Below are positions 1 through 64,000 of a stretch of DNA of 64,000 nucleotides, piece after piece (position 1 is the stretch's first letter; the number at the start of each line of letters is the position of its first letter). The position numbers and the translations under genes were made by a program. The stretch is from Brevibacillus brevis (lineage in GTDB: Bacteria; Bacillota; Bacilli; Brevibacillales; Brevibacillaceae), in the NCBI RefSeq assembly GCF_031583145.1, contig NZ_CP134050.1, positions 4,949,501 to 5,013,500 of the forward strand, read 5' to 3'. The notes beneath the pieces were generated by a model. The model was not told where the DNA came from and did not search any database. It worked only from the letters and a program-made list of their open reading frames with translations.

Positions 1-1
1 T

Positions 2-307
2 TGGACTGCTTTTGGTTTCATCACTGCTTCTTGAAAAGCATAAAAGCGTGTTTGGGTGATCGCTTCGTAGTTCTTTCTTTGGCCTGCTCGGACTCTTGTG
101 CCGGGGACGGAAAAAGGGGAAAACGCTCCAGGTTCGTAGGGACACTGCTTCTACGTCCTACCTGGCCGGCTGCACTCCAAAAGGGGAACGGCGGCCAAAG
201 TTGCCTTATCGATGAGGCTTCTCATGGATGGCCGCTCTAGCATGTTCCCCTTTTTCCGCTCCGCCTGGGTCGTGTCCCTAAGACCTTCGCTTTTTTCCCC
301 TTTTTCC
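2..307 (-). repeat. Dispersed hairpin repeat, locus A unit 1
   Basis: One complete unit of about 306 bp. It is followed immediately by a second copy: the segment starting TTGGACTGCTTTTGGTT near position 2 recurs as TGGACAGCTTTTGGTT near 308. The unit has a roughly 105-bp linker and then a roughly 200-bp imperfect inverted repeat. The inverted repeat starts near 111 (GGAAAAAGGGGAAAACGCT) and ends near 306 (AGCGTTTT-type and TTTTTCC arm). It matches the locus B units at 10.4-11.0 kb in the opposite orientation. Because the window begins inside a unit boundary, the array may continue to the left. Confidence 0.8.
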
Positions 308-479
308 TGGACAGCTTTTGGTTCCATCACTGCTTCTTGAAAAACGTAAAAGCGTGTCTGGGTGTTCGCTTTGCAGTTTTTTTTGGGGGCTCGCTCGGAC
401 CTTGTGCCAGGTACGGAAAAAGGAGAAAACGCTCCAGGTTCGTAGGGACTCTTGCACGGATGCCTTCCCTGGCCGGCTC
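308..479 (-). repeat. Dispersed hairpin repeat, locus A unit 2 (truncated)
   Basis: Second tandem copy. The linker (308-412) and first hairpin arm (GGAAAAAGGAGAAAACGCT at about 416) are clear. Similarity to unit 1 stops near 479, a few bases before the stop codon of the EamA transporter gene on the opposite strand. The second arm is missing, so this copy cannot form the full hairpin. Confidence 0.75.
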
Positions 480-491
480 CGATCTGCTTGG

Positions 492-1382
492 TCACTTTTT
501 GAGAGCCGTCACAGCCAATGGCTGCTTCCGTTTGGCGGAAAACGTCCAGTTGACCAGAAAGATTCCCGCGAAGATGAGCAGGCCGCCTGCGTATACATGC
601 CATTGGACGATCTCACCCAGCAGGAGCCAGCCAGACAGGACGCCGAAAAACGGGGCCAGGAAAAGAAAGGCGCTGGTCCGACCGGGGTCTCCCTGGTTCA
701 GCAGGTAGAACCACGTGGCGAACTGGACGATCGAAGCCATGATTGCAAGCCAGAGGACGATGGCGATAGATGCGGGGGTAAGCACCATTTTCGGGACTTC
801 CAGCGTCACACCCATTGCCAGGAGGAGCATGCCTCCGATCAGCATTTGATAAGCGGTCATGACCCAGACATTGAAGCGTGCGCCCCACTTTTTTACCAGA
901 AGCGTGGCGATTGACCAGGAGACGGCGGAGCCGATGCCGAAAAGCGTGCCTGTCTCCCATTGCAGATGGGACCCGAGCGTGATGAATACGCCGACGATTC
1001 CGAGAATCACTCCTGCCCACTGCGCGAAGCGGTATTTCATGCCGAGGAAAACCGTTCCCCAGATGACGACCAAGAGTGGATTCATGAAGGTCAAAATCGA
1101 TGATTCGCCAGCCGTAATCGTGCGCAGGCTGAGAAAAATGCAGCCCATGACAGCGGCGGTCTGCAAAAAGCCGATGAGACCTATTTTCGCCCATTCGCCG
1201 AGCGATGACGGTAACGGTTTTTTCCGCACCCACCACGCCATGAGCAGCCCCGCGATCGTAAACCGGAAGCCAACCAAGAGCAGCGGCGAGAAATAAGCAA
1301 GCCCCAGCTTCCCGACGGCGAAAGAAGACCCCATCAGCGACGTGGTTACGATGACCAAAACAGCGAACAATACCGGATTCAT
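492..1382 (-). CDS. EamA/DMT-family transporter
   Basis: Protein of 296 aa, almost wholly hydrophobic, with about ten membrane segments arranged as two EamA repeats (roughly residues 5-140 and 150-285). This is the usual size and plan of drug/metabolite transporters of the inner membrane. The substrate cannot be told from sequence; family members export amino acids, metabolites or drugs. I chose the ATG at 1382 because GGGAG lies about 8 nt upstream; an in-frame ATG at 1406 has no comparable site. The gene ends against the truncated hairpin repeat of locus A, which may act as its 3' structure. The next gene upstream (1466-1930) is co-directional but 80 bp away. Confidence 0.85.
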   Translation of the reverse strand: MNPVLFAVLVIVTTSLMGSSFAVGKLGLAYFSPLLLVGFRFTIAGLLMAWWVRKKPLPSSLGEWAKIGLIGFLQTAAVMGCIFLSLRTITAGESSILTFMNPLLVVIWGTVFLGMKYRFAQWAGVILGIVGVFITLGSHLQWETGTLFGIGSAVSWSIATLLVKKWGARFNVWVMTAYQMLIGGMLLLAMGVTLEVPKMVLTPASIAIVLWLAIMASIVQFATWFYLLNQGDPGRTSAFLFLAPFFGVLSGWLLLGEIVQWHVYAGGLLIFAGIFLVNWTFSAKRKQPLAVTALKK

Positions 1383-1465
1383 GAGAATTTCTCCCATCCT
1401 TCCCACAGATCGTTTTTTCTAGTGTATCTGATGGTTATTTCGACGGGAGACGAAGCATGAAAGAA

Positions 1466-1930
1466 TTATTTCCGCATCGCTCTCTTGCCCCCTGGCTTGA
1501 ATACGGAAAGAAAAAAGATTGCGGCGAGCGAGAGAATCTGCAGGATGATGCCGCACCAAAGCAGCGCGCTGCTTTGGCCGGACGCCGCAGCTCCAAAGGT
1601 CCAGACGTACATCCCCACGGGTCCAAGCAAAATGGCGAGAACTGACAGTACCTCCTTTGCGATGACCCAGTGATAGCGCAGAAAGCCCCAATGCGTCCAT
1701 GCTGACAGCAACAGCCCGGTGACCAGCGTCCCGATGGTCGATGCCCTGACGGAGGTTTTCGACAGAGCGTGCATGACCGTGTAACACGACTGGGTCAGAC
1801 CGGAATCTTGGGATGTCGTCGCGACGATGCTCAGGACGAGAAAGATGACGGCACCTCCGAGCATGATGGCTGAAAAAATCACGTGCAGCAGCAGAAGCCA
1901 CTTTTTTTGCGTCATGCTGATCTTGTTCAT
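1466..1930 (-). CDS. DUF2269-like integral membrane protein
   Basis: Protein of 154 aa with four hydrophobic segments (about residues 10-32, 58-80, 86-108, 118-142). It starts with MNKISMTQKKW and a WLLLLHVIF segment, the pattern of the DUF2269 family of predicted membrane proteins of unknown function. The ATG at 1930 is preceded by AGGTGA at 8 nt. It sits between the EamA transporter and the response regulator without overlapping either, so no operon is implied. Family assignment is by overall pattern and moderately sure; the function is unknown. Confidence 0.7.
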   Translation of the reverse strand: MNKISMTQKKWLLLLHVIFSAIMLGGAVIFLVLSIVATTSQDSGLTQSCYTVMHALSKTSVRASTIGTLVTGLLLSAWTHWGFLRYHWVIAKEVLSVLAILLGPVGMYVWTFGAAASGQSSALLWCGIILQILSLAAIFFLSVFKPGGKRAMRK

Positions 1931-2083
1931 TTATGCGTTCACCTCGTTCAGTCGGTAGGTGAAACATGCAAACGTGTCGGGTAAGCCAGTCGGGAGGTAG
2001 GCAAAGAAAAGGATGGGAGGTTACGCATCTAGCGTGGGACAAAGTACAGGTGGATTGCCAGAGAACGGGGGTAAGACCAAAGC

Positions 2084-2860
2084 TCACAGCATAAAGCGAT
2101 AGCCCACTCCCCAAACCGTCTCAATGTATTGCGGGTTGGATGGATCGGCCTCGATTTTTTCCCGCAGCTTGCTGATGTGGACGGTCACCGTCGCGTTGTC
2201 CCCATACGCGTCCAGCCCCCAGATTTTTTCAAACAGCTCATCCTTGCTGAATACCCAGCCCGGATGAGCGACCAAAAACAGCAGCAGATCGTATTCCTTG
2301 CCCGTCAATGCGGTCTCTTTTCCGTTCACGTACACTTTGCGAGCCGGCTTGTCGATTCGGATTCCCCGGATGTGGAGCTCGTCTGTCGGCCGCTTTCGAC
2401 TTTCGTCCGCGAGCAGCCGATCGTAGCGGGCCAGATGCGCCTTTACGCGCGCGACCAGCTCGCCCAGGCTGAACGGCTTGCTGATGTGGTCGTCCGCCCC
2501 GAGCCCCAAGCCGCGTATTTTATCGACGTCCTCCTTTTTGGCGGAGACCAGCAGAATGGGAATGTTTTTGGCTTCCCGCACCTGCTTGCAAATGGCGAAG
2601 CCGTCGATTCCCGGCAGCATCAGATCGAGCAGGATCAGGTCGAACTCTTCATGCAGCGCCTTCTGCAGCCCGGCATCCCCTGTTTCGGCTACCTCCACGG
2701 CATAGCCGCTCGCTTCCAGATAATCTTTTTCCACTTCGGCGATGACCTGATCGTCTTCAATGATTAGAATGCGTCTGATGTCCGTTCCCTCCCTTGCGTC
2801 TGATGCCGCGGCAGCGTAAAGGCAATGCAGGTGCCCTCGCCGAGACGGCTGTCTGCCCAC
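2084..2860 (-). CDS. OmpR-family response regulator
   Basis: DNA-binding response regulator paired with the kinase encoded just upstream. Receiver domain: acidic pair in ILIIEDD, phospho-acceptor Asp in LILLDLMLPG, conserved Lys in ISKPF. It is followed by an OmpR/PhoB winged helix (TGKEYDLLLFLVAHPG, VTVHISKLREKIE, VWGVGYRF at the C-terminus). The frame is open to a GTG at 2860, but that would place 27 atypical residues before the first strand. Homologues begin right before RRILIIEDD, and the codon there is ATC (2779), preceded by GGAGG at 8 nt. The true start is therefore uncertain. The gene overlaps the 3' end of the kinase gene, which implies translational coupling. Confidence 0.9.
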   Translation of the reverse strand: MGRQPSRRGHLHCLYAAAASDAREGTDIRRILIIEDDQVIAEVEKDYLEASGYAVEVAETGDAGLQKALHEEFDLILLDLMLPGIDGFAICKQVREAKNIPILLVSAKKEDVDKIRGLGLGADDHISKPFSLGELVARVKAHLARYDRLLADESRKRPTDELHIRGIRIDKPARKVYVNGKETALTGKEYDLLLFLVAHPGWVFSKDELFEKIWGLDAYGDNATVTVHISKLREKIEADPSNPQYIETVWGVGYRFML

Positions 2861-4242
2861 ACTGATCCTCCGTGGGCGTCTACGATTTGCTTTACAATGG
2901 CAAGGCCGAGTCCGCTGCCGCCCGTATCCGTATTTCGCGACGGATCGCCCCGATAAAACCGGTCGAATATGTGCGGGAGAGCCGCCGGGTCGATGCCCGC
3001 TCCGTTGTCCTCGATGCTGACCGTCACTTGCTCAGGGCCTTGTGACAGCGCGATCCGAATGCGCTTTTCTTCCTTCTCCAGGTATTTCAGGCTGTTGTCG
3101 AAGATGTTTTGCATGACCCTCCCGAGCTTTTCCCGATCCGCGAGCACCGGAAGCGGCTGGCTTTCGTCAAGAATGCAAGAGATGTGAACGTCCTCCCATC
3201 GCGGATCGAGCTGCAGCTCCTCTGTAAACGCGACGATAAACGACGTCATATCCAATCGCTCCCAGTGGAACGGGAACTTTTTTTGATCCAGCCTGGAGTG
3301 CAGAAACAGCTCGTCGATCAAGCGATTCATTTGCTCCGCTTTGTTTGCCACCATTTTCAAATACTTTTCCCGTTTGGACTGTGTATCGGCAATGCCTGCC
3401 TGCATCGCTTGCACACACGCCTGAATCCCCGTTATCGGCGTCTTTAGATCATGGGAAATGCTGGCGATCAGCTCTTTCCGGTTCTCTTCGTACTGGAGCT
3501 GGAGACGTACGGAATCGTGCAGCCGTCCCCTCATTTCCTCGAATGCTTCTCCCAGCTTCCCCAGCTCGTCTTTGCGGTTCAGGGACACTGAGCGCTCGAG
3601 ATTGCCTTCCTTGATCTCCTCCGCCACTTGTTTCAGCTGGTGGAGCGGTCTGATAATGCTGCGCGAGACGAAGTAAGTCAATACGCCGTTGGTCAGGCCG
3701 ATGATGACGAGAAGCGAAAGAACCAGCGTGAGCACGAAAGCCCTGCCGCTGGCAAACAGCTCTCGCGGATCCGAAAGAAAGTAGAGCGTCCCCCGGCTCT
3801 GGTCTCCGAAGGCAAAGTCAAAAGAATCCACCATAAAGCTGCCGTTTGCAGGTCGGTAGGCCATTTCGGCTGGAGGCTGCGGTCCGTGCACGAGCTTTTC
3901 CAGCTCCGCTTTTGTCACAGAGGGAGAGGCGAATGCCACCTCCCCGTTTTTTACCAGAACCATCTCGGCCTTCGCAGCTCCCAGCTCACCGTCTACGCTC
4001 GCGAGCATGCCTGGATCCAGCAGCCGGTCCGGCTCGTGGCGGGCCATGAATTTCACTCCCGCCACCAATTCGGTGCGCTGGTTAAATACATGCCAGAAAG
4101 GAGGTTTGCCGGATTCGTTGCCGCCTCTCGCCATGTCTCCGAAAAAGACAGTTGCCCAGGTCGAGGCTGCCAGGCCGAACAGGACGACCGGCACGATAAT
4201 CATGGCGATATAGGAAAGCAAGAGTCTTGTCTTGATGGACAT
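2764..4242 (-). CDS. Sensor histidine kinase (HAMP, HisKA, HATPase_c)
   Basis: Membrane sensor kinase of 492 aa. A first membrane segment (about residues 5-30) is followed by an extracytoplasmic region of about 135 residues and a second membrane segment (about 166-192). Then come HAMP (about 193-245), the HisKA box SISHDLKTPITG with phospho-acceptor His264, and a HATPase domain with N-box NIFDNSLKY, G1 DNGAGI, F-box and G2 GGSGLGLAI. The ATG at 4242 has GGAGG 6 nt upstream and starts MSIKTRLLLSY; an in-frame upstream start at 4299 lacks a site. It overlaps the response regulator downstream. An exported protein gene lies 111 bp upstream in the same direction and may belong to the same signalling unit. 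The stimulus is unknown. Confidence 0.9.
   Translation of the reverse strand: MSIKTRLLLSYIAMIIVPVVLFGLAASTWATVFFGDMARGGNESGKPPFWHVFNQRTELVAGVKFMARHEPDRLLDPGMLASVDGELGAAKAEMVLVKNGEVAFASPSVTKAELEKLVHGPQPPAEMAYRPANGSFMVDSFDFAFGDQSRGTLYFLSDPRELFASGRAFVLTLVLSLLVIIGLTNGVLTYFVSRSIIRPLHQLKQVAEEIKEGNLERSVSLNRKDELGKLGEAFEEMRGRLHDSVRLQLQYEENRKELIASISHDLKTPITGIQACVQAMQAGIADTQSKREKYLKMVANKAEQMNRLIDELFLHSRLDQKKFPFHWERLDMTSFIVAFTEELQLDPRWEDVHISCILDESQPLPVLADREKLGRVMQNIFDNSLKYLEKEEKRIRIALSQGPEQVTVSIEDNGAGIDPAALPHIFDRFYRGDPSRNTDTGGSGLGLAIVKQIVDAHGGSVWADSRLGEGTCIAFTLPRHQTQGRERTSDAF
2777..2792 (-). promoter_or_regulatory. Ribosome binding site before a possible ATC start
   Basis: Read on the minus strand the sequence is GGAGGGAACGGACATC. 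A perfect GGAGG stands 8 nt before ATC, exactly where response regulators normally begin, inside the last codons of the kinase gene. No ATG, GTG or TTG exists in this frame between here and 2860. Either ATC initiates or the long GTG form is made. Confidence 0.5.
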
Positions 4243-4353
4243 CGGCATCCTCCCCGTCTTCTCACCCAAAGGCGCTTCCACATTTTCCCGATCCAACACG
4301 GTACAAGCATTATACTACACGCAAACCAAGGGATCCTATGAAATGCGGCGAGC

Positions 4354-5229
4354 TTATTTTTCGGCAGGATGGCGCCAGCCGCTGACGCGCTCCACCTGTT
4401 TTCCAGCCGGGTCGAAGTGCACTGGCTGCGTTTGCGAAAAGTCGCTAAGGCTGACGTCCACCTTCACGACAAGCTCATGCTTTCGGCCCCTCTCGTCTGT
4501 ACCCGCCACATGAATTTCAGCGGATTGCCCGGCGATCCGATTATCCCGGTCGATCTTCGCTTGAAGGGTGACTTGCTCCACCTCAATTTCCTGCTTCAGT
4601 TTGGGCAGCTGCAGCGGTACGTTGTGAATGTCGGACTCGCCAGGCTGCTTCTCCTCCGCGACTTTGGCAAAGAACTTCTCCGCGATCTTGTTCGCGAAAA
4701 AAGGCAGTTCTTCCTCGGTTAGCTGCAGATCGACTTCCTTGCTGCCATCCGGCAAGCTCTCTACCGTCGAGAGATCCCGGAAATGTCCGAGCATCATATC
4801 GTGTACGTGCTCCACGATGACAGGCGGTGCTGCCGGAGCATCTTCACGTTTCTTTTGCCAGCCGCCGGTCTCGATCAGCTGATACACATCGCTGTCTCCC
4901 TTTTTCACGATGACGCTGCCATCCTCTCGATACGCCTCGAAGCTGCGGCTCTTCCCGCCGACCAAATCCTCCAGCGTTCCCGCTGCGCTCATCTCCTGCC
5001 GGTCGCGGTCGATTTTGGCCTCGCCGGACAAAGTCGCCAGCCGCTTCCCGTTGTCCGTCACTTCTACCTGCACATGCGCTGTCATGCTAGTCTCCGCCTT
5101 CGTATGCTTCATCGCTTCCTGATAGATGTCCAGACCGGAATTGCCCGCGCTGGCCGGAATACCGACTCCCCACAGCAAAACTGCTCCCAATCCTACGCTC
5201 GCTCCCGCTACCCACCATTTTTTCTTCAC
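4354..5229 (-). CDS. Exported protein of unknown function upstream of a two-component system
   Basis: Protein of 291 aa with a clear signal peptide (MKKKWWVAG, hydrophobic core, ASA cleavage site near residue 28). The mature part is rich in Lys, Glu and alternating beta-prone segments (TAHVQVEVTDNGKRLATLSG, TLQAKIDRDNRIAG). It has no catalytic motif that I recognise. The repeated KIDRD element near residues 73 and 228 suggests two related beta domains, as in LolA/LppX-like carriers, but this is only an impression. It is co-directional with the kinase and regulator genes at 2084-4242, so a sensory or target role is plausible. No lipobox cysteine is present. Confidence 0.7.
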   Translation of the reverse strand: MKKKWWVAGASVGLGAVLLWGVGIPASAGNSGLDIYQEAMKHTKAETSMTAHVQVEVTDNGKRLATLSGEAKIDRDRQEMSAAGTLEDLVGGKSRSFEAYREDGSVIVKKGDSDVYQLIETGGWQKKREDAPAAPPVIVEHVHDMMLGHFRDLSTVESLPDGSKEVDLQLTEEELPFFANKIAEKFFAKVAEEKQPGESDIHNVPLQLPKLKQEIEVEQVTLQAKIDRDNRIAGQSAEIHVAGTDERGRKHELVVKVDVSLSDFSQTQPVHFDPAGKQVERVSGWRHPAEK

Positions 5230-5348
5230 TGCATGTCACCACCGTTTTTTGATTGTGGGCGTCTTGTTTCCCTTCGCCCTGTCTTCAAGGATAGCCATGG
5301 GGTCTTAACCGCCTCTAAACCGATTCTAAAAAAAGGCTAAAGTTTTGC

Positions 5349-5379
5349 GGGGCTCCTTTCTCGTACAGAAAAGAGCCCC
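5349..5379 (-). terminator. Hairpin in the leader of the 4354-5229 gene
   Basis: GGGGCTC (5349-5355) pairs with GAGCCCC (5373-5379) around a 17-nt interval that can extend the stem. No gene ends on either side. On the minus strand the stem is followed about 16 nt later by a T-run, so it could be an attenuator-like leader hairpin rather than a gene-end terminator. Confidence 0.4.
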
Positions 5380-5492
5380 TGTCACCTTCAGGATTATTGA
5401 CAATTTGCAAAGGTAGGGTTAGTTTAAATGTGGATATGAATTAAAAAATGGATAATAAGGTAATTTTTTACTTGCCGGAGGAAACTAGTGAA

Positions 5493-5735
5493 ATGAAAAG
5501 GAACCGCGTGTTTGACGGTTACTTTCTTGGCTATCTGCACACTTCTTGTAAAAAGACTTGGTCCTTTCTGCTACTGCTTTGCCTTTCAGTCATAATGAAC
5601 GCCTGCCAAGCTCCCCCCACTTCTAAACAAAAAACCGAGACAATCGATCAAGAAACGAAATTACTTTCGGACTTCTACTATCGTGAATTAGCGGATTTGG
5701 TGCAGAAGAGTCGTTACACCAATAAAACCTGCTGA
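5493..5735 (+). CDS. Small lipoprotein-like ORF, possibly a fragment
   Basis: Protein of 80 aa, the only plus-strand gene candidate near here. It has a basic N-terminus, a hydrophobic stretch (SFLLLLCLSVIM) and NAC followed by a polar tail, so a loose lipobox is possible although the -3 residue is atypical. The ATG at 5493 has GGAGG about 11 nt upstream; a longer form from ATG 5448 has no site. The tail ends abruptly at KTC shortly after a helix-like stretch, which could mean a truncated remnant. No family recognised. Base composition is clearly lower in GC than the flanking penicillin-binding protein gene. Confidence 0.4.
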   Translation: MKRNRVFDGYFLGYLHTSCKKTWSFLLLLCLSVIMNACQAPPTSKQKTETIDQETKLLSDFYYRELADLVQKSRYTNKTC

Positions 5736-5768
5736 CCATTCGAATATCAACAATCCGTTTAACATAGC

Positions 5769-5810
5769 AAAAAAAGCCACCTTTGCCACTTCTAACGAAA
5801 TGGCAAGGGC
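5769..5810 (-). terminator. Rho-independent terminator of the first PBP gene
   Basis: On the minus strand GCCCTTGCCA pairs with TGGCAAAGGTGGC and is followed by seven T residues (plus-strand A-run 5769-5775). It lies 17-58 bp after the stop codon of the penicillin-binding protein gene at 5827. Confidence 0.75.
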
Positions 5811-5826
5811 GACTCAAGACTGAAGC

Positions 5827-7857
5827 TCATCCGCGCAGGCCCACATATTTGTCGTACACTTCGTAGACATACCGAGTAATGACAGCCGCAGAGCGTCCGC
5901 CATATCCGCCTTCCGGGACGATGACTGCGACGGCCAGCTTCGGGTGGTCGCTCGGGGCGAAGGAGATGCTGACGCCGTTGGTGACCCTTGCGTGCTTTCT
6001 CCACTGCGTCTTTTTCTTCCCTGTCTTCTCGTCGGTGATGGTGACCGGGACGTAAATGTCTTGCTCCGACGTACCGGTCTTGGCGGCGACGGAATACGGC
6101 AGCCCTTCAAAGGCCCGAACCGCCGTCCCTCCCGGCTGCGTCACCATGACCATCCCCTTCGTCAAAATGTCCCAATACGCATCAGGGTGCGGGAACGTGC
6201 TCAAGACATGCGGGGTGAACGGACGAACGACCTTTCCATCCGGCCCAGTTATTTTTTCGACCAGCTGGGGCTGCAAGCGGACTCCCTTGTTGGCAAGCGT
6301 CGCCGCATATTGCGCCAGCTGCATGCTGGTCGCGCGAATCTGCTGGCCGAAAGAGGCTTGGACCATGGCAGCCAGCGGGCCGTAGTTTTCGTTCATCACC
6401 AGATAGTCCTCTTTTCCGCTGCTTTCGTTCGGCAGGTCCACGCCGGTCTGAATTCCCAGGCCAAACATATGATAGTAGCTTTGCAGGATCGAGGCGGATT
6501 GTTTTCCCTTTTTCTTCGACAGCTCCTCTCCGATCCGTGCCATGTATGTATTGGAGGACTTCTGGATGGCTTTCTCCGGCGTCAGGACCCCATAGACGTG
6601 GCCATTGTCGTTTCTGACCCGGTCCGTCCCCCTCCCGTACTGATACGAGCCGGGATCTTGCCAGTGATCTTGCGGGGTGATGAGCCCTTCCTGCAAGCCG
6701 AGCAGAACTGTAATCGGCTTGACGACGGAGCCGGAGGGCAAGATGGAGCGCGGGTGCTTGTCGTTTTCCCGCAGGGCTGCCTCACCCGTCAGCGGCCGGG
6801 CGTCATACGGCGCCTCCCGGATGGTGCCGTTGGTGACGGCGTATTGAATCTGGTCGTACATGCGCTGGTCCGGGCCTTCGATCCAGACGTTCGGGTCGTA
6901 TTCCGGATAGCTGACCATCGCTACGACTTTTCCGGTCTTGACCTCGATGGCAACCACGTACGCTCCCTTGGCATACTTCGCTTCGGGGATCGTGGCTCGC
7001 AATTGGGGCAGAAAGAGGGAGACCTCATCCCGGATCCCCAATTGGACGCGTTCGTCGATCGTAAGGGTCACATCGTTCCCGCGAACGGGCGGGACCTTCT
7101 CCAGCTGCTTCACCACGGTCTGGTCGGCGGCCACTTCGTACAGTCGATATCCGTTGACTCCCCTCAGCTGCGATTCGTAGGACAGCTCGATGCCATCCAG
7201 CCCGACGAACTGGGTCGGCAGGTACTGCTCCTTTTCCTTCCGATAGGAACCGATATCCAGATTTTCTGCGATGTGGTACGGACGGACGTAACCGACGGCC
7301 TGCACGGCGATTTGCTTCGGATCGTACTGCCGGATCGGCTTGGTGACGACCTCGATCCCTTTCAGCTCTCCACGATGTTCCCCCAGCACCGCGATCTCTT
7401 TTTCGGTCAAGTCGCTTTTCAGTTCCCTTTCCACGTATTTCGGCGTCTGTCTGGCCGTTCGGACGACGGCCCCTTTCTCGTAGGCATAGCCGACATCCAT
7501 CTTCTTTAAAAGCGTCGCGCGATCGACGCCAGTCAATATTTTCTCCAGCTTGCCGACCAGGCTGACATAGTCCTCTTTCCCCATCCCGTCCTGCTCGCGA
7601 AAGACGACCAGAAAGGAAGGCCTGCTCTCCGCAATGATGTGCCCGTTGCGGTCGTAGATGTTGCCCCGCATCGCGGGAATCGGGTCTTTTTTGTAAGAAC
7701 GGGTCATCAGCTCGCTGGCATACTCGGCACCTTGCTGAATTTGCAGCTGCGCGAGTCGCAAAATAATCCCGGCAAACAGGATGAACACCAGGAAGTAAAC
7801 AATTTGCAGACGGGTGATGCGGTCTTTTCTCTCCGGATTTACGGGTGATTCCTTCAC
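5827..7857 (-). CDS. Class B penicillin-binding protein (PBP2/PbpA-like transpeptidase)
   Basis: Protein of 676 aa that crosslinks peptidoglycan at the outer face of the membrane. One membrane anchor (about residues 16-38) is followed by a dimerisation/pedestal region with RGNIYDRNG at 64-72. The transpeptidase domain (about 290-670) carries all three active-site motifs: SVVK (Ser377-Lys380), SSN (434-436) and KTG (593-595). Length and order fit elongation-type PBP2/PbpA and sporulation SpoVD-like enzymes; no PASTA domains are present, which argues against SpoVD/PBP2x. It starts at GTG 7857, with AGGAG 7 nt upstream. The neighbouring gene (8156-10204) is another class B PBP, but a 298-bp gap suggests separate transcription. 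The gene has its own terminator. Confidence 0.9.
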   Translation of the reverse strand: MKESPVNPERKDRITRLQIVYFLVFILFAGIILRLAQLQIQQGAEYASELMTRSYKKDPIPAMRGNIYDRNGHIIAESRPSFLVVFREQDGMGKEDYVSLVGKLEKILTGVDRATLLKKMDVGYAYEKGAVVRTARQTPKYVERELKSDLTEKEIAVLGEHRGELKGIEVVTKPIRQYDPKQIAVQAVGYVRPYHIAENLDIGSYRKEKEQYLPTQFVGLDGIELSYESQLRGVNGYRLYEVAADQTVVKQLEKVPPVRGNDVTLTIDERVQLGIRDEVSLFLPQLRATIPEAKYAKGAYVVAIEVKTGKVVAMVSYPEYDPNVWIEGPDQRMYDQIQYAVTNGTIREAPYDARPLTGEAALRENDKHPRSILPSGSVVKPITVLLGLQEGLITPQDHWQDPGSYQYGRGTDRVRNDNGHVYGVLTPEKAIQKSSNTYMARIGEELSKKKGKQSASILQSYYHMFGLGIQTGVDLPNESSGKEDYLVMNENYGPLAAMVQASFGQQIRATSMQLAQYAATLANKGVRLQPQLVEKITGPDGKVVRPFTPHVLSTFPHPDAYWDILTKGMVMVTQPGGTAVRAFEGLPYSVAAKTGTSEQDIYVPVTITDEKTGKKKTQWRKHARVTNGVSISFAPSDHPKLAVAVIVPEGGYGGRSAAVITRYVYEVYDKYVGLRG

Positions 7858-8155
7858 GTTCTTTCTCCTCCACTGCTAAGGACAGGCTGTACTCTTACCT
7901 TTTCACACATTTTGGAAAACTATCCAGATCCGGTATGCAGCGCCAATCAGCCGCCCCAGGAGAGAGCTTCGCCAGAGCGTTTTCCAGCATTACCCAAGCA
8001 TCTTTCGCATTAGGCTAAGACGCTGCAGGCAGCACGATCGTTACGCGCCCCCAAATTCATCCGGAACCTTTTTTGTTGTGCTCCCCCACCTTCCCCAACT
8101 GACGGAGAATCAAAAGCTGCCGCATCCTCGGGGGAGCAGCAGCCTCTTCCTTTCT
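7858..8155. other. Intergenic region between two PBP genes
   Basis: No gene is seen. Near 8111-8141 a weak stem (GCTGC/GCAGC) on the minus strand is followed by TTTTG and may end the upstream PBP transcript. The promoter of the 5827-7857 gene must lie here, but no convincing -35/-10 pair was found. Confidence 0.5.
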
Positions 8156-10204
8156 TTATGGCAGTGCGTACGAAAAAAGCCGTTTGATCTTGGCGTCGAG
8201 CACATGGCTGCCGCCTCGCCCGCGAACGTCCTCCACCATCATGACGAGCAGCAGCTTCGGGTCGTCCACATTGAATGCAGCATACCAGCCGTTCTCTTTT
8301 CCGGCCTCCCCTTTTTTCTGCTTGAGCTCTGCGGTCCCCGTCTTGCCGGCGATCCGGTGCCCCGGGACACGCGCACCCCGTCCCGTCCCCTTGGGATCCT
8401 CCATGACTTGCAGCAAATCGCGCTGAATGGCTTGCGCGCTTGCTTTTGACATGACCCCGGGCTTCCAGTACGTTTCGTGCCGCTCTCCCAGAAGGAGCGA
8501 CGGATATACGATGTTCCCCTCGTTAACAAATGCGCTGTAGACCAGAGCCAGATGCAGGGGAGTCATCGTCACCTCTCCTTGGCCGTAGCCGGAGTCGGCC
8601 AATTGAATGTCGTTTCGCATGCCTGCTTGGGTGAGCTTCGACGAGGCGAGCGGAAACGGAATCGGTATGGGCTCCTCGAAGCCGAACGCTTTCGCCTGCT
8701 GCAAAAACCGTTCCTCCCCGATAGCGAGCGCAGCCTGGGCGAAGTAGATGTTGTCCGAATAAACCAGCGCTCGTTGCATGTTCACCGGCACTCGAGGGTC
8801 GCTGACGCGGGTGACTTCATAGTTTCCCCAAGACGAATCTTTTTGCCAGTGCAAGCCCGTGATGTTCTTTTCCTCTTCCGGGGTGATGGCCCCCGTATCC
8901 AAGCCGATCGCGGCTGTGATCGGCTTGAAGGTGGAGCCGGGCGCGAAGCCGCTGGCGAAGCGATTGAGCAAAGGCTTTTTGGGATCTTCGTTTAGCCGCT
9001 TCCACTCCTCGGATGACATGCCGAGAACAAAATCGTTGGGATCGTAGGCCGGGGTGCTGAGCAACGCCACGATTTCGCCCGACTTCGGATCGATCGCCGC
9101 CGCAGCGCCGGCCTCCTGCTTTATTTCCTGGTACATGCGCTGCTGGAGCTCCGCGTCAATGGTGAGCTTGATCGTCTCTCCGTTTTTCGGCAGCGCTTCG
9201 GCTACGATTTTCTTTTCCACTCCGTTTGCATCGACGATGGAAATGCGTCCCCCGGCCGTCCCTCGCAAGCGATCCTCGTAGTGCTGCTCGAGCCCCGCTT
9301 TTCCGATCCGGTCGGAGGCGCGATAGCCTTGCGCTTCTTTCTTTTCCAGCTCTTCGCGGCTGATCGCACCCGTGTAGCCGATCAGGTGCGCCAACGCTTC
9401 CTTGTACGGGTAGTACCTCACCTGCTTCTTTTGCAGGACCATTCCTGGGGTCCCTGTCAAAGAGAAAAGCCGTTTATCGTCCTCGGCAAGTGTCGCGACT
9501 CGGACGAACGTGCTGTTGGCCGCCGTTCCTGCATCCGAACGGGCCGAGAGCTCCTGCTGGGGGATGCCCAGAAGCTCGCTGACCCGCTTTTTCTCTGCCG
9601 TTGGCTGCTTGCTCCACTCATCCGGTTTGAGCCCGACCTCCACGACTGTCCGGCTCGTTGCCAGTCGCCGCCCGGCCCGGTCAAGGATCTCCCCGCGTTT
9701 CGGAGCAAGTGTCGAAGCCCGGACCTTGTCCCCCTCCTGCATGTCCGGAAGCAGAAAGCTCGGATTCCAGACGACGTACCAGCCTTCTTTTCCTTCCTGC
9801 TTTTCTTTGACCAGAGTGGTCTTGCCCGTAAACGCGATCGGATCGACAAACGTATCCATGCTGAGCCGGTAGTGCAGCAGGACGGTTCCATCTTCGCCCG
9901 GCTCCACAGGTCCGTTTATCAACGGCTGGACCGTCATGTTTTGTGCTTCAATTCCTTCATATATATTTTGATAGCGAGAAATGAACTGCTCCTTCGTCAC
10001 TTGCTGTTTCGTCTTTGCGGACAATTGCTCGTACATCTCCGCGAACTGTCTGTTTTGCCAGTGGGACGTAAAAGCTTTAAAAGCCGACTGTGCCAGCTCG
10101 CCATCCCTCTTGGGGCTGTCTTGCCAAAGATTCCAATACACAAGGCCAAAACCGGCGAGCACCGCCGCAAAGACTGTCCAAAACCAAATCCAGGTCTTTT
10201 TCAC
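8156..10204 (-). CDS. Class B penicillin-binding protein with MecA_N (NTF2-like) domain
   Basis: Protein of about 682 aa. After one membrane anchor (about residues 4-25) comes an NTF2-like MecA N-terminal domain (about 30-150), a dimerisation domain beginning with RGEILDRAGR (170-179), and a transpeptidase domain. The active site has STFK (Ser424-Lys427), SDN (483-485) and KTG (621-623). This architecture is that of PBP3/PbpC of Bacillus and of PBP2a-type low-affinity enzymes; the NTF2-like domain does not itself prove beta-lactam resistance. I favour GTG at 10204 (GGGAG 9 nt upstream). A double GTG at 10231 lacks a site. The hairpin repeat array B lies directly upstream, between this gene and the FHA regulator. 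Confidence 0.9.
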   Translation of the reverse strand: MKKTWIWFWTVFAAVLAGFGLVYWNLWQDSPKRDGELAQSAFKAFTSHWQNRQFAEMYEQLSAKTKQQVTKEQFISRYQNIYEGIEAQNMTVQPLINGPVEPGEDGTVLLHYRLSMDTFVDPIAFTGKTTLVKEKQEGKEGWYVVWNPSFLLPDMQEGDKVRASTLAPKRGEILDRAGRRLATSRTVVEVGLKPDEWSKQPTAEKKRVSELLGIPQQELSARSDAGTAANSTFVRVATLAEDDKRLFSLTGTPGMVLQKKQVRYYPYKEALAHLIGYTGAISREELEKKEAQGYRASDRIGKAGLEQHYEDRLRGTAGGRISIVDANGVEKKIVAEALPKNGETIKLTIDAELQQRMYQEIKQEAGAAAAIDPKSGEIVALLSTPAYDPNDFVLGMSSEEWKRLNEDPKKPLLNRFASGFAPGSTFKPITAAIGLDTGAITPEEEKNITGLHWQKDSSWGNYEVTRVSDPRVPVNMQRALVYSDNIYFAQAALAIGEERFLQQAKAFGFEEPIPIPFPLASSKLTQAGMRNDIQLADSGYGQGEVTMTPLHLALVYSAFVNEGNIVYPSLLLGERHETYWKPGVMSKASAQAIQRDLLQVMEDPKGTGRGARVPGHRIAGKTGTAELKQKKGEAGKENGWYAAFNVDDPKLLLVMMVEDVRGRGGSHVLDAKIKRLFSYALP

Positions 10205-10403
10205 GCGGATCTTCTCCCTTCCATCCACCACGATAATATAGCGGGTCTGGAAATTATATGGAGGGAAGCTGATAGGAAAGTAACAAGCTGATCAGAAGCG
10301 GATGATAATATTTTAAAAATTCTGATGTTAATTCGGCGGCAGACTCCCACAGAGGCGGGAACTCTCGCCAGTTATTTCGGGATGTTGGATGCCATAAAGC
10401 GCC

Positions 10404-10433
10404 CCTCTCCTTTTTCCGTCCCCAAAGCAACCG
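10404..10433 (+). repeat. Hairpin repeat, locus B, left remnant
   Basis: About 30 bp (CTCTCCTTTTTCCGTCCCCA and AAGCAACCG) equals the end of the right arm plus the junction of the complete units that follow. It is therefore the 3' remnant of a further, otherwise lost, unit. Confidence 0.65.
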
Positions 10434-10720
10434 TTGGATCAAGAAGGCTTTTCAAAGACGGCGAAGCGTCGCCCCCAACTGCCTTTCCCAACCAAAAGCT
10501 CGCCCCGGAAAAAGGAGAAAAAAGCGAAGGCCTTTGGGGCGCTACCCAAGCGCAATGGAAAAAGAGGAACACGCCTGAGCGTCCAACCTTGAGAGACTCC
10601 CCCGAAACCGCTGCTTTTGGACGCCGCTCCTCTTTTGGAATGGAGCTGGACAGTTCACGCTTCCCCGCTGCGCCCCAAGAGCCACAGCGTTTTCTCCTTT
10701 TTCCGCCCCCGAGGCAACCG
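10434..10720 (+). repeat. Hairpin repeat, locus B unit 1
   Basis: Complete 287-bp unit: a linker from TTGGATCAAGAAGG (10434), then a 207-bp inverted repeat (10503-10709). Left arm 10503-10542 (CCCCGGAAAAAGGAGAAAA...GGGGCGC) pairs imperfectly with right arm 10670-10709 (GCGCCCC...TTTTCTCCTTTTTCCG). Inner segments also pair: ATGGAAAAAGAGGAAC with CTCCTCTTTTGGAAT and GCGTCCAA with TTGGACGC. The unit can thus fold into one long rod. It is nearly identical to unit 2. Confidence 0.85.
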
Positions 10721-11005
10721 TTGGATCAAGAAGGCTTTTCAAAGACGGCGAAGCGTCGCCCCCACGCCTTTCCCAACCAAAAGCTCGCCCCGGAAAAAGG
10801 AGAAAAAAGCGAAGGCCTTTGGGGCGCTACCCAAGCGCAATGGAAAAAGAGGAACACTCCTGAGCGTCCAACCTTGAGAGACTCCCCCGAAACCGCTGCT
10901 TTTGGACGCCGCTCCTCTTTTGGAATGGAGCTGGACAGTTCACGCTTCCCCGCTGCGACCCAAGAGCCACAGCGTTTTCTCCTTTTTCCGCCCCCAAAGC
11001 AACCG
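10721..11005 (+). repeat. Hairpin repeat, locus B unit 2
   Basis: Complete 285-bp unit in direct tandem with unit 1. Only a handful of substitutions and one small length change separate them (for example CCCCCAACTGCC against CCCCCACGCC). The hairpin part spans 10788-10994. After 11005 the next unit begins (TTGGATGAAGAAAGG) but is lost within about 25 bp, just before the stop codon of the FHA regulator gene at 11036. Confidence 0.85.
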
Positions 11006-11035
11006 TTGGATGAAGAAAGGCACGAAAAAAAGAGG

Positions 11036-11737
11036 CTACTGCCAGCCTCCCTCTTCCGTTTCCCACATATAGCCATACCGCGGTATCGTCGTCACTTTCT
11101 CTCCATAACGCCCCAGCCGCTTGCGGAGCCTGTACACGAGCGCGTTGATCTCAGCCCGCCCGACATCGGGGACCGACTTGTCCGTGCCGGCCAGGCGTTC
11201 CGGCCAGATCAGCACCATGATTTCCTCGTAGCTCACCGCCTGATTCGCACGCCCGTACAACAGCATCAAGAGATCCATGTCTTTTCCGGTCAAATGAAGC
11301 CGTTTGCCGTCCAGCCGGATTTCCCTGCGTTCCAGATTGATCGCGAGCCCTGGCAGCTCGGACGGTGCCGTATTGAGGGGAATCACATATTCACGCGTGG
11401 CGTCCAGCTCGTTTCCTTCCGCAAAAAAGACCAGCTCGACCGCCCCTTTTGCCAGACAGATCCGGTCGCCGTCATGCAGCAGCTGCGGCGTATCGTGGAC
11501 GGGGACACCATTGACCTCCGTGCCGTGCTTGCTCTGAAGGTCTGCGATCGCATATTGGCCGCCCATCTTTTGCAAGACGGCATGCTTGCGGGATACGTAC
11601 AAGCTGGAGAACGCGATATCGGGCTGGAACTGCGTACCCCTTCGCCCGATGGTATACGTCTCCTTCGTCAAAAACTTCCGTTTGTGCAGTTGATCGGGAT
11701 CGCCCTTTTTCACCAATAGATAAATACTGTCATCCAA
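11036..11737 (-). CDS. FHA domain-winged helix transcription factor
   Basis: Protein of 233 aa joining two domains. The N-terminal FHA domain (about residues 20-105) shows the expected YTIGRR, SRKHA and KHGTEVNG motifs that bind phosphothreonine peptides. The C-terminal winged helix (about 130-230) resembles the OmpR/PhoB effector domain (LTGKDMDLLMLLYGRAN, INALVYRLRKRLG, TIPRYGYMWE). There is no receiver domain. The likely reading is a cytoplasmic DNA-binding regulator controlled by Ser/Thr kinase signalling, an inference from the domains. The start is ATG at 11737. Its 3' end abuts the locus B hairpin array. No Ser/Thr kinase gene is seen in the window. Confidence 0.85.
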   Translation of the reverse strand: MDDSIYLLVKKGDPDQLHKRKFLTKETYTIGRRGTQFQPDIAFSSLYVSRKHAVLQKMGGQYAIADLQSKHGTEVNGVPVHDTPQLLHDGDRICLAKGAVELVFFAEGNELDATREYVIPLNTAPSELPGLAINLERREIRLDGKRLHLTGKDMDLLMLLYGRANQAVSYEEIMVLIWPERLAGTDKSVPDVGRAEINALVYRLRKRLGRYGEKVTTIPRYGYMWETEEGGWQ

Positions 11738-11912
11738 CGTGTATCACCTCAAACCAGATCGGGGCTGCCAGCTTCTCATTTACGCAGAATTGAACCATTC
11801 GATTGATACTTTCTCATGAAGAGAGACCGCATCTCGAAAATTACACACGCGCTCCCCAAATTTTCATAGCGTCCACACTATTACCATCCTATACGTGAAA
11901 AATGGCTCAAAG

Positions 11913-12683
11913 TCAATAGCTTTGCATTCTAGCAACTCTCCCAGACTCGCTCACCACGTAACCGTCTACCGGAGAAAAGTAATACGCGCTCCCGTCACAA
12001 TCAAACTCGTAGAATTGCCCGTAGACACCGGCAAATCCCTCCAAATTCTTGGTTCCGACGTATCTGACCGATTTTGCCGGCGGCTCGACTTCCGGACTGT
12101 TTTTCATGTACACAGTCGCTTCGGAAATCGTGAGGCCAAACCCGCCCTCCGGCATCTCCTCTCTGCGCTTCTCATCCAGCAGCCAGCCTCCGCCGCGCTT
12201 GACCAGCGTGCTGATCTCGTAATAGCCGCTGTTCAGGTCATTGGCGAACCACATCGTTTTCACGACGATGCGGCTCTCTGTCCGCTCCTGAATCGCGGTG
12301 CGTGCCAGCAAAGCGCCTGGATCGTAGTGAAACAGGTACAGACGGGTAGGGTCAACGCCACCTTTGTAGTATTGCTCGAGCTGCTCCTCGTCGATAAAGC
12401 GGTCGGTCATGAACAGCCGCACCTCTTCCCGCACCGATTCAAAAGGCAGTTCCTGACTTTTTGCTCCTGCCAATCGCTGATACGACTGATTGGAGATTTC
12501 CAGCAGACGGTCCGCGGCCCACTGCGGGCTTCCTTCCGGCGAAGCGGACGCGGCCACGGCTGGCGTGCCTATGGCTTCCCCTACTTCGGACGACGACGCT
12601 GTATCGGGTGCCGCAGGCTGCTGCGAACAGCCCGCGATCCCCAGTGCAAAGAAAACGCCAAGAAACCTTGCAAAAGACTTCAT
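11913..12683 (-). CDS. Lipoprotein of unknown function
   Basis: Protein of about 256 aa with a lipoprotein signal peptide (KSFARFLGVFFALGIAGC; lipobox GIAGC with Cys near residue 19). A Ser/Ala/Pro-rich linker follows, then a globular domain beginning near SPQWAADRLLEISNQ. The domain contains an NTF2-like impression (VREEVRLFMTDRFIDEEQLEQYYKGG) and a beta-rich C-terminus. I do not recognise the family. I chose ATG 12683 over GTG 12695, whose GGGGAG is too close. It is divergent from the GH18-like exported protein gene at 12817, sharing about 130 bp of upstream sequence. Confidence 0.75.
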   Translation of the reverse strand: MKSFARFLGVFFALGIAGCSQQPAAPDTASSSEVGEAIGTPAVAASASPEGSPQWAADRLLEISNQSYQRLAGAKSQELPFESVREEVRLFMTDRFIDEEQLEQYYKGGVDPTRLYLFHYDPGALLARTAIQERTESRIVVKTMWFANDLNSGYYEISTLVKRGGGWLLDEKRREEMPEGGFGLTISEATVYMKNSPEVEPPAKSVRYVGTKNLEGFAGVYGQFYEFDCDGSAYYFSPVDGYVVSESGRVARMQSY

Positions 12684-12816
12684 CAAAACTCTCACACTCC
12701 CCTGAAAATTGCAAATGGATCATTTCGTTGTCAGAAATGCTTCTTGCCACCCCGTACAGAAAACTGATATAAACTGATATGTAAAACCTACTCTCGTAAA
12801 AGCGAGGAATCCTATC

Positions 12817-14076
12817 ATGATCGTGACGCGACTCTGGAAGTTGTTTCTCTCATTGTCCATATGCATCTGCTCACTCGTCATCGGGACTTTTCCGGCATCC
12901 GCTGCCACTGCCGCCTCCTCTGGCATCACGGTGCTAATGGACGGCTATCCATTAGCCTTTCCGACGCCGCCGGTGATCGAGAAGGGCACGACATTGGTGC
13001 CATTCCGCGCCATCTCCGAAGCAATGGGTGTCGACGTTCAGTGGGACGGACCGACGCAGACGATTACGGCGATTCAGACAAATGAACAAGATCAAAAAAC
13101 GGTGAAAATGACGCTGGGCAATCCGCAAATTTTCGTCAATGGACAGACGGTTGGGCTCGCCGTCGCTCCGTATGAACGAAACGGCAGCACCCTCATTCCG
13201 CTGCGCTTTTTTAGCGAACAGTTCGGCGCAAAGGTGAGCTGGGACGAATCGACCAAGACTGTCTCCATTGTCTCACCCGCACGAGATATGTACAGCCTTG
13301 CCTTTTACGCGATCTCGTCTTTTGCGCAAAAAGACTTGATTTCCCGCTTTGACTCTGTCGCATTTGGCTGGAGCCGCATCGACAAAGACGGCAGCCTGAC
13401 CCTCTCCGGCAGCGACTTTTACTGGCCGCAGCCAGCGGGCTCCACGACGCCGGAGACGATCATCGGCGAAGCGAAGGCGGCCGGTACGACACCTTATCTG
13501 ATGGTCTTTGCGGCAGACGGGAGCGGCGAGCTCACCACCCTCCTGACCGACAGAAGCTTGCGGGAAAAGGCAATCGCGGGTATTGTCAAAATCGTGCAGG
13601 AAAAAGGACTGGAAGGCGTCGTCCTCGATTTCGAAGGTCTGGGAATGAACGGTCAGGCCACCGAAATCAAGCAAGACTACAACGAGTTCGTGCAGCTGCT
13701 CTCGGGGCAAATCAAACCGCTTGGCGCCAAGCTGACACTGGTGCTCCACCCGCTGAACGGGGCTTACCAAGGCTATGATTACGCCTCTCTGGGGAAGCTG
13801 GCGGATGATCTCGTGATCATGGCGTACGCGTACGAAAACGAGAAGGGTCCTGAGCCCATGGACAAGGTCGATCAGGCGATTCGACTGGCTTTGGCTAAAG
13901 TGCCAAAGGAAAAGCTGATTCTGGGCATCTCCATGGGAAGCGAAAACGATCAGTCCGTGAACCAAAAAATCGGTCTGGCGAAACGCTACGGCCTCAAAGG
14001 GTTTGCGCTGTGGCGGCTCGGCTTGATCAGTCAGGCGGCAATGAGCCGTGTGCAGGAAGCCGTCTCGATGAAGTAA
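12817..14076 (+). CDS. Exported protein with copper-amine-oxidase-type N-domain and GH18-like domain
   Basis: Protein of 419 aa. A signal peptide (cleavage near ASA, about residue 29) is followed by a copper amine oxidase N-terminal-like domain (about 36-150: VLMDGYPLAFPTPPVIEKGT, TLVPFRAISEAMG, TLIPLRFFSEQFGAKVSWD), which in Paenibacillaceae serves as a surface domain. The C-terminal part (about 156-415) is a glycoside hydrolase family 18-like TIM barrel with VVLDFEGL and candidate acid Glu273, plus FAADG and LVIMAYAYE strands. This resembles YaaH/SleL-type spore or wall N-acetylglucosaminidases, so wall remodelling is the likely job. A strong terminator follows. Confidence 0.85.
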   Translation: MIVTRLWKLFLSLSICICSLVIGTFPASAATAASSGITVLMDGYPLAFPTPPVIEKGTTLVPFRAISEAMGVDVQWDGPTQTITAIQTNEQDQKTVKMTLGNPQIFVNGQTVGLAVAPYERNGSTLIPLRFFSEQFGAKVSWDESTKTVSIVSPARDMYSLAFYAISSFAQKDLISRFDSVAFGWSRIDKDGSLTLSGSDFYWPQPAGSTTPETIIGEAKAAGTTPYLMVFAADGSGELTTLLTDRSLREKAIAGIVKIVQEKGLEGVVLDFEGLGMNGQATEIKQDYNEFVQLLSGQIKPLGAKLTLVLHPLNGAYQGYDYASLGKLADDLVIMAYAYENEKGPEPMDKVDQAIRLALAKVPKEKLILGISMGSENDQSVNQKIGLAKRYGLKGFALWRLGLISQAAMSRVQEAVSMK

Positions 14077-14097
14077 AGAATCAGGTGAGGAAGTGTT

Positions 14098-14133
14098 AAG
14101 CTCCCGCAGATCGTCGGATCGCGGGAGCTTTTC
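14098..14133 (+). terminator. Rho-independent terminator of the GH18-like gene
   Basis: AAGCTCCCGC pairs with GCGGGAGCTT around a 13-nt loop and is followed by TTTT, 21 bp after the stop codon. Confidence 0.85.
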
Positions 14134-14261
14134 CATGCGGAAAGGAAAAAGCGTGGTCTCCAGGCCGTCCGGAGAAGTTTCGCCACCGCTGTTTTCCTAC
14201 GTCAAAAAGCTGTCAGGCATCCGGTCCTTTGGTCGGCCAGACACTGACAGCTTCGTTCATT

Positions 14262-14594
14262 TTACGAACAGTGTTGAAGTTTTGCTTGCTGTACGCCAGG
14301 CTCGATCGCGAGGACGTGACATTCTCCGTTCGGAACATAGAGCTTGTACGCCACTCCTTTGGGAACGACGATGAGCTCCCCTGCCTCTACCCATATGTTA
14401 CGCTCATGATACATCATGAGCAGTCTGCCTTTTACTACAATCAGGAGTTCATCTTTGTCATCGTGCTGCTGCCAGGCGAATTCCCCTTGCAGCTTTTCCA
14501 GCTTGATTGCGGACCCGTTCAGTTCACCGACAATCTTGGGCCCCCACGCTTCCTGAAACATTGAAAAATGATGAGCGATGTTTACTTTTTCCAT
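14262..14594 (-). CDS. Cupin-domain protein
   Basis: Protein of 110 aa forming a single small beta-barrel (RmlC-like cupin). The first cupin motif is recognisable at WQQHDDKDELLIVVKG (His and Glu metal ligands), and the second at VPKGVAYKLYVPNGECHVLAIEP. Such single-domain cupins bind a metal or small ligand; the substrate is unknown. The ATG at 14594 has GGGGAG about 9 nt upstream. It stands alone between the GH18-like gene and the peptide transporter operon. Confidence 0.8.
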   Translation of the reverse strand: MEKVNIAHHFSMFQEAWGPKIVGELNGSAIKLEKLQGEFAWQQHDDKDELLIVVKGRLLMMYHERNIWVEAGELIVVPKGVAYKLYVPNGECHVLAIEPGVQQAKLQHCS

Positions 14595-14719
14595 GATGAT
14601 CTTCTCCCCTTTTGTACCTTGATGATACGAAAACGAGGGGGGAAGATAAATAGAACACGTCTCACAGTTTGTCTCACAATACCCTCATAAGATGCAGAAT
14701 AGTGAAACAAATACGCGGA

Positions 14720-15607
14720 TCACCCGCAGATTCTCCTTCGGACGAAATCCAGCACTACAGACACGTACAGCTCGTGTTCGTCCTTGATGACGCTGTGGCT
14801 GCTGTTTTCAAAAATGACGAGCTCGCTTTCTGGGATCAGACTGGCGATTTGCTCGGAATCTTCCACCGGAGTGATCCAGTCGTGGCGAGCTCCCATGACC
14901 AGCGTCGGCGCCGAGATGGCGGGCAACTGCTCCCGCAAGTCGAACGTCTTCAGGAAACCGCCGAACCCCGCGTTCAGCGCCTGATAGGAGCGATTGGATC
15001 GCGCTCGTGCATCCCTCGCCTGTTGCCGCTCTTCCTCGCTCGGTTCCGGATTGTGAGTGAACGAGTAAAGCGGGGCCATCCGTTCGTAGAAGAGCTGGAG
15101 CTGCTCCTGGGAGGAGAACGCCCCGTCCCACAGCACCTGGGCGATCTCTTTCATTTCCGGCGTCCCTCTCTCCTCGACGATTTTTTTCGCCTTGTCCAAG
15201 AACTCGTAGCTGGGCGAGGTCGTGAGCAGCAAAAGGCCCGCCACGTGCTCCGGATAGCGCAGGGCGTACGCTTGGGCGACCATGCCGCCGTACGAATGGC
15301 CGTGCAGGACAATCCGGTCCAGCCCCAGGTGCTTTCGCAGCGCCTCGATGTCTTCCAGGTTGTTTTCCAGTGTGTACGTCTCCATCGGGCCTTGCGCAGA
15401 TCGTCCGCTTCCCCGATTGTCGATGTAGACGAGCTGCATCTCGTCCGCCAGCGGCGTCAATCCTGGCTTGTAGCCCGTGTGATCGCCGCCCGGCCCGCCG
15501 TGCAGGACAAAGCAGGTCGGCTTTTGCCGCAGCGTCGGTCCGTCCGGTACCCATCCCATCCCTTCCACGTCAAAGAAAATGCGAGTCCCGTTTACGTGTG
15601 CGTACAT
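14720..15607 (-). CDS. Alpha/beta hydrolase, prolyl aminopeptidase-like (S33)
   Basis: Protein of 295 aa, cytoplasmic, with the proline iminopeptidase hallmarks: oxyanion segment HGGPGGDH near residue 37, DNRGSGRS, nucleophile elbow GHSYGG, and a late acid/His pair (HDWITP; NSSHSV). Such enzymes release N-terminal proline from peptides. It is the last gene of the peptide importer operon, 18 bp after the ATPase gene at 15626-16585, which fits processing of imported peptides. GGGGAG precedes the ATG. Confidence 0.85.
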   Translation of the reverse strand: MYAHVNGTRIFFDVEGMGWVPDGPTLRQKPTCFVLHGGPGGDHTGYKPGLTPLADEMQLVYIDNRGSGRSAQGPMETYTLENNLEDIEALRKHLGLDRIVLHGHSYGGMVAQAYALRYPEHVAGLLLLTTSPSYEFLDKAKKIVEERGTPEMKEIAQVLWDGAFSSQEQLQLFYERMAPLYSFTHNPEPSEEERQQARDARARSNRSYQALNAGFGGFLKTFDLREQLPAISAPTLVMGARHDWITPVEDSEQIASLIPESELVIFENSSHSVIKDEHELYVSVVLDFVRRRICG

Positions 15608-15625
15608 GTGCAGTCTCTCCCCTTT

Positions 15626-16585
15626 TTAGGAATATAGATGACACTTGACCATCTGCCCGTTCACCATCGTTTCCGCAGGCACCTTTGTCCGGCAAATGTC
15701 CATGCAGCTCTGGCAGCGCGGGTGAAACCGGCACCCTTTCGGCGGATTCGCCGGGGAGGGCAGATCTCCTTGCAAAATGATCCGCTCCTTCTTTTCGTCC
15801 GGGTCGGTGACCGGGATGGCGGAGATCAGTGCCCTCGTATACGGATGCAACGGATTTCGAAACAGCTCCTCCTTGGAAGCCAGCTCCACGATTTCTCCCA
15901 GGTACATGACCGCCACCCGGTCTGAAATGTGCTCGACCACTCCCAGGTCGTGGGAGATGAAGATGTACGTCATCCCGAATCGCTCCTGGAGATCTTGCAG
16001 AAGGTTCAGGATCTGCGACTGGATCGACACATCCAGCGCAGAGACCGGCTCGTCCGCGACTATCAGGGCGGGACGGAGCATGAGCGCCCGGGCGATTCCA
16101 ATGCGCTGCCGTTGACCGCCTGAAAATTGATGGGGATAGCGGTCGAGCTGGGAAGGATGGAGTCCGACGACGCGAATGGTCTCTTCGATCAGCGAGCTCC
16201 ACTTCTCTTTGGCTACCTTCTGGGCAATAAGCGGCTCTTCCAGGATGCGGCGAATCGTCAGCTTGGGATTCAATGTCGCAAACGGGTCCTGAAACACCAT
16301 TTGCAGCTGGCTCCGCATGGCCCGCATCTCTTTTCCCGTCAGCTTGGTCAAGTCCTTTCCCCGGTACCGGATTTCTCCCGCCGTCGGCTCCAGCAGCCGC
16401 AGCAGGCAGCGCCCTGTCGTCGACTTGCCGCAGCCCGACTCGCCGACAATGCTCAAGGTCTCGCCCTCGTATACGGTGAGAGTGATTCCGCTTACCGCCT
16501 GGATGGACGATGCAGGCCGAAACCAGCCGCGCTTGGAGGCAAAGTGCTTTTTCAGTCCCTTCACTTCAAGGATCGGCTTTTTCAC
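15626..16585 (-). CDS. Peptide ABC transporter ATP-binding protein (OppF/DppF type)
   Basis: Protein of 319 aa with Walker [10 protein letters not shown], signature [15 protein letters not shown], Walker B LIVADEPVSALD and the C-terminal oligopeptide/dipeptide ATPase extension with cysteines that may bind Fe-S (CRFHPRCQSCMDIC). It powers the importer from the cytoplasmic side with the partner ATPase at 16582-17586. The GTG at 16585 has GGAGG 8 nt upstream and overlaps the partner stop codon by GTGA; the longer in-frame ATG at 16639 lies inside the partner gene. Confidence 0.9.
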   Translation of the reverse strand: MKKPILEVKGLKKHFASKRGWFRPASSIQAVSGITLTVYEGETLSIVGESGCGKSTTGRCLLRLLEPTAGEIRYRGKDLTKLTGKEMRAMRSQLQMVFQDPFATLNPKLTIRRILEEPLIAQKVAKEKWSSLIEETIRVVGLHPSQLDRYPHQFSGGQRQRIGIARALMLRPALIVADEPVSALDVSIQSQILNLLQDLQERFGMTYIFISHDLGVVEHISDRVAVMYLGEIVELASKEELFRNPLHPYTRALISAIPVTDPDEKKERIILQGDLPSPANPPKGCRFHPRCQSCMDICRTKVPAETMVNGQMVKCHLYS

Positions 16586-17586
16586 GATGATTCCCTCCCC
16601 ACTGCCGCAGCCTCTGCCTCGTGCAGCCAGCATCGGCATGCAGAGCCGTCCGTCATCTTCATCAGCTCAGGATTTTGCTGCTGGCAGATCGGCATCGCCT
16701 CCGGGCATCTCGGAGCGAAGCGGCAGCCTGCGGGCCACTCCCCTGGAGAAGGTACGTTTCCCGCAATGGCGTACAGACGTTTTTCGCCGCGGGCGTTATG
16801 CGGCACCGACCGGATCAGGCCCATTGTATAGGGATGCTTCGGGCTGCGCAGCAGCGTGCGGACATCCGCTGCTTCGATCACTTGACCGGCGTACATCACC
16901 AGCACGCGGTCGCACATCTCCGCGACCACTCCCAAGTCATGCGTAATCAGCATTACCGACATCCCCGTCTCTTGCCGCATGTCGCGCATGAGACCAAGCA
17001 TTTGTGCCTGGATGGTCACGTCCAGGGCCGTCGTGGGCTCGTCGGCAATCAGCAGCTGCGGCTGGCAAGCCATGGCCATTGCAATCATCACGCGCTGCCG
17101 CATCCCGCCGGAGAGGCGATGCGGATACTCCCCGTAGATCTCGCCGGCCCTGGGGATCCCTACCTGGGCGATCAGCTCGATGGCGCGACGCTTGCGCTCC
17201 TCCTGCCCGAGAGAGGTATGGAGCTTCAACACCTCCCCGATTTGTCTGCCGATCGTCAGCACGGGATTGAGCGAGGTCATCGGCTCCTGGAAAATCATCG
17301 CGAGCCGATTGCCGCGAATTGACCTCATCTCCCTTTCCTCCAGCTGAAGCGTGTCCCTTCCCTCGAACAGGACACTGCCCGCCACCACTTTGCCGTTTTT
17401 CCCCAACAGCCGCATGATCGACAGGGACGTCACGCTCTTGCCGCAGCCCGACTCTCCGACGATGCCGAGCGTCTCTCCTTTTTGCACGGTGAAATCGACC
17501 TGGTCCACGACCGTCACCGCTTTTTTGCGGCCGGTAAATTGGGTGGTCAACCCTTTTACTTCCAGCACAGGCGGTTGGCGATTCAT
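16582..17586 (-). CDS. Peptide ABC transporter ATP-binding protein (OppD/DppD type)
   Basis: Protein of 334 aa with Walker [10 protein letters not shown], signature [15 protein letters not shown], Walker [13 protein letters not shown], switch His ([10 protein letters not shown]) and the C-terminal peptide-ATPase domain with [14 protein letters not shown]. It begins about 90 bp from the divergent LysR gene, so the ATPase genes likely have a promoter separate from the permease/binding-protein genes of the same importer. Confidence 0.9.
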
Positions 17587-17639
17587 TCGGTACCTCCGAT
17601 CCGCAAGCGAACTTGCCGTTTTGTGTTATACTTCTGCTC

Positions 17640-17660
17640 ATATTCAAAGAGAGTAAATAT
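17640..17660. promoter_or_regulatory. Candidate LysR-type operator ATATT-N11-AATAT
   Basis: ATATT (17640-17644), 11 bases, AATAT (17656-17660) form the T-N11-A palindrome typical of LysR-type binding sites. It lies in the short divergent region between the LysR gene (start 17680) and the ATPase genes (start 17586), where autoregulation and control of the transporter are expected. Confidence 0.5.
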
Positions 17661-17679
17661 TCTGAAAGGGGATTCCACC

Positions 17680-18591
17680 ATGAACATGGACAATATTGAG
17701 GCATTCCTGTATGCGTTTCAGCTCGGCAGCTTCAACAAAGCCGCAGAAGCCCTCTATTTGACCCAGCCTTCCATTACGGCCAGGATCCAGACGCTGGAGA
17801 GGGAACTGGAAGGCCCGTTGTTTCACCGGGACGGCGGCAAGCAGATCGTCCTGACCGAACGCGGCAAGCAATTTCTTCCCTATGCCCAAAAAATCCTCCA
17901 CGCCTATCAGGAAATATCCTCTACGCTACGCGAGCAGCCGCATACGGAAAACAGCCTGACAATCGGCTGCACGCTCTTGATGTCGACCCATATCCTCCCG
18001 GAAATACTGCCGATCTACCGCAAAAAGTATCCGGGGGTGGGCATTCGAATCCTCGTCGGCTCTTCCGCTTACGTCATGGACAAGGTCTTGAAGAAGGAAG
18101 CCGATTTCGGCCTGGTGCGAACGGTGTCCCATCCTTTGATCGAATCGTATCACTTGCATACGGACACGCTGCGTCTGGTCGTGCCGCCCCAGCATCCGTT
18201 TCGGGCGCTGCCGTCCCACAAGCTGAACTGGGAGCAAGTGGGCAGGGAACCGCACATCGTCCTCGCCCACGGCACCATCGAGTGGCTGATGGTCCAGCGC
18301 CACTACCACCGAAATCAGATCAACCCGCACATCATGATGGAGGTCGACAATTTCGAGGCAGCGAAAAAGATGGTTATGCGCGGAGTCGGCATCAGCTTCC
18401 TGCCCGAGCTCTGCATGGCCGAAGAGCTGGCGAACGGCCTGCTTCACGAAATCAGGCCGCAGCCCGCAGCCCAGCTCACCCGCAAAATCGAAATCATCCA
18501 TTTGCGGGACGCCAATCGGGAGCTGGTCGAGTTTTTCATCCATGCCGTCAAATCATTGGACCGGAAAACGCTATTGAGCAAATCCGTCTAG
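17680..18591 (+). CDS. LysR-family transcriptional regulator
   Basis: Protein of 303 aa. The N-terminal winged helix-turn-helix (MNMDNIEAFLYAFQLGSFNKAAEALYLTQPSITARIQTLE) and the effector-binding domain (about residues 88-290) are complete. AAGGGG precedes the ATG at 17680. The gene lies inside the peptide importer gene set, in the opposite orientation, between the permease and ATPase genes. Its stop codon overlaps that of the permease gene at 18588 (shared TAG/CTA). It probably controls this transporter in response to a peptide or amino acid; the ligand is unknown. Confidence 0.9.
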   Translation: MNMDNIEAFLYAFQLGSFNKAAEALYLTQPSITARIQTLERELEGPLFHRDGGKQIVLTERGKQFLPYAQKILHAYQEISSTLREQPHTENSLTIGCTLLMSTHILPEILPIYRKKYPGVGIRILVGSSAYVMDKVLKKEADFGLVRTVSHPLIESYHLHTDTLRLVVPPQHPFRALPSHKLNWEQVGREPHIVLAHGTIEWLMVQRHYHRNQINPHIMMEVDNFEAAKKMVMRGVGISFLPELCMAEELANGLLHEIRPQPAAQLTRKIEIIHLRDANRELVEFFIHAVKSLDRKTLLSKSV

Positions 18592-19496
18592 CTCGCTTTC
18601 GGGTCAAAGATGTCCCGCAGCGCGTCACCCAAAATGTTGACGGCAAATACGACAATCGTGATCGAGAGTCCGGGAAAGGTAGCCAGCCACCAGGCGTCGT
18701 GAATGTATTCCTTCCCTTCGCTCAGCATCGTCCCCCACTCGGGCGTAGGCGGCTGCGCCCCCAGTCCGATAAAGCTCAGCGCAGCCGTGTCGAGGATCGC
18801 GATTCCGATCTGCAAGGTCGTGTACACCAGCAGCGGGCTCATGATGTTGGGCATGATTTGGACGAGCAGGATCCGCGCATGCGAGGTGCCGACCGCCCGG
18901 CTGGCCTCGACGTATCCGGAAGCCTTGACAGTCAAAGTGGCGCCTCGCGTCAGCCTGGCGTACTTGGGAATGCCCGCAATCCCCACGGCAATCATCGCAT
19001 TGGTCAAGCTCGGGCCGAGAATGGCCACAATCGCCATCGCCATGATGATATTGGGAATGGCGAGCAGCATATCCATGATTCTCATCAGGACCAGGTCGAC
19101 GGCTCCGCCGACGAAGCCGCTCGTCACCCCGATGAACGTGCCGGTAAAAAAGGTAATGGACACCGCCATGACGGCCACCAGCAGCGTCACCCTGGCTCCG
19201 TGCAGCAGCCGCGACAAGACATCGCGTCCGATCGAATCGGTCCCCAAGGCGTGATCGGCCGATGGCTCCGACAATAGCGCCTCGTAAAACGGCTGAGTCG
19301 GATCGTGGGGGGCCAGCCATGGACCGGCGATTCCTACCGCGATGACGACCAGCAGCACTCCCAGGCTGTACCGCGCCTTCGGACTGCGCCAGAGTTTTTC
19401 CAGAAAGCTGTCCTCCCGCATCCATGTCGTCTTGCCTGCCCCTTTTTGCGAAGGAGCCTCAGGCGGCGCGGGAAGAACCGGACTTGCCTGATTCAT
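18588..19496 (-). CDS. Peptide ABC transporter permease (OppC/DppC type)
   Basis: Protein of 302 aa with a cytoplasmic N-terminus and about six membrane segments. The binding-protein-dependent permease EAA-type loop is around EASRAVGTSHARILLVQIMPN. The N-terminal OppC segment (SPKARYSLGVLLVVIAVGIAGPWLAPHDPTQ) and GTDSIGRDVLSRLLHGAR are typical. ATG at 19496, directly after the partner permease gene. It ends by overlapping the stop codon of the convergent LysR gene. Confidence 0.9.
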   Translation of the reverse strand: MNQASPVLPAPPEAPSQKGAGKTTWMREDSFLEKLWRSPKARYSLGVLLVVIAVGIAGPWLAPHDPTQPFYEALLSEPSADHALGTDSIGRDVLSRLLHGARVTLLVAVMAVSITFFTGTFIGVTSGFVGGAVDLVLMRIMDMLLAIPNIIMAMAIVAILGPSLTNAMIAVGIAGIPKYARLTRGATLTVKASGYVEASRAVGTSHARILLVQIMPNIMSPLLVYTTLQIGIAILDTAALSFIGLGAQPPTPEWGTMLSEGKEYIHDAWWLATFPGLSITIVVFAVNILGDALRDIFDPKAS

Positions 19497-19498
19497 GC

Positions 19499-20437
19499 TT
19501 ACGTCCCCTCCCTCGGCTGTCCGACTTCGATTCGCGGATCGATCACGCTGTACAGGACGTCGACCAGCATGTTGATCAAGACAAACATGACTCCGATGAA
19601 CAGGATGATCCCCTGGACGAGCGGGAAATCGCGGGACGCGATCGCGCTGATCGCGAGCGATCCGAGCCCCGGCCAATCAAACACCCGCTCGATGATGACC
19701 GTGCCTCCCAGCAAGGAAGCGATCTGCAGCCCTACGATCGTCACCACGGGGATCATCGCGTTGCGAAACGCATGGATGAACAACACGGCGCCTTCGCCCA
19801 GCCCTTTTGCCCTGGCCGTGCGAATGTAGTCAAAGGAAAGAACTTCGACCATCCCGGCTCTCGTCAACCGGCTGATGACGGTGGACGCCAGCACGCCGAG
19901 CGTAACGGCGGGAAGCACGAGATCCCGCAGCCCGGTGCCGCCCGCGATGGGAAACCACCCGAGCTTCACCGTGAAGAGCATGATAAGCAGAATCCCCAGC
20001 CAAAAGCTCGGAACTGAGACGCCGAGCGTGGCGATGCTCATCGCCGAAAAATCCAGCAGCGTATCTTTGAATTTGGCGGCCAAAATCCCCATCGTAATGC
20101 CGATCAAAATGGCGAGCAGCATTCCGCTGGCCGCGAGCTTCACCGTAGCGGGAAAGCGCTCCATGATTTCCGTCAGGACAGGGCGTCCGGTTTTGAAGGA
20201 CGTCCCCAAATCCCCTTGCAATACGCTCGACATGTAGTGTACGTACTGCGCCGCAAGCGGCCGATTCAGTCCGAGCTGTTCCCGCAGGGCATGGACTTGC
20301 TCCGCCGTCGCATTTTCCCCCAGCATGATGCGAATCGGATCGCCCGGTATCAAATGGATCAGCGCAAAGGAGAAGAGCGAAATCCCCAGAAGAACGATCA
20401 GCCCGGAACCGAAGCGTTGGAGGATAAACGATCTCAT
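19499..20437 (-). CDS. Peptide ABC transporter permease (OppB/DppB type)
   Basis: Protein of 312 aa with six membrane segments and the OppB N-terminal pattern (LLGISLFSFALIHLIPGDP). The coupling loop is near YIRTARAKGLGEGAVLFIHAFRN. Its ATG overlaps the stop of the upstream binding-protein gene (ATGA), showing translational coupling. It forms the membrane channel with the OppC-type partner encoded 2 bp downstream. Confidence 0.9.
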   Translation of the reverse strand: MRSFILQRFGSGLIVLLGISLFSFALIHLIPGDPIRIMLGENATAEQVHALREQLGLNRPLAAQYVHYMSSVLQGDLGTSFKTGRPVLTEIMERFPATVKLAASGMLLAILIGITMGILAAKFKDTLLDFSAMSIATLGVSVPSFWLGILLIMLFTVKLGWFPIAGGTGLRDLVLPAVTLGVLASTVISRLTRAGMVEVLSFDYIRTARAKGLGEGAVLFIHAFRNAMIPVVTIVGLQIASLLGGTVIIERVFDWPGLGSLAISAIASRDFPLVQGIILFIGVMFVLINMLVDVLYSVIDPRIEVGQPREGT

Positions 20438-22110
20438 GGCTGGTTCACCCAGCTATCCTGGTACATCAACCCTCGCAGCGGATGGATCCGGACTCCTTCC
20501 ACCGGCTTGCGCACGACGTTGAACTGCTTCTCGGTGTAGAGTGGCACCCACCACGCCTGCTCTACGACGTACTTTTGAATCTCCGTGTACACTTCCTTGC
20601 GTGCCGCGCTGTCCACGGTGGTCCGTCCTTTGACGAGCAGGGCGTCCAGCTTTTCGTCGTGGACGGCGCTGAAGTTCAGCCCATTGGCGATCTGGCTCGA
20701 ATGGAGGAACAGGTAGAGGACATCCGGGTCGTTCAGCGTGTATCCCATCAGTGTCATGTCAAAGTTTCCTTTGGTCGCGGTGTCTACCAACGCGCCCCAC
20801 TCCAGCGTCACGATCTTCACCTCGACCCCGACGTCCTTGAGCATCGCTTGAATCAGCTGCGCCGCCTGGGCCCACGTCCCGGTTTGCGCCAAAATTTCCA
20901 GCGTCAGCGGTTTGCCGTCCTTCTCGAAGATTCCCTGCGCATTCTTTTGGTAACCGGCCTTTTCCAGCAGCGATTTCGCTTCGTCCACCTGATAGCTATA
21001 TCCGTACTCCTTGACGTTTTCATCGTAGCCGAACAGCGACGGGGGCAAGGGACCGTAAGCGACGACGCCCTCGCCCTGGATGACCGCCTTCATGATCGCC
21101 TCCTTGTTGATCGCCTTGTTCAAGGCTTGCCTGACTTCCAGCTGTTGAAACACGGGTTTTCGCGTATTCATCATGATGAACAGGCCGAGTCCGTTGCGGA
21201 GCATTTCCTTTACCTCGTATTTGGGATTGTCCTTGTACTTCTTCACGTCCTTGGCGTCGATTTTCGAAGCGATATCGATGGAGCCGCTCTCCAGCGCCGC
21301 GAGCATCGTCTGGTTTTCGCTGATGAATTTGTACACCAGCTTGTCCGGATAGACAGCACCCTGGTTTTTGGCGATCGGGTCGGCCCAGTTGAAGTCCTCG
21401 TTTCGCACGAAGGAGATGGACTGCCCATTTTCCCAGCTGTCGAACTTCCACGGTCCGACGCCTACCGGTTGACGACCGTACTTGTCTCCCGCCTTTTGGA
21501 TGGCTGCCATGGACAGTGGCTGCAGCCAGCCCGGGTCGCTCAAGTACTGGAGCAGCGGTGCGAACGGCTCCTTGAGGGTAAGGACGAGCGTCTTGTCATC
21601 AGGCGCTTCGACAAAGGCCACTTCGGACAAGTTGCTGCCCGCCACCTTGGCTGCCGTCGCCGGATCGAGCGCGCGACGGTATGTGTCGGCAAACGATTTG
21701 GCCGTCAGGGGAGTCCCGTCGTGAAACTTCACCCCGGAACGAATGGCAAACGTCCACGTCTTTCCATCCTCGGAAACTTTCCAGCTCTCCGCCAGATACG
21801 GCTTGAATTCGAGTGTTTCGGGGTCCTGGGTGACCAGACCTCCTCCGAGGTTGCCGGCGATCTGATTTGCGACCGCCATCCCGGTTTTTTGAATGTCCAA
21901 CTGGTCCGGCTCGTCCTTGATTCCGATGGTGATGGTTCCGCCTTTTTTCGGCGCAGCACTGGAAGCTGCCGGCGTCTCTGCGGAAGGTGCCGTGGAAGCC
22001 GGTGTGGATGACGTCGTCGTGCTTCCGCCGCACCCTGCCAGCAGCGAAACGGACAGGGACAGCATCGCTGTCGTCGCCACCCATTTTTTTACAGATACGC
22101 TTTTGCGCAT
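20434..22110 (-). CDS. Peptide ABC transporter substrate-binding lipoprotein (SBP family 5)
   Basis: Protein of 558 aa. A lipoprotein signal (LSVSLLAGCGG) anchors it to the membrane. A Ser/Thr/Ala-rich linker of about 35 residues precedes a family 5 solute-binding fold (GGTITIGIKDEPDQLD, TWTFAIRSGVKFHDGTPLTA, GVGPWKFDSWENG, VRQALNKAINKEAIMK). It is the first gene of the operon with the permeases. I chose ATG 22110 (GGGGG 7 nt upstream). Dipeptide or oligopeptide is the likely ligand, supported by the peptidase-like gene at the operon end. A CodY-like site lies 47 bp upstream. Confidence 0.9.
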   Translation of the reverse strand: MRKSVSVKKWVATTAMLSLSVSLLAGCGGSTTTSSTPASTAPSAETPAASSAAPKKGGTITIGIKDEPDQLDIQKTGMAVANQIAGNLGGGLVTQDPETLEFKPYLAESWKVSEDGKTWTFAIRSGVKFHDGTPLTAKSFADTYRRALDPATAAKVAGSNLSEVAFVEAPDDKTLVLTLKEPFAPLLQYLSDPGWLQPLSMAAIQKAGDKYGRQPVGVGPWKFDSWENGQSISFVRNEDFNWADPIAKNQGAVYPDKLVYKFISENQTMLAALESGSIDIASKIDAKDVKKYKDNPKYEVKEMLRNGLGLFIMMNTRKPVFQQLEVRQALNKAINKEAIMKAVIQGEGVVAYGPLPPSLFGYDENVKEYGYSYQVDEAKSLLEKAGYQKNAQGIFEKDGKPLTLEILAQTGTWAQAAQLIQAMLKDVGVEVKIVTLEWGALVDTATKGNFDMTLMGYTLNDPDVLYLFLHSSQIANGLNFSAVHDEKLDALLVKGRTTVDSAARKEVYTEIQKYVVEQAWWVPLYTEKQFNVVRKPVEGVRIHPLRGLMYQDSWVNQP

Positions 22111-22156
22111 TTCATCGCCCCCTGAAGAGTGAACAAGATATATCAATACCGTACCA

Positions 22157-22171
22157 TTTTTTCTGAAAATA
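22157..22171. promoter_or_regulatory. CodY-like box upstream of peptide importer
   Basis: TTTTTTCTGAAAATA on the plus strand matches 12 of 15 positions of the CodY consensus AATTTTCWGAAAATT. Peptide uptake operons are classic CodY targets. The same 15-mer recurs in the ugp promoter at 62868-62882. Confidence 0.55.
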
Positions 22172-22216
22172 TAGATTATTGGACATTTCTATAGGGTATA
22201 GAGGGACGCTCGCACG

Positions 22217-22249
22217 CAAAAAAGCGGCCGACTCTACCAGCCGGCCGCT
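22217..22249 (-). terminator. Terminator after the second two-component system
   Basis: AGCGGCCG (plus strand from 22223) pairs with CGGCCGCT (to 22249); on the minus strand the stem is followed by six T. It lies just after the kinase stop codon at 22256. Confidence 0.85.
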
Positions 22250-22255
22250 CATTTC

Positions 22256-23596
22256 TTATTTCCCGGTTTCATCGATTTGGCGGTTTTCCAAAGGGATCCA
22301 CCCGCTCAAAAGGGCACCGCCTTCCGCATGATTGGCCACAGCGAGGTCCCCCCCGTGCTGGCGAATGATTCTTCGTGATATGGTAAGCCCCAGTCCTGCT
22401 CCTCCCGTGGCTCGGCTTCTCGACCCTTCCCCGCGATACAAGGGTTCAAAAGCGCACCGAAGCTCCTCCTCGGAAAAGCCCTGCCCGGAATCGCGAACCG
22501 CGAACGTTACTTTGCCATCCTGCTGCCGGCACTGCACCACAATTTCGCCATCATCCGGCGTATGTCTGACCGCATTTTCCAGCAGGTTGGTCCATGCGCG
22601 TTCCAGCAGGTGTGCATCGCCACTGATCATGCAGGAAGGCTCAACCGCGTTCTCCACGATCGAGATGTTCTTTTGCCTGGCTTGGAGCCTCAGGGATTGA
22701 ATCGACCGCCCGATCACACCTGAGAGGTCAACGGACTGTCTGCGAAGCCCAACGTCCGGGTATTCCGTCTTGGCATACGTGAACAGATCCTCCACAAGTC
22801 TGTCCAGCTGGGCTGACTTTTCCTTGCAAACCGCTACATACTTGGCCATTTTCTCCGGAGATCGGGCGATGCCTTGCGTAAGTCCGTCCAGATAGCCTCG
22901 CAAAGCGAATAAGGGCGTACGCAAGTCATGTGCCATGGCAGCCATGACAAACCGCCGTTCCTCTTCCAGCTCCACTTGCTTCCGGAACGATTCCTTGAGC
23001 CCGGAAACCAGCACCCGAAACCCTTCTCGAACTTCTGCCATTTCCGCTATGGCTGCTGGAGGCAGCGTTCCATCAAAATCCCCTTTTGCCACCTCCCGGG
23101 CATGAAGGCTCAATTCTTCGAGCGGCTTGATAATCAATCGTCTCATGGCAACCCCGATGATGACCAAGGCGAGAAAGAAACCGGCAATCGCTGCCATCAT
23201 CTGCATGGCCCTCGGATTGGATTCGTAAATCGCCACTCTGCCGATTACGCTGCCGTCCTGCACGACTGAAAACCTCTCCGTTTTCGCGAAGGCTGGTTTC
23301 TTTCCCGCGTTCGTTTGAAAAATCACCTGGTTGTCTCCCGAGAGGATGGATGCCCCCAAACCCATTTCTTCCAGCTGACGGCTCAGTTGGCTTTGCCATG
23401 CGGCGTCCGTCCATTTTTCCGGATGGTTCTCCACCAGTCGAACCGCTTGCTCTACTTTTTCCTGTTCGGCTTCATTCGTTACAAAGCGGAACGTTTTCGT
23501 TTCCATAAAATGGCCCGCCAAAAAGAAGATCCATGGCAGTAGAAACACCAATAGCAGGCTGAGAATGGTAAAATTACGAATGCGTATGGTTATCAT
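22256..23596 (-). CDS. Sensor histidine kinase
   Basis: Protein of 446 aa. Two membrane segments (about residues 8-30 and 131-150) enclose an extracytoplasmic sensor of about 100 residues. HAMP (about 151-203) is followed by HisKA with MAHDLRTPLFALRGYLDG (His223) and a HATPase domain with NLLENAVRH, DSGQGF and GGAGLGL motifs. Its 5' end overlaps the response regulator gene by 23 bp. The stimulus is unknown. The pair is divergent from a DUF2306 membrane protein gene that may be its target. Confidence 0.9.
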   Translation of the reverse strand: MITIRIRNFTILSLLLVFLLPWIFFLAGHFMETKTFRFVTNEAEQEKVEQAVRLVENHPEKWTDAAWQSQLSRQLEEMGLGASILSGDNQVIFQTNAGKKPAFAKTERFSVVQDGSVIGRVAIYESNPRAMQMMAAIAGFFLALVIIGVAMRRLIIKPLEELSLHAREVAKGDFDGTLPPAAIAEMAEVREGFRVLVSGLKESFRKQVELEEERRFVMAAMAHDLRTPLFALRGYLDGLTQGIARSPEKMAKYVAVCKEKSAQLDRLVEDLFTYAKTEYPDVGLRRQSVDLSGVIGRSIQSLRLQARQKNISIVENAVEPSCMISGDAHLLERAWTNLLENAVRHTPDDGEIVVQCRQQDGKVTFAVRDSGQGFSEEELRCAFEPLYRGEGSRSRATGGAGLGLTISRRIIRQHGGDLAVANHAEGGALLSGWIPLENRQIDETGK

Positions 23597-24284
23597 GCTT
23601 TTCTCCCATGAACCGATATCCGATCCCCCACACGTTGACGATCCATTTCGGGTGATTCGGGTCCGCTTCTATTTTGTCCCGGAGTCGACTGAGATGGACG
23701 CGAACGGTGTGCCGGTCTCCCACGCCATCCCAGAACCGATCCAACAGTTGATCGTAGGAAAAGACGTATTTCGGGTGTTCGGCAAACAATCGCAGCAATT
23801 CGTACTCTTTGGGTGTCAGAGCGATCATCTCGCCATTGGCCCGTACCTCCCTCGCCGATAAATCCAGGATGAGACCTCCGTAATCCAGGACTTTTCTCTT
23901 GGACTCTTGTTGAACATGGGCGCGCCGCAAGACAGCCTTCACTCTCGCGACAATCTCCCCGGGCGAGGCTGTTTTGACGATGTAATCATCGCCTCCGAGC
24001 GCCAGCCCCCGAATCTTGTCTACGTCATCGCTGCGTGCACTCAAGAAAAGGATGGGGACATTGCTTGTTTCCCGGATGTGCCGGCAAAACTCGAAACCGT
24101 TTTGTCCCGGCATCATGATGTCGAGGATGATGCAATGAATGGTGTCACGTCCCAGCACAGCCAGTGCTTGAACCGTGTCACAAGCGGTTTGTACCCGAAA
24201 GCCATCGTTCTCCAAAAAATCCCGCAACAGCTCGACGATGCTTTGATCGTCGTCTACGACTAGAACCGTCTGCCATTCCTTCAC
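23574..24284 (-). CDS. OmpR-family response regulator
   Basis: Protein of 236 aa. Receiver with VVDDDQS, phospho-acceptor Asp55 (IILDIMMPG) and the Lys of IVKTAS, then a winged helix with LTPKEYELLRLFAEHPK and VWGIGYRFMG. The conserved KP after the switch lysine is replaced by KT, a minor deviation. It overlaps and is co-transcribed with the kinase gene. Confidence 0.9.
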   Translation of the reverse strand: MKEWQTVLVVDDDQSIVELLRDFLENDGFRVQTACDTVQALAVLGRDTIHCIILDIMMPGQNGFEFCRHIRETSNVPILFLSARSDDVDKIRGLALGGDDYIVKTASPGEIVARVKAVLRRAHVQQESKRKVLDYGGLILDLSAREVRANGEMIALTPKEYELLRLFAEHPKYVFSYDQLLDRFWDGVGDRHTVRVHLSRLRDKIEADPNHPKWIVNVWGIGYRFMGEKHDNHTHS

Positions 24285-24405
24285 GCATGCCGCTCCTTTC
24301 CCGTAGGGCCTTACTCTTCGAACACTTCAGTCCTCTCAAGTTACCTTTTTTTTCGCCCGGGAACAAGCCGGCGCATGCAGATTGTGATGGTTTGTTGATA
24401 CTTTC

Positions 24406-24435
24406 GTGACAGTTTCCCCGCTTTTTTGGTGACAG
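24406..24435. promoter_or_regulatory. Direct repeat GTGACAG x2 in divergent promoter region
   Basis: GTGACAG at 24406-24412 and again at 24429-24435, 23 bp apart (about two helical turns), in the region between the response regulator gene and the DUF2306 gene. OmpR-type regulators bind spaced direct repeats, so these are candidate sites for the adjacent regulator. Confidence 0.35.
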
Positions 24436-24520
24436 CTGGCCGTTATTCTTTTCGGAGTGGCAGCGCCTGGGAACGATCCTGCAAGGCATACACTTGATAA
24501 ACGCAAGGGAGAGCAAAATC

Positions 24521-25135
24521 ATGAAAAAGACCGTGAGCCTATCCATTTTCGTCATCTCGCTGATGTGGGTATTGCATACCTTTTCCAAAAATTTTGTGGT
24601 GGACCCGAGTATCGCGAAATTCCTCTCGAACAAGGATCAGCTGATCCCGAATGAAGCCCTGTGGCTTTTCATGATTCGGCTTCATATTTCGCTGGCCATT
24701 GTGTCCCTGATTACCGGCCCTCTAGGCGCTCTGAAAGCGGTCCGGGCGAAATCGAAAAGCTTTCACCGCTGGAACGGCCGCATCTACGTCCTGTCGATCC
24801 TGCTCAATTTCGTCCCGGGGATGTATGTCTCTTTCTTCGCGACAGGAGGATGGCCGAGCACCGTCGGCTTTCTCCTTTTGAACACGCTATGGCTGGGAAC
24901 GACCTTCCTCGGTTACCTTTTCATCAAACGGAAAAACACGATCCTGCACAGCCAATGGATCGTACGGAGCTTCTTTTTGTCCTTTGCCAATATGACGATT
25001 TACGTATTGGTGGCCATCTCCCATCACGCACTGGGCTTTTCCTATGGGGATTCGTACCGGATCGCCGTCTGGCTGTGCTGGATCATCAACCTGCTGCTTG
25101 CAGAGCTTTTCATCCGGAGGAAGACATTCCTGTAA
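24521..25135 (+). CDS. DUF2306-like membrane protein
   Basis: Protein of 204 aa with about six hydrophobic segments. Arg and His residues lie near membrane edges (MIRLHISLAIVSLITGP, KSKSFHRWNGRIYV, LHSQWIVRSFF), the pattern of DUF2306 predicted membrane proteins of unknown function. The ATG at 24521 has GGGAG 9 nt upstream; a TTG at 24494 is less likely. Transcribed away from the two-component system at 22256-24284. Confidence 0.75.
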   Translation: MKKTVSLSIFVISLMWVLHTFSKNFVVDPSIAKFLSNKDQLIPNEALWLFMIRLHISLAIVSLITGPLGALKAVRAKSKSFHRWNGRIYVLSILLNFVPGMYVSFFATGGWPSTVGFLLLNTLWLGTTFLGYLFIKRKNTILHSQWIVRSFFLSFANMTIYVLVAISHHALGFSYGDSYRIAVWLCWIINLLLAELFIRRKTFL

Positions 25136-25171
25136 GCGCAGAAGCACGAGCCTGCCAGGATGGATCACAAA

Positions 25172-25202
25172 CAAAAGGAGCGTGCCGAGGCAGCTCCTTT
25201 TG
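25172..25202. terminator. Bidirectional terminator between DUF2306 and P450 genes
   Basis: CAAAAGGAGC pairs with GCTCCTTTTG around an 11-nt loop. The A-rich 5' and T-rich 3' flanks allow use from both convergent genes. Confidence 0.85.
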
Positions 25203-25209
25203 TTTTCCG

Positions 25210-26436
25210 TTATCGGCGAACTTTCATGGGCAGGCGAGACAAGGCCTGGCCGGCAGCTGAGGGCTGCAAGCTCGCCTCCAGATCAAAGCCGGATACGGGT
25301 TCAATGTGCGAGAACGTTTCCAGAAACGTTCTCATCGCTTTGTTCACTTCCATTCTCGCCAGAGGCGCTCCCAGGCAGAAATGCGGCCCGTTGCCGAACG
25401 TCTGATGCCGGTTGTTGTTTTCCCGGTGGATGTTCAGCGTGAACGGATCTTCGAAGACTGCCTTGTCGACATTTGCCGCACTCATCCAGGCGATCACCAT
25501 ATCCCCTTTTTTCAGTTTGACGCCGAGGACCTCGTTATCTTCCTTCACCATGCGATCCATTTTGCTGATATGAAAACGGTAGCGCAGCATTTCTTCGACG
25601 AACGGGGACACGAGGTTGGGGTCGCTCCTCACTTCCCCGTAAAGCTTGGGATCGTCGTACAACAGCGAGTAGAACGAGTTCGCGAGCAAGTGGCTCGTTG
25701 TTTCCATGCCTGCCCCGAGGAGAAACATCGTCATCCGGACAATCTCGTCATCCGTGAACGTTTCTCCCTCGAATTCGGCTTGAATCAAATCCGAAATGAT
25801 ATCGTCGGCGAGGTTCGCCCTCTTTTCCACCACGAACGGATGCAGGTACGCAAAATACTCCTTCGCTGCCTTCTCCTTCATTTTGTTGACTTCCTTGGCG
25901 TTTTCCTGATGGAACGGCATGAACAAAATATCGACCCATTTTTTGAACAAAAGCTTGTCCTTGTGCGGGACGCCAAGCAAGTCGGCCATGATGATGATGG
26001 GAAGGGGTGTCGTAAAATCCCTGACGATATCAATCTCCTCTCCCATCTCGCCTATCAGATCGTTCACCACCTGCTGAATCCGCGGTTCCCAGGCTTTCAG
26101 GCTTCTCGGGGTGAATGCAGCTGAAAGCAGGGAACGGGACTTGCGATGCTCCGGAGGGTCACTGCTATGAATGTTCAGGCGGTCCGGGACGCTGCCTTCC
26201 TCTGTGCCGGTACCGACAGCCGTTACGGTACGGTCGCGCTTGCTCGAAAACAGCTCGTAGTCTGACAGCACGCGCTTCACATCTTCGTATCGAAACACAT
26301 TCCAGGTATCCGTCCCTGCGTGATAATGAACGGGTTCGTCCTCCAGCATCTTCCTATACCACGCCATCGGGAAGAATTCTTCGGATTTCTTCCGGAAGCC
26401 CGTAATATCATTCCGATGAATAATTTCGCTTTGCAT
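25210..26436 (-). CDS. Cytochrome P450
   Basis: Protein of 408 aa, a soluble bacterial P450 of usual length. The I-helix oxygen-binding motif GAGMETT (241-247), ExxR (Glu282-Arg285) and heme loop FGNGPHFCLG with thiolate ligand Cys354 are all present. It resembles CYP107/CYP109-type enzymes of Bacillus that hydroxylate fatty acids, steroids or terpenoids; the substrate cannot be told. The ATG at 26436 has GGGAGG 7 nt upstream; the frame is open 126 bp further without a site. No ferredoxin or reductase gene is adjacent. It is divergent from sspH. Confidence 0.9.
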   Translation of the reverse strand: MQSEIIHRNDITGFRKKSEEFFPMAWYRKMLEDEPVHYHAGTDTWNVFRYEDVKRVLSDYELFSSKRDRTVTAVGTGTEEGSVPDRLNIHSSDPPEHRKSRSLLSAAFTPRSLKAWEPRIQQVVNDLIGEMGEEIDIVRDFTTPLPIIIMADLLGVPHKDKLLFKKWVDILFMPFHQENAKEVNKMKEKAAKEYFAYLHPFVVEKRANLADDIISDLIQAEFEGETFTDDEIVRMTMFLLGAGMETTSHLLANSFYSLLYDDPKLYGEVRSDPNLVSPFVEEMLRYRFHISKMDRMVKEDNEVLGVKLKKGDMVIAWMSAANVDKAVFEDPFTLNIHRENNNRHQTFGNGPHFCLGAPLARMEVNKAMRTFLETFSHIEPVSGFDLEASLQPSAAGQALSRLPMKVRR

Positions 26437-26601
26437 CAATCTGCCTCCCACTGGTTTCATAACCCTTATAGCATGAGTAAAAAATCGGCTGCTATCCGTC
26501 GTTTGGGAGGGAAAAGCATCGCTCGAACTGTCGCGGAGGAATAGACCAACCGTCCAAGGCAAACATTATCACTGTCAAAAACTTCAAGGAGGGCACCCGG
26601 A

Positions 26602-26784
26602 ATGAACAAGCAACGTGCCAAAGAAATTGCTGCATCCCCTGTCATGGCGAATGTGACCTGCGACGGAATCCCCGTCTATATCCAGCATGTAGATGAAGAA
26701 GCCGACTTGGCGCGAATCTACCCGCTCGATCAGCCGGAGAACCAGATGAGCGTGCCTGTGAATTCCTTGATCGAACACCGGTAA
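26602..26784 (+). CDS. sspH: Small acid-soluble spore protein, H type
   Basis: Protein of 60 aa that matches the SspH family along its whole length: RAKEIAASPVMANVTCDGIP, VYIQHVDEEAD, ARIYPLDQPENQMSVPV and a C-terminal SLIEHR. SspH is a minor spore-core protein made late in the forespore. AAGGAGG lies upstream of the ATG at 26602. This gene supports a spore-forming host. A strong stem-loop follows. Confidence 0.93.
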   Translation: MNKQRAKEIAASPVMANVTCDGIPVYIQHVDEEADLARIYPLDQPENQMSVPVNSLIEHR

Positions 26785-26841
26785 GCCTGCGCAATCAAAA
26801 CCGGCTTGGCCCGGTCGGACCCGGCCGAACAAAAACAGACA

Positions 26842-26887
26842 GGGGAGCAACGGCGGAAGCCTCGCAAGGCTCCAATCGCTGCTCCCC
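26842..26887. terminator. Bidirectional terminator between sspH and AEC transporter
   Basis: GGGGAGCA (26842) pairs with TGCTCCCC (to 26887), with a nested GAAGCCTCGCAAGGCTCC hairpin inside. TACTTTTG follows on the plus strand and CTGTCTGTTTTT on the minus strand. Confidence 0.75.
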
Positions 26888-26925
26888 TACTTTTGTGCAT
26901 GCCCGCGGCTTGACGGGATACCCAG

Positions 26926-27831
26926 TCAGTGCAGCACGTTGAGCAAAAACGTCAACGTCCCCACGCTGATCACCGTCGTCACCAGCACGCTGCTGGATAC
27001 GAACTGCGGCCGCATGTTGAACTGGATCGCGTAGATCGCCGTCGTGGCGGCGGAAGGCATCGCGGCGAGAATGACCAGCACATTGCGCAGCAGCGGATCG
27101 ATGGGAAAGAAGAGGCAGATCAAATACGCCAGCATGGGGGATGCGATCAGCCGAATGACGCTCGCGACGCTGAGCCCTTGCCATTCGAGGTTGGTGGACG
27201 ATACGTTGGCCAGCTGCATCCCCAGGATCAGCATGATGACCGGAATCGCCGCCTGTGCTACCAGATCGATGGCCTGGTAGTAGCTCTCTGGGATGACGAT
27301 CTGAAACTGCTGAAACAGGATCGCGACGATCACCGCATAGTTGGACGGCTGCTTGAAGACCGCCCGGATGGCGCTTCCTACCCCGCCTTTGCCCCGCGAA
27401 GCAAAATAGACCCCGAACACCCCCATGATGATCGAGTGCAGGACCATGATCTGTACGGCGTACGTAAACCCGGCATCTCCAAACGCGAACAAAATGATCG
27501 GCGTCCCGTAGTTGCCGCTGTTCATGAAGGCGGTCGACAGCATCATGGCGCTTTCCTGCTGCTTGTCGTACTTGAACAGCCTCGCAGTGAGCTGCGTGAT
27601 TAGAATCAGCGCGACCAAGAGCAATAGCGAGATGATGACGATGTAAAAGAGCTGAAGATCCAGAGCCGTCTTGTAAAACGTGCGGAATACCAGGGCCGTC
27701 GTCAACACGTAAATCGCCAGCGTCGAAATCGGCTTGAGGTCCAGCTTGAAAATCCGCTGCAGAATGTACCCCGAGAGGAAGATCAACAGGACCGGCAAAA
27801 TGACTTGAAGAAAGATCATGCGCGTACCCAC
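26926..27831 (-). CDS. AEC-family transporter
   Basis: Protein of 301 aa with about ten membrane segments and the auxin efflux carrier family pattern: an N-terminal ILPVLLIFLSGYIL, FMNSGNYGTPIILFAFG at the end of the first half, and AAIPVIMLILGMQL at the start of the second half. Bacterial members transport organic acids such as malate or malonate; the substrate here is unknown. Monocistronic, with a shared terminator downstream and a divergent iron-regulated gene upstream. Confidence 0.85.
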   Translation of the reverse strand: MGTRMIFLQVILPVLLIFLSGYILQRIFKLDLKPISTLAIYVLTTALVFRTFYKTALDLQLFYIVIISLLLLVALILITQLTARLFKYDKQQESAMMLSTAFMNSGNYGTPIILFAFGDAGFTYAVQIMVLHSIIMGVFGVYFASRGKGGVGSAIRAVFKQPSNYAVIVAILFQQFQIVIPESYYQAIDLVAQAAIPVIMLILGMQLANVSSTNLEWQGLSVASVIRLIASPMLAYLICLFFPIDPLLRNVLVILAAMPSAATTAIYAIQFNMRPQFVSSSVLVTTVISVGTLTFLLNVLH

Positions 27832-27931
27832 TTTCCAAATCGAGTGAATGATACGAATAGTATATCAAAGCCGAAACCCTGCCCGGCGGTTTTTTTCTGA
27901 CATTCTTCTGCTGCCAAACACGGAATGGGCA

Positions 27932-27963
27932 TTGACAGTGATAATGATTATCAATATTATAAT
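27932..27963 (+). promoter_or_regulatory. Sigma-A promoter with perfect Fur box in the spacer
   Basis: -35 TTGACA (27932-27937), 17 bp, -10 TATTAT (27955-27960), with an overlapping TATAAT at 27958. The spacer holds TGATAATGATTATCA (27939-27953), identical to the 7-1-7 Bacillus Fur consensus. Fur with iron would block polymerase here, so the Btr-like gene should be induced by iron starvation. Confidence 0.9.
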
Positions 27964-28004
27964 CTGTATGAAAAATGGGACGCCGTTCAGAAAGGAACAT
28001 GACC

Positions 28005-29669
28005 ATGGAACGAAGGGAACACGTCCATCCTTTTTTGCGGGACACGCTCCTGGAAATCAAGCAAACGGGCAAGCATTTCTACCCGCATGGCACCCCTGGC
28101 ACCAAGGAAGCTGTACATACCCACACCCTTTTGTACGGAACAAAAGGAAAGGGCGAAGTGATCATCGACGGTTCCTCTGCCAAATTTGCGCGCAAGTCGC
28201 TTCTGCTTCTCCCCCCGCAGACGAGCCTTCAGGTGGTTCCCTCATCCCTGCAAGGGCTGGAGATGTATGCTCTTTCCTTTGAGCTGTATCGTCTCGCGGC
28301 AGCCGAGGATCACCGAAGAGTTTACGAGCTCGACCTTTCCTTTCCGCTTCGTGGTTTGGTGGAAAAGACGGGAAGCCGTACGCAGTACCTGCTCCGCCAA
28401 TTGGCCAACGAAGTTCTCTCCTCGAAAGGGAGCCGCTCCCGATACCTGCTGGATCCCTTGTACGAACTGTTGGAGTTGTTGCTCGAAGAAAATCCCGACG
28501 AGGAGAGCCCGGCACTCCCCGTTTTGGAGGCCCCGGAGAGATGGCTGCCGCTCACCGTCCAATACATGCAGGAGCATTTTGACCGCGACATCAGCGTGGA
28601 AAAGCTGGGGGAACTGGCGGGGATGCACCCTGCTTATTTTTCTCATCTGTTCAAGCAAAAGATGGGCAAGACTCCCCACGAGTTTCTCACCCATTTGCGG
28701 ATGAACAAAGCAAAGGAAATGCTGCTGGTCTCGGACAGAAAGATCAAGGAAGTCGCTCGTGCGGTCGGATACATCGATGAGTTTTACTTCAGTCGCCGAT
28801 TCAAGACCGCCAGCGGCTATGCGCCCACCACCTATTCCAAGCAGCCTCACGTGAAAACAATCTCGCTCTCCTTTCCATATACCGAGCATCTGTTGACACT
28901 CGGGGTCATACCCTGTGCCGCCCAGACGCACGAGTACCTTCCCGCTGCCGTCAAAAGCCTGATGCTGCCCTTTCACGCGACCGACCCGTGGGAAATCAGC
29001 AGGCAGACTTTTTTGAAAATCGCCCCGGACCTGATCATCTGCAAGGACAATGTCTCCCGGATGGCGCGAGAAAACCTGAGCGACATCGCCCCGATCGTCA
29101 CCGTTCCGTGGGCGAGCCTGGACGTCCTTGAGCATTTGCACAGGATTGCCGGAATCGTGAACAGGCAGCAAGCGGCCCAAGTCTGGATCGACCAGTACGA
29201 AAAAAAAGCGGAGCAGGCTCGTCGGCTGGTCACACAGCGAATCGGCGCCAACCGCTCTGCGGCGATTTGCGTCCTGCGGGAGACAGGCTGGCGCCTGTAC
29301 GGCATGCGCAACATCGGACACGTGTTTTATCGCTCTCTGCAAATGTCCCCTCCTGATCGATTGTCGGCGGAAATGCAAAGACGCAGCGACGGGACCATGC
29401 CTACATGGGTAGCCATCTCCATCGACGAGCTGGGCCAATTTGAAGCGGATTACCTGTTCATGGTAGTCCCCTCGCGAGAAGAAGCGAAAAGGCAGTGGGA
29501 GCTGTTGCAAAGAAACGAAGCATGGCTGTGCCATCCTGCAGTCGCACAGGGCCGCTGCCGCTTTCTGGAGTGGGACCAATGGAAGGTATACGCACCCTAT
29601 TCGCTGGAGAGGCAGTTGGACATGGCGGTGGATTTGCTTACCTCTCCCGTTAGCAGCGTCAGCTTGTAG
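28005..29669 (+). CDS. AraC regulator fused to siderophore-binding domain (Btr-like)
   Basis: Protein of about 554 aa. An N-terminal cupin-like sensor (about residues 20-100) and an AraC double helix-turn-helix (about 175-270: ISVEKLGELAGMHPAYFSHLFKQ, IKEVARAVGYIDEFYFSRRFK) are fused to a periplasmic-binding-protein fold (about 280-545). The same architecture is found in B. subtilis Btr, which senses Fe-bacillibactin in the cytosol and activates feuABC. Fur controls its promoter. ATG 28005 has AAAGG at 9 nt; ATG 27999 is closer to the site and less likely. It directly precedes the permease genes. Confidence 0.9.
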   Translation: MERREHVHPFLRDTLLEIKQTGKHFYPHGTPGTKEAVHTHTLLYGTKGKGEVIIDGSSAKFARKSLLLLPPQTSLQVVPSSLQGLEMYALSFELYRLAAAEDHRRVYELDLSFPLRGLVEKTGSRTQYLLRQLANEVLSSKGSRSRYLLDPLYELLELLLEENPDEESPALPVLEAPERWLPLTVQYMQEHFDRDISVEKLGELAGMHPAYFSHLFKQKMGKTPHEFLTHLRMNKAKEMLLVSDRKIKEVARAVGYIDEFYFSRRFKTASGYAPTTYSKQPHVKTISLSFPYTEHLLTLGVIPCAAQTHEYLPAAVKSLMLPFHATDPWEISRQTFLKIAPDLIICKDNVSRMARENLSDIAPIVTVPWASLDVLEHLHRIAGIVNRQQAAQVWIDQYEKKAEQARRLVTQRIGANRSAAICVLRETGWRLYGMRNIGHVFYRSLQMSPPDRLSAEMQRRSDGTMPTWVAISIDELGQFEADYLFMVVPSREEAKRQWELLQRNEAWLCHPAVAQGRCRFLEWDQWKVYAPYSLERQLDMAVDLLTSPVSSVSL

Positions 29670-29806
29670 CCATCGCCGCATCCCGAAAATCCAGTCTGGC
29701 GTGTCACGCTCTTCCGAATGTCTGCACGTTTTGGAAAAGTCCAAGGAGAAAAATCTTCATTTATGACATGTTCGAAAAGCAATTGGGTTCTTACAATAAA
29801 CCTAAC

Positions 29807-29821
29807 AGATAATGATTCTCA
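29807..29821 (+). promoter_or_regulatory. Fur box upstream of siderophore permease genes
   Basis: AGATAATGATTCTCA matches 13 of 15 positions of TGATAATNATTATCA and lies 27 bp before the first permease ATG. The permease genes thus seem to have their own Fur-controlled promoter in addition to that of the regulator gene. No sure -35/-10 pair was identified. Confidence 0.75.
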
Positions 29822-29847
29822 CTATTAATGACAAGGACACCGAATCG

Positions 29848-30843
29848 ATGAAGGGAAAAGTGTTTTCGATTGTCTTCGTGCTCGCGGTCATCGGACTTTT
29901 GCTGTCCATGTTTCTGGCCGTCTCTTACGGCGCCAAGGAGATCACGCTCACAACTGTGTGGAGCACGGTATTCGCCTACGATCCGGCCGTGACCAGCCAT
30001 CAGATTATTCACGAGCTGCGCTTGCCCCGCGTGATCGGCGCTGCCGTGATCGGTGCCGCTTTTGCGGTCGCAGGAGCCCTGATGCAGGGGGTGACCCGCA
30101 ATCCCCTGGCTGACGCCGGAATTCTTGGGGTGAACGCCGGCGCCACATTTGTCGTGGCGCTCAGCTTTGCCTTTTTCCCGCAGCTGCCGTACTCCGCCCT
30201 GATGCTTCTCTCTTTCGTCGGTGCTGTCATGAGTGCATCTTTCATTTTCCTGCTCGGCTCGGCAGCCCCCGGCGGCCTGACTCCCCTTCGCCTGACCGTT
30301 GCCGGGGCGGTGGTGGCAGCGCTGCTCCACTCGCTGAGCACCGGCATTGCGATTTATTTCGAGCTGAGCCAGGATTTGGCGTTTTGGTATGCAGGCGGAC
30401 TGGGCGGGATCAAATGGTCACACGTGCAATGGCTCGCGCCCATCATTCTGCTGACGCTCCTGTGGACTCCGCTCTTGGGCCGCTCCATTTCCGCCATCGC
30501 ACTTGGACACGATGTCGCCAGCAATTTGGGCGTGCAGACGAAGCGAATTCAAGTCATCGCGATGGTGGTCGCGGTCGTACTGGCCGGCGTCTCCGTATCG
30601 GCTGTCGGCTCCATCGGCTTTGTCGGACTGGTCGTCCCTCACATGGCACGCAAGCTGGTGGGAGTGGATTACCGCTTGATGGTTCCATTGTCCGCCGTGC
30701 TGGGAGCCATCCTGCTCGTCCTGGCCGATCTGGGCGCCCGGATGGTCAATCCCCCGAAGGAGCTCGCGATCAGCGTCATGGTGGCACTCGTCGGTGTCCC
30801 GTTCTTTCTCTACCTCGCGAGGCGGGAAAGGGGGGATTACTAG
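29848..30843 (+). CDS. Iron-siderophore ABC permease (FecCD family), first subunit
   Basis: Protein of 331 aa with about nine or ten membrane segments and FecCD motifs: LRLPRVIGAAVIGAAFAVAG, GVTRNPLADAGILGVNAGA, and GSIGFVGLVVPHMARKLVG near the C-terminus. It forms the channel with the next gene product for ferric siderophore import. I chose ATG 29848 (AAGGA upstream). The next gene starts right after its stop codon. Confidence 0.9.
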   Translation: MKGKVFSIVFVLAVIGLLLSMFLAVSYGAKEITLTTVWSTVFAYDPAVTSHQIIHELRLPRVIGAAVIGAAFAVAGALMQGVTRNPLADAGILGVNAGATFVVALSFAFFPQLPYSALMLLSFVGAVMSASFIFLLGSAAPGGLTPLRLTVAGAVVAALLHSLSTGIAIYFELSQDLAFWYAGGLGGIKWSHVQWLAPIILLTLLWTPLLGRSISAIALGHDVASNLGVQTKRIQVIAMVVAVVLAGVSVSAVGSIGFVGLVVPHMARKLVGVDYRLMVPLSAVLGAILLVLADLGARMVNPPKELAISVMVALVGVPFFLYLARRERGDY

Positions 30844-31863
30844 ATGAACCAGCAAGAGGCGGCCAGACAAAAACGGGCTGTCCTAGTGAGCTTCTGGCTC
30901 ATCCTGACCTGCGTGGCAGCGATTCTTTACAGCCTGCACACCGGTTCGATTCGCCTGTCTCCTTACCAGGTGCTCATGACCCTGCTCGGTTACGGTAGTG
31001 CGGATGATTCGCTCGTCCTGTTTGCGTATCGCCTGCCGCGCATCGTCATCACCATGCTGGCGGGGGTCGGCCTGGGGATATCCGGCGCGATCTTGCAAGG
31101 ACTGTACCGCAATTCCCTGGCTGATCCAGGCGTTCTCGGACTTCATGCGGGCGCTGCTTTCGGGCTCGTCATCTTCGTCAGCTTCTTCCGCTCCCTGGAA
31201 GGCATGATCTCGCTCATCCTTCCGCTGTTTACGTTCGCGGGAGCCGTCCTGGCCGCGATCCTGATCGTCCTGCTCGCGTACGACCGCCACAGAGGCGTGA
31301 TGCCGATCCGGCTGATCCTCGTGGGCATTGCGCTCGCTGCCGGGTTCAGCGCGGTGACGCTCTTTCTCTCTCTTCGTCTGGACGAGGGCACGTACGCTTT
31401 CGCCGCCAGGTGGCTGGCCGGGAATGTCTGGGGCCGGGAATGGGCGAATGTCCTGGCATTGCTCCCGTGGATTCTCCTCCTGGTGCCGTATGTCATCTCA
31501 GAGGCCAAGGTCCTGGATGCTTTTCTGCTGGGAGAGGAGGTCGCGATCGGGATCGGGACGCCTGTCAGACGGCAGCGTTACGTGCTCCTGTTTGCTGCCG
31601 TTGCCCTTGCGAGCGCCAGCGTCTCAATGGCAGGCGGCGTCGGCTTTATCGGGCTCGCCGCTCCTCATCTGGCCCGCCGGCTGGTCGGTCCTCTGCACCG
31701 ATACATGCTGCCGATCTCGGGCCTGATCGGACTGGTCATTCTTGTCGTGGCGGACACCATCGGCCGGTCGATCTTTCAGCCGAATGCGATACCTGCGGGA
31801 GTCGTCGTGGCTGCTGTCGGCGCCCCCTACTTTCTCTACGTATTGGCAAAGACAAAATCATAG
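30844..31863 (+). CDS. Iron-siderophore ABC permease (FecCD family), second subunit
   Basis: Protein of 339 aa, homologous to its upstream neighbour: YRLPRIVITMLAGVGLGISG, LYRNSLADPGVLGLHAGA, GGVGFIGLAAPHLARRLVG. Directly adjacent start and stop (TAG then ATG) indicate coupling. Similar to FeuC-type permeases. Confidence 0.9.
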   Translation: MNQQEAARQKRAVLVSFWLILTCVAAILYSLHTGSIRLSPYQVLMTLLGYGSADDSLVLFAYRLPRIVITMLAGVGLGISGAILQGLYRNSLADPGVLGLHAGAAFGLVIFVSFFRSLEGMISLILPLFTFAGAVLAAILIVLLAYDRHRGVMPIRLILVGIALAAGFSAVTLFLSLRLDEGTYAFAARWLAGNVWGREWANVLALLPWILLLVPYVISEAKVLDAFLLGEEVAIGIGTPVRRQRYVLLFAAVALASASVSMAGGVGFIGLAAPHLARRLVGPLHRYMLPISGLIGLVILVVADTIGRSIFQPNAIPAGVVVAAVGAPYFLYVLAKTKS

Positions 31864-31882
31864 GATAGGTTGGGAATTCACC

Positions 31883-32824
31883 ATGAAAAAATTCGTTGTG
31901 ACCATGCTTGGCGCGCTTTCCTTGCTCGCCGTAACAGCCTGCGGACAAGCGCCGCAGCCGAGTGCCGAGAACACATCTGCACCCGCTGCAAACACGGCCC
32001 CTGCCAGCGCAGAAAATCCTGCCGGAGACGGCGATACGAAAAAGATCGCCTCCATGTCGATTCATTTGACCAACAATCTGTTGGCGCTGGGAATCACTCC
32101 TGTGGGCTCCGTCATCGGCGGGGATACCAAAGCCTTTTTGCCTCACGTGGCCGATCGCCTGAAGGACACCAAGCCGCTCGGCGTCGTAACCGATCCGGAC
32201 ATGGAAGCACTCCTGGCGTTGAAGCCGGATGTCATTTATCTGGACGAGAACTATTCGGGGAAAGATGTAGCGAAATACGAAAAGATCGCTCCTGTGGAAG
32301 TATTCAACCTCGATGACGGCACGTGGAGGGATACCCTGAAAAAAACCGGGAAACTGGTGAACCGGGAAGCCGAAGCGGAGAAATTTGTGTCCGACTACGA
32401 CAAACAGACCGCTCATGTGAAGGAGCTCATTCATGCCAAGCTGGGCGAAGGAGCCAAGGTCATGGCGATCCGCGTCACCGCAAAGGAACTGCGCGTCTTC
32501 GGAATGAAGCGTCCGATGGGCCCCATCCTGTTTGATGATCTCGGCCTGAAGCCGGCCAACGGTGTGGAGAAAATCGACAAAGCGTACGAAGTGATTTCCC
32601 AGGAGGTACTGCCTGATTTTGATGCCGACGCCATTTTCGTGGTCGTGAATGCCGGCGACGAAGCCAAAAAGGTGTACGAGCAGCTCCAGGCGAATCCGCT
32701 CTGGCAAGGCTTGAAAGCCGTGAAACAGCATCACATCTACACCATCGGCGCACAGCCCTGGCTGGACTATTCCGCCCTTGGGAACAAAATGGCCATGGAC
32801 GAAGCGGAGATCTTTTTCAAATAA
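31883..32824 (+). CDS. Iron-siderophore substrate-binding lipoprotein
   Basis: Protein of 313 aa. Lipoprotein signal LLAVTAC, then a Ser/Ala/Pro linker, then a class III (FepB/FeuA/FhuD) binding fold: IASMSIHLTNNLLALGITPVG, LLALKPDVIYLDENYSG, VFNLDDGTWRDTLKKTGKLV. It captures the ferric siderophore outside the membrane and hands it to the two permeases. Arg/Glu residues that dock the permease are expected in both lobes. No ATPase gene follows; a terminator does. Confidence 0.9.
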   Translation: MKKFVVTMLGALSLLAVTACGQAPQPSAENTSAPAANTAPASAENPAGDGDTKKIASMSIHLTNNLLALGITPVGSVIGGDTKAFLPHVADRLKDTKPLGVVTDPDMEALLALKPDVIYLDENYSGKDVAKYEKIAPVEVFNLDDGTWRDTLKKTGKLVNREAEAEKFVSDYDKQTAHVKELIHAKLGEGAKVMAIRVTAKELRVFGMKRPMGPILFDDLGLKPANGVEKIDKAYEVISQEVLPDFDADAIFVVVNAGDEAKKVYEQLQANPLWQGLKAVKQHHIYTIGAQPWLDYSALGNKMAMDEAEIFFK

Positions 32825-32846
32825 GCGGTCTCCCTGCAAACGAACG

Positions 32847-32888
32847 AGCCCTGCCCTTCGCTTTTCACAAGCGGAGAGCAGGGCTTTG
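32847..32888 (+). terminator. Terminator of the siderophore uptake operon
   Basis: AGCCCTGC (32847-32854) pairs with GCAGGGCT (32878-32885), with an inner TTCGC/GCGGA extension, followed by TTTGCAATATTTTT. Confidence 0.8.
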
Positions 32889-32957
32889 CAATATTTTTCC
32901 GGAGTGAAAAATGACCCCAGCTGACACATTCGAATGCGTGCCGCTAGCTTGTCCTCT

Positions 32958-33953
32958 CTATGGCAAAAACAGCTGCGGCGCCGTGTACAGAGCCGGCGAA
33001 CCGCCTGTATGCAGGAACAGCACTTGGTCCTCCTTGGCAAACCTTCCTTCGCGAATCAACCCGATCAAACCTGCCATTGCTTTTCCCGTATAGACAGGAT
33101 CGAGCAAAATCCCTTCCGTGCGGGCGACGAGCTGGACGGCTTCCACCATTTCCGCAGTGGGGATGGCATAGCCTGGACCGACGTACCGGTCCTCGCATTG
33201 GACGGTATCAGGACTCGGCTCACCCTTCAGCCCGATCGTCCTGGCCGTACTGCCGAGCAGCTCCAGCACCTTGGCCTCCTGGGATTGGCGGTCGCGGCTG
33301 ACGTTTACCCCGATCACCCGCGTGTTCGAATTCCTCGCCCAAAATCCTGCCAAAAGTCCTGCCTGCGTCCCTCCGCTGCCGGTAGCGGTCACCACATAAT
33401 CGTACGGCGTCCCCGACTCCCACGCTTGCTGCTCGATCTCCTCCGCGCAGGCCATGTACCCGAGCGAGCCGACTTCATTCGAGCCGCCGACCGGGATCAG
33501 GTAGGCTTTGCGTCCCTGGCTTGCCAGTTCATGCGCCAGCTTGTCCATGGCCGCGTGCATGTCGCCATCCGCCTCGATCACTTCGATTTTTTCCGCTCCC
33601 AGGAGGTGAAACAAAAGATGGTTGCCGCTCGCTTGCGGATCGTAGCCCCCCTCGGGCTCCGTCAATACCAGCTGGCATTTCAGCCCCTCGCGCACCGCCG
33701 CAGCCAGAGTCAAGCGGCAGTGGTTGGATTGGACGGCGCCGCAGGTGATGAGCGTGTCGGCTCCCTGTCTGACTGCGTCCGCCACGAGGTACTCCAGCTT
33801 CCGCGTCTTGTTGCCTCCTGCGGTCAGCCCCGTCAGATCGTCCCTTTTGATGGAAATGACAGGCCCTCCCAATTCCCTCGAGAGTCGCTCCAGTTTTTCG
33901 ATCGGAGTCTGTCCAGTCGTGTAGCGCCTGCGCTCATAGCGAATCGGATTCAT
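32958..33953 (-). CDS. dcyD: D-cysteine desulfhydrase / PLP-dependent deaminase
   Basis: Protein of 331 aa of the fold II PLP family (DcyD/ACC deaminase). It contains KRDDLTGLTAGGNKTRKLEYL with the Schiff-base Lys in GGNK, CGAVQSNHCRLTLAAA, the phosphate-binding ATGSGGTQAGLLAG loop and FLHTGGSPALY near the end. These enzymes convert D-cysteine to pyruvate, ammonia and sulfide; ACC deaminase is the main alternative. The ATG at 33953 has AGGAG 7 nt upstream. Monocistronic and divergent from the diguanylate cyclase gene. Confidence 0.85.
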   Translation of the reverse strand: MNPIRYERRRYTTGQTPIEKLERLSRELGGPVISIKRDDLTGLTAGGNKTRKLEYLVADAVRQGADTLITCGAVQSNHCRLTLAAAVREGLKCQLVLTEPEGGYDPQASGNHLLFHLLGAEKIEVIEADGDMHAAMDKLAHELASQGRKAYLIPVGGSNEVGSLGYMACAEEIEQQAWESGTPYDYVVTATGSGGTQAGLLAGFWARNSNTRVIGVNVSRDRQSQEAKVLELLGSTARTIGLKGEPSPDTVQCEDRYVGPGYAIPTAEMVEAVQLVARTEGILLDPVYTGKAMAGLIGLIREGRFAKEDQVLFLHTGGSPALYTAPQLFLP

Positions 33954-34282
33954 CGTTTTTCTCCTCTTTTCCTGCGTATCGTTGTCCTCTCCGATACAAT
34001 ACTCCCCTTTCGCCGGGATTCCTGCTGGAAACACGGCCGAAGGAGCCAGCGCCGGGCAAGCGAAAGAGTGCTCCCGCTATCTTTTCTTCCGCCTTTTCTT
34101 ATGCGTTAGCAATGGAATGCCGATACATGTGGAGTGGGCAATCGCAGGATTTGCCTTCACGCAGATGCTCCGGCCTGTCTTTCAAACCCGCTGCTCTGAT
34201 AAGGCCCGAATGGTTTGCGCTCCGCGAAACAGGGAAAAGATTATCTCCGGGCTTTCGACCGAATTTGGCAAAAGGAGTTACC
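33954..34282. other. Divergent intergenic region, dcyD / diguanylate cyclase
   Basis: Region of 329 bp with no gene. The plus-strand frame is open but has no ribosome site before 34283. I looked for a cyclic-di-GMP riboswitch and saw none. The promoters of both flanking genes must be here. Confidence 0.5.
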
Positions 34283-35869
34283 ATGATCAAAAGAAGAACC
34301 TATACCCTTCGATTCATTCTCGAGTGGCTCGTGGTCATTTCCGTTCTCGTCACGATGCTGATCGGGCTTGTTTCCTCCATACACGTCAATGAAGCCTCGC
34401 TCTCCGCCAGCTATCTGGAAAACAACTTTCGATACGCCCAGAAACTGGCGGGCAACACCACCGAGGTCGTGAGCGGCATGCAGAATACCGTGAACGCCTT
34501 GGCGATGCACACGGCTGAGCACCCGTTTTCCAACAAGGATCTGGACGACTGGTTTTCAGTCAACAAGCAGTACTTTCAATCTCTCTTCATCGCAGACGCC
34601 CACGGCATCATCCGTCAAGTCAGTCCCTCCGTCAAAGGGATCCTGCCCGGCACACAGCTTACCTCGCCCGCGTCACAGCAAGCCCTTCGGTTGAAACAGC
34701 CGTTTATCTCGGAGCCGTATTACGGCAAGGCAGGCCATCTCATCATTCTCGTTTCGTCCCCAATCGTGGACCAACAAGGGACGTACCAGGGCTTTGTCGG
34801 CGGAACCATTTACCTGGAAGAGGAAAATGCACTCAATCGGACGCTGGAGGAGCATATCTACGGAGACGGCTCCTATGTGTTCGTCGTCGACAAAACCGGC
34901 AGGCTCATCTTTCATCCCGAGAAAAAGCGCTTGGGGGATATTGTCACCATGAACCCCGCTGTCAAGCAAGCGTTGGAGGGCAAGAGCGGATACGCCGAAA
35001 TCGTCAACAGCAAAGGCGTTTCTTTTTTGGCCGGGTACTCGCACGAAAAAATCACAGGCTGGGGCATCATCTCCCAGACTCCGCGCTCAGTCCTGGACAA
35101 ATCCAACCGCCAGCTGGTCGGCAACCTGCTGTTGACCGCCCTGCCTTTTTTGCTGGTCACGGTCGCAATCGTCTGGCTGATCTCCAAAAACATCAGCAGC
35201 TCCTTGTCCAAGCTGGCCTTGTACTCGGATCGGTCCGTCGGGTCCGGAGGGGACGAGCCGGAGATCCCGACGACGACCTCTTCCATTTACGAGGTGCAAA
35301 AGCTGTACCAGAGCACGAGAATGGCGATCCGAAAAGTAAACCGGCGCTTGACCCAGCTTCAGGCAGAGGTCAGAACGGACGGATTGACCGGGCTTGCGAA
35401 TCGAAAAACGTTCGACGCCGCCCTCCAGGAGCGAATCAGAAGGCAGGCTCCGTTTTCCCTCGTGCTGCTCGACATCGACCATTTCAAGAAGGTCAACGAC
35501 TCGTTTGGTCACGTCACGGGAGACGAAGTCCTCAAGCAGGTGGCAAAGACGATGCTGGAGCAGACGCGGGAAGACGATCTTTGCTTCCGCTACGGCGGCG
35601 AGGAATTCGGCATCCTGATCGACGACGAGCACGTGCAGCTGGCCTGGCACATCGCCGAGCGTCTGCGTACCGCGATCTCCTCGCAAAAGCAGCAGACGGG
35701 CACCTCCATCACCATCTCTTCCGGTGTGGCCAACTTCCCTCTGCACGGAGCCAGGCCTGTCGAGATCGTGAGCATGGCCGATCAGGCGCTTTACCAATCC
35801 AAAGCAGATGGAAGAAACCGCACGACGCTTTTTCAGCCCAAGCAGGCTCGCTCCAGGCACGTACGCTGA
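34283..35869 (+). CDS. Diguanylate cyclase with extracytoplasmic dCACHE sensor
   Basis: Protein of 528 aa that should make cyclic di-GMP from GTP. First membrane segment about residues 10-32, then a double CACHE-type ligand-binding region (about 40-270), second membrane segment (about 281-302), then a cytoplasmic linker and a GGDEF domain (about 365-520). The active-site motif is GGEEF (438-442), and an inhibitory RxxD site (Arg429-Asp432) stands five residues before it, so product feedback is likely. AAAGGAG precedes the ATG at 34283. Monocistronic, with a terminator shared with the convergent amidohydrolase gene. Confidence 0.92.
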   Translation: MIKRRTYTLRFILEWLVVISVLVTMLIGLVSSIHVNEASLSASYLENNFRYAQKLAGNTTEVVSGMQNTVNALAMHTAEHPFSNKDLDDWFSVNKQYFQSLFIADAHGIIRQVSPSVKGILPGTQLTSPASQQALRLKQPFISEPYYGKAGHLIILVSSPIVDQQGTYQGFVGGTIYLEEENALNRTLEEHIYGDGSYVFVVDKTGRLIFHPEKKRLGDIVTMNPAVKQALEGKSGYAEIVNSKGVSFLAGYSHEKITGWGIISQTPRSVLDKSNRQLVGNLLLTALPFLLVTVAIVWLISKNISSSLSKLALYSDRSVGSGGDEPEIPTTTSSIYEVQKLYQSTRMAIRKVNRRLTQLQAEVRTDGLTGLANRKTFDAALQERIRRQAPFSLVLLDIDHFKKVNDSFGHVTGDEVLKQVAKTMLEQTREDDLCFRYGGEEFGILIDDEHVQLAWHIAERLRTAISSQKQQTGTSITISSGVANFPLHGARPVEIVSMADQALYQSKADGRNRTTLFQPKQARSRHVR

Positions 35870-35897
35870 AGCCTCGGTCGTTCGCCCGCCTCATGAC

Positions 35898-35946
35898 AAA
35901 AAGCCGGTCATTCAGGACGGACTGTTCTGAATGTTCCCGGCTTTTT
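35898..35946. terminator. Bidirectional terminator, cyclase / amidohydrolase
   Basis: AAAAAGCCGG pairs with CCGGCTTTTT, with inner CATTCAGGA/TTCTGAATG pairing. Both strands end in T-runs, serving both convergent genes. Confidence 0.9.
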
Positions 35947-35953
35947 GCCTTTG

Positions 35954-37291
35954 TCATATCCCTGCTTTCTGCGCCAGTGATTCCATGACTGCCTTGCTTT
36001 CGTACAAGATGCGCTCTTCGTCCAATGTGAGCAGCTCGCGGTTTTTCATGACCAGCTTGCCGTCGATGATGACGTCCTCTACATCTTTGCTTGTGACGGA
36101 TTCCACCAGGGAATTCACGAGATTGCGCGTCGGCCAGATGTGCGGCTGTTCGATGTTGACCAGAATGACGTCCGCTTTCTTCCCGACCTCGAGCGTGCCG
36201 ATGTCGTCCTCGATTTGCAAGGCCTCCGCTCCGCCGGCCGTAACCATTCGCAGCAGGTCCTTGGCAGGAAGCACAAGCGGGTCAAAGACGGGCAGCCCCC
36301 AATAGGCATGGATGCCGGAGCGGAACACCCGGATCTCGTCCCACAGGCTGAGATTGGAGCCGGAGGACCCGTCCGAGCCGATGCCGATGGACATTCCCAT
36401 CTGCATCATCCGCGGCGTTTTGGGAAATCCGTGCGAATTAAAGTTGGCTCGCGGGCAGTGGACGATTTTCACCTGCCGGTCCCGCAGCAGCTCCAATTCC
36501 TGCTCGGAGTACACGACGTTGTGCGCCGTCAGCAGGTTCGGCCCCAGCGCCCCCAAGGAATCCAGATACTCCACCGGCCGAAGTTTGTACTTCTCCAGGC
36601 AGTATCGTACTTCGTCGCGGTGCTCCGCCAAATGCGCATGCAGACCGGTCTTGTACGCTCTCGCCTTTTCGGCCGCCGCGGAAATCAGCTCGGGCGAGCA
36701 TGACATGACCTGGCGAATGCCAAACCAGACCTGGATTCTGCCGTCCCCTTTTCCGTGGTATTGCTTGTACAGCCACTCGTTGTTGTCCAGAATCGCTTCC
36801 ATCGGCTGCTTCATCGTGTCCGGCAGGAAGTCCCCGATATCGATGGACGAGCGCGTGATGGCAGCCCGCATGCCCGACTCGACCGTCGCTTCGATTACCT
36901 TGTGCATGTGGACGCCTCCCGCATCGGCAAACGCCGTCGTGCCGGACTTGATCATTTCCAGACAGCTGAGCTGGGCGCTCACATACGAATCATGCTCGTT
37001 CATGTTGCCCTCGTACGGAACCAGGATACGGGACCAGATCATCGGCAGCTCGTCCATCGTCCTCCCTTTGAGCAATTGCTGGCACGTATGCGTATGGGCA
37101 TCGACCAGGCCCGGCATGCAGAGCTTTCCTTTGCCTTCGAGGACACTGGCGGCCTCGTACTTTTCCTTGAGCGCCGCATAGCTGCCGATCTCGACGATGC
37201 GGGAGCCGGCGATCGCGATCGATCGGTTCGGGGCAATCTCCCAATCAGGGGTGAGCAAGCTGCAATCCTTGATGATAATATCGCATTTCAT
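35954..37291 (-). CDS. Amidohydrolase (MTA/SAH deaminase or TRZ/ATZ family)
   Basis: Protein of 445 aa, a metal-dependent TIM barrel of the AtzA/TrzN/MtaD group. The metal-binding HxH is in VDAHTHT (His66, His68), further ligands are in LHAHLAEH and LTAHNVV, and the Asp is in GIGSDGSSGSN. A C-terminal beta-sandwich segment (LEVGKKADVILVN) is typical. Likely reactions are deamination of a purine-like or thioadenosine-like compound; the exact substrate is not decided by sequence. It is last in the IclR-linked cluster after a nucleoside hydrolase and an MFS carrier, which points to nucleoside or purine salvage. Confidence 0.85.
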   Translation of the reverse strand: MKCDIIIKDCSLLTPDWEIAPNRSIAIAGSRIVEIGSYAALKEKYEAASVLEGKGKLCMPGLVDAHTHTCQQLLKGRTMDELPMIWSRILVPYEGNMNEHDSYVSAQLSCLEMIKSGTTAFADAGGVHMHKVIEATVESGMRAAITRSSIDIGDFLPDTMKQPMEAILDNNEWLYKQYHGKGDGRIQVWFGIRQVMSCSPELISAAAEKARAYKTGLHAHLAEHRDEVRYCLEKYKLRPVEYLDSLGALGPNLLTAHNVVYSEQELELLRDRQVKIVHCPRANFNSHGFPKTPRMMQMGMSIGIGSDGSSGSNLSLWDEIRVFRSGIHAYWGLPVFDPLVLPAKDLLRMVTAGGAEALQIEDDIGTLEVGKKADVILVNIEQPHIWPTRNLVNSLVESVTSKDVEDVIIDGKLVMKNRELLTLDEERILYESKAVMESLAQKAGI

Positions 37292-37311
37292 GAAAAAACA
37301 TCCCTTCCTTC

Positions 37312-37342
37312 GCGGGCCGCACTCAGCCGAGTGGCGGCCCGC
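37312..37342 (-). terminator. Intercistronic hairpin, nucleoside hydrolase / amidohydrolase
   Basis: GCGGGCCGCACTC pairs with GAGTGGCGGCCCGC, with one bulged base. A T-run follows on the minus strand only 13 nt later, overlapping the next gene start. It may reduce read-through into the amidohydrolase gene or protect upstream mRNA. Confidence 0.5.
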
Positions 37343-37355
37343 ATTCTGGTCAGAC

Positions 37356-38273
37356 TCAACCGATTCGGTGGAAAAAGTCGTTCATAAACCGGTCCGCGTC
37401 CACCTGCACGCTTACCCTCGTAGTCGGCTCGGCTTTGCCTGTCCGATTCAGATCTTCCGTCGTCCGGCCCAAAGCGTCTTCCTCCAGATCTACCTGGATA
37501 AACATAGGAATGGTCCGCACCAGATCCGGATAGGCCGCTACCCCCACCGCCAACGGGTCGTGCAGCGCGCATCCCGGCAAATACGGGTGGAGTTCTTTAT
37601 AGGCATCCAGATAAAATTGCGCGCTCGGTGCAAGCCGCTGTGCCAGTTTGCTTCCTCCATCCCGCCAGCGTTTCACATCCCGCGCCGTCAAGAGCGTTTT
37701 GCGGGTCACATCGAGCCCCACCATGGTGATCGGCAAAGTAGAGCCAAAGACGAGACTGGCCGCTTCCGGATCAATGATGATGTTGGCTTCGGCAAATTTG
37801 GTGACGTTGCCCACAGTCATGACCGCTCCGCCCATGATAACGACCCTTCCTACCATCTCCGCGATTTCCGGCGCCTTTGCGAGCGCCATGGCGAGATTCG
37901 TCAGCGGAGCGGTCGCCACAATCGTGAGCTCGGACTTGTACTTGTAGATGTGCTCGATCATGGCATCGACGGCATGACGGGTAGCGACTGGCGCTTCCAC
38001 CGGACCCAGGGTGTTTCCCAAGCCGTCCGTTCCGTGGATCCTCCCGCTGTACGCGCGCGTGCGGGTAAGCGGGTTCTCCGCGCCTTTCCATACCGGCACG
38101 TCGACTTCCGCATACTCCAGTATTTTGCAGGTATTTCGATAGGAAAAGTCCACTGGCGCCATCCCGTACGTCGTCGTGATTCCGATCAGCTCCACATGGG
38201 GCAGAGCGGCGGCGTACGCAATGGCAAGAGCATCATCGATCCCCGTATCTACATCCATCAAGATCTTTTGCAT
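37356..38273 (-). CDS. Nucleoside hydrolase (IunH/RihB family)
   Basis: Protein of 305 aa that hydrolyses the N-glycosidic bond of ribonucleosides. The Ca2+-binding signature DVDTGIDDALA at residues 7-17, the TVGNVT-type segment VGNVTKFAE, and the second Asp in CALHDPLAVGVA are all present, so it should be active. It is co-directional with the MFS transporter upstream and the amidohydrolase downstream. Base specificity cannot be told. Confidence 0.88.
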   Translation of the reverse strand: MQKILMDVDTGIDDALAIAYAAALPHVELIGITTTYGMAPVDFSYRNTCKILEYAEVDVPVWKGAENPLTRTRAYSGRIHGTDGLGNTLGPVEAPVATRHAVDAMIEHIYKYKSELTIVATAPLTNLAMALAKAPEIAEMVGRVVIMGGAVMTVGNVTKFAEANIIIDPEAASLVFGSTLPITMVGLDVTRKTLLTARDVKRWRDGGSKLAQRLAPSAQFYLDAYKELHPYLPGCALHDPLAVGVAAYPDLVRTIPMFIQVDLEEDALGRTTEDLNRTGKAEPTTRVSVQVDADRFMNDFFHRIG

Positions 38274-38291
38274 CGCTAGCTTCCTTTCATG

Positions 38292-39722
38292 TCAGACTTG
38301 TCCTTGCGCAGATGTCCCCGGCTCCCTTTGACCGAACTCTTCCTGGCGGTTGAAGCTCTTGCCGAACACACTGACGAAAAGCCACGTCGCCAGGCCGATC
38401 AAGATCATGAGCACGAGCGAGACGTTGCTGAACAAGGCTGTTTGCGTATTCGCGGAAAAGTCCACGATCTTCGTCATCATGAACGGCTGGCCGTAAAGCA
38501 TGGCGACAAACGCTCCGCCAAGGGAAGCCGCGATCGTGACCACCAGTTTTTCGACCCCGATCCCGGCACCGTGCTGATGCGTGGGCAAAAGCTGCGTGAA
38601 ATTCGCCAAATACCCGGAGAAGAACAGTACGTAGCCAATGTTGAACAACCCCATGCCCACGAACGAAAAGACAACGGAAAAGCCGACGAAGAAAGCAATC
38701 ATGCCCAAGCCGGCGAAAATGAATGTCCCTCCCAGCAGCGCGATGTTGCGGTATCCGATCTTTTTGATGATGCGCCCCGTGAACATCCCGATGATGAACG
38801 CAGCGATGTTTGTGATCGTGTAAAACGCGCCGATCGTGCTGGTGGACATGTGGTACGTCTTGTTCACGATAAACGGGAAGACGAAGTAGAAGCCGATTTG
38901 CGTGGCGTAGAACAAAACGCCGACGATCAAGGAACGCGTGATGCCCCGAGTCCGGAACAGTTCCGGCTTCAGGAACGGATTCTTGCTCTTGAACGTATGC
39001 CAGACGAACAAGGCTGCACAGACGACAGCACCGATCAGAAGGAGCGGGTATTGCATTTTGAATGTCAGGTACGTGATGAGGAAGGTGGAGATCGCAGTCA
39101 TCAGGATCATGCCCACGGCGTCGAAGGAACCTTTCAGCGTCACTTCTTTCGGCAGGTTTTTAAACAGCACGGGCAAGCCGAAAATCGTCAGGACCGGAAT
39201 CAAAAAGACGAGATTCCAGCTCAAGTACTCCGCGATGTAACCGCCGAACAAATGGCCGGCCGCGCTCGCCAGTTGATAGATGGCCGTGTTGTAGCCCAGG
39301 TATTTGGCAGCCGTCAGCTTGTCGAAGTACTTGATGGCGATAATGATCTGCAAGGCGACCGGGGCAGCGATCGTCACCGCGAAGAGAATGCGCGAAACAA
39401 CCAGAAGGGTAAAGCTGTCCTGCGAAAATACTCCCAGCAGGGTGGCGACCGGAAAGGCGACACTGGTGAGCAGCATGACTTTGCGAATACTGATGATATC
39501 GGACAAGGCCGTGTACACAATCGAAGCAATCCCGAAAAACAGCTTGCTGAACGTCACAATCAGGCTGATCGTGGAAGGCGTTACCCCGAACTGCTCCGAC
39601 AGGTTGGGAGTAATCAAATTGAACACATTGTCGTTGAATGTGTAGAAAAATTCGAACAACAGGATCCAGGGCATGCACCTGGCTACTCTTCGCTGGATGT
39701 CTTCCTTTTGCAATTCGTTCAT
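38292..39722 (-). CDS. MFS transporter
   Basis: Protein of 476 aa with about 12-14 membrane segments. The N-terminal half has FEFFYTFNDNVFNLITPNLSEQFGV and LSDIISIRKVMLLTSVAFPVATLLG, and the second half starts near RGITRSLIVGVLFYATQIGF. Context (nucleoside hydrolase 18 bp downstream) suggests nucleoside or nucleobase import, although the family resembles drug carriers. The ATG at 39722 has GAGGGAG 5 nt upstream. A motif shared with the IclR promoter lies about 140 bp upstream. Confidence 0.85.
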   Translation of the reverse strand: MNELQKEDIQRRVARCMPWILLFEFFYTFNDNVFNLITPNLSEQFGVTPSTISLIVTFSKLFFGIASIVYTALSDIISIRKVMLLTSVAFPVATLLGVFSQDSFTLLVVSRILFAVTIAAPVALQIIIAIKYFDKLTAAKYLGYNTAIYQLASAAGHLFGGYIAEYLSWNLVFLIPVLTIFGLPVLFKNLPKEVTLKGSFDAVGMILMTAISTFLITYLTFKMQYPLLLIGAVVCAALFVWHTFKSKNPFLKPELFRTRGITRSLIVGVLFYATQIGFYFVFPFIVNKTYHMSTSTIGAFYTITNIAAFIIGMFTGRIIKKIGYRNIALLGGTFIFAGLGMIAFFVGFSVVFSFVGMGLFNIGYVLFFSGYLANFTQLLPTHQHGAGIGVEKLVVTIAASLGGAFVAMLYGQPFMMTKIVDFSANTQTALFSNVSLVLMILIGLATWLFVSVFGKSFNRQEEFGQREPGTSAQGQV

Positions 39723-39863
39723 CGAGGCTCCCTCTTTCCCCATAAAAATCAGGATTCATGGTGCAATGAATCAATTTGCTTCTCGGTTCGCGCCGGCATG
39801 ACTACCTTCCTCACCTCCTCAGCCGAGTTCCCGATACATTCAAATGGAAGCACTATCCCAATT

Positions 39864-39875
39864 CGTTCTTATTTG
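39864..39875 (-). promoter_or_regulatory. Candidate IclR operator upstream of MFS gene
   Basis: CAAATAAGAACG on the minus strand, between the IclR gene and the MFS gene it may control. The same 11 bases CAAATAAGAAC occur upstream of the IclR gene at 40691-40701. Confidence 0.45.
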
Positions 39876-39908
39876 AAGGACGTTGTTCTTCTTATATTAC
39901 AAAAAAAA

Positions 39909-40673
39909 TTATCGGGCACCCAGCCGCTTGGATATGTCATGCGCCGCCTGCTGGCATAGCCAAAGCAAACGATCTTTGTCTTTGCTCATTCGGATCTCCA
40001 ATCCGGAAATCGAAAGGCCCGCGACGACATTGCCCGTATAATCGCGAATCGGCACGGCGATGCCCATCCCGCCCAACGAAAAATCGTTCGCGGAAATCGA
40101 GTAGCCTTGCTCCCTGATCGTCTCCAGCTCCCTTTGCAGCTCGGCCGGATCTACGACGGTGTACTTGGTGAAGCTCGGCAGCTCCTTTGAAATGATTTGC
40201 CGAATCCTCTCCTCCGGCAGGTAGGCCAGCAGGATTTTGGTGGTCGCACCGGCGTGGAGAGGGACGCGTTTCCCCATAGGCGACGTGTAGCGGACACTTT
40301 GGGAAGACTCGACTTTTTCGATGCAAATGCCATCCAAATGGTCTACAATCATTAGCATGACCGTCTCGTTCGTCTGCTCGCACAGCTCTTCCATGATCGG
40401 TTTGGCAATGGTGCGGATGTTGATCTGGCTGGCGGCGATCATCCCCAGCTCAAACAGCTTGATGCCGAGCGAGTATTTTTGGTTCTCCGGATTTTGTTTC
40501 ACGAAGCCGCGATTTTCCAGCGTCACGAGCGCCCTGTGCACTACGCTTTTGTACACCTGCAAATGCTCGCTAAGCTCGGATACTCCCCACTCCGGCTTTT
40601 CCAGGGTAAAGCATTCCAAAATCTTCAGAATCCTGTCCCCAGTCTCTAATTTGGCTGTTTTCTTCGTTTCCAT
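39909..40673 (-). CDS. IclR-family transcriptional regulator
   Basis: Protein of 254 aa. N-terminal winged helix (DRILKILECFTLEKPEWGVSELSEHLQVYKSVVHRALVTLENRGFV) and a C-terminal IclR effector domain (about residues 80-250) with GMGIAVPIRDYTGNVVAGLSISG. Likely a regulator of the downstream co-directional MFS, nucleoside hydrolase and amidohydrolase genes. The ATG at 40673 has AAGG 6 nt upstream. Confidence 0.9.
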   Translation of the reverse strand: METKKTAKLETGDRILKILECFTLEKPEWGVSELSEHLQVYKSVVHRALVTLENRGFVKQNPENQKYSLGIKLFELGMIAASQINIRTIAKPIMEELCEQTNETVMLMIVDHLDGICIEKVESSQSVRYTSPMGKRVPLHAGATTKILLAYLPEERIRQIISKELPSFTKYTVVDPAELQRELETIREQGYSISANDFSLGGMGIAVPIRDYTGNVVAGLSISGLEIRMSKDKDRLLWLCQQAAHDISKRLGAR

Positions 40674-40685
40674 GGCACACCTTCG

Positions 40686-40709
40686 TTCTGCAAATAAGAA
40701 CATCGTTCT
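40686..40709 (+). promoter_or_regulatory. Palindromic element upstream of IclR gene
   Basis: GTTCT-GCAAAT-AAGAAC followed by GAAC-ATC-GTTC, nested inverted repeats just upstream of the IclR start, containing the CAAATAAGAAC motif also found upstream of the MFS gene. A good candidate for IclR autoregulation. Confidence 0.5.
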
Positions 40710-40786
40710 CTATTTATGTTTTCTCCATTATAGTTGAGAATTTTCTCGTTGGGAATAGCGGCTCGCCAGAAAAAGAAATCTTGCCA

Positions 40787-40816
40787 TTTGAAAAAACCCC
40801 GTACGCACCGGGGTTT
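40787..40816 (-). terminator. Terminator of the spoVA cluster
   Basis: AAACCCC (40794) pairs with GGGGTTT (to 40816); on the minus strand six T follow the stem. It lies 45 bp after the spoVAE stop codon. Confidence 0.88.
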
Positions 40817-40860
40817 CTTGTTCGTTCACCAGTTGCACAAGCCGGACTTTCCATCGGGAT

Positions 40861-41211
40861 TCAACCCTTCGGCCGAAACAAGAGCGCCATAATGAACCCA
40901 AATACAATCGCCGCCGATATACCGGCACTGGTCACTTCAAAAATTCCCGTGACAATGCCGATCAGTCCCGTTTTTTCCGCTTCCGCCATCGCGCCGTGCA
41001 CCAGCGCATTGCCAAAGCTGGTAATCGGCACGGTTGCCCCCGCGCCTGCAAACTTGATCAACGGTTCGTACAAGCCTACGCCATCCAGCACCGCCCCGGC
41101 CACTACCAAGGACGACATGGTGTGGGCCGGGGTTAATTTCACCACATCAATCAGAAACTGTCCGATCAGGCAGATCGTTCCACCCACCAGAAATGCCCAG
41201 AGAAACGTCAT
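40861..41211 (-). CDS. spoVAE: Stage V sporulation protein AE (SpoVAEb type)
   Basis: Protein of 116 aa with three or four membrane segments and the SpoVAEb pattern ([58 protein letters not shown]). It is part of the inner spore-membrane channel that moves Ca-dipicolinate during sporulation and germination. GGAGGGGG precedes the ATG. Last gene of the cluster; a terminator follows. Confidence 0.93.
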
Positions 41212-41232
41212 GCTCCCCCTCCTTACCGCTAT

Positions 41233-42234
41233 TTACGCTTCGATCGCTACGGCGTGGGCGATGCACGGAATGCTCTCGCCTTGCTGGTACGAAATGGGGG
41301 AAAGCAGCGCTCCCGTGGCAACCACCAGCATCCGCTTGATCTTGCCTGCCTTCATTTTTCCGAGCAAATGGCCATACGTGACAGTCGCGCAGCAACCGCA
41401 TCCGCTTCCTCCTGACCATACTTGGGGATTGTCCCCGTAAATCAGCATGCCGCAATCCACGTATCGATCCAGCGGAATATGTACGTTGTGATTGGGGAGC
41501 AGTTCAGAGAGAATGGAATGCCCGACCTTTCCCAGATCGCCAGTGACGACCAGGTCGTAGTGGTCGTGCGGTAGCTGCAAATCCCGAAAGTGCGTCTCCA
41601 ATGTCGCCAATGCTGCCGGCGCCATGGCTCCTCCCATGTTGAACGGGTCGCTCAAGCCCATATCCACGATTTTGCCGATGGTCGCCGCCTGGATGCGCGG
41701 CCCGCTCCCTTCCTTTGCGACGACGGCTGCCCCGGCTCCCGTGACGGTCCATTGGGCGGTAGGCGGTTTTTGCCCGCCGTATTCCGTCGGATAGCGGTAC
41801 TGCTTTTCAGCGGCAGCATTGTGGCTGCTGGTAGCTGCCAATACGTAATCAGCAGCCCCGCTGTCTACCAGCTGGGCTGCCAGGGCCAAGCCTTCCATCG
41901 AGGTGGAGCAAGCGCCGAAAATTCCGAGGAAAGGGATGGCGAGCGTGCGGGCCGAAAAGTTGGCGGAAATCGTTTGATTCATCAAATCGCCGGCCAGCAT
42001 GAAATGAATTTGTTCTTTGGTGAGATTCGCCTTCGCGATGGCTTTGTCGCAGGCTTCCTCCAGCAATACCCGCTCCGCCTTTTCCCAGCTGTCCTGGCCC
42101 ATCATGAGGTCGCCGTGAAGCGTATCAAAATCTTCGGCCAGCGGTCCCTTCGCCTCGAATGGACCGCCAATCGCAGCCGAGGCGGCAATGACCGGCTTGC
42201 TGGGAAACACCCAGGACTGGTGACCTTGGCGCAT
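41233..42234 (-). CDS. spoVAD: Stage V sporulation protein AD
   Basis: Protein of 333 aa with a thiolase-like fold: GIFGACSTSMEGLALAAQLVDSG around the cysteine, GAGAAVVAKEG, and SGGSGCGCCATVTYGHLL. SpoVAD binds dipicolinic acid on the outer side of the inner spore membrane and is needed for its uptake. It begins 3 bp after the spoVAC stop. Complete. Confidence 0.95.
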   Translation of the reverse strand: MRQGHQSWVFPSKPVIAASAAIGGPFEAKGPLAEDFDTLHGDLMMGQDSWEKAERVLLEEACDKAIAKANLTKEQIHFMLAGDLMNQTISANFSARTLAIPFLGIFGACSTSMEGLALAAQLVDSGAADYVLAATSSHNAAAEKQYRYPTEYGGQKPPTAQWTVTGAGAAVVAKEGSGPRIQAATIGKIVDMGLSDPFNMGGAMAPAALATLETHFRDLQLPHDHYDLVVTGDLGKVGHSILSELLPNHNVHIPLDRYVDCGMLIYGDNPQVWSGGSGCGCCATVTYGHLLGKMKAGKIKRMLVVATGALLSPISYQQGESIPCIAHAVAIEA

Positions 42235-42237
42235 GCT

Positions 42238-42723
42238 TCATTCCCCCATTGTTGACAAGATGTTGAACACGGTCTTGATCAGCCCAATGAAAAATGCGGA
42301 AGTGACCCCAAATACAATCACGGATCCCGCCAGCTTGAACATGTTTCCGCCTACTCCCAGGACGAATCCTTCGCTGCGGTGATCGATCGCCGCAGACGCG
42401 ATGGAATTGGCGAACCCTGTAACCGGGACGCTCGTTCCCGCGCCGGCCCACTGAGCGATCCGGTCATACAGCCCCAGTCCGGTCAGCAGGGCTGAAAGGA
42501 AGATCAATACGGCCGCAGTCGGATTGCCTGCCGTCTTCTCCGTGAAGTCAAAATAACGAATGAACATCTCCTGCAGAGCTTGTCCGATCAGACAAATGAC
42601 GCCGCCCACCAGAAAGGCCCTGACGAAGTTTCGTGCCAGAGGCCGGGGAGGCTCATGCCGTTTGGCCAGCTCCTGATATTTCAGTTGCGTCAACGTAAGC
42701 TTTTTCTTTTTTTGGTCAGCCAT
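42238..42723 (-). CDS. spoVAC: Stage V sporulation protein AC
   Basis: Protein of 161 aa. A basic N-terminus (MADQKKKKLTLTQLKYQELAKRHEP) is followed by four membrane segments with FLVGGVICLIGQALQEMF, GAGTSVPVTGFANSIASAAID and GVTSAFFIGLIKTVFN. SpoVAC is a membrane channel subunit for dipicolinate release, described as mechanosensitive. The longer frame upstream (to 42864) overlaps the DUF421 gene and is not used. Confidence 0.95.
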   Translation of the reverse strand: MADQKKKKLTLTQLKYQELAKRHEPPRPLARNFVRAFLVGGVICLIGQALQEMFIRYFDFTEKTAGNPTAAVLIFLSALLTGLGLYDRIAQWAGAGTSVPVTGFANSIASAAIDHRSEGFVLGVGGNMFKLAGSVIVFGVTSAFFIGLIKTVFNILSTMGE

Positions 42724-42737
42724 GCAAATCACTCCCG

Positions 42738-43598
42738 TCAGCGTATCAAGAGCGGCCTTACCTGATCGATCACGCCCTGCAGCTTTTCCGCGTCGTACTG
42801 GTAAAACCGTTTCATCCGCTTGTCCTGTGTATCCAGGGCAAACAGCTCCAAATCCGCCTGGCATTTTTTCAAGGTGGCATACGTCAGCTTCATCTCAATG
42901 GGCTGGGCTACCTGCAATTTGTCGTCATACAAGTCCAGATACAGCTGCCCGCCTTTGTCGACTTGCCCGAGAAATACGTTCTCCAGCGCAACTCCGGCTT
43001 TTTCCAGCTCGGTCCTCAGCCATCTGCGGTTCAGCCCGATCGTCGCCAATGGTTCGTCCATGATGACGCCGTCCATAATGACCGCCTGGGGCTCTTCCGC
43101 AGGAGAGACGACCAGCTCCAGGTGCTGTGGAGTGACAGGCTGATTCTGCGACTTGAGCAGCACGCTTACTTCTCCGTTCGCTTCCATCAAGGCAAATTCC
43201 ACGTCTGCCGCACGGAACACATTTTTAATTCGCAATTGTTCCAGCAGGTCTTCCGTCGTCAGCCGCTCTTTTTTCAGGTTGTCTTCCAGAATCTTGCCGT
43301 CTTTGATGAGAATCGTGGCGTTGCCCTCCACCAGATTCCGGATTGTCTTGCTTTTCAACGACAGCCAATCCATTAAAACGGGAAACAGCCCGATGATGGT
43401 CAAGGCGATCAGACTGTGGTACATGGGGCCATCCATGTCCGTCGCCATGAAGGCAGCGATGGATCCGATGGTGATTCCCACGATGTACTCGATGTATGTA
43501 AGCTGACGAATCTGCCTTTTTCCAATCAGCTTGGTCAGCACAAACAAATACACGATGGCTACTACGGACCGGATGACAAGATTAAGCCATTCAGGCAT
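42738..43598 (-). CDS. DUF421 (YetF-like) membrane protein with C-terminal DUF1657-like segment
   Basis: Protein of 286 aa. Three N-terminal membrane segments (about residues 5-80) and the DUF421 core (KRQIRQLTYIEYIVGITIGS, NATILIKDGKILEDNLKKERLT, GEVSVLLKS) are standard. The last 50 residues (MKLTYATLKKCQADLELFAL and following) align by eye with the 68-aa DUF1657 protein encoded just upstream. So a DUF1657-like module is fused to the end. DUF421/DUF1657 genes accompany the mobile spoVA2mob-type operons linked to spore heat resistance (recalled knowledge). The ATG at 43598 is 14 bp after a GGTAGGTGG site. Confidence 0.88.
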   Translation of the reverse strand: MPEWLNLVIRSVVAIVYLFVLTKLIGKRQIRQLTYIEYIVGITIGSIAAFMATDMDGPMYHSLIALTIIGLFPVLMDWLSLKSKTIRNLVEGNATILIKDGKILEDNLKKERLTTEDLLEQLRIKNVFRAADVEFALMEANGEVSVLLKSQNQPVTPQHLELVVSPAEEPQAVIMDGVIMDEPLATIGLNRRWLRTELEKAGVALENVFLGQVDKGGQLYLDLYDDKLQVAQPIEMKLTYATLKKCQADLELFALDTQDKRMKRFYQYDAEKLQGVIDQVRPLLIR

Positions 43599-43672
43599 GT
43601 TCCACCTACCCCCAATTCCCTTCAGGGACCGGAAGAGGAACACTCCTCTTCCTGGCACCTGGTTGGAAGCAA

Positions 43673-43879
43673 TTAGAATCCTTTATATTGCGGTTCTTCG
43701 TTTTCCAGTTCTGTCACGCGTTGTTCCAGGTTGGTGAGAATGGATTTGGTCTGTTCAGCCGCTTGTGTATACAGTTGCTTTGCCTGTTGGTTTTGGGTGC
43801 TGAGTGCAAACGATTCCAGATTCGCCTGCGCGCCCTTCAAACTTGCCAGGGTTTGCTTTACTTGGGATGCTACTGTCAT
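43673..43879 (-). CDS. DUF1657 small protein
   Basis: Protein of 68 aa, predicted as two helices: VKQTLASLKGAQANLESFAL and a Gln-rich second helix ending NLEQRVTELENEEPQYKGF. It matches DUF1657 of spore formers. The ATG at 43879 is preceded by TAGGAGGTGAT, a near-complete anti-16S complement, so strong translation is likely. First gene of the spoVA cluster, 74 bp before the DUF421 gene. Function unknown; presumed spore-related from context. Confidence 0.88.
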   Translation of the reverse strand: MTVASQVKQTLASLKGAQANLESFALSTQNQQAKQLYTQAAEQTKSILTNLEQRVTELENEEPQYKGF

Positions 43880-44114
43880 TTTTATCACCTCCTACCCCCA
43901 TTAGAATCAACTAGGTGCCAGCGTTTTATCCTTTCGCGAAAGTCTGCCGCAGCAACACATTCAGGAAGAAGAGGGAACAATATCCAATCGTCAAGAAGTC
44001 GCTCGACCGTTTCTGCGTGCCGAATTGTCGTTCGGCATCCTTGCATTTTTGTGCGGGAAAAGCAAGGCTTTGCTTCCCAACTCCCTGTATACTGGAAACA
44101 AAAGGAGGACGACC

Positions 44115-44981
44115 ATGGCTTGGATGAAGAGAATGAACGACGCTCTCGGCTACATAGAGGAAAACCTGGCAGGCAGGATTGATCATGCCCAAGCGGCGAA
44201 AATCGCTTGCTGCTCTGTCCATCATTTTCAACGGATGTTCTCGTTTATCGCAGGAGTACCGCTCTCCGAATACATCAGACGAAGGCGGCTGACTCTTTCC
44301 GCTTTCGAACTGCAAACCACCGGCGGCAAAGTGCTCGACATCGCCCTCAAGTACGGATACGATTCTCCGGAAGCATTTGCTCGCGCTTTTCACGCGTTGC
44401 ACGGAGTTGCTCCGACCGCTGCGCGGAATTCCGGTGTACCGCTGCAGGCATACCCGCGTATGGCTTTTTCCCTTACCGTGAAAGGAGAGGTCGGAATGAA
44501 GTATCGGATCGAACAAACCGAAGCGTTTTCAGTCGTAGGTTTCAAAGAACGGGTCCCTATGAAGGACGCTTTTCAAGTGATTCCCCGCCTGTGGGAGCAG
44601 GCAAAAGAAAAGGGACAAATGGATCAGCTCATCGAGCTCCTTTGGTCGGAACCTACACGTATGCCACGAGGAATACTCGGAATTTGTGCCGACGGAAATT
44701 TCGGAACCAATGACGAGTTTGATTACTACCTGGCTTCCCTTTCCGATCGGGAGCCTGCAGAAGGCATGGAGAAGCTGAATTTCCCAAAGAGCACCTGGGC
44801 CGTGTTTGAAATTACTCCGGACTTGGATGTTCAAGGAATTTGGCAAAGGCTGTACACCGAGTGGATTCCTACTTCCGAGTACGAACTGGCAAACGTGCCC
44901 GGCATCGAATGCTATTGTCCCCCTGGGCACCACCCCCAAGCCGAAGTATGGATCGCGGTCGAAAAAAAGCAGGGCAGATGA
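44115..44981 (+). CDS. AraC-family regulator with GyrI-like ligand-binding domain
   Basis: Protein of 288 aa. N-terminal AraC double helix-turn-helix (about residues 5-105: RIDHAQAAKIACCSVHHFQRMFSF, VLDIALKYGYDSPEAFARAFH) followed by a GyrI/SOUL-like effector domain (about 130-285: MKYRIEQTEAFSVVGFKERVP, WAVFEITPD, IECYCPPGHHPQAEVWIAV). Such Rob/SoxS-like proteins often respond to small hydrophobic or cationic compounds. GGAGG lies 6 nt before the ATG at 44115. Confidence 0.9.
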   Translation: MAWMKRMNDALGYIEENLAGRIDHAQAAKIACCSVHHFQRMFSFIAGVPLSEYIRRRRLTLSAFELQTTGGKVLDIALKYGYDSPEAFARAFHALHGVAPTAARNSGVPLQAYPRMAFSLTVKGEVGMKYRIEQTEAFSVVGFKERVPMKDAFQVIPRLWEQAKEKGQMDQLIELLWSEPTRMPRGILGICADGNFGTNDEFDYYLASLSDREPAEGMEKLNFPKSTWAVFEITPDLDVQGIWQRLYTEWIPTSEYELANVPGIECYCPPGHHPQAEVWIAVEKKQGR

Positions 44982-44989
44982 TGGATCCT

Positions 44990-45091
44990 CTACTTCCGGA
45001 TGTTTCTCCAGAAGACATAACCGATGAACACGAGCACGAGAAGCAAACCGACGAATGCCGTACCTACGGTTAAAATCGCATACCCCTCCAC
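44990..45091 (-). CDS. Possible 33-aa single-pass membrane peptide
   Basis: GTG-initiated frame of 33 codons encoding EGYAILTVGTAFVGLLLVL and a WRNIRK tail: one clean membrane helix with positive charges at the end. This part of a longer open frame (to 45310) is protein-like, while the upstream part is not. The GTG has no well-placed ribosome site (GGAAAG directly adjoins it), so translation is doubtful. Convergent with the AraC-GyrI gene. Confidence 0.35.
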   Translation of the reverse strand: MEGYAILTVGTAFVGLLLVLVFIGYVFWRNIRK

Positions 45092-45340
45092 CTTTCCGCA
45101 AAATGGGTGCCTGCTGTGTTTGAAGTATGCGCCCTCTCTATTTTCCCTATACGGCTTCCCGCTTGCTTGCCCATTCTTTCCCCTCCTTTCTTCCGATGGG
45201 ACAAATAAACATGCAAAGTATCGAGCCCGTACATAGAAATACAGTATTGACTGGCTTTCCGCCATTTTGGGCTCTCCGACGCCTGTTTGGCTCGTCCGGG
45301 ATGCTTGCAAGCTACCTTCCTATACTGAGAGGGATGAAAA

Positions 45341-46933
45341 GTGGGATCACATCGAAAGAAAGATGGGGATTTGGTTTATGACTACATTATTGTCGGGACA
45401 GGTCCGGCCGGGGCCGTGTTGGCAAAAACGCTGACGGATGATAAAAAAACCTCCGTTTTGTTACTGGAGGCAGGGGACAATAACGATCAGGATGAACCGA
45501 TCCGAGATTCAACATTCGCTCCCGAGCTGGAAGAACTATTCTTTCCACAGTATTTTTGGCAAGGCGAGGGAGTCCCCCAGGAAGCCCTGGACGACCGTTC
45601 CTTTGAATGGACGACCGGCAGGCTTTCGGGCGGCGGATCATCGATCAACGGCGAGCAGTATGTCCGACCTACATCAGCTGTGCTTGCAGAATGGGAAAGG
45701 CTCCTCGGTCCCCTTTGGTCGCCTCAGCTGGCACTGGAGCGCTTCAAAGCCTTGGAGAATTTTCACGGAATCTCGGGCACGTCCGAAGTACATGGACACA
45801 ACGGTCGTATCGACATTCGCCAGGCCCCGACGGATCCGACGGTCATGGCCAGAAAGCTGGTTAGAGCGATCGAGCAGGCAACGGGATTCAAAGAAATCGT
45901 CGACTACAACAATCCGCAGACACCACTCGGCCCTTTTACCCGCTGGCAGTTGTATCAAATGCCAAATGGTCAACGGGAAAGCTCCTCCACCGCTTTTCTC
46001 TCATCGGATATCATGACTCCTGCCGGCCGTGGGGTTCAAGGCCGAAAGCTGCGGGTTCTTTATAAGTCGACAGCCCTTCGCATCCTGTTTCGTCAGCAGC
46101 GTGCCGTTGGCGTGGAATTTCTCAGGGCTGGCCAGCGCGTCCGTGCTCATGCTCGCCGGAAAATCATCGTTTCGGCCGGAATCAATAGTCCGCAGCTTTT
46201 GATGCTCTCCGGGATTGGGCCCGCTTCCATGCTTGAACAAGCAGGGATTCCTGTCATATTCGATAATCCGCACGTGGGTCAAAACCTTACGAACCACACG
46301 CTAAACTTCGCGACCTTTACCACCAATCCGCTCGATCGTCCCCTGCCTTTGAATGATCCGAATGCTCTGTATACAGGCGGAGCCTTCTTGCCAGATCCCA
46401 CTCCCGGCTCCGATCAAAGCCGTCGCGGAGTGCAGCTGATCGGGCTGGGATCGGAAAATCAGCTGACGATCGCGATTCTTTATTTGCAGCCCAAAAGCCG
46501 TGGCTCCATTCAACTGCAGAACAACGATCCTTTGAAGATCGTGCTCGCAGATGAAGGATTTTTGAACAACCCGGCGGACATGGAAGCCGTAAAAGCCATC
46601 TACAGGACGTACATCAGGAATATCGCGGCAAAGCTGACGGCGATCGATCAAAGGTACCGCCTGGTCTCACCCACCCTGGATATCATCAACAACGACGCCA
46701 GGCTGGAGGACTTCATCCGGCAAAATTTTGACCATAACCATCATCAGCAGGCGTTCTTGCGGATGGCTCCTTTGCGCGAGGGAGGCGTGGTCGATCGGCG
46801 GGGGCATGTCCACGGCGTGGAAGATTTGATTGTGGCTGACGCTTCCATCATTCCGTTTACCGTTGACGGAAATACTTCGGCTGCTGCTTATCTGATTGGG
46901 TATACGATTGCTCAGCAATTGCGGAAAAAGTAG
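45341..46933 (+). CDS. GMC-family oxidoreductase
   Basis: Protein of 530 aa, an FAD-dependent glucose-methanol-choline oxidoreductase. The dinucleotide motif is IIVGTGPAGAVLAKTL near residue 15, then LLLEAG, TTGRLSGGGSSINGEQYVRP (GMC signature 1), SAGINSPQLLMLSGIGP (signature 2) and the C-terminal VADASIIPFTVDGNTSAAAYLIGY. The usual HPxGT active-site stretch reads HQQAFLRMAPLREGG here, so the catalytic pair deviates from choline or glucose oxidases. GAGAGGG precedes the GTG at 45341. Substrate unknown. The gene ends directly at the hairpin repeat fragment of locus C. Confidence 0.88.
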   Translation: MGSHRKKDGDLVYDYIIVGTGPAGAVLAKTLTDDKKTSVLLLEAGDNNDQDEPIRDSTFAPELEELFFPQYFWQGEGVPQEALDDRSFEWTTGRLSGGGSSINGEQYVRPTSAVLAEWERLLGPLWSPQLALERFKALENFHGISGTSEVHGHNGRIDIRQAPTDPTVMARKLVRAIEQATGFKEIVDYNNPQTPLGPFTRWQLYQMPNGQRESSSTAFLSSDIMTPAGRGVQGRKLRVLYKSTALRILFRQQRAVGVEFLRAGQRVRAHARRKIIVSAGINSPQLLMLSGIGPASMLEQAGIPVIFDNPHVGQNLTNHTLNFATFTTNPLDRPLPLNDPNALYTGGAFLPDPTPGSDQSRRGVQLIGLGSENQLTIAILYLQPKSRGSIQLQNNDPLKIVLADEGFLNNPADMEAVKAIYRTYIRNIAAKLTAIDQRYRLVSPTLDIINNDARLEDFIRQNFDHNHHQQAFLRMAPLREGGVVDRRGHVHGVEDLIVADASIIPFTVDGNTSAAAYLIGYTIAQQLRKK

Positions 46934-46937
46934 CGTT

Positions 46938-47044
46938 TCTTGGTTGCAACTGTTGCCGTGGGGGCGGAAAAAGCAGAAAACGCTGTGGCTCTTGGGGCGC
47001 AGCAGTGAAGCATTGACTGGCCAGCTCCATTCCAAAAGAGGAAC
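46938..47044 (-). repeat. Hairpin repeat fragment, locus C
   Basis: About 107 bp corresponding to the right arm and inner part of a locus B unit in reverse orientation: GGCGGAAAAAGCAGAAAACG, CTGTGGCTCTTGGGGCGCAG, CCAGCTCCATTCCAAAAGAG. The other arm is missing. It starts 5 bp after the stop codon of the GMC oxidoreductase gene. Confidence 0.8.
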
Positions 47045-47049
47045 CAACA

Positions 47050-47092
47050 AAAAGAGGCCGCCTGTCCGTATTTGTCTACGGATGGGCAGCCT
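47050..47092 (-). terminator. Terminator of the DUF1259-like gene
   Basis: On the minus strand GGCTGCCCATCCGTA pairs imperfectly with TACGGACAGGCGGCC and is followed by TCTTTTTG. It lies 40 bp after the stop codon at 47132. Confidence 0.65.
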
Positions 47093-47131
47093 GTCTTATC
47101 GACTGGGAGTCAAGAAATCTGTCTTGCCGTT

Positions 47132-47548
47132 TTAACCCAGGAACGCAATCGCTCGTTTGCTTTTTCTCGCAAAGGCGACAGGGTTGTCGATCGATTCCCA
47201 GTGAATGTACATGAGACGGGGGTTTTCAAACAGCCAGTGGTTGTGCAGAGCGGTCACTTTGATGCCTTGTCTGCGCAGGTTGGAAATCAATCGGTTGGCT
47301 TGATTTTGGAAGCAGGCGGTTTCACCCAGGCAGAGGGCACGTCCCGAGCTGTCCAGCCTTTCGAACGAGAACAGTTGGTACCGTACCAGTGGCGATGTGG
47401 TCTTCCTTCCCAAAATCGATGCGTTCAACTTTCTGGCCCTGCTCACAAAGCAAACCGGACCGGGATCAATTTCGTGCTCCCCTCCCAAGATCCTTGCAAA
47501 TTGGTTGCAAAGCATTCTGAACCGCGGGCTAACTTTTACTTTTGCCAT
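47132..47548 (-). CDS. Short DUF1259 (LppY/LpqO)-like protein
   Basis: Protein of 138 aa. The C-terminal half carries the DUF1259 hallmark GIKVTALHNHWLFENPRLMYIHWE. The N-terminal part (FARILGGEHEIDPGPVCFVSRARKLNASILGRK) also fits one repeat of that family. DUF1259 proteins usually have two such repeats and a signal peptide; this one has a single repeat and no signal peptide, so it is a half-length cytoplasmic form. The ATG at 47548 has GGAGGA 5 nt upstream. Function unknown. Confidence 0.75.
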   Translation of the reverse strand: MAKVKVSPRFRMLCNQFARILGGEHEIDPGPVCFVSRARKLNASILGRKTTSPLVRYQLFSFERLDSSGRALCLGETACFQNQANRLISNLRRQGIKVTALHNHWLFENPRLMYIHWESIDNPVAFARKSKRAIAFLG

Positions 47549-47665
47549 GCTGATCCTCCTCCTTTTACCATATCGTATGGACCAAGCAATCGGAGGGATT
47601 GTACACATCACCCGCTATAGTGACACATTTTTTATAAAAGGACTCCTGATAGTCAAAGCCCAATC

Positions 47666-47700
47666 GAAAAAAGGCCAACCAGATCTTTCTGGTTGGCCTT
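47666..47700 (-). terminator. Terminator of the dipeptide/D-aminopeptidase operon
   Basis: AAGGCCAACCAGA pairs perfectly with TCTGGTTGGCCTT around a 4-nt loop; on the minus strand the stem runs into six T. It lies about 40 bp after the dppA stop codon and is the only strong terminator seen for the eight-gene operon. Confidence 0.93.
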
Positions 47701-47740
47701 CCCCCGGGACATTTCCCCGGCAATCCTGGCTTACAGCTAG

Positions 47741-48544
47741 TTACAAGACAAAGAACAGGAAACGCAGCACTTCCATATAATCATCGGTCTCAAAGGCAAC
47801 TGTTTTGGGGCCAGTTTGCTTGGCGCCAGGGTAGAATGAACCGCTGTACGCGTGGTAGTGCTCGCGAAAAGCGATCTCGACGTGGAACGATTCAGGCAAA
47901 GGAACGAGGTACTTGGACAGGTCGTCCTTATCCCCGAGAACCGTCTTTACCTCTTCCTTGATCTTTTGCAGCGCCAGATTGGGGTGGATCGAGAGCGACG
48001 CGTTGCCGATCCCTTCGCTGACGGGAACGATCCTGATGTTCGGGTTCAGCTTCTGGGCATCCTCGCAAATCAGCTTGTCGCCGGTCGCGAGCAAGACGGG
48101 TACGCCCTTGTAGGAAGCCGTGAAGGCATTGATCATCAGCTCGCTGGCGATTTCTCCGTTGATTTTCACGTATTCGTTGCGCATGTTCATGGTATGGGCG
48201 AGCGGGTTGCCGTTTTTGCCTCCGGCCGAGTGGTAGCCGATAAAGAACACGCCGGCAAAACTTTCGTCCAGCCCGGCCATCATGAGAAACGGGTCTTTCG
48301 TCCAGCCGCGGAGGATTCTCACTTTTTCCGGCAGCTTCGACGGGTCGAGGTTGCGGGCCGTGCTGTGCGCATCCTTGACGAGAATATCCTCTACTCCGGC
48401 TTCGAATGCCGCTTCGCAGGCGGCGTTCACTTCCTTGCTCATCTGCTCGGTGAAATACTTGCTGAAGGACTTCTCGATGTCGGCTTCGTCCCAGTTTGCA
48501 ATCCCCGTGATACCCTCGATGTCTGCGCTAATGAACAGCTTCAT
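47741..48544 (-). CDS. dppA: D-aminopeptidase DppA (M55 family)
   Basis: Protein of 267 aa, a zinc-dependent decameric aminopeptidase that removes N-terminal D-amino acids such as D-Ala. Metal ligands are visible in SADIEGITG (Asp8, Glu10), KDAHSTARN (His60) and LAHTMNMRNEY, with GEIASELMINAF following. It is the last gene of the operon and overlaps the preceding gene by ATGA. In B. subtilis dppA is first in the dppABCDE operon; here the order is changed. It likely degrades imported cell-wall peptides. Confidence 0.93.
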   Translation of the reverse strand: MKLFISADIEGITGIANWDEADIEKSFSKYFTEQMSKEVNAACEAAFEAGVEDILVKDAHSTARNLDPSKLPEKVRILRGWTKDPFLMMAGLDESFAGVFFIGYHSAGGKNGNPLAHTMNMRNEYVKINGEIASELMINAFTASYKGVPVLLATGDKLICEDAQKLNPNIRIVPVSEGIGNASLSIHPNLALQKIKEEVKTVLGDKDDLSKYLVPLPESFHVEIAFREHYHAYSGSFYPGAKQTGPKTVAFETDDYMEVLRFLFFVL

Positions 48545-49269
48545 ACAGCTACCTCCTTTTTATAGGCAAGCGATGCCTGGACAAACGCCTGGAACAGCCC
48601 CGTGAACTTCGGGTGCCGCTTGGTCATGGCCTCCGGATGCCATTGGACGCCCAGCAGGAACCGCTCTTCCGTGCTTTCGACGGCCTCCACGATCCCGTCC
48701 TCGGAATACGCCGTCGCCACGAGATTTTTTCCCAGCGCTTTGACCGCTTGATGATGGAACGAGTTGGTAAAGATCCGCTCTTCGCCAAAGATCTCGTAGA
48801 GCTTCGACCCCTTTTGGATCTGTACGGAGTGGTACAACTCATCCGCAGCGGTATGCTCGGGAGAATGGCCCAGCGTGCCTGGACACTGGCTGTAAATGTC
48901 CTGATAAAGGCTGCCTTCCAGCGCCACATTGATCAGTTGAATCCCCCGGCAGATCCCAAAGATGGGCATCTTCTTTTCATACGCGCCCCGAAACAGGGAG
49001 AGCTCGTACTCATCCCGAATCGATGACATCGAGTGCAGCTGCCTGACGGGATTTTCGCCATAGTAGTAAGGAGCGATGTCGTTTCCTCCCGTGAACAGCA
49101 GACCATCCACCATGTCCAGGTACGCTTCGTAGTCCGCTTCGCCTTCGACGATGGGAATCGTGACAGGAAGCCCTCCCGCAGCGTAGACCGAGTCGACGTA
49201 ATTGCGATTCACCGTACTGTACTTCGAAGCGTCAGACAGGAACGTCGTCACTCCAATGATTGGTTTCAT
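48541..49269 (-). CDS. Class I glutamine amidotransferase-like peptidase C26 (PuuD-type)
   Basis: Protein of 242 aa that probably hydrolyses a gamma-glutamyl bond. Nucleophile Cys in GICRGIQLINV, His/Glu in GVQWHPEAM, and LLFTGGNDIAP near residue 65 are typical of gamma-glutamyl-GABA hydrolase. In this operon a gamma-D-glutamyl wall peptide is an attractive substrate (inference). ATG 49269 has GAGAGG 5 nt upstream. It overlaps dppA and follows the binding-protein gene after a hairpin. Confidence 0.88.
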   Translation of the reverse strand: MKPIIGVTTFLSDASKYSTVNRNYVDSVYAAGGLPVTIPIVEGEADYEAYLDMVDGLLFTGGNDIAPYYYGENPVRQLHSMSSIRDEYELSLFRGAYEKKMPIFGICRGIQLINVALEGSLYQDIYSQCPGTLGHSPEHTAADELYHSVQIQKGSKLYEIFGEERIFTNSFHHQAVKALGKNLVATAYSEDGIVEAVESTEERFLLGVQWHPEAMTKRHPKFTGLFQAFVQASLAYKKEVAV

Positions 49270-49285
49270 AGCAGCCTCTCCCACG

Positions 49286-49324
49286 AGTCAGGGCCCAAAA
49301 GCTGACGCCCTCTGGCCCCTGACT
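49286..49324 (-). terminator. Intercistronic hairpin after the binding-protein gene
   Basis: AGTCAGGGCC (49286) pairs with GGCCCCTGACT (to 49324) with small mismatches. There is no T-run, so it probably stabilises upstream mRNA or attenuates expression rather than terminating fully. Confidence 0.55.
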
Positions 49325-49336
49325 TCCATCTATGGT

Positions 49337-50998
49337 TTATTCTACATGCGCATACTCAAAAATGGTATGACCGATATAGTTTTTCAGCACGCCTTTGACA
49401 TTCGGCTTCGCCAGGAACTGATCCTCAAAGAAACGCAGCGGCATGAGCGGCATTTCATCCACCAGGATTTTTTCCGCCTTCACGAAGTTTTCCATCCGCT
49501 TTGCCTGATCGGAAATCTTGCGGTTCTCTTCGAGTAGACGGTCGTATTCGGCGCTGCTCCACCGCATGTCGTCGGACGTATTGACACTTTCGAAAATGTC
49601 CAGATTGGTCATCGGGTCCGGGTAGTCTCCCGTCCAGCCGTCATCGGCGATGTTGAAGTTGCCATTGTCGATTTCATCCCAATACACCTTCGATTCAAAC
49701 GTCTGGATGTTCACGTTCACGCCCAGATTTTGCTTCCACATGCTTTGCAGGGCTTGCGCGACGTCTTTGGCGGTCTGGTTGGCCTGCACGATCATCGTGA
49801 CTTCAGGCATTCCCTGGCCGTCCGGATAGCCGGCGTCGGCCAGCAGTTTTTTCGCCTCGTCGACATTTTCGCTGAACAGATTGCCCGCCACATCGCGGTA
49901 TTCCTTGTCTTTTTGCACGCCGTCCGGAATACCGTACGGCACCATGCCAAACGCCGGTTTTTCTACGGACTGGACGATGTTCTTGATGATCTGCTCACGG
50001 TTGATTGCCATGCTGAAAGCCTTTCGCACTCTGGCGTCGTCAAAAGGCTTTTTGGACGCGTTGAAGTCGTAGTACTGCATGCCGATCCGCGGAATCGAGT
50101 AAAAGTCGGGCGTGTTCTGGTACTGCTTCATGCCTTCCGGGCTGATGTTGTCGGAGACTTGGATCTCGCCGTTTGTGTACGCGGCCAGCTCCGCCTCCGT
50201 GGACTCGATGAACACGATCTCCAGCGTATCCAGCTTCACTTTGTCCGCGTCTACGTAGTTCGGATTTTTCTTCAGGACGTATTTTTCTTTCGGCCTAAGT
50301 TCGGACAGCATGAACGGGCCGGTCGTCAAATACGTTTCGGGCGACTTCGTCCAGCCTTCCTTTTCCGCGACGTCTTTTCGCACCGGGTAATAGGCGGTGA
50401 CACAAAGCAGCTCAAGGAAGTACGGCGTCGGATTTTCCAGCGTCACCTCGAGGGTGGTGTCGTCCAACGCCTTGACGCCCACGTCCTCCGCTTTTGCCTT
50501 CTTCTCGTTGTACGCTTTTCCGTTTTTCAGATAGTACAGGTAAAAGGCCGCGCCCGAAGCCACGTCGGGATTCAGCACGCGCTTCCAGGAGTACTCGAAA
50601 TCCCCGGCTGTCACAGGCTTGCCGTCCGACCACTTGGCGTTGGGCTTGAGCTTGAAGGTGTACTTGGTGCCCGTCGAATCCAGTTCATACCCTTCCGCCA
50701 AGGCAGGGACAGGCTTTTTCCCGGATTCGTCGATCTTGTAAAGCCCCCGAAACAGATTTTGCAGAACAATGGATGACCGCGCATAGACGTTGAGCGTCGG
50801 GTCCATCTGCTCCGGCTCCTGACTCAGCGCATACACGATCTTCTGCTCGACCGCAGGCTTTTCTCCTTCCGCTTTGGGCGCGGTCTGCTCCTGTCCCTGC
50901 TGCTGTCCTCCCGCGGTCGTCCCTGAGCTGCTGCATCCGGCCATGACGGTAGTGATCGCGAGGAGCGCTGCCATCATCACACCGATTCGCTTTTTCAT
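49337..50998 (-). CDS. Peptide-binding lipoprotein (OppA/DppE type, SBP family 5)
   Basis: Protein of 553 aa. Lipoprotein signal TTVMAGCSSSG, Gly/Gln-rich linker, then a family 5 peptide-binding fold (KIVYALSQEPEQMDPTLNVY, YTFKLKPNAKWSDGKPVTAGD, TTGPFMLSELRPKEKYVLKKNP, RVRKAFSMAINREQIIKNI). It captures di- or oligopeptides for the permeases encoded upstream. GGGGGG lies 6 nt before the ATG. It is flanked on both sides by intercistronic hairpins, a common way to raise binding-protein levels above those of the membrane subunits. Confidence 0.92.
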   Translation of the reverse strand: MKKRIGVMMAALLAITTVMAGCSSSGTTAGGQQQGQEQTAPKAEGEKPAVEQKIVYALSQEPEQMDPTLNVYARSSIVLQNLFRGLYKIDESGKKPVPALAEGYELDSTGTKYTFKLKPNAKWSDGKPVTAGDFEYSWKRVLNPDVASGAAFYLYYLKNGKAYNEKKAKAEDVGVKALDDTTLEVTLENPTPYFLELLCVTAYYPVRKDVAEKEGWTKSPETYLTTGPFMLSELRPKEKYVLKKNPNYVDADKVKLDTLEIVFIESTEAELAAYTNGEIQVSDNISPEGMKQYQNTPDFYSIPRIGMQYYDFNASKKPFDDARVRKAFSMAINREQIIKNIVQSVEKPAFGMVPYGIPDGVQKDKEYRDVAGNLFSENVDEAKKLLADAGYPDGQGMPEVTMIVQANQTAKDVAQALQSMWKQNLGVNVNIQTFESKVYWDEIDNGNFNIADDGWTGDYPDPMTNLDIFESVNTSDDMRWSSAEYDRLLEENRKISDQAKRMENFVKAEKILVDEMPLMPLRFFEDQFLAKPNVKGVLKNYIGHTIFEYAHVE

Positions 50999-51024
50999 AC
51001 TCGTCCCCCCTATTTTTCATATGT

Positions 51025-51058
51025 ATATGAGCTGCCAAAAAATCGGCAGCATTCATAT
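51025..51058 (-). terminator. Intercistronic hairpin before the binding-protein gene
   Basis: GCTGCC (51031) pairs with GGCAGC (51045-51050), with outer ATATGA/ATTCATAT pairing. On the minus strand the T-run is in the loop, so it looks like a processing or attenuation structure rather than a terminator. Confidence 0.5.
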
Positions 51059-51078
51059 CCCCGCAAACGGAACTCCCC

Positions 51079-52062
51079 TTACTCGATCAGGTGGCAGGCG
51101 ACGACGTGTCCTCCTCCGATGTCGCGCAGGCCCGGCTTTTCTTCTGCGCACCTGCCCATCGCATGGGGACAGCGCGTACGAAACGCACAGCCGCTCGGAG
51201 GATTCAACGGACTTGGCACATCACCTTGCAGATGGATTCGTTTGCTTTGTTCGGCTGTATCCGGATCCGCGATCGGCACCGCAGACAGGAGCGCCTGGGT
51301 GTACGGATGCTGCATGTTCGTGTAAAGCTCGTGGACATCGGCGTATTCAACCAGACTTCCCAGATACATCACGCCCACTTTGTGGGAGATGTGCCTGACC
51401 ATCGACAAATCGTGGGACACAAACAGGTAGGTCAGTCCGAAACGCTCCTGGAGCTCCTCGAGCATATTTACCACCTGCGCCTGAATGGACACATCCAGGG
51501 CGGAAATCGGCTCGTCGCAGACGATAAACTCCGGCTCGACCGCAAGCGCACGGGCAATCCCGATCCGTTGGCGCTGCCCGCCGGAAAATTCGTGCGGATA
51601 GCGGCCCAAGTGATCGGCTTTCAGTCCTACCAGCTCGATCAGCTCCTTGACGCGGTCGATCCGGTCCTTTCCCTGGCAGATGTTGTGCACCGCCAGCGGA
51701 TCGCCGACGATCTCCGCAACCGTCATCCGCGGATCGAGCGAGGCAAACGGGTCCTGGAAAATCATCTGCATTTTCTTGCGGTACGGCAGCATCTCCTTGT
51801 GGTTCAGTTTGCTGATCGACTGTCCGTCGTACAAAATATCTCCGGCGGTCGGCTCATACAGCTTTAGCAGCGTCCGTCCGATCGTCGTCTTTCCGCAGCC
51901 GGACTCGCCGACAAGGCCGAACGTCTCCCCCCTCTGAATCGCGAAGCTGACGTCGTCGACTGCCTTCAACAGTGTCCCGCTGCGGCCGAAAAAGTTTTTC
52001 TGCACCTCGAAATACTTCTTGAGATTCCTCACTTCGATCAAAGGCCGATTGGCTGCTCCCAT
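51079..52062 (-). CDS. Peptide ABC transporter ATP-binding protein (DppF type)
   Basis: Protein of 327 aa with Walker [10 protein letters not shown], signature [15 protein letters not shown], Walker [13 protein letters not shown] and the C-terminal peptide-ATPase domain with [14 protein letters not shown]. The ATG at 52062 overlaps the stop codon of the DppD-type gene (TGATG). The same frame continues upstream inside the partner gene and is not used. Confidence 0.92.
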
Positions 52063-53060
52063 CAGCTGATCACCTCTTTCGCGTACGGCTGCGCTTTGGG
52101 GTGCATCAGCCAGCACGCCGCCTGATGCGTCTCGGAGAGCGAGATCGGCCGGGGCGGGAGCTTCTCGCATATTTTCATGGCGTGCGGACACCTGGCCGTA
52201 AACGCGCAGCCCGCCGGTGGCCGCAGCAGGTCGGGCGGACTGCCCGGGATGGAAATGAGCTTTTTCTTTTCCCCTTCCGAAAATTGCGGGATAGAGCGCA
52301 GCAGCCCCCACGTATACGGGTGCTTCGGCTCGTAGAAGATTTCGCGGGTCGTCCCCTGCTCGACGATGGCTCCGCCGTACATGACGACGATCCGGTTGCA
52401 CATGTTGGCGATCACGCCGAGGTCGTGGGTAATCATGACGATGGACACGTTCAGCTTGTTTTTGAGGTCGCGCATCAGATCGAGAATTTGTGCCTGGATC
52501 GTCACATCGAGGGCTGTGGTCGGCTCGTCTGCGATCAGCAGCTTGGGCGAACAGGACAGGGCGATCGCGATCATGACCCGCTGTCTCATGCCGCCGGAAA
52601 ATTCGTGGGGATACTGCTTCAGCCTGCTCTCCGGGCTGGGGATTTCGACCATCTGCAAAATTTCGATCGCCCGTTTGCGCGCCTCTTCCTTGGACAGCTT
52701 TTGATGAATGCGCAGCGGCTCCATGATTTGCTGGCCGACGGTAAACAGCGGATTGAGGGACGTCATAGGGTCCTGAAAAATCATCCCGATGTCTTTACCG
52801 AGCATCTTTCTCATCGCCTTTTGGTTGGTGCGCAGCAGTTCGATTCCGTCGAACGAGATGCTGTCCGCCGTCAGCTCGGCGTTCGGCGGGAGCAGCTTTA
52901 ACAGGGACAGCATGGACACGCTTTTGCCCGAGCCCGACTCCCCGACGATCCCGACGGATTCCCCTTTGTTTACGTGAAAGGAAATGCCTCGGACCGCCTG
53001 CACTTGTCCCGCTTCAATATGAAAGGTCGTTTTCAGATTCTGTACCTGGAGCAGTTTCAT
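52062..53060 (-). CDS. Peptide ABC transporter ATP-binding protein (DppD type)
   Basis: Protein of 332 aa with Walker [10 protein letters not shown], signature [15 protein letters not shown], Walker [13 protein letters not shown] and a C-terminal [14 protein letters not shown] segment. It pairs with the DppF-type ATPase. Starts 14 bp after the permease stop codon. Confidence 0.92.
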
Positions 53061-53074
53061 GGTTTCACCCGCCT

Positions 53075-54052
53075 CTATTTCTTTAACCTCGGATCCAAAG
53101 CGTCGCGCAGCCCGTCACCGATGAAGTTGAGGGCAAACATCGTGAGGCTGATCGCAATGGCCGGAAACAGCATCTGATACGGCTGGGTAAACAAGGTCGG
53201 AATCGCGTCATTCACGAGCGTGCCCCAGCTGGCCATCGGGACCTGGATGCCGATCCCCAAAAAGCTGAGGAACGCTTCGGTAAAGATCGCCGATGGAACA
53301 AGGAACGTGACCGTCACGATGATGGGCCCCATGCTGTTGGGGATGAGGTGCTTGAACAGGATGCGCATGTTGGAGGAGCCTGTGGCCCGCGCAGCCAGGA
53401 CGTACTCCTGGTGCTTGAGCGTTATGACCTGCGAGCGCACCATGCGTGCAGTCCCGATCCAATACGTCAGGGACATGGCGAGGAGAATGCTTTGGATGTT
53501 GTTGCCGAGGAACATCATCAATAGGATGATGTAGAGCAGCTCCGGGACGCCGATGAGAATATCCACGATCCGCATCATGACCATGTCCACTTTGCCGCCG
53601 AAATACCCCGAAATGCCGCCGTAGATCACGCCGATCACCAGATTGATCGCGGCCGCTGCCACCCCGATCGTCAGACTGATGCGGGCACCGTACATGGCCC
53701 GAACGAAGATGTCCCGCCCGAATTTGTCCGTGCCGAACCAATGCTCTGCCGATGGGCCCTGGTTCTGGTTGGCAATGTCTTGCCCGTCGTAGGTGTACTG
53801 GGAAAAGATCGGCCCGAGGATCGCGGCGATCGTAATGATCAGGATGACGACAAGTCCGATCATCGCCAAAGGATCTTTGCGAAAGCGGCTCCACGCGTCT
53901 TGCCAGTACGATTTGCTGGGACGGGCGATACTCTCCGTCTGCCTCTGCGACTCGTCCAGCCTGGCGAAGTCTTCATCCGGCAAATCCGCCCACTCCTGGT
54001 CAAGTTCTTCGAGAGGAGGGGCTCCTTCGATTTGTTTCGCTGCATCGTTCAT
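53075..54052 (-). CDS. Peptide ABC transporter permease (DppC type)
   Basis: Protein of 325 aa. A long acidic cytoplasmic N-terminus (about 70 residues) precedes the OppC N-terminal segment (SRFRKDPLAMIGLVVILIIT), GTDKFGRDIFVRAMYGAR and the coupling loop AARATGSSNMRILFKHLIPN. Six membrane segments. Starts 7 bp after the DppB stop. Confidence 0.92.
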   Translation of the reverse strand: MNDAAKQIEGAPPLEELDQEWADLPDEDFARLDESQRQTESIARPSKSYWQDAWSRFRKDPLAMIGLVVILIITIAAILGPIFSQYTYDGQDIANQNQGPSAEHWFGTDKFGRDIFVRAMYGARISLTIGVAAAAINLVIGVIYGGISGYFGGKVDMVMMRIVDILIGVPELLYIILLMMFLGNNIQSILLAMSLTYWIGTARMVRSQVITLKHQEYVLAARATGSSNMRILFKHLIPNSMGPIIVTVTFLVPSAIFTEAFLSFLGIGIQVPMASWGTLVNDAIPTLFTQPYQMLFPAIAISLTMFALNFIGDGLRDALDPRLKK

Positions 54053-54059
54053 CGTGTCA

Positions 54060-54986
54060 TCACTCCTCCATTTTTACCCGTCGGTCGATCACGGCGTAGA
54101 GTATGTCGACGATCAAGTTCGAGATGATGATGAAAAGTCCGAGGAAGACCGTCAGACCGAGGATGACGGAGTAATCGCGGTCGCTGATGCCGGTCACGAA
54201 GTCCCGGCCTATGCCTGGAATGGAGAATACCCGCTCCACGATAAAGCTGCCGGTCAAGAGCGCAGCCACGAGGGGGCCGAGATACGTCACAATCGGGATG
54301 ATGGCATTTTTGAGAGCGTGCTTGAAAATGACGCGGTACTCGGGAACCCCTTTGGCTCTGGCTGTCAGGATGTAGTCCTGGCGCATTACTTCGAGCATGC
54401 TCGACCTCATCAGCCTGGCGATGTAGGCGATCGGCCCGAATGCAAGACCGATGACGGGCAGGATGTAGTGCTTCCAGCTCGACAAACCGTATGTAGGCAG
54501 GAGCTTCAAGACGACGGCGAACAAAAACAGCATCAGAACCGTAATGACGAAATTCGGGATGGAGATGCCGACGGTCGCAAAAATCATTGAGGCCCAATCA
54601 GCCCATTTCCCCCGCTTGATCGCAGAGGTGATCCCGAGCAGCATCCCGACGACGAGGGCGATGAGGATCGCTACCAGCCCGACCTTGGCGGATACCGGAA
54701 AGCCGCGGGAAATGAGCTCGTTTACAGTGACGTCGGCCTGCTTGAAAGAAAAGCCGAGATCCCCCTGGACGATGCTCTTCAAATAGTTCACGTATTGCAC
54801 GCCAAGCGGTTCGCTCAGTCCGAACTTCTCTTCCATTTTCTCCAGCACGGCCTTGGGCACTTTTCGCTCTTCCGCCGGGCTGAAGGGGCCGCCCGGAACG
54901 GCGTGCATGAGGAAAAAGGTGATGGTGATGAGGACAAACATCGTGAGAATGCTCGCAAAAAGCCGTTTGACAATATATCCGGCCAT
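54060..54986 (-). CDS. Peptide ABC transporter permease (DppB type)
   Basis: Protein of 308 aa with six membrane segments, DppB N-terminus (FASILTMFVLITITFFLMHAVPGGP) and coupling loop YILTARAKGVPEYRVIFKHALKN. First transport gene, 32 bp after the stop codon of the regulator gene, so regulator and transporter are probably one transcript. Confidence 0.92.
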   Translation of the reverse strand: MAGYIVKRLFASILTMFVLITITFFLMHAVPGGPFSPAEERKVPKAVLEKMEEKFGLSEPLGVQYVNYLKSIVQGDLGFSFKQADVTVNELISRGFPVSAKVGLVAILIALVVGMLLGITSAIKRGKWADWASMIFATVGISIPNFVITVLMLFLFAVVLKLLPTYGLSSWKHYILPVIGLAFGPIAYIARLMRSSMLEVMRQDYILTARAKGVPEYRVIFKHALKNAIIPIVTYLGPLVAALLTGSFIVERVFSIPGIGRDFVTGISDRDYSVILGLTVFLGLFIIISNLIVDILYAVIDRRVKMEE

Positions 54987-55018
54987 CGGGCACCAAACCT
55001 CCTTATGCGCTCTTTGAA

Positions 55019-56299
55019 TTACGGACTGTTCCTGACTTTCACTTCCTCTGCCAGCCGCTGCAGATCGATGCGGTAAATGGGGCGGGGCCTGCCTCTCTGG
55101 CTCATCGATTCGCTGCCGATCGCTTCTGCGATGCCTTTTTCCTTCATCCTCTGGACCATCCGCGCCGCGTTTCGCTCGCCCGTATTCATTCCGACGCTGA
55201 TTTCCCGCGTCGTTACCTCGTTTTTCTGAATGAGCTGCAGCCAGGAAAACAGCTTGCGCATAGAAGTGGAGGCAAAATCGCCCTGCCGCTCGTCGATAAG
55301 CGAATAATCCAGAGTGTTTCTCGTTCCCAGCGGGCCCAGCACCTTCATTTGGTCGTCGATCAGGTAGGCGCTGTTGCCCGGATGGCGTTCGGCGAAATGA
55401 ACGGCGCGCCCGGCATTGTACAAGGCTCGTTCGACGGTATCTCCCATTCCAATCCCCAGATTGATCGTTCCTTGCTCTCCGCTTCCGTTTTTGAGGATCG
55501 GGAAGCTCGTGAAGTCCTTTGTCACCTTTTCCACGATGCCCCTGGTCGTGTACAGCGTGTACTCACCGGGATCGCCGCTGGTCATGGAGGCGAACAATCT
55601 CTTGCTAAGGTCGGTTATTTTCTTGTAGTACCGCTCCTCGTGCTGGCTGTCTTCTGTCGGCCGAAGCCTGAATTGCAGCACCGTGATTTGGGCCAGCTGC
55701 TTCTTTTGATCCCTCGCGAGCCACAATGCCTTCCCCACGGTGTCGCGGATGAGCTGCTTCGTGCTCCTGATGAAAAAAACCGGCAGATGGTTGGCTTTAA
55801 GCCGCTGGTAAACGGAATGGATGCTCGTGGCGACAACTTGAGCCACTCCTTCTTGCCACAGAGACATGTGATGCTCGTAAAGCTCCTCGGAATTTTGGAA
55901 GCCGTCCATATTTTTCGAGTACCACTTCACGTTCGGGGCTTCGATCTCATCGAAAAATTCTTGCAGGTGCTTTGCTGGGATGCCGTCAAAGCTGATGATC
56001 GGAAAGAAATGATAATGGCGGTAAATTTGCATCATGGCCTTGTACAGCTCTGTTCCTTCAAAGGGGATGAAAACCGAGCAGGAATGAGGAGGGATCAGGT
56101 CTTGGGAGAGAAGGAACGGCACATCGCCACTGAAGAAATACACGTCGAAGACTTCCATGGTTGACTGGAGCAAGTCGCGCACATTTTTTTCGGAGTCGTA
56201 GATGAGCCTGGTCGGTTCGATATGCGGAAATTCCTGCAGTACGTCGCAAATGTCGTCGACAAGCAGCTTGGGTCCAATTACAGCAAATGAGAAGTGCAA
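55019..56299 (-). CDS. Unrecognised regulator: sensor / cyclase-fold / DNA-binding protein
   Basis: Protein of 426 aa, not assigned to a named family. Residues 1-185 look like an alpha/beta sensor (FAVIGPKLLVDDICDVLQEF, FDVYFFSGDVPFLL). Residues about 200-320 resemble the ferredoxin-like fold of nucleotide cyclases or GTP cyclohydrolase III: INLGIGMGDTVERALYNAGR, with AYLIDD after it, lacking a GGDEF motif. Residues about 340-420 look like a winged helix (TREISVGMNTGERNAARMVQ, then a GRPRPIYRI wing). A cytoplasmic DNA-binding sensor is inferred. TTG start at 56299 with AAGGTG upstream. It leads the dipeptide/D-aminopeptidase operon. Paired direct repeats lie in its leader. Confidence 0.75.
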   Translation of the reverse strand: MHFSFAVIGPKLLVDDICDVLQEFPHIEPTRLIYDSEKNVRDLLQSTMEVFDVYFFSGDVPFLLSQDLIPPHSCSVFIPFEGTELYKAMMQIYRHYHFFPIISFDGIPAKHLQEFFDEIEAPNVKWYSKNMDGFQNSEELYEHHMSLWQEGVAQVVATSIHSVYQRLKANHLPVFFIRSTKQLIRDTVGKALWLARDQKKQLAQITVLQFRLRPTEDSQHEERYYKKITDLSKRLFASMTSGDPGEYTLYTTRGIVEKVTKDFTSFPILKNGSGEQGTINLGIGMGDTVERALYNAGRAVHFAERHPGNSAYLIDDQMKVLGPLGTRNTLDYSLIDERQGDFASTSMRKLFSWLQLIQKNEVTTREISVGMNTGERNAARMVQRMKEKGIAEAIGSESMSQRGRPRPIYRIDLQRLAEEVKVRNSP

Positions 56300-56318
56300 C
56301 CAATCACCTTCTAGCAGT

Positions 56319-56340
56319 CTTTAATTTGTCTGTTATTCAT
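56319..56340. repeat. Leader direct repeat, copy 2 (candidate operator)
   Basis: CTTTAATTTGTCTGTTATTC followed by AT, 20 bp before the TTG start of the regulator gene. It matches the copy at 56413-56434 in 19 of 22 positions. Confidence 0.7.
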
Positions 56341-56412
56341 AAAAAGTAGAGGGTATGGTAAAAATAACCAGTAAATTTGAGTGAATAAAAGGTAACTCCC
56401 TTTGAATTTGTT

Positions 56413-56434
56413 CTTTAATTTGTCTGTAATTCGT
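56413..56434. repeat. Leader direct repeat, copy 1 (candidate operator)
   Basis: CTTTAATTTGTCTGTAATTC followed by GT, just downstream of the predicted -10 box (56444-56449). The two copies start 94 bp apart, about nine helical turns, so DNA looping is possible. Confidence 0.7.
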
Positions 56435-56443
56435 CTTATCGTA

Positions 56444-56472
56444 ATACTAGGCACAAAACTCAAAATTGTCAA
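56444..56472 (-). promoter_or_regulatory. Sigma-A promoter of the regulator-dpp operon
   Basis: On the minus strand: -35 TTGACA (56472-56467), a 17-bp spacer, -10 TAGTAT (56449-56444). Transcription would start near 56437, at the upstream operator-like repeat, which leaves a leader of roughly 140 nt. Confidence 0.75.
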
Positions 56473-56516
56473 TCTATAATAAATTTTCCATCTATTCTTC
56501 AAGCAGGATGGCAAGA

Positions 56517-56557
56517 AGCCGTTTTCTCTCCGATTGGATGAAGGAGAGAAAACGGCT
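56517..56557 (-). terminator. Terminator of the ugp operon
   Basis: AGCCGTTTTCTCTCC (56517-56531) pairs perfectly over 15 bp with GGAGAGAAAACGGCT (56543-56557). It lies about 60 bp after the last gene of the operon. The minus-strand tail (TCTTGCC) is only weakly T-rich. Confidence 0.75.
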
Positions 56558-56615
56558 CCGGGAAACGCTGTCCCTGTTATTCAGCCACCTCATGCCTCTG
56601 CATGGCCTCGCCCGC

Positions 56616-57704
56616 CTATTCGACCCGCTTTGCTTCGATCGCCTGCTGCGGCAGCAGACGGTCGATGGAGAAGACATTCGCCAACCGCAGAGGGGTAAAG
56701 CTCGAAGCAAAACCAAAGCAGAGCTCTGCTTTTTGCGGATGCTCGGGATCGGGGATGCGGATCGCCAGGCCCTCCGGCTCGCGGAAAGTCAGATCGTCTC
56801 CCGCCGTGATCAATTGCCTGTCCACCAAAACTCCCGTGCTTAGGCTGACAGCCGTGATGTACGTATTTCCCTTCGGTTCCACAGAACCGCCCGATCCGTA
56901 GGAGTTGCCATCCAAAAGGTACAAATAACCGCCGTAGGAGGCGAAGCCCTGGAACGTTCCGACCTCGGGCTGCGGCACATCCGCGATCGGCTCGTATTCG
57001 CCGCGCTTCACTTTATCCAGGTCGTACAGCCCGAAGTGGAAGGAGCCGTCCTGACGGTAGCGCATCGTCAAAAGACCGTTTGCCTGATCGATGTTCACTG
57101 TGGTCCTGTCCGCCCCTTGGATCAACCGATGCTTTTCCAGCTCCGGAGAATCCGGAGTCAAAATCTTTCCGTCTGAGAATGGAAACCGCGCGAGCTGCGT
57201 GCCCCACCCGCTGCTTCCTTCCTTGACGGCATCCGTCTCCGTCCACAAATAGGCCGTATCGCCGACCGGCTCTACTCCCATTTGCACGCCATGGCCGAAT
57301 CCTTTCAGATACATATGGCCCAGTTTGTTTCCGTCCAGATCCAGCTGAGTCAATGTCAAATCGCCATTTTTATCCCGCTGGGCGCCTGCGACCGGCCCGC
57401 TTTCTCCTGGAAGCTGCTGTCCCCCAGCCATCAGCTGCAGTACGTAGATCCGGTCATTCACGTCGTCGACAGCGAATGACTGCATGACGGTCCCGTTTTG
57501 CAGCTCTGCCTCCTTGACGAGCTGCGTGGTAGGGGCGGACAGGTCGAACACCTTCGATTTCAACGGTGATTTTTCCGCATGTGCGATCGGCGCTGCCGGC
57601 GCGAGCAGGCTTGCAAGAGCCAAGCCTGTCGCCAGCATCGCGATTCCCGCTCCGCGGATCGTCCTTCGGAATCGGTTTTCCTTTCGAATGATTAGACTCA
57701 CCAT
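56616..57704 (-). CDS. Exported TagC/helveticin J-like beta-propeller protein
   Basis: Protein of about 362 aa with an N-terminal signal peptide (basic RRTIRGAG, hydrophobic core, AHA cleavage site). The rest is beta-rich (MQSFAVDDVNDRIYVLQLM, DLTLTQLDLDGNKLGHMYLK, GFGHGVQMGVEPVGDTAYLW, GWGTQLARFPFSDG). This resembles the teichoic acid protein TagC and helveticin J group, assigned from memory of that pattern. The biochemical role of TagC is not established; bacteriocin activity is not implied. Start chosen at ATG 57704 after GGGAGG; GTG at the next codon is possible. It is the last gene of the glycerophosphate uptake operon. Confidence 0.7.
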   Translation of the reverse strand: MVSLIIRKENRFRRTIRGAGIAMLATGLALASLLAPAAPIAHAEKSPLKSKVFDLSAPTTQLVKEAELQNGTVMQSFAVDDVNDRIYVLQLMAGGQQLPGESGPVAGAQRDKNGDLTLTQLDLDGNKLGHMYLKGFGHGVQMGVEPVGDTAYLWTETDAVKEGSSGWGTQLARFPFSDGKILTPDSPELEKHRLIQGADRTTVNIDQANGLLTMRYRQDGSFHFGLYDLDKVKRGEYEPIADVPQPEVGTFQGFASYGGYLYLLDGNSYGSGGSVEPKGNTYITAVSLSTGVLVDRQLITAGDDLTFREPEGLAIRIPDPEHPQKAELCFGFASSFTPLRLANVFSIDRLLPQQAIEAKRVE

Positions 57705-57831
57705 GCTCCCTCCCATCGTTTTCTCCATGCGGATGGTTCCGCCCTTGCTCGATTCGCTTCAGCTCTTTCATGACGTGGCCATCTGTTCCAAACGCTTGAT
57801 AAAAGCGGACATACAGGCGGTTCTTTGTCAA

Positions 57832-58596
57832 TCACGCACGGCTCATGCGCTCTCGCAACTTCAAGGCGGGAGCAATATCGTTCACCGTCATCAGCAAGGA
57901 ACCGCAGCCCAAAGCGTAGTACACCTGCTGCTCTGCGTCTGGCGAATAGCACCAGGGAAGGATTCCTTGCTCCTCATACTGCCGTACCCGCTCGGGGGTC
58001 AGGAGCTTCATGCTGATGCCGACCGCCCACATTTTGGACAAAGTCCCGCCGGCTCCCGGCACGTAATTGGACATCAGCTCTTCGGGAAAGCCTTGCGTTT
58101 TGCATTGATACGTATCGAAAAGGTGAGCGATGACAGCGGCGTCAAAGCTGGTAAACACGCAGTTGGGAAGCAGCCCGTACTCCCGCAGGATCGAGACTGC
58201 AGCGTCAGCTACCTCGATGGCATCCGGACTCGGCTTGATTTCCACATTCAGCAAGGTATCCGGATAATCGGCCAGCAGCTCGCACAGCTCGGGCAAAGTA
58301 GGAATCTTCAGCCCCTCGTACGCTTTTTTGAACCATCCGCCGGCGTCGAGCTGCTTCAGCTCTGCCAGCGTATGGTCGCCTACCTTGCCCGTACCGTTCG
58401 TCGTACGGTCGACGGTCTCATCGTGAATGATCACGATCGCTTGGTCCTTGGAGAAGCGCAGATCGAATTCCAGCATGTCGGCTCCCTGCTCCAGGGCCCG
58501 CTCGAAGGCAAGCAGCGTGTTCTCGGGATAAGCAGACTTCCAGCCCCGGTGCGCGGCAACGGTAATGGTCTGCCTGTTCCGCAGTGTTTCTATCAT
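57832..58596 (-). CDS. Glycerophosphodiester phosphodiesterase (cytoplasmic, UgpQ-like)
   Basis: Protein of 254 aa without a signal peptide. It cleaves glycerophosphodiesters to glycerol-3-phosphate and an alcohol. Catalytic residues are in AAHRGWKSAYPENT (His16, Arg17, Glu26, Asn27), EFDLR (Glu43, Asp45) and IIHDETVDRTTNGTG (His58). Its place 16 bp after the substrate-binding-protein gene indicates that imported diesters are cleaved in the cytosol. Confidence 0.92.
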   Translation of the reverse strand: MIETLRNRQTITVAAHRGWKSAYPENTLLAFERALEQGADMLEFDLRFSKDQAIVIIHDETVDRTTNGTGKVGDHTLAELKQLDAGGWFKKAYEGLKIPTLPELCELLADYPDTLLNVEIKPSPDAIEVADAAVSILREYGLLPNCVFTSFDAAVIAHLFDTYQCKTQGFPEELMSNYVPGAGGTLSKMWAVGISMKLLTPERVRQYEEQGILPWCYSPDAEQQVYYALGCGSLLMTVNDIAPALKLRERMSRA

Positions 58597-58612
58597 GCTT
58601 CCTTCCCCTCCT

Positions 58613-59920
58613 TTACTCCTTCAGCAGACGCTCGGCTTCTTTCTTGAAGGTGTCCAGAGTCGGCTCGATCGGCTTGTTGTCGTACATGATCGCCTGGATC
58701 GCTTTGAAGAACTCCTGCATGATTTGCGGCCACGCCACATCCTTGTTCGTGTCCACCGCGTACTGCAGCTGGTCATATGCCACTTTGCGGTTGGGATCCT
58801 TCGCCCACAGGTCCTTGATCGCATCCGATTCGACCATCTTTTTGGTGAATGGCAAGTAACCTGAGTCGAGGATAAACTGCTGACCGCCATTCGGGTCGGT
58901 GTTCACCCATTGGATGAACTCCCAGGCCGCTTCCTTCTTGGTGGAATCCGCCAGCATCGCGATGTTTGCTCCGCCCGTCGGCGTGGCAAAGACTTCATCT
59001 TTCGGCAGGTAGGCGGTCACGTAATCGAATTTGGCGTTGTTTTTCACCGTTCCCATGACACCGGTCGACTGGAACATGATCCCGATCTTTTCACTGGTAA
59101 ACATCTGGTTGACGATGTTGCCGGAGTCCTGGGCAGGCGGATAGTACAGGGCGCCCGAGCTCTGCAGGTCTTTCAAGTATTGGAACGTCTTCACCCCTTC
59201 GCCTTTGTCGAAGCCGATCGAGGTGCCTTCCTCGTTGAAAAACTTTCCGTTTGCCTGGCTGATCATCGCGATCGGGTACCAGGTGTCGTACGGCATGCTA
59301 AGGCCGTAGCGCTTGACTTCTCCGTTTTCTTTGACCACCAGCGCTTCCGCTACCTTCTTCAGGTCCTCCCACGTCTGCGGAATCGCCAAGCCCTTTTCAT
59401 CCAGCATCGTCTTGTTGATGTGCATGATGGGTGTCGAACGGTTGAACGGCAGCGACACGACCTTGCCGTCGAACACAGAGTGTCCCATCAGCCCCTCTGG
59501 AAAGTCGTCCTTGCTCACGTTGGACTTCTCCATGAATGGCGTCATATCTTCCAGGACTTCCGCTTCGGCAAACATCTGGACGTAGGCCCGCTCCAGCATG
59601 GTGATGTCGGGCGCCGTTTTGGCCGCGATCGCCTGTTGCAGCTTGGTTACCGTCTCGTCATACGTCCCCTGGAACGTCCCGACGACCTCGACGTTCGGGT
59701 GCGAGTCATTGAAGCGCTTGATCATGGCATCGAGGTATTCGCCGTTTTTCCCTCCGAGGGAATGCCAGAATTGGAGCGTGGTCTTGCCTGCCGGGCTAGC
59801 TGTCTGCTGACCGGAAGACGCCGGTTCGGTGGATTGCTGCCCGCCACCCGAGCATCCCGCGAGTGCGCCGGAGATGACGGTGGTGGCTGCCAGTACGATA
59901 GCCGATAATTTCTTGTTCAT
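58613..59920 (-). CDS. ugpB: Glycerol-3-phosphate/diester-binding lipoprotein (UgpB-like)
   Basis: Protein of 435 aa of solute-binding family 1. Lipoprotein signal ISGALAGCSGGG, then TTLQFWHSLGGKNGEYLDAM, VEVVGTFQGTYDETVTKLQ, DITMLERAYVQMFAEAEVLED and GGANIAMLADSTKKEAAWEFIQW. It resembles sugar-binding proteins, but the operon (GDPD) and LQFWHSLGG start favour UgpB. GGGAGG lies upstream of ATG 59920. Confidence 0.88.
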   Translation of the reverse strand: MNKKLSAIVLAATTVISGALAGCSGGGQQSTEPASSGQQTASPAGKTTLQFWHSLGGKNGEYLDAMIKRFNDSHPNVEVVGTFQGTYDETVTKLQQAIAAKTAPDITMLERAYVQMFAEAEVLEDMTPFMEKSNVSKDDFPEGLMGHSVFDGKVVSLPFNRSTPIMHINKTMLDEKGLAIPQTWEDLKKVAEALVVKENGEVKRYGLSMPYDTWYPIAMISQANGKFFNEEGTSIGFDKGEGVKTFQYLKDLQSSGALYYPPAQDSGNIVNQMFTSEKIGIMFQSTGVMGTVKNNAKFDYVTAYLPKDEVFATPTGGANIAMLADSTKKEAAWEFIQWVNTDPNGGQQFILDSGYLPFTKKMVESDAIKDLWAKDPNRKVAYDQLQYAVDTNKDVAWPQIMQEFFKAIQAIMYDNKPIEPTLDTFKKEAERLLKE

Positions 59921-59938
59921 GGAAGTTCCTCCCATCTC

Positions 59939-60802
59939 TTATTTAATGCCGGAATAGGTGAATGCCTTGACGATCTGTCTGGAAGCGAACAGGTACACGA
60001 TCAGGATCGGGACGACCAGGACCACGTTGCCCGCCATGATGATGTGCCAATTGCTGATGCCCTCCGTCTCGCGGAGCATGGCGATTCCCATCGTGAGCGG
60101 CCGGACCGCCTCGGAGTCGGTCATGACCAGCGGCCAAAAATAGTCGTTCCAATGGCTGACAAAGCTGAACAGCGCGACCGTGGAAATGGCCGGCATGGAC
60201 ATCGGGATCATGATTTTCCCAATAATTTTGAACTCGCTCGCGTTGTCCAACCGGGCTGATTCGATGATCTCCTGCGGGATTTGCATGAAATACTGCCGGA
60301 GGAGAAAGATCCCGAACGCATTGGACATGAACGGCAGGATCTGCGGCCACAGCGACTTGATCAGTCCCGCATCCGCCAGCATCAGATAGACCGGGATAAA
60401 GGTCACTTGTCCGGGGATCATGAACGCAAGCAGCACCATCCCAAACAGAATTCCTTTTCCGAAAAATTTGTACTGCGCAAAGGCGTAGGCAGCCGGAATC
60501 ATGACCATAAGCTGCAGCAGGATGATCGAGAATGTGACGATCACGGAGTTTTTGAAATAAGTCAGGAACGGTCCCGAGCTCATCGCCTCCACAAAGTTGC
60601 TCCACTGCGGGGAAGCCGGGATCCAGGTAGGCGGAAACCGCATCGTTTCCTCAAAGGTCTGAAGCGAGGTGGAGATCATCCACAGGAACGGGAAAACAAA
60701 CCCCATGAGCGCGACCGCTTTGAAAAACGCGTTCCACGCCTTCCCGCCCCTCCCTGCTCCCGTCCGCATCTTGCCTGGCTTCTTTTCTCGTTGCGACAGC
60801 AC
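59939..60802 (-). CDS. ugpE: Carbohydrate/glycerophosphate ABC permease (UgpE-like)
   Basis: Protein of 287 aa with six membrane segments. MalG/UgpE motifs: FPFLWMISTSLQTFEETMRFPP near the start, coupling loop ESARLDNASEFKIIGKIMIPMSMPA, and the RQIVKAFTYSGIK C-terminus. GTG at 60802 with AGGAGG about 10 nt upstream. 18 bp before the UgpB gene. Confidence 0.9.
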   Translation of the reverse strand: MLSQREKKPGKMRTGAGRGGKAWNAFFKAVALMGFVFPFLWMISTSLQTFEETMRFPPTWIPASPQWSNFVEAMSSGPFLTYFKNSVIVTFSIILLQLMVMIPAAYAFAQYKFFGKGILFGMVLLAFMIPGQVTFIPVYLMLADAGLIKSLWPQILPFMSNAFGIFLLRQYFMQIPQEIIESARLDNASEFKIIGKIMIPMSMPAISTVALFSFVSHWNDYFWPLVMTDSEAVRPLTMGIAMLRETEGISNWHIIMAGNVVLVVPILIVYLFASRQIVKAFTYSGIK

Positions 60803-60840
60803 CGGTGAGGCACCTCCTTTTCTGGTCGGATCGGGGACGA

Positions 60841-61719
60841 TTATTGGTAGTGAACCTTGTTTGCCAGCATCCGGAAGTAAATGAAGGTGAGCACCGTAAT
60901 AATCGCCATCAAGACTACCCCCGTGGCGGAAGCATAGCCGATGCTGGTCGTCCGAAATTCATAAATGTAGTAAACGAGCGTGGTCGTCGAGCCGTTGGGC
61001 CCCCCGCCCGTCATGATCTTGACGGTATCGAACACTTTGAACGAGCCGATCGTCATGATGACGAGGATGAAAAAGAGCTGAGGGGAAATCATCGGCAGCG
61101 TGATCTTGTAAAACACTTTGAATTTGCTCGCATTATCAAGAGCGGCAGCTTCGTAGATCGTCTGCGGGATGTTTTTCAATGCCGCTACGATGAGCAGGGA
61201 GTAGTAGCCGACGTTTTGCCACACCGAGACGATGATGACGGAAAGCAGCGAGGTGCTCGAGCTTTGCAGCCAGGGAAGGGCAGGCAAGCCAACCGCCTTC
61301 AGGGCGTAATTGAGCAGCCCGTAATTGGGCTCCATCATCCACATCCACACGAGCGCAATGGAGACGATCGAGATGATGTGCGGCGTAAAAATGCCGGCCT
61401 GCACAATCGCATGGAAGCGCGAATTCTGATTCAGCCACAGTGCAATCGCCAGCGACAAAATCATCGTGATGGCGACCACCCCAACCGTGTACAGAACGGT
61501 AGTGGTCAATGCGTTGTAAAAATCGCCGCGGGTGAAAATCTCCGAGTAATTGGCAGCACCGATGAATTTGCTTTTATCCTTGTTCAGCAGGTTGTACTTG
61601 AACAGACTCAGCTTGATCAAATAAAAGATGGGGTACACGACAAACAGCAGGATGCCGACCATGGCCGGCAGGACCAGGGCGTACGGGCGGGCTTTTTGCC
61701 AAACTCTCGTCCTATTCAT
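60841..61719 (-). CDS. ugpA: Carbohydrate/glycerophosphate ABC permease (UgpA-like)
   Basis: Protein of 292 aa with six membrane segments. MalF/UgpA motifs include RPYALVLPAMVGILLFVVYPIFYLI, coupling loop EAAALDNASKFKVFYKITLPMISP and MTGGGPNGSTTTLVYYIYE. The ATG at 61719 overlaps the ugpC end by 8 bp. Confidence 0.9.
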   Translation of the reverse strand: MNRTRVWQKARPYALVLPAMVGILLFVVYPIFYLIKLSLFKYNLLNKDKSKFIGAANYSEIFTRGDFYNALTTTVLYTVGVVAITMILSLAIALWLNQNSRFHAIVQAGIFTPHIISIVSIALVWMWMMEPNYGLLNYALKAVGLPALPWLQSSSTSLLSVIIVSVWQNVGYYSLLIVAALKNIPQTIYEAAALDNASKFKVFYKITLPMISPQLFFILVIMTIGSFKVFDTVKIMTGGGPNGSTTTLVYYIYEFRTTSIGYASATGVVLMAIITVLTFIYFRMLANKVHYQ

Positions 61720-62764
61720 GCCGCATTCCTCGCAGGATGCTCATGTATTCTTGGCAGCGCGCGTCTTCCTGCGGAATGCACCGCTCGTCCGGGCCAAAAA
61801 AGAAGAGCTTGGAGCCCTCGACACCCAGAAACACTTCCTGATCGACGGCTAGCCGGTCATCCGTGCATTTGATCATGAACGAGTGACGCCCCGCCTTGAC
61901 CTGATAAATGGTCTCGGAGCCGAGCATCTCCCGCGTCACGATCATACCTCGAACGGAAAAGGGCAGATCCTGCCTCTCTGTCGACAAGATGCCGTTCTCC
62001 GGCCGAAAGCCGAATCTGGCCCCGTCATGCGCCAAATCCCCCACGTTCATCGGAGGCACACCGATAAACTGGGCCGCGAACAAATTGCTCGGCTGGCGGT
62101 AGATCACCTCGGGAGCGGCTTCCTGCTGAATGCGTCCCTGATTCATCAGGACGATCGTATCCGCCATCGACATCGCTTCCACCTGATCGTGCGTGACATA
62201 GACGAAGGTAGTTCCCAGCTTTTTATGTAGTTCGATCAGCTCGATGCGCATTTGTGCGCGAAGCTTGGCGTCCAAATTGGAGAGCGGCTCATCCATGAGA
62301 AAGACAGACGGTTTTTTGACCATCGCCCGGGCGAGAGCCACCCGCTGTCTTTGCCCACCCGAGAGCATCGCAGGCTTGCGGTCCAGGTAAGGGGTCAAGC
62401 CGACTGTCTCGCTGATGCTCTCTACCAGCCGTTTTCTCTCCTCTTTGCCCACCTTGTTGTTCTTCAAGCCGAATTCGATGTTCTCGCGCACCGTCATCGT
62501 CGGGTACAAGGCGTAGTTTTGAAACACCATGGCTACGCCTCGCTGGCCCGGCGGTACATCCGTGACGTCCTCCCCTCCGATGAGCACATTCCCGGAGGTC
62601 TGTCTGTCCAGCCCGGCGATCATCCGCAGCAGCGTCGTTTTGCCGCAGCCCGACGGTCCGACCAGCACGGTAAACTTCCCATCCTCGATCTTCAGATTCA
62701 GATCCTTGATCACGACATTTTTGTCAAAAGCCTGCGTCACATTCACAAACTCAATAGCTGCCAA
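61712..62764 (-). CDS. ugpC: ABC transporter ATP-binding protein (UgpC/MsmK type)
   Basis: Protein of 350 aa. Walker A GPSGCGKTT (37-45), Q-loop FQNYALYPTMTV, signature LSGGQRQRVALARAM, Walker B VFLMDEPLSNLD and a C-terminal MalK-type OB domain (about 235-345). It energises UgpA/UgpE. First gene of the operon. The promoter region upstream contains PhoP-like and CodY-like elements. Confidence 0.9.
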   Translation of the reverse strand: MAAIEFVNVTQAFDKNVVIKDLNLKIEDGKFTVLVGPSGCGKTTLLRMIAGLDRQTSGNVLIGGEDVTDVPPGQRGVAMVFQNYALYPTMTVRENIEFGLKNNKVGKEERKRLVESISETVGLTPYLDRKPAMLSGGQRQRVALARAMVKKPSVFLMDEPLSNLDAKLRAQMRIELIELHKKLGTTFVYVTHDQVEAMSMADTIVLMNQGRIQQEAAPEVIYRQPSNLFAAQFIGVPPMNVGDLAHDGARFGFRPENGILSTERQDLPFSVRGMIVTREMLGSETIYQVKAGRHSFMIKCTDDRLAVDQEVFLGVEGSKLFFFGPDERCIPQEDARCQEYMSILRGMRHE

Positions 62765-62854
62765 TCGTACTCCTCCCCCTTCTGCACTCCCTGTTCCTCT
62801 CGCCTACTTGGGAGAAGCAGTTTCGCTTGATAATGTTCATTTATGCTCATTTAT

Positions 62855-62908
62855 ATTATAAAATAGCTTTTTTCTGAAAATATGAAGCTCATTTTAAGAA
62901 ATCGTAAA
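62855..62908 (-). promoter_or_regulatory. ugp promoter with PhoP-like repeats and CodY-like box
   Basis: On the minus strand three TTHACA-like hexamers, TTTACG (62908-62903), TTAAAA (62897-62892) and TTCATA (62886-62881), stand at exact 11-bp periodicity, as in Bacillus PhoP boxes; each matches 5 of 6. The -10 TATAAT is at 62860-62855, 20 bp downstream. A CodY-like 15-mer (62868-62882) lies between. Phosphate-starvation induction of the operon is the expected effect. Confidence 0.55.
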
Positions 62909-63046
62909 CTTGAATGATGGCGCTTTCATTTTTGGGGAACCGGATATGGAGCGAAGGAGCTTGCCGCATCCTCTGCCCCTCCCTCCATACCGCTCTTTCC
63001 TTGCCGAGAGATTTTCGTCTATAATTCTTGGTAGACCTTCACTGCG

Positions 63047-64000
63047 TCACCAGTGAAAGTCGAGATAGGTTTTTTTCCATGCTCGGTGCGCCAAGGCGGA
63101 TTCCATAGCGGAAGCGAAGTCTTCTGCCTTGGCCACCACTGTATAAGTATCTGGAATCAAGCGCCTCAGCGTCTCCTGACAGTCCTTTTCCTCCATGACG
63201 CGAAGCACCGCTTCGAAGTCCGGGATGGAGCTTCGGCTGCTGCCGTAGATCGTGAGTCCCTTCTCCAGCACGTCCCGCGTATTGATGGGGACGAGATCCT
63301 CGCTGACGCCCATCGCGATGAGATGCCCCCCTGCGGCGAGCAGATCGATTCCTTGATTGATCGCGCTCTGGCTAAATGCCCCTCCTGTGCACTCCACGAC
63401 GATGTCTGCCTTGTCTCCCGATTGGAAGTCGTACTCCTGCACCATCTTCGTTTTGGCAAAGGTAAACTGCCCCAGCTTTTCCCGAATCGCGCCGAAAACC
63501 GTCAATCGCTCCGGCTCGACACGGAAGGCATGATGCAGCATGGCTGCCGTCAAATACCCGACGGGCCCGTCGCCAAATACGGCGACTCTGGCAGTGGCAA
63601 GCCTGTCTTTCACCGGTCTGAGCGCCCGGTACGATACGCTGCACAGCTCGGTCAGCACGGCGATGTCGTCCGGGATGGAATCCGGGATCGGAATGGCGCA
63701 TGCCTCGGGAATGACCAGACGGCTCTGTGCGATTCCATCCGTCCCGCTGCCCAGAAACTTGCTGTGGGAGCAGTAGTTGTCCGCGATTTCCCCCCTGCAC
63801 GCCGGACAGCATTGCGCGGGGTCGAGAGCCTCCAGCAAAAAGCCTGCCAAGTAAGGAACGATCACAACTTTCTGACTACGGGAGAGCTTTGTCTTCTTCC
63901 CTCCCACGACTTTTCCGATGCCTTCGTGCAGCAGTGCCATCGGCAGTTTTTTGGCCAGTACTTCCGGTTTCCGGGTCCCTCCGAAATAGCGCAGATCGGC
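63047..64000 (-). CDS. tarJ: Ribitol-5-phosphate dehydrogenase (TarJ-like), 5' end outside window
   Basis: At least 317 aa of a medium-chain zinc dehydrogenase that reduces ribulose-5-phosphate to ribitol-5-phosphate with NADPH, for ribitol teichoic acid. The frame is open to the window edge (DLRYFGGTRKPEVLAKKLPM precedes the first internal ATG), so the start lies beyond 64000. Cysteines typical of the structural zinc site are present (CCPACRGE...YC). The nucleotide loop reads VFGDGPVGYLTAA. It pairs normally with a TarI cytidylyltransferase gene, which is probably outside the window. Preceding it, 63046 to the ugp promoter, no gene is seen. Confidence 0.85.
   Translation of the reverse strand, partial: ADLRYFGGTRKPEVLAKKLPMALLHEGIGKVVGGKKTKLSRSQKVVIVPYLAGFLLEALDPAQCCPACRGEIADNYCSHSKFLGSGTDGIAQSRLVIPEACAIPIPDSIPDDIAVLTELCSVSYRALRPVKDRLATARVAVFGDGPVGYLTAAMLHHAFRVEPERLTVFGAIREKLGQFTFAKTKMVQEYDFQSGDKADIVVECTGGAFSQSAINQGIDLLAAGGHLIAMGVSEDLVPINTRDVLEKGLTIYGSSRSSIPDFEAVLRVMEEKDCQETLRRLIPDTYTVVAKAEDFASAMESALAHRAWKKTYLDFHW

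Follow-up and report, generated by a model that had tools for sequence, protein, structure and literature searches.

Several described proteins share one part or another with the regulator considered here. PrpR-type proteins carry a sigma-54 activator domain, GTP cyclohydrolase III is an archaeal enzyme of two tandem palms, and GdpP is a membrane c-di-AMP phosphodiesterase. The N-terminal domain of PrpR (PrpR_N) is listed among the sensor domains of sigma-54 activators in PMC6615313, and MabR, a regulator of the PucR/CdaR type, combines a globin-like sensor with an all-alpha helix-turn-helix domain according to PMC11617747.

The regulator analyzed here is encoded in a 64,000-nucleotide stretch of DNA from Brevibacillus brevis, referred to below as the window. 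Like MabR, the window protein joins a sensor, a GGDEF-like domain without the catalytic motif, and a C-terminal DNA-binding domain. In contrast to MabR, its sensor has the fold of the PrpR sensor (2pju, 2q5c), although the sequence similarity is not significant, and its DNA-binding domain is a winged helix, with beta strands forming the wing, which argues against assigning the protein to the PucR/CdaR type. The PrpR-like sensor is followed by a palm and a winged helix in place of sigma-54 machinery. The palm resembles GTP cyclohydrolase III (2qv6; PF05165), but the window protein has one palm, situated inside a transcription factor. The winged helix is similar to that of the ROK repressor Lmo0178 (5f7q), whose sugar-kinase-like domain the window protein lacks.

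The regulator and its domains

The regulator gene and its parts are as follows.

55019..56299, minus strand: regulator gene, 426 aa, TTG start (open reading frame list, ribosome-binding site, orthologs)
56303..56312, minus strand: ribosome-binding site AGAAGGTGAT, preceding the TTG start
55700..56299, minus strand: PrpR-N-like two-lobed alpha/beta receptor domain, residues 1-200
55292..55699, minus strand: palm (GGDEF- or GTP-cyclohydrolase-III-like) domain without GG[DE]EF, residues 201-336
55538..55567, minus strand: hairpin GEYTLYTTRG, residues 245-254, with conserved TTRG, in the place of the GGDEF motif (alignments)
55442..55456, minus strand: GIGMG, residues 282-286, family-invariant glycines, resembling a stretch of GTP cyclohydrolase III
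55022..55294, minus strand: winged helix-turn-helix domain, residues 336-426 (structure prediction, fold search)
55082..55096, minus strand: RGRPR, residues 402-406, between two wing strands of the model

The stretch INLGIGMGDTVERALYNAGR, quoted in an earlier note made from the letters of the window, lies within this 426-codon open reading frame on the minus strand. Judging from its orthologs in other genomes, the reading frame is a real gene: proteins with 83–86% identity occur in six other genomes and more distant ones, with 47% and 41% identity, in two more, and the named contigs with 82–85% identical proteins are from Brevibacillus. Both the ribosome-binding site and the TTG start are kept in an alignment of six orthologous upstream regions. 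The window protein exceeds no curated family cut-off in Pfam or NCBIfam, and membership of a named family was rejected for this reason; a single-sequence search of the PDB gave no match either. Weak matches in PHROGs are confined to the winged helix (best E 0.006), and a viral origin was rejected after six peptide patterns of the window protein found no viral contig encoding a relative. A search of the open-licence literature found no paper recognizable as a description of the regulator family.

The family alignment used below (A6) comprises the window protein and 36 of 45 loci, several ranges being trimmed by a few codons at the 3' end. Left out were L066 and L094, whose ranges crossed a stop, and L052, L071, L073, L079, L090, L092, and L093. 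At L094 (7971-9329, Ferroacidibacillus organovorans) the homolog occupies two successive frames, one with the receptor and half of the palm and the next with the rest.

An alpha/beta receptor at the N-terminus, a cyclase-like core, and a C-terminal winged helix had been read from the letters in the earlier note, and structure prediction and fold search back all three. Residues 1-200 match the fold of the PrpR N-terminal domain. A profile comparison with PrpR_N by hhalign is collinear over the domain, with a probability of 1.7% and E 0.029; a search with PF06506 gave no match to the window protein at E 10, hence none above the curated cut-off, and a single match, at another locus, in its own genome. 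No family match to a sigma-54 AAA+ domain or to a ROK kinase-like domain was found in the window protein, where residues 201-426 are palm and winged helix and the part preceding the winged helix is receptor and palm. Seven residues of the receptor domain are invariant in the family (F56, G58, L85, S103, D105, H144, and T158), and four of them (F56, G58, D105, and T158) lie in the predicted model where a strand ends or a helix begins, a placement that hints at a ligand moiety common to the family. The receptor fold points to a small ligand, and it is only the neighboring genes that suggest a peptide- or amino-acid-like one.

The best structural match of the DNA-binding domain is Lmo0178 in complex with its operator (5f7q; Foldseek E 3.5e-4, TM 0.61 by query length), with many other winged helices scoring nearly equal. 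The GRPR motif between the wing strands is invariant in the 37 aligned members.

The palm domain and the nucleotide question

A structure search with the predicted palm matched class III cyclases, diguanylate cyclases, and Cas10; cyclase-type chains filled the matches listed, and the absence of GTP cyclohydrolase III among them is uninformative. The GG[DE]EF motif occurs in none of the 37 aligned and none of the 75 nonredundant members, which bears out the earlier reading of a cyclase-like fold without the catalytic motif. In our reading of the alignments, the GEYTLYTTRG hairpin would be the equivalent of the GGDEF hairpin. The first palm strand of the window protein, QITVLQFRLRP, has no acidic residue; many sister members have E and D at this position, and two aligned orthologs have one E.

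The proposed resemblance to GTP cyclohydrolase III has some statistical backing at the level of the family. When the Pfam GCH_III model (PF05165) was compared with 21 genomes, the top eight matches listed were paralogs of the window protein, one of which exceeded the cut-off (22.1 bits compared to 21.3); the window protein was not among the matches listed, whereas other frames were. The stretch GIGIG-TA--A---A is common to GTP cyclohydrolase III and the family profile, with an E of 0.11 that is not significant alone. The degenerate GGDEF domain of GdpP (PF24898) is matched by 18 of the 37 members at E ≤ 0.05 (best 1.5e-5) and not by the window protein at E 0.05.

The fold matches and the GCH_III matches among paralogs speak for a palm that is still a working nucleotide enzyme producing a second messenger, but we regard such an enzyme as highly improbable in view of the lack of the motif in the aligned and nonredundant members and of the window protein's first strand, which lacks the acidic residues seen in many of its sisters and, singly, in two orthologs. 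Catalysis by the palm was set aside on these two grounds. The domain probably serves dimerization or signal transfer, and it may still bind a nucleotide.

The operon headed by the regulator

Seven genes and two flanking signals follow from or surround the regulator.

56444..56472, minus strand: promoter-like site TTGACA-17-TAGTAT
54060..54986, minus strand: DppB/OppB-type permease
53075..54052, minus strand: DppC/OppC-type permease
52062..53060, minus strand: DppD/OppD-type ATPase
51079..52020, minus strand: DppF/OppF-type ATPase, start approximate
49337..50998, minus strand: SBP_bac_5 peptide-binding lipoprotein
48541..49284, minus strand: Peptidase_C26, gamma-glutamyl hydrolase-like
47741..48544, minus strand: Peptidase_M55 D-aminopeptidase, DppA-like
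47640..47661, minus strand: terminator-like hairpin and T tract after the last gene (M55)

The regulator had been placed at the head of an eight-gene operon, and this arrangement is confirmed by gaps of at most 80 bp (the start of the fourth importer gene being approximate), a promoter-like site in front, and a terminator-like site behind. The importer genes stand together with M55, as in a DppA operon, and both ATPases have oligo_HPY tails. Promoter-like sites are no more frequent in the searched region than in shuffled sequences (4 compared to 4.8), and the promoter assignment therefore relies on its -35 element, which is kept in the six orthologous upstream regions. There are 16 terminator-like sites compared to 11.1 in shuffles. 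A structured RNA in the leader was rejected, as no Rfam match reached the gathering score in the window. Further upstream, at 57832-62764, translations inspected by eye suggest an ordinary-looking ABC importer set and a glycerophosphodiesterase-like gene. The earlier proposal is supported in part: the protein looks like an undescribed three-domain transcription factor, below the curated cut-offs of Pfam and NCBIfam, that probably controls the dpp-type operon it heads.

Candidate operators in the window clade

Two identical sites lie between the promoter-like site and the start codon.

56412..56426, minus strand: candidate operator 1, CAGACAAATTAAAGA, shortly after the -10
56318..56332, minus strand: candidate operator 2, same sequence as operator 1, 94 bp beyond it and shortly before the ribosome-binding site

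They are same-direction copies of a 15-bp site with the core CAGACAWATTARAGA. In the aligned six upstream regions, two blocks are conserved along with the -35, while the remaining DNA has mostly diverged. With up to two mismatches allowed, three sites were found in the window compared to 0.12 in shuffles. The exact 15-mer occurs 12 times in the seven genomes that have a close ortholog, and 11 of the 12 copies are upstream of the ortholog. None of the eight congeneric genomes that lack the ortholog has the 15-mer; sites with one mismatch number 13 there, compared to 18 for a reversed-pattern control. Genome G015 has no exact copy and two with one mismatch, both upstream of its ortholog. The spacing between the two sites is 94 or 95 bp in all seven genomes. 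One extra exact dpp-type site was observed inside a short open reading frame of another locus (L202, G023:C19:50250).

The distant orthologs L043 and L044 (47% and 41% identity) were outside the set that defined the 15-mer. The L043 region has copies with two and three mismatches 95 bp apart, and other genes lie downstream of its regulator; the L044 region has copies with one and three mismatches 147 bp apart, with no dpp-type gene found behind the regulator in the unmasked part, 1.4 kb there being masked. Of 1000 shuffles each of the L043 and L044 regions, 1 and 0 had at least two matches to a loosened 14-mer pattern, AGACWWATTARAGA with two mismatches. Since the pattern was loosened after these sites had been seen, a motif-free repeat search is the fairer check, and in that search 0 of 40 shuffles for L043 and 1 of 40 for L044 were as good as the real sequence. 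Non-overlapping pairs of AGACWWATTARAGA in gene direction were found, among the 75 nonredundant loci, only in three members of the window clade; the support of the clade holding these three loci is 1.0. Because looser pairs are present at L043 and L044 with no dpp genes found behind the regulator, the sites seem to follow the regulator rather than the dpp genes. The three spacings correspond to 8.95, 9.05, and 14.0 helical turns of 10.5 bp.

When the motif-free search was applied to 104 upstream regions, L031 and L043 ranked first. Only 4 of the 104 loci surpassed all 40 of their shuffles. Two of these four (L079 and L082) are outside both clades with candidate operators, and for several orthologs of the window clade 2 to 9 of 40 shuffles were as good as the real sequence. 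The assignment of these sites as candidate operators is based on their conservation and co-inheritance.

A second clade with paired sites

The same search indicated a pair of sites 137 bp apart at L092 and L089, with 1 and 2 of 40 shuffles as good. A search of 20 congeneric genomes found 19 copies of the core of this Opp-type site, CCTAAAACATYCCT, in 10 genomes that are mostly close relatives; each of the 19 lies at most 400 bp upstream of a family member, and the reversed pattern has 9 matches in the same 20 genomes. Nine genomes contain two copies, spaced by 137 bp (138 in G015), or about 13 turns, and G018 has one exact copy and a second one that differs at one base. In G015, which is more diverged, both sites and some other blocks are kept while much of the surrounding DNA has changed. 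At L089 and L092, both sites are in the gap between the regulator and a divergent opp operon. At these loci the Opp-clade paralog and the opp genes, a permease pair and ATPases, diverge, which gives the family a second peptide importer as a neighbor. The alignment of the Opp clade consisted of five regions and G015, and L222-L226 entered only in the site search. With one free position, further sites upstream of paralogs appear as a pair 139 bp apart in G021 and singly in G023 and G009; among the loci, L226 has two sites 139 bp apart, L223 and L224 have one each, and L222 and L225 have none. In six regions (L213, L214, L219-L221, and L227) both sites are longer than the core and contain ACGGAAATT, or in some rows ACGGAATTT or ACGGAAAAT, and ACGGAAATT or its variants stand a few bases before CCTAAAACAT.

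In our reading, both operator types could be direct repeats with an 11-bp step, AGAC-N7-AGAC and CCT-N8-CCT. Upstream footprints and the repeat search gave no clear paired site in the Geobacillus and Brevibacillus M20 groups, and none was evident among the listed rows of the AbgT-clade upstream alignment. A block like TTTGCTAT shortly precedes the ribosome-binding site in 8 of 10 aligned upstream regions of the Brevibacillus M20 clade (L032, L056-L058, L061, L064, L065, and L095). The D-aminoacylase clade has one conserved upstream block, TAACGGAAATTGCAT, at L229, L230, and L232-L234. This block resembles the start of the Opp-clade site; its 11-mer AACGGAAATTG is absent from the window.

Family distribution and gene neighborhoods

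Counting the genome of the window in each case, the family was detected in 38 of 60 genomes in a first search, in 109 of 299 genomes (about a third) of a sample of the class at E 1e-10, and in 17 of 299 genomes of a sample of the phylum at E 1e-20. There are seven family matches in the window's own genome and up to 14 per genome elsewhere. Four plasmid records contain a match, with 20.5–24.3% identity; one is an 11.85-Mb record and two are actinobacterial. Three of these matches are annotated as hypothetical proteins and the fourth has no annotation. The divergent, shorter members of G158 and G168 (L104, L105, L198, and L199; about 400 aa, E 3.2e-43 and 4.5e-41) belong to one genus with genomes of roughly 3 Mb, and an M20 gene is located about 1.6 kb away.

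For the neighborhood counts, 105 loci were reduced to 75 by removal of 30 that were redundant at 80% identity, and 40 stretches at round coordinates in 11 genomes served as controls. An M20 gene was found within 3 kb at 48 of 75 loci compared with 1 of 40 control regions. Within 5 kb, a DHDPS-like gene or one of the listed hydrolases or transporters was found at 64 of 75 compared with 2 of 40, and 11 of the 75 loci had no member of any tested family. The neighbor profiles were built from loci L031-L095, and counts on those loci are partly circular for this reason. In a later set of 40 loci (L162-L201, 35 nonredundant), M20 was found within 5 kb at 24 of 35 and any hydrolase at 25.

Genes for M55 or C26, searched with custom profiles, were found within 9 kb at only 12 of the 105 loci, which represent seven genomes, five of them seen twice, and all belong to the window's close ortholog group. 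A family tied to dpp genes alone was accordingly rejected. Gene context broadly tracks the tree: clades are characterized by M20 with a carbamoylase-like M20 enzyme and a symporter, by AbgT with M20, by D-aminoacylase with a beta-lactamase-like protein and a His-type importer, by a DHDPS-like and epimerase-like pair, and by the dpp-type operon of the window. The Geobacillus stearothermophilus aminoacylase-carbamoylase operon resembles the M20 neighborhoods of the family. With M20 amidohydrolases, carbamoylase-like M20 enzymes, D-aminoacylase-like enzymes, and various transporters as the other neighbors, use of peptides or acyl-amino acids suits the family better than wall-peptide recycling, the role put forward in the earlier note.

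Proposed mechanism and alternatives

Support for a regulatory role comes from the three predicted folds, from two same-direction 15-bp sites that are co-inherited with the clade, and from a spacing near whole helical turns. We consider it likely that the window protein acts locally, as a one-component transcription factor that controls, most likely by repression, its own eight-gene operon of peptide import and cleavage. Its winged helices would bind the paired sites as direct repeats with the 11-bp step, and oligomers on both sites would meet on the same face of the DNA and close off the leader, so that transcription is blocked. Spacings close to whole turns (9, 14, and 13) favor such protein–protein contact across the sites. 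The block could then be released by a peptide- or amino-acid-like molecule, imported or processed, that binds in the PrpR-like cleft. Sister clades would play the same role at M20 amidohydrolase, D-aminoacylase, carbamoylase, and peptide-importer operons, each with its own operator.

The preference for repression over activation derives from the position of the window sites, both of which are downstream of the -10, where activators rarely sit. The protein could instead be an activator or dual regulator that the two sites position to recruit or release RNA polymerase, as regulators of catabolic operons often are activators and the paired sites at L089 and L092 occupy a divergent intergenic region; given the arrangement in the window, we find this unlikely. 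It is very unlikely that the paired sites are those of a global regulator, for instance CodY, with the local regulator acting elsewhere. CodY controls dpp in Bacillus subtilis and the sites are AT-rich and upstream of a dpp-type operon, but a global regulator should have many sites, whereas 11 of the 12 exact copies belong to this operon, and the site is missing from eight congeneric genomes that lack the ortholog and recurs in looser form before regulators that other genes follow (L043) or behind which no dpp-type gene was found in the unmasked part (L044).

A separate question is what the operon processes. An M55 D-aminopeptidase and a C26 gamma-glutamyl hydrolase-like enzyme in one operon could indicate recycling of wall (murein) peptides, with a D-Ala- or gamma-D-Glu-containing peptide as the ligand. 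We see this as a doubtful possibility, as other gamma-glutamyl or D-amino-acid peptides fit equally well, the L043 ortholog precedes other genes, and the M20-type hydrolases and transporters that generally accompany the family have no visible link to the wall.

Beyond the local repressor, we can speculate, as a rather doubtful extension, that the family integrates two signals: the PrpR-type receptor would sense a peptide- or amino-acid-like ligand, and the palm, a retired GTP-cyclohydrolase-III/GGDEF domain, would sense a purine nucleotide (GTP). The logic would be like that of CodY, in a protein unrelated to it, and each member would clamp one catabolic operon by means of a pair of direct-repeat operators of its own, placed whole helical turns apart.

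The family, which occurs in about a third of the sampled genomes of its class, includes in the window a member that exceeds no curated Pfam or NCBIfam cut-off. Two of its clades come with specific operator predictions, which makes joint tests of DNA binding, ligand sensing, and nucleotide sensing possible, and the gene neighborhoods suggest substrates for many amidohydrolase operons in Bacilli.
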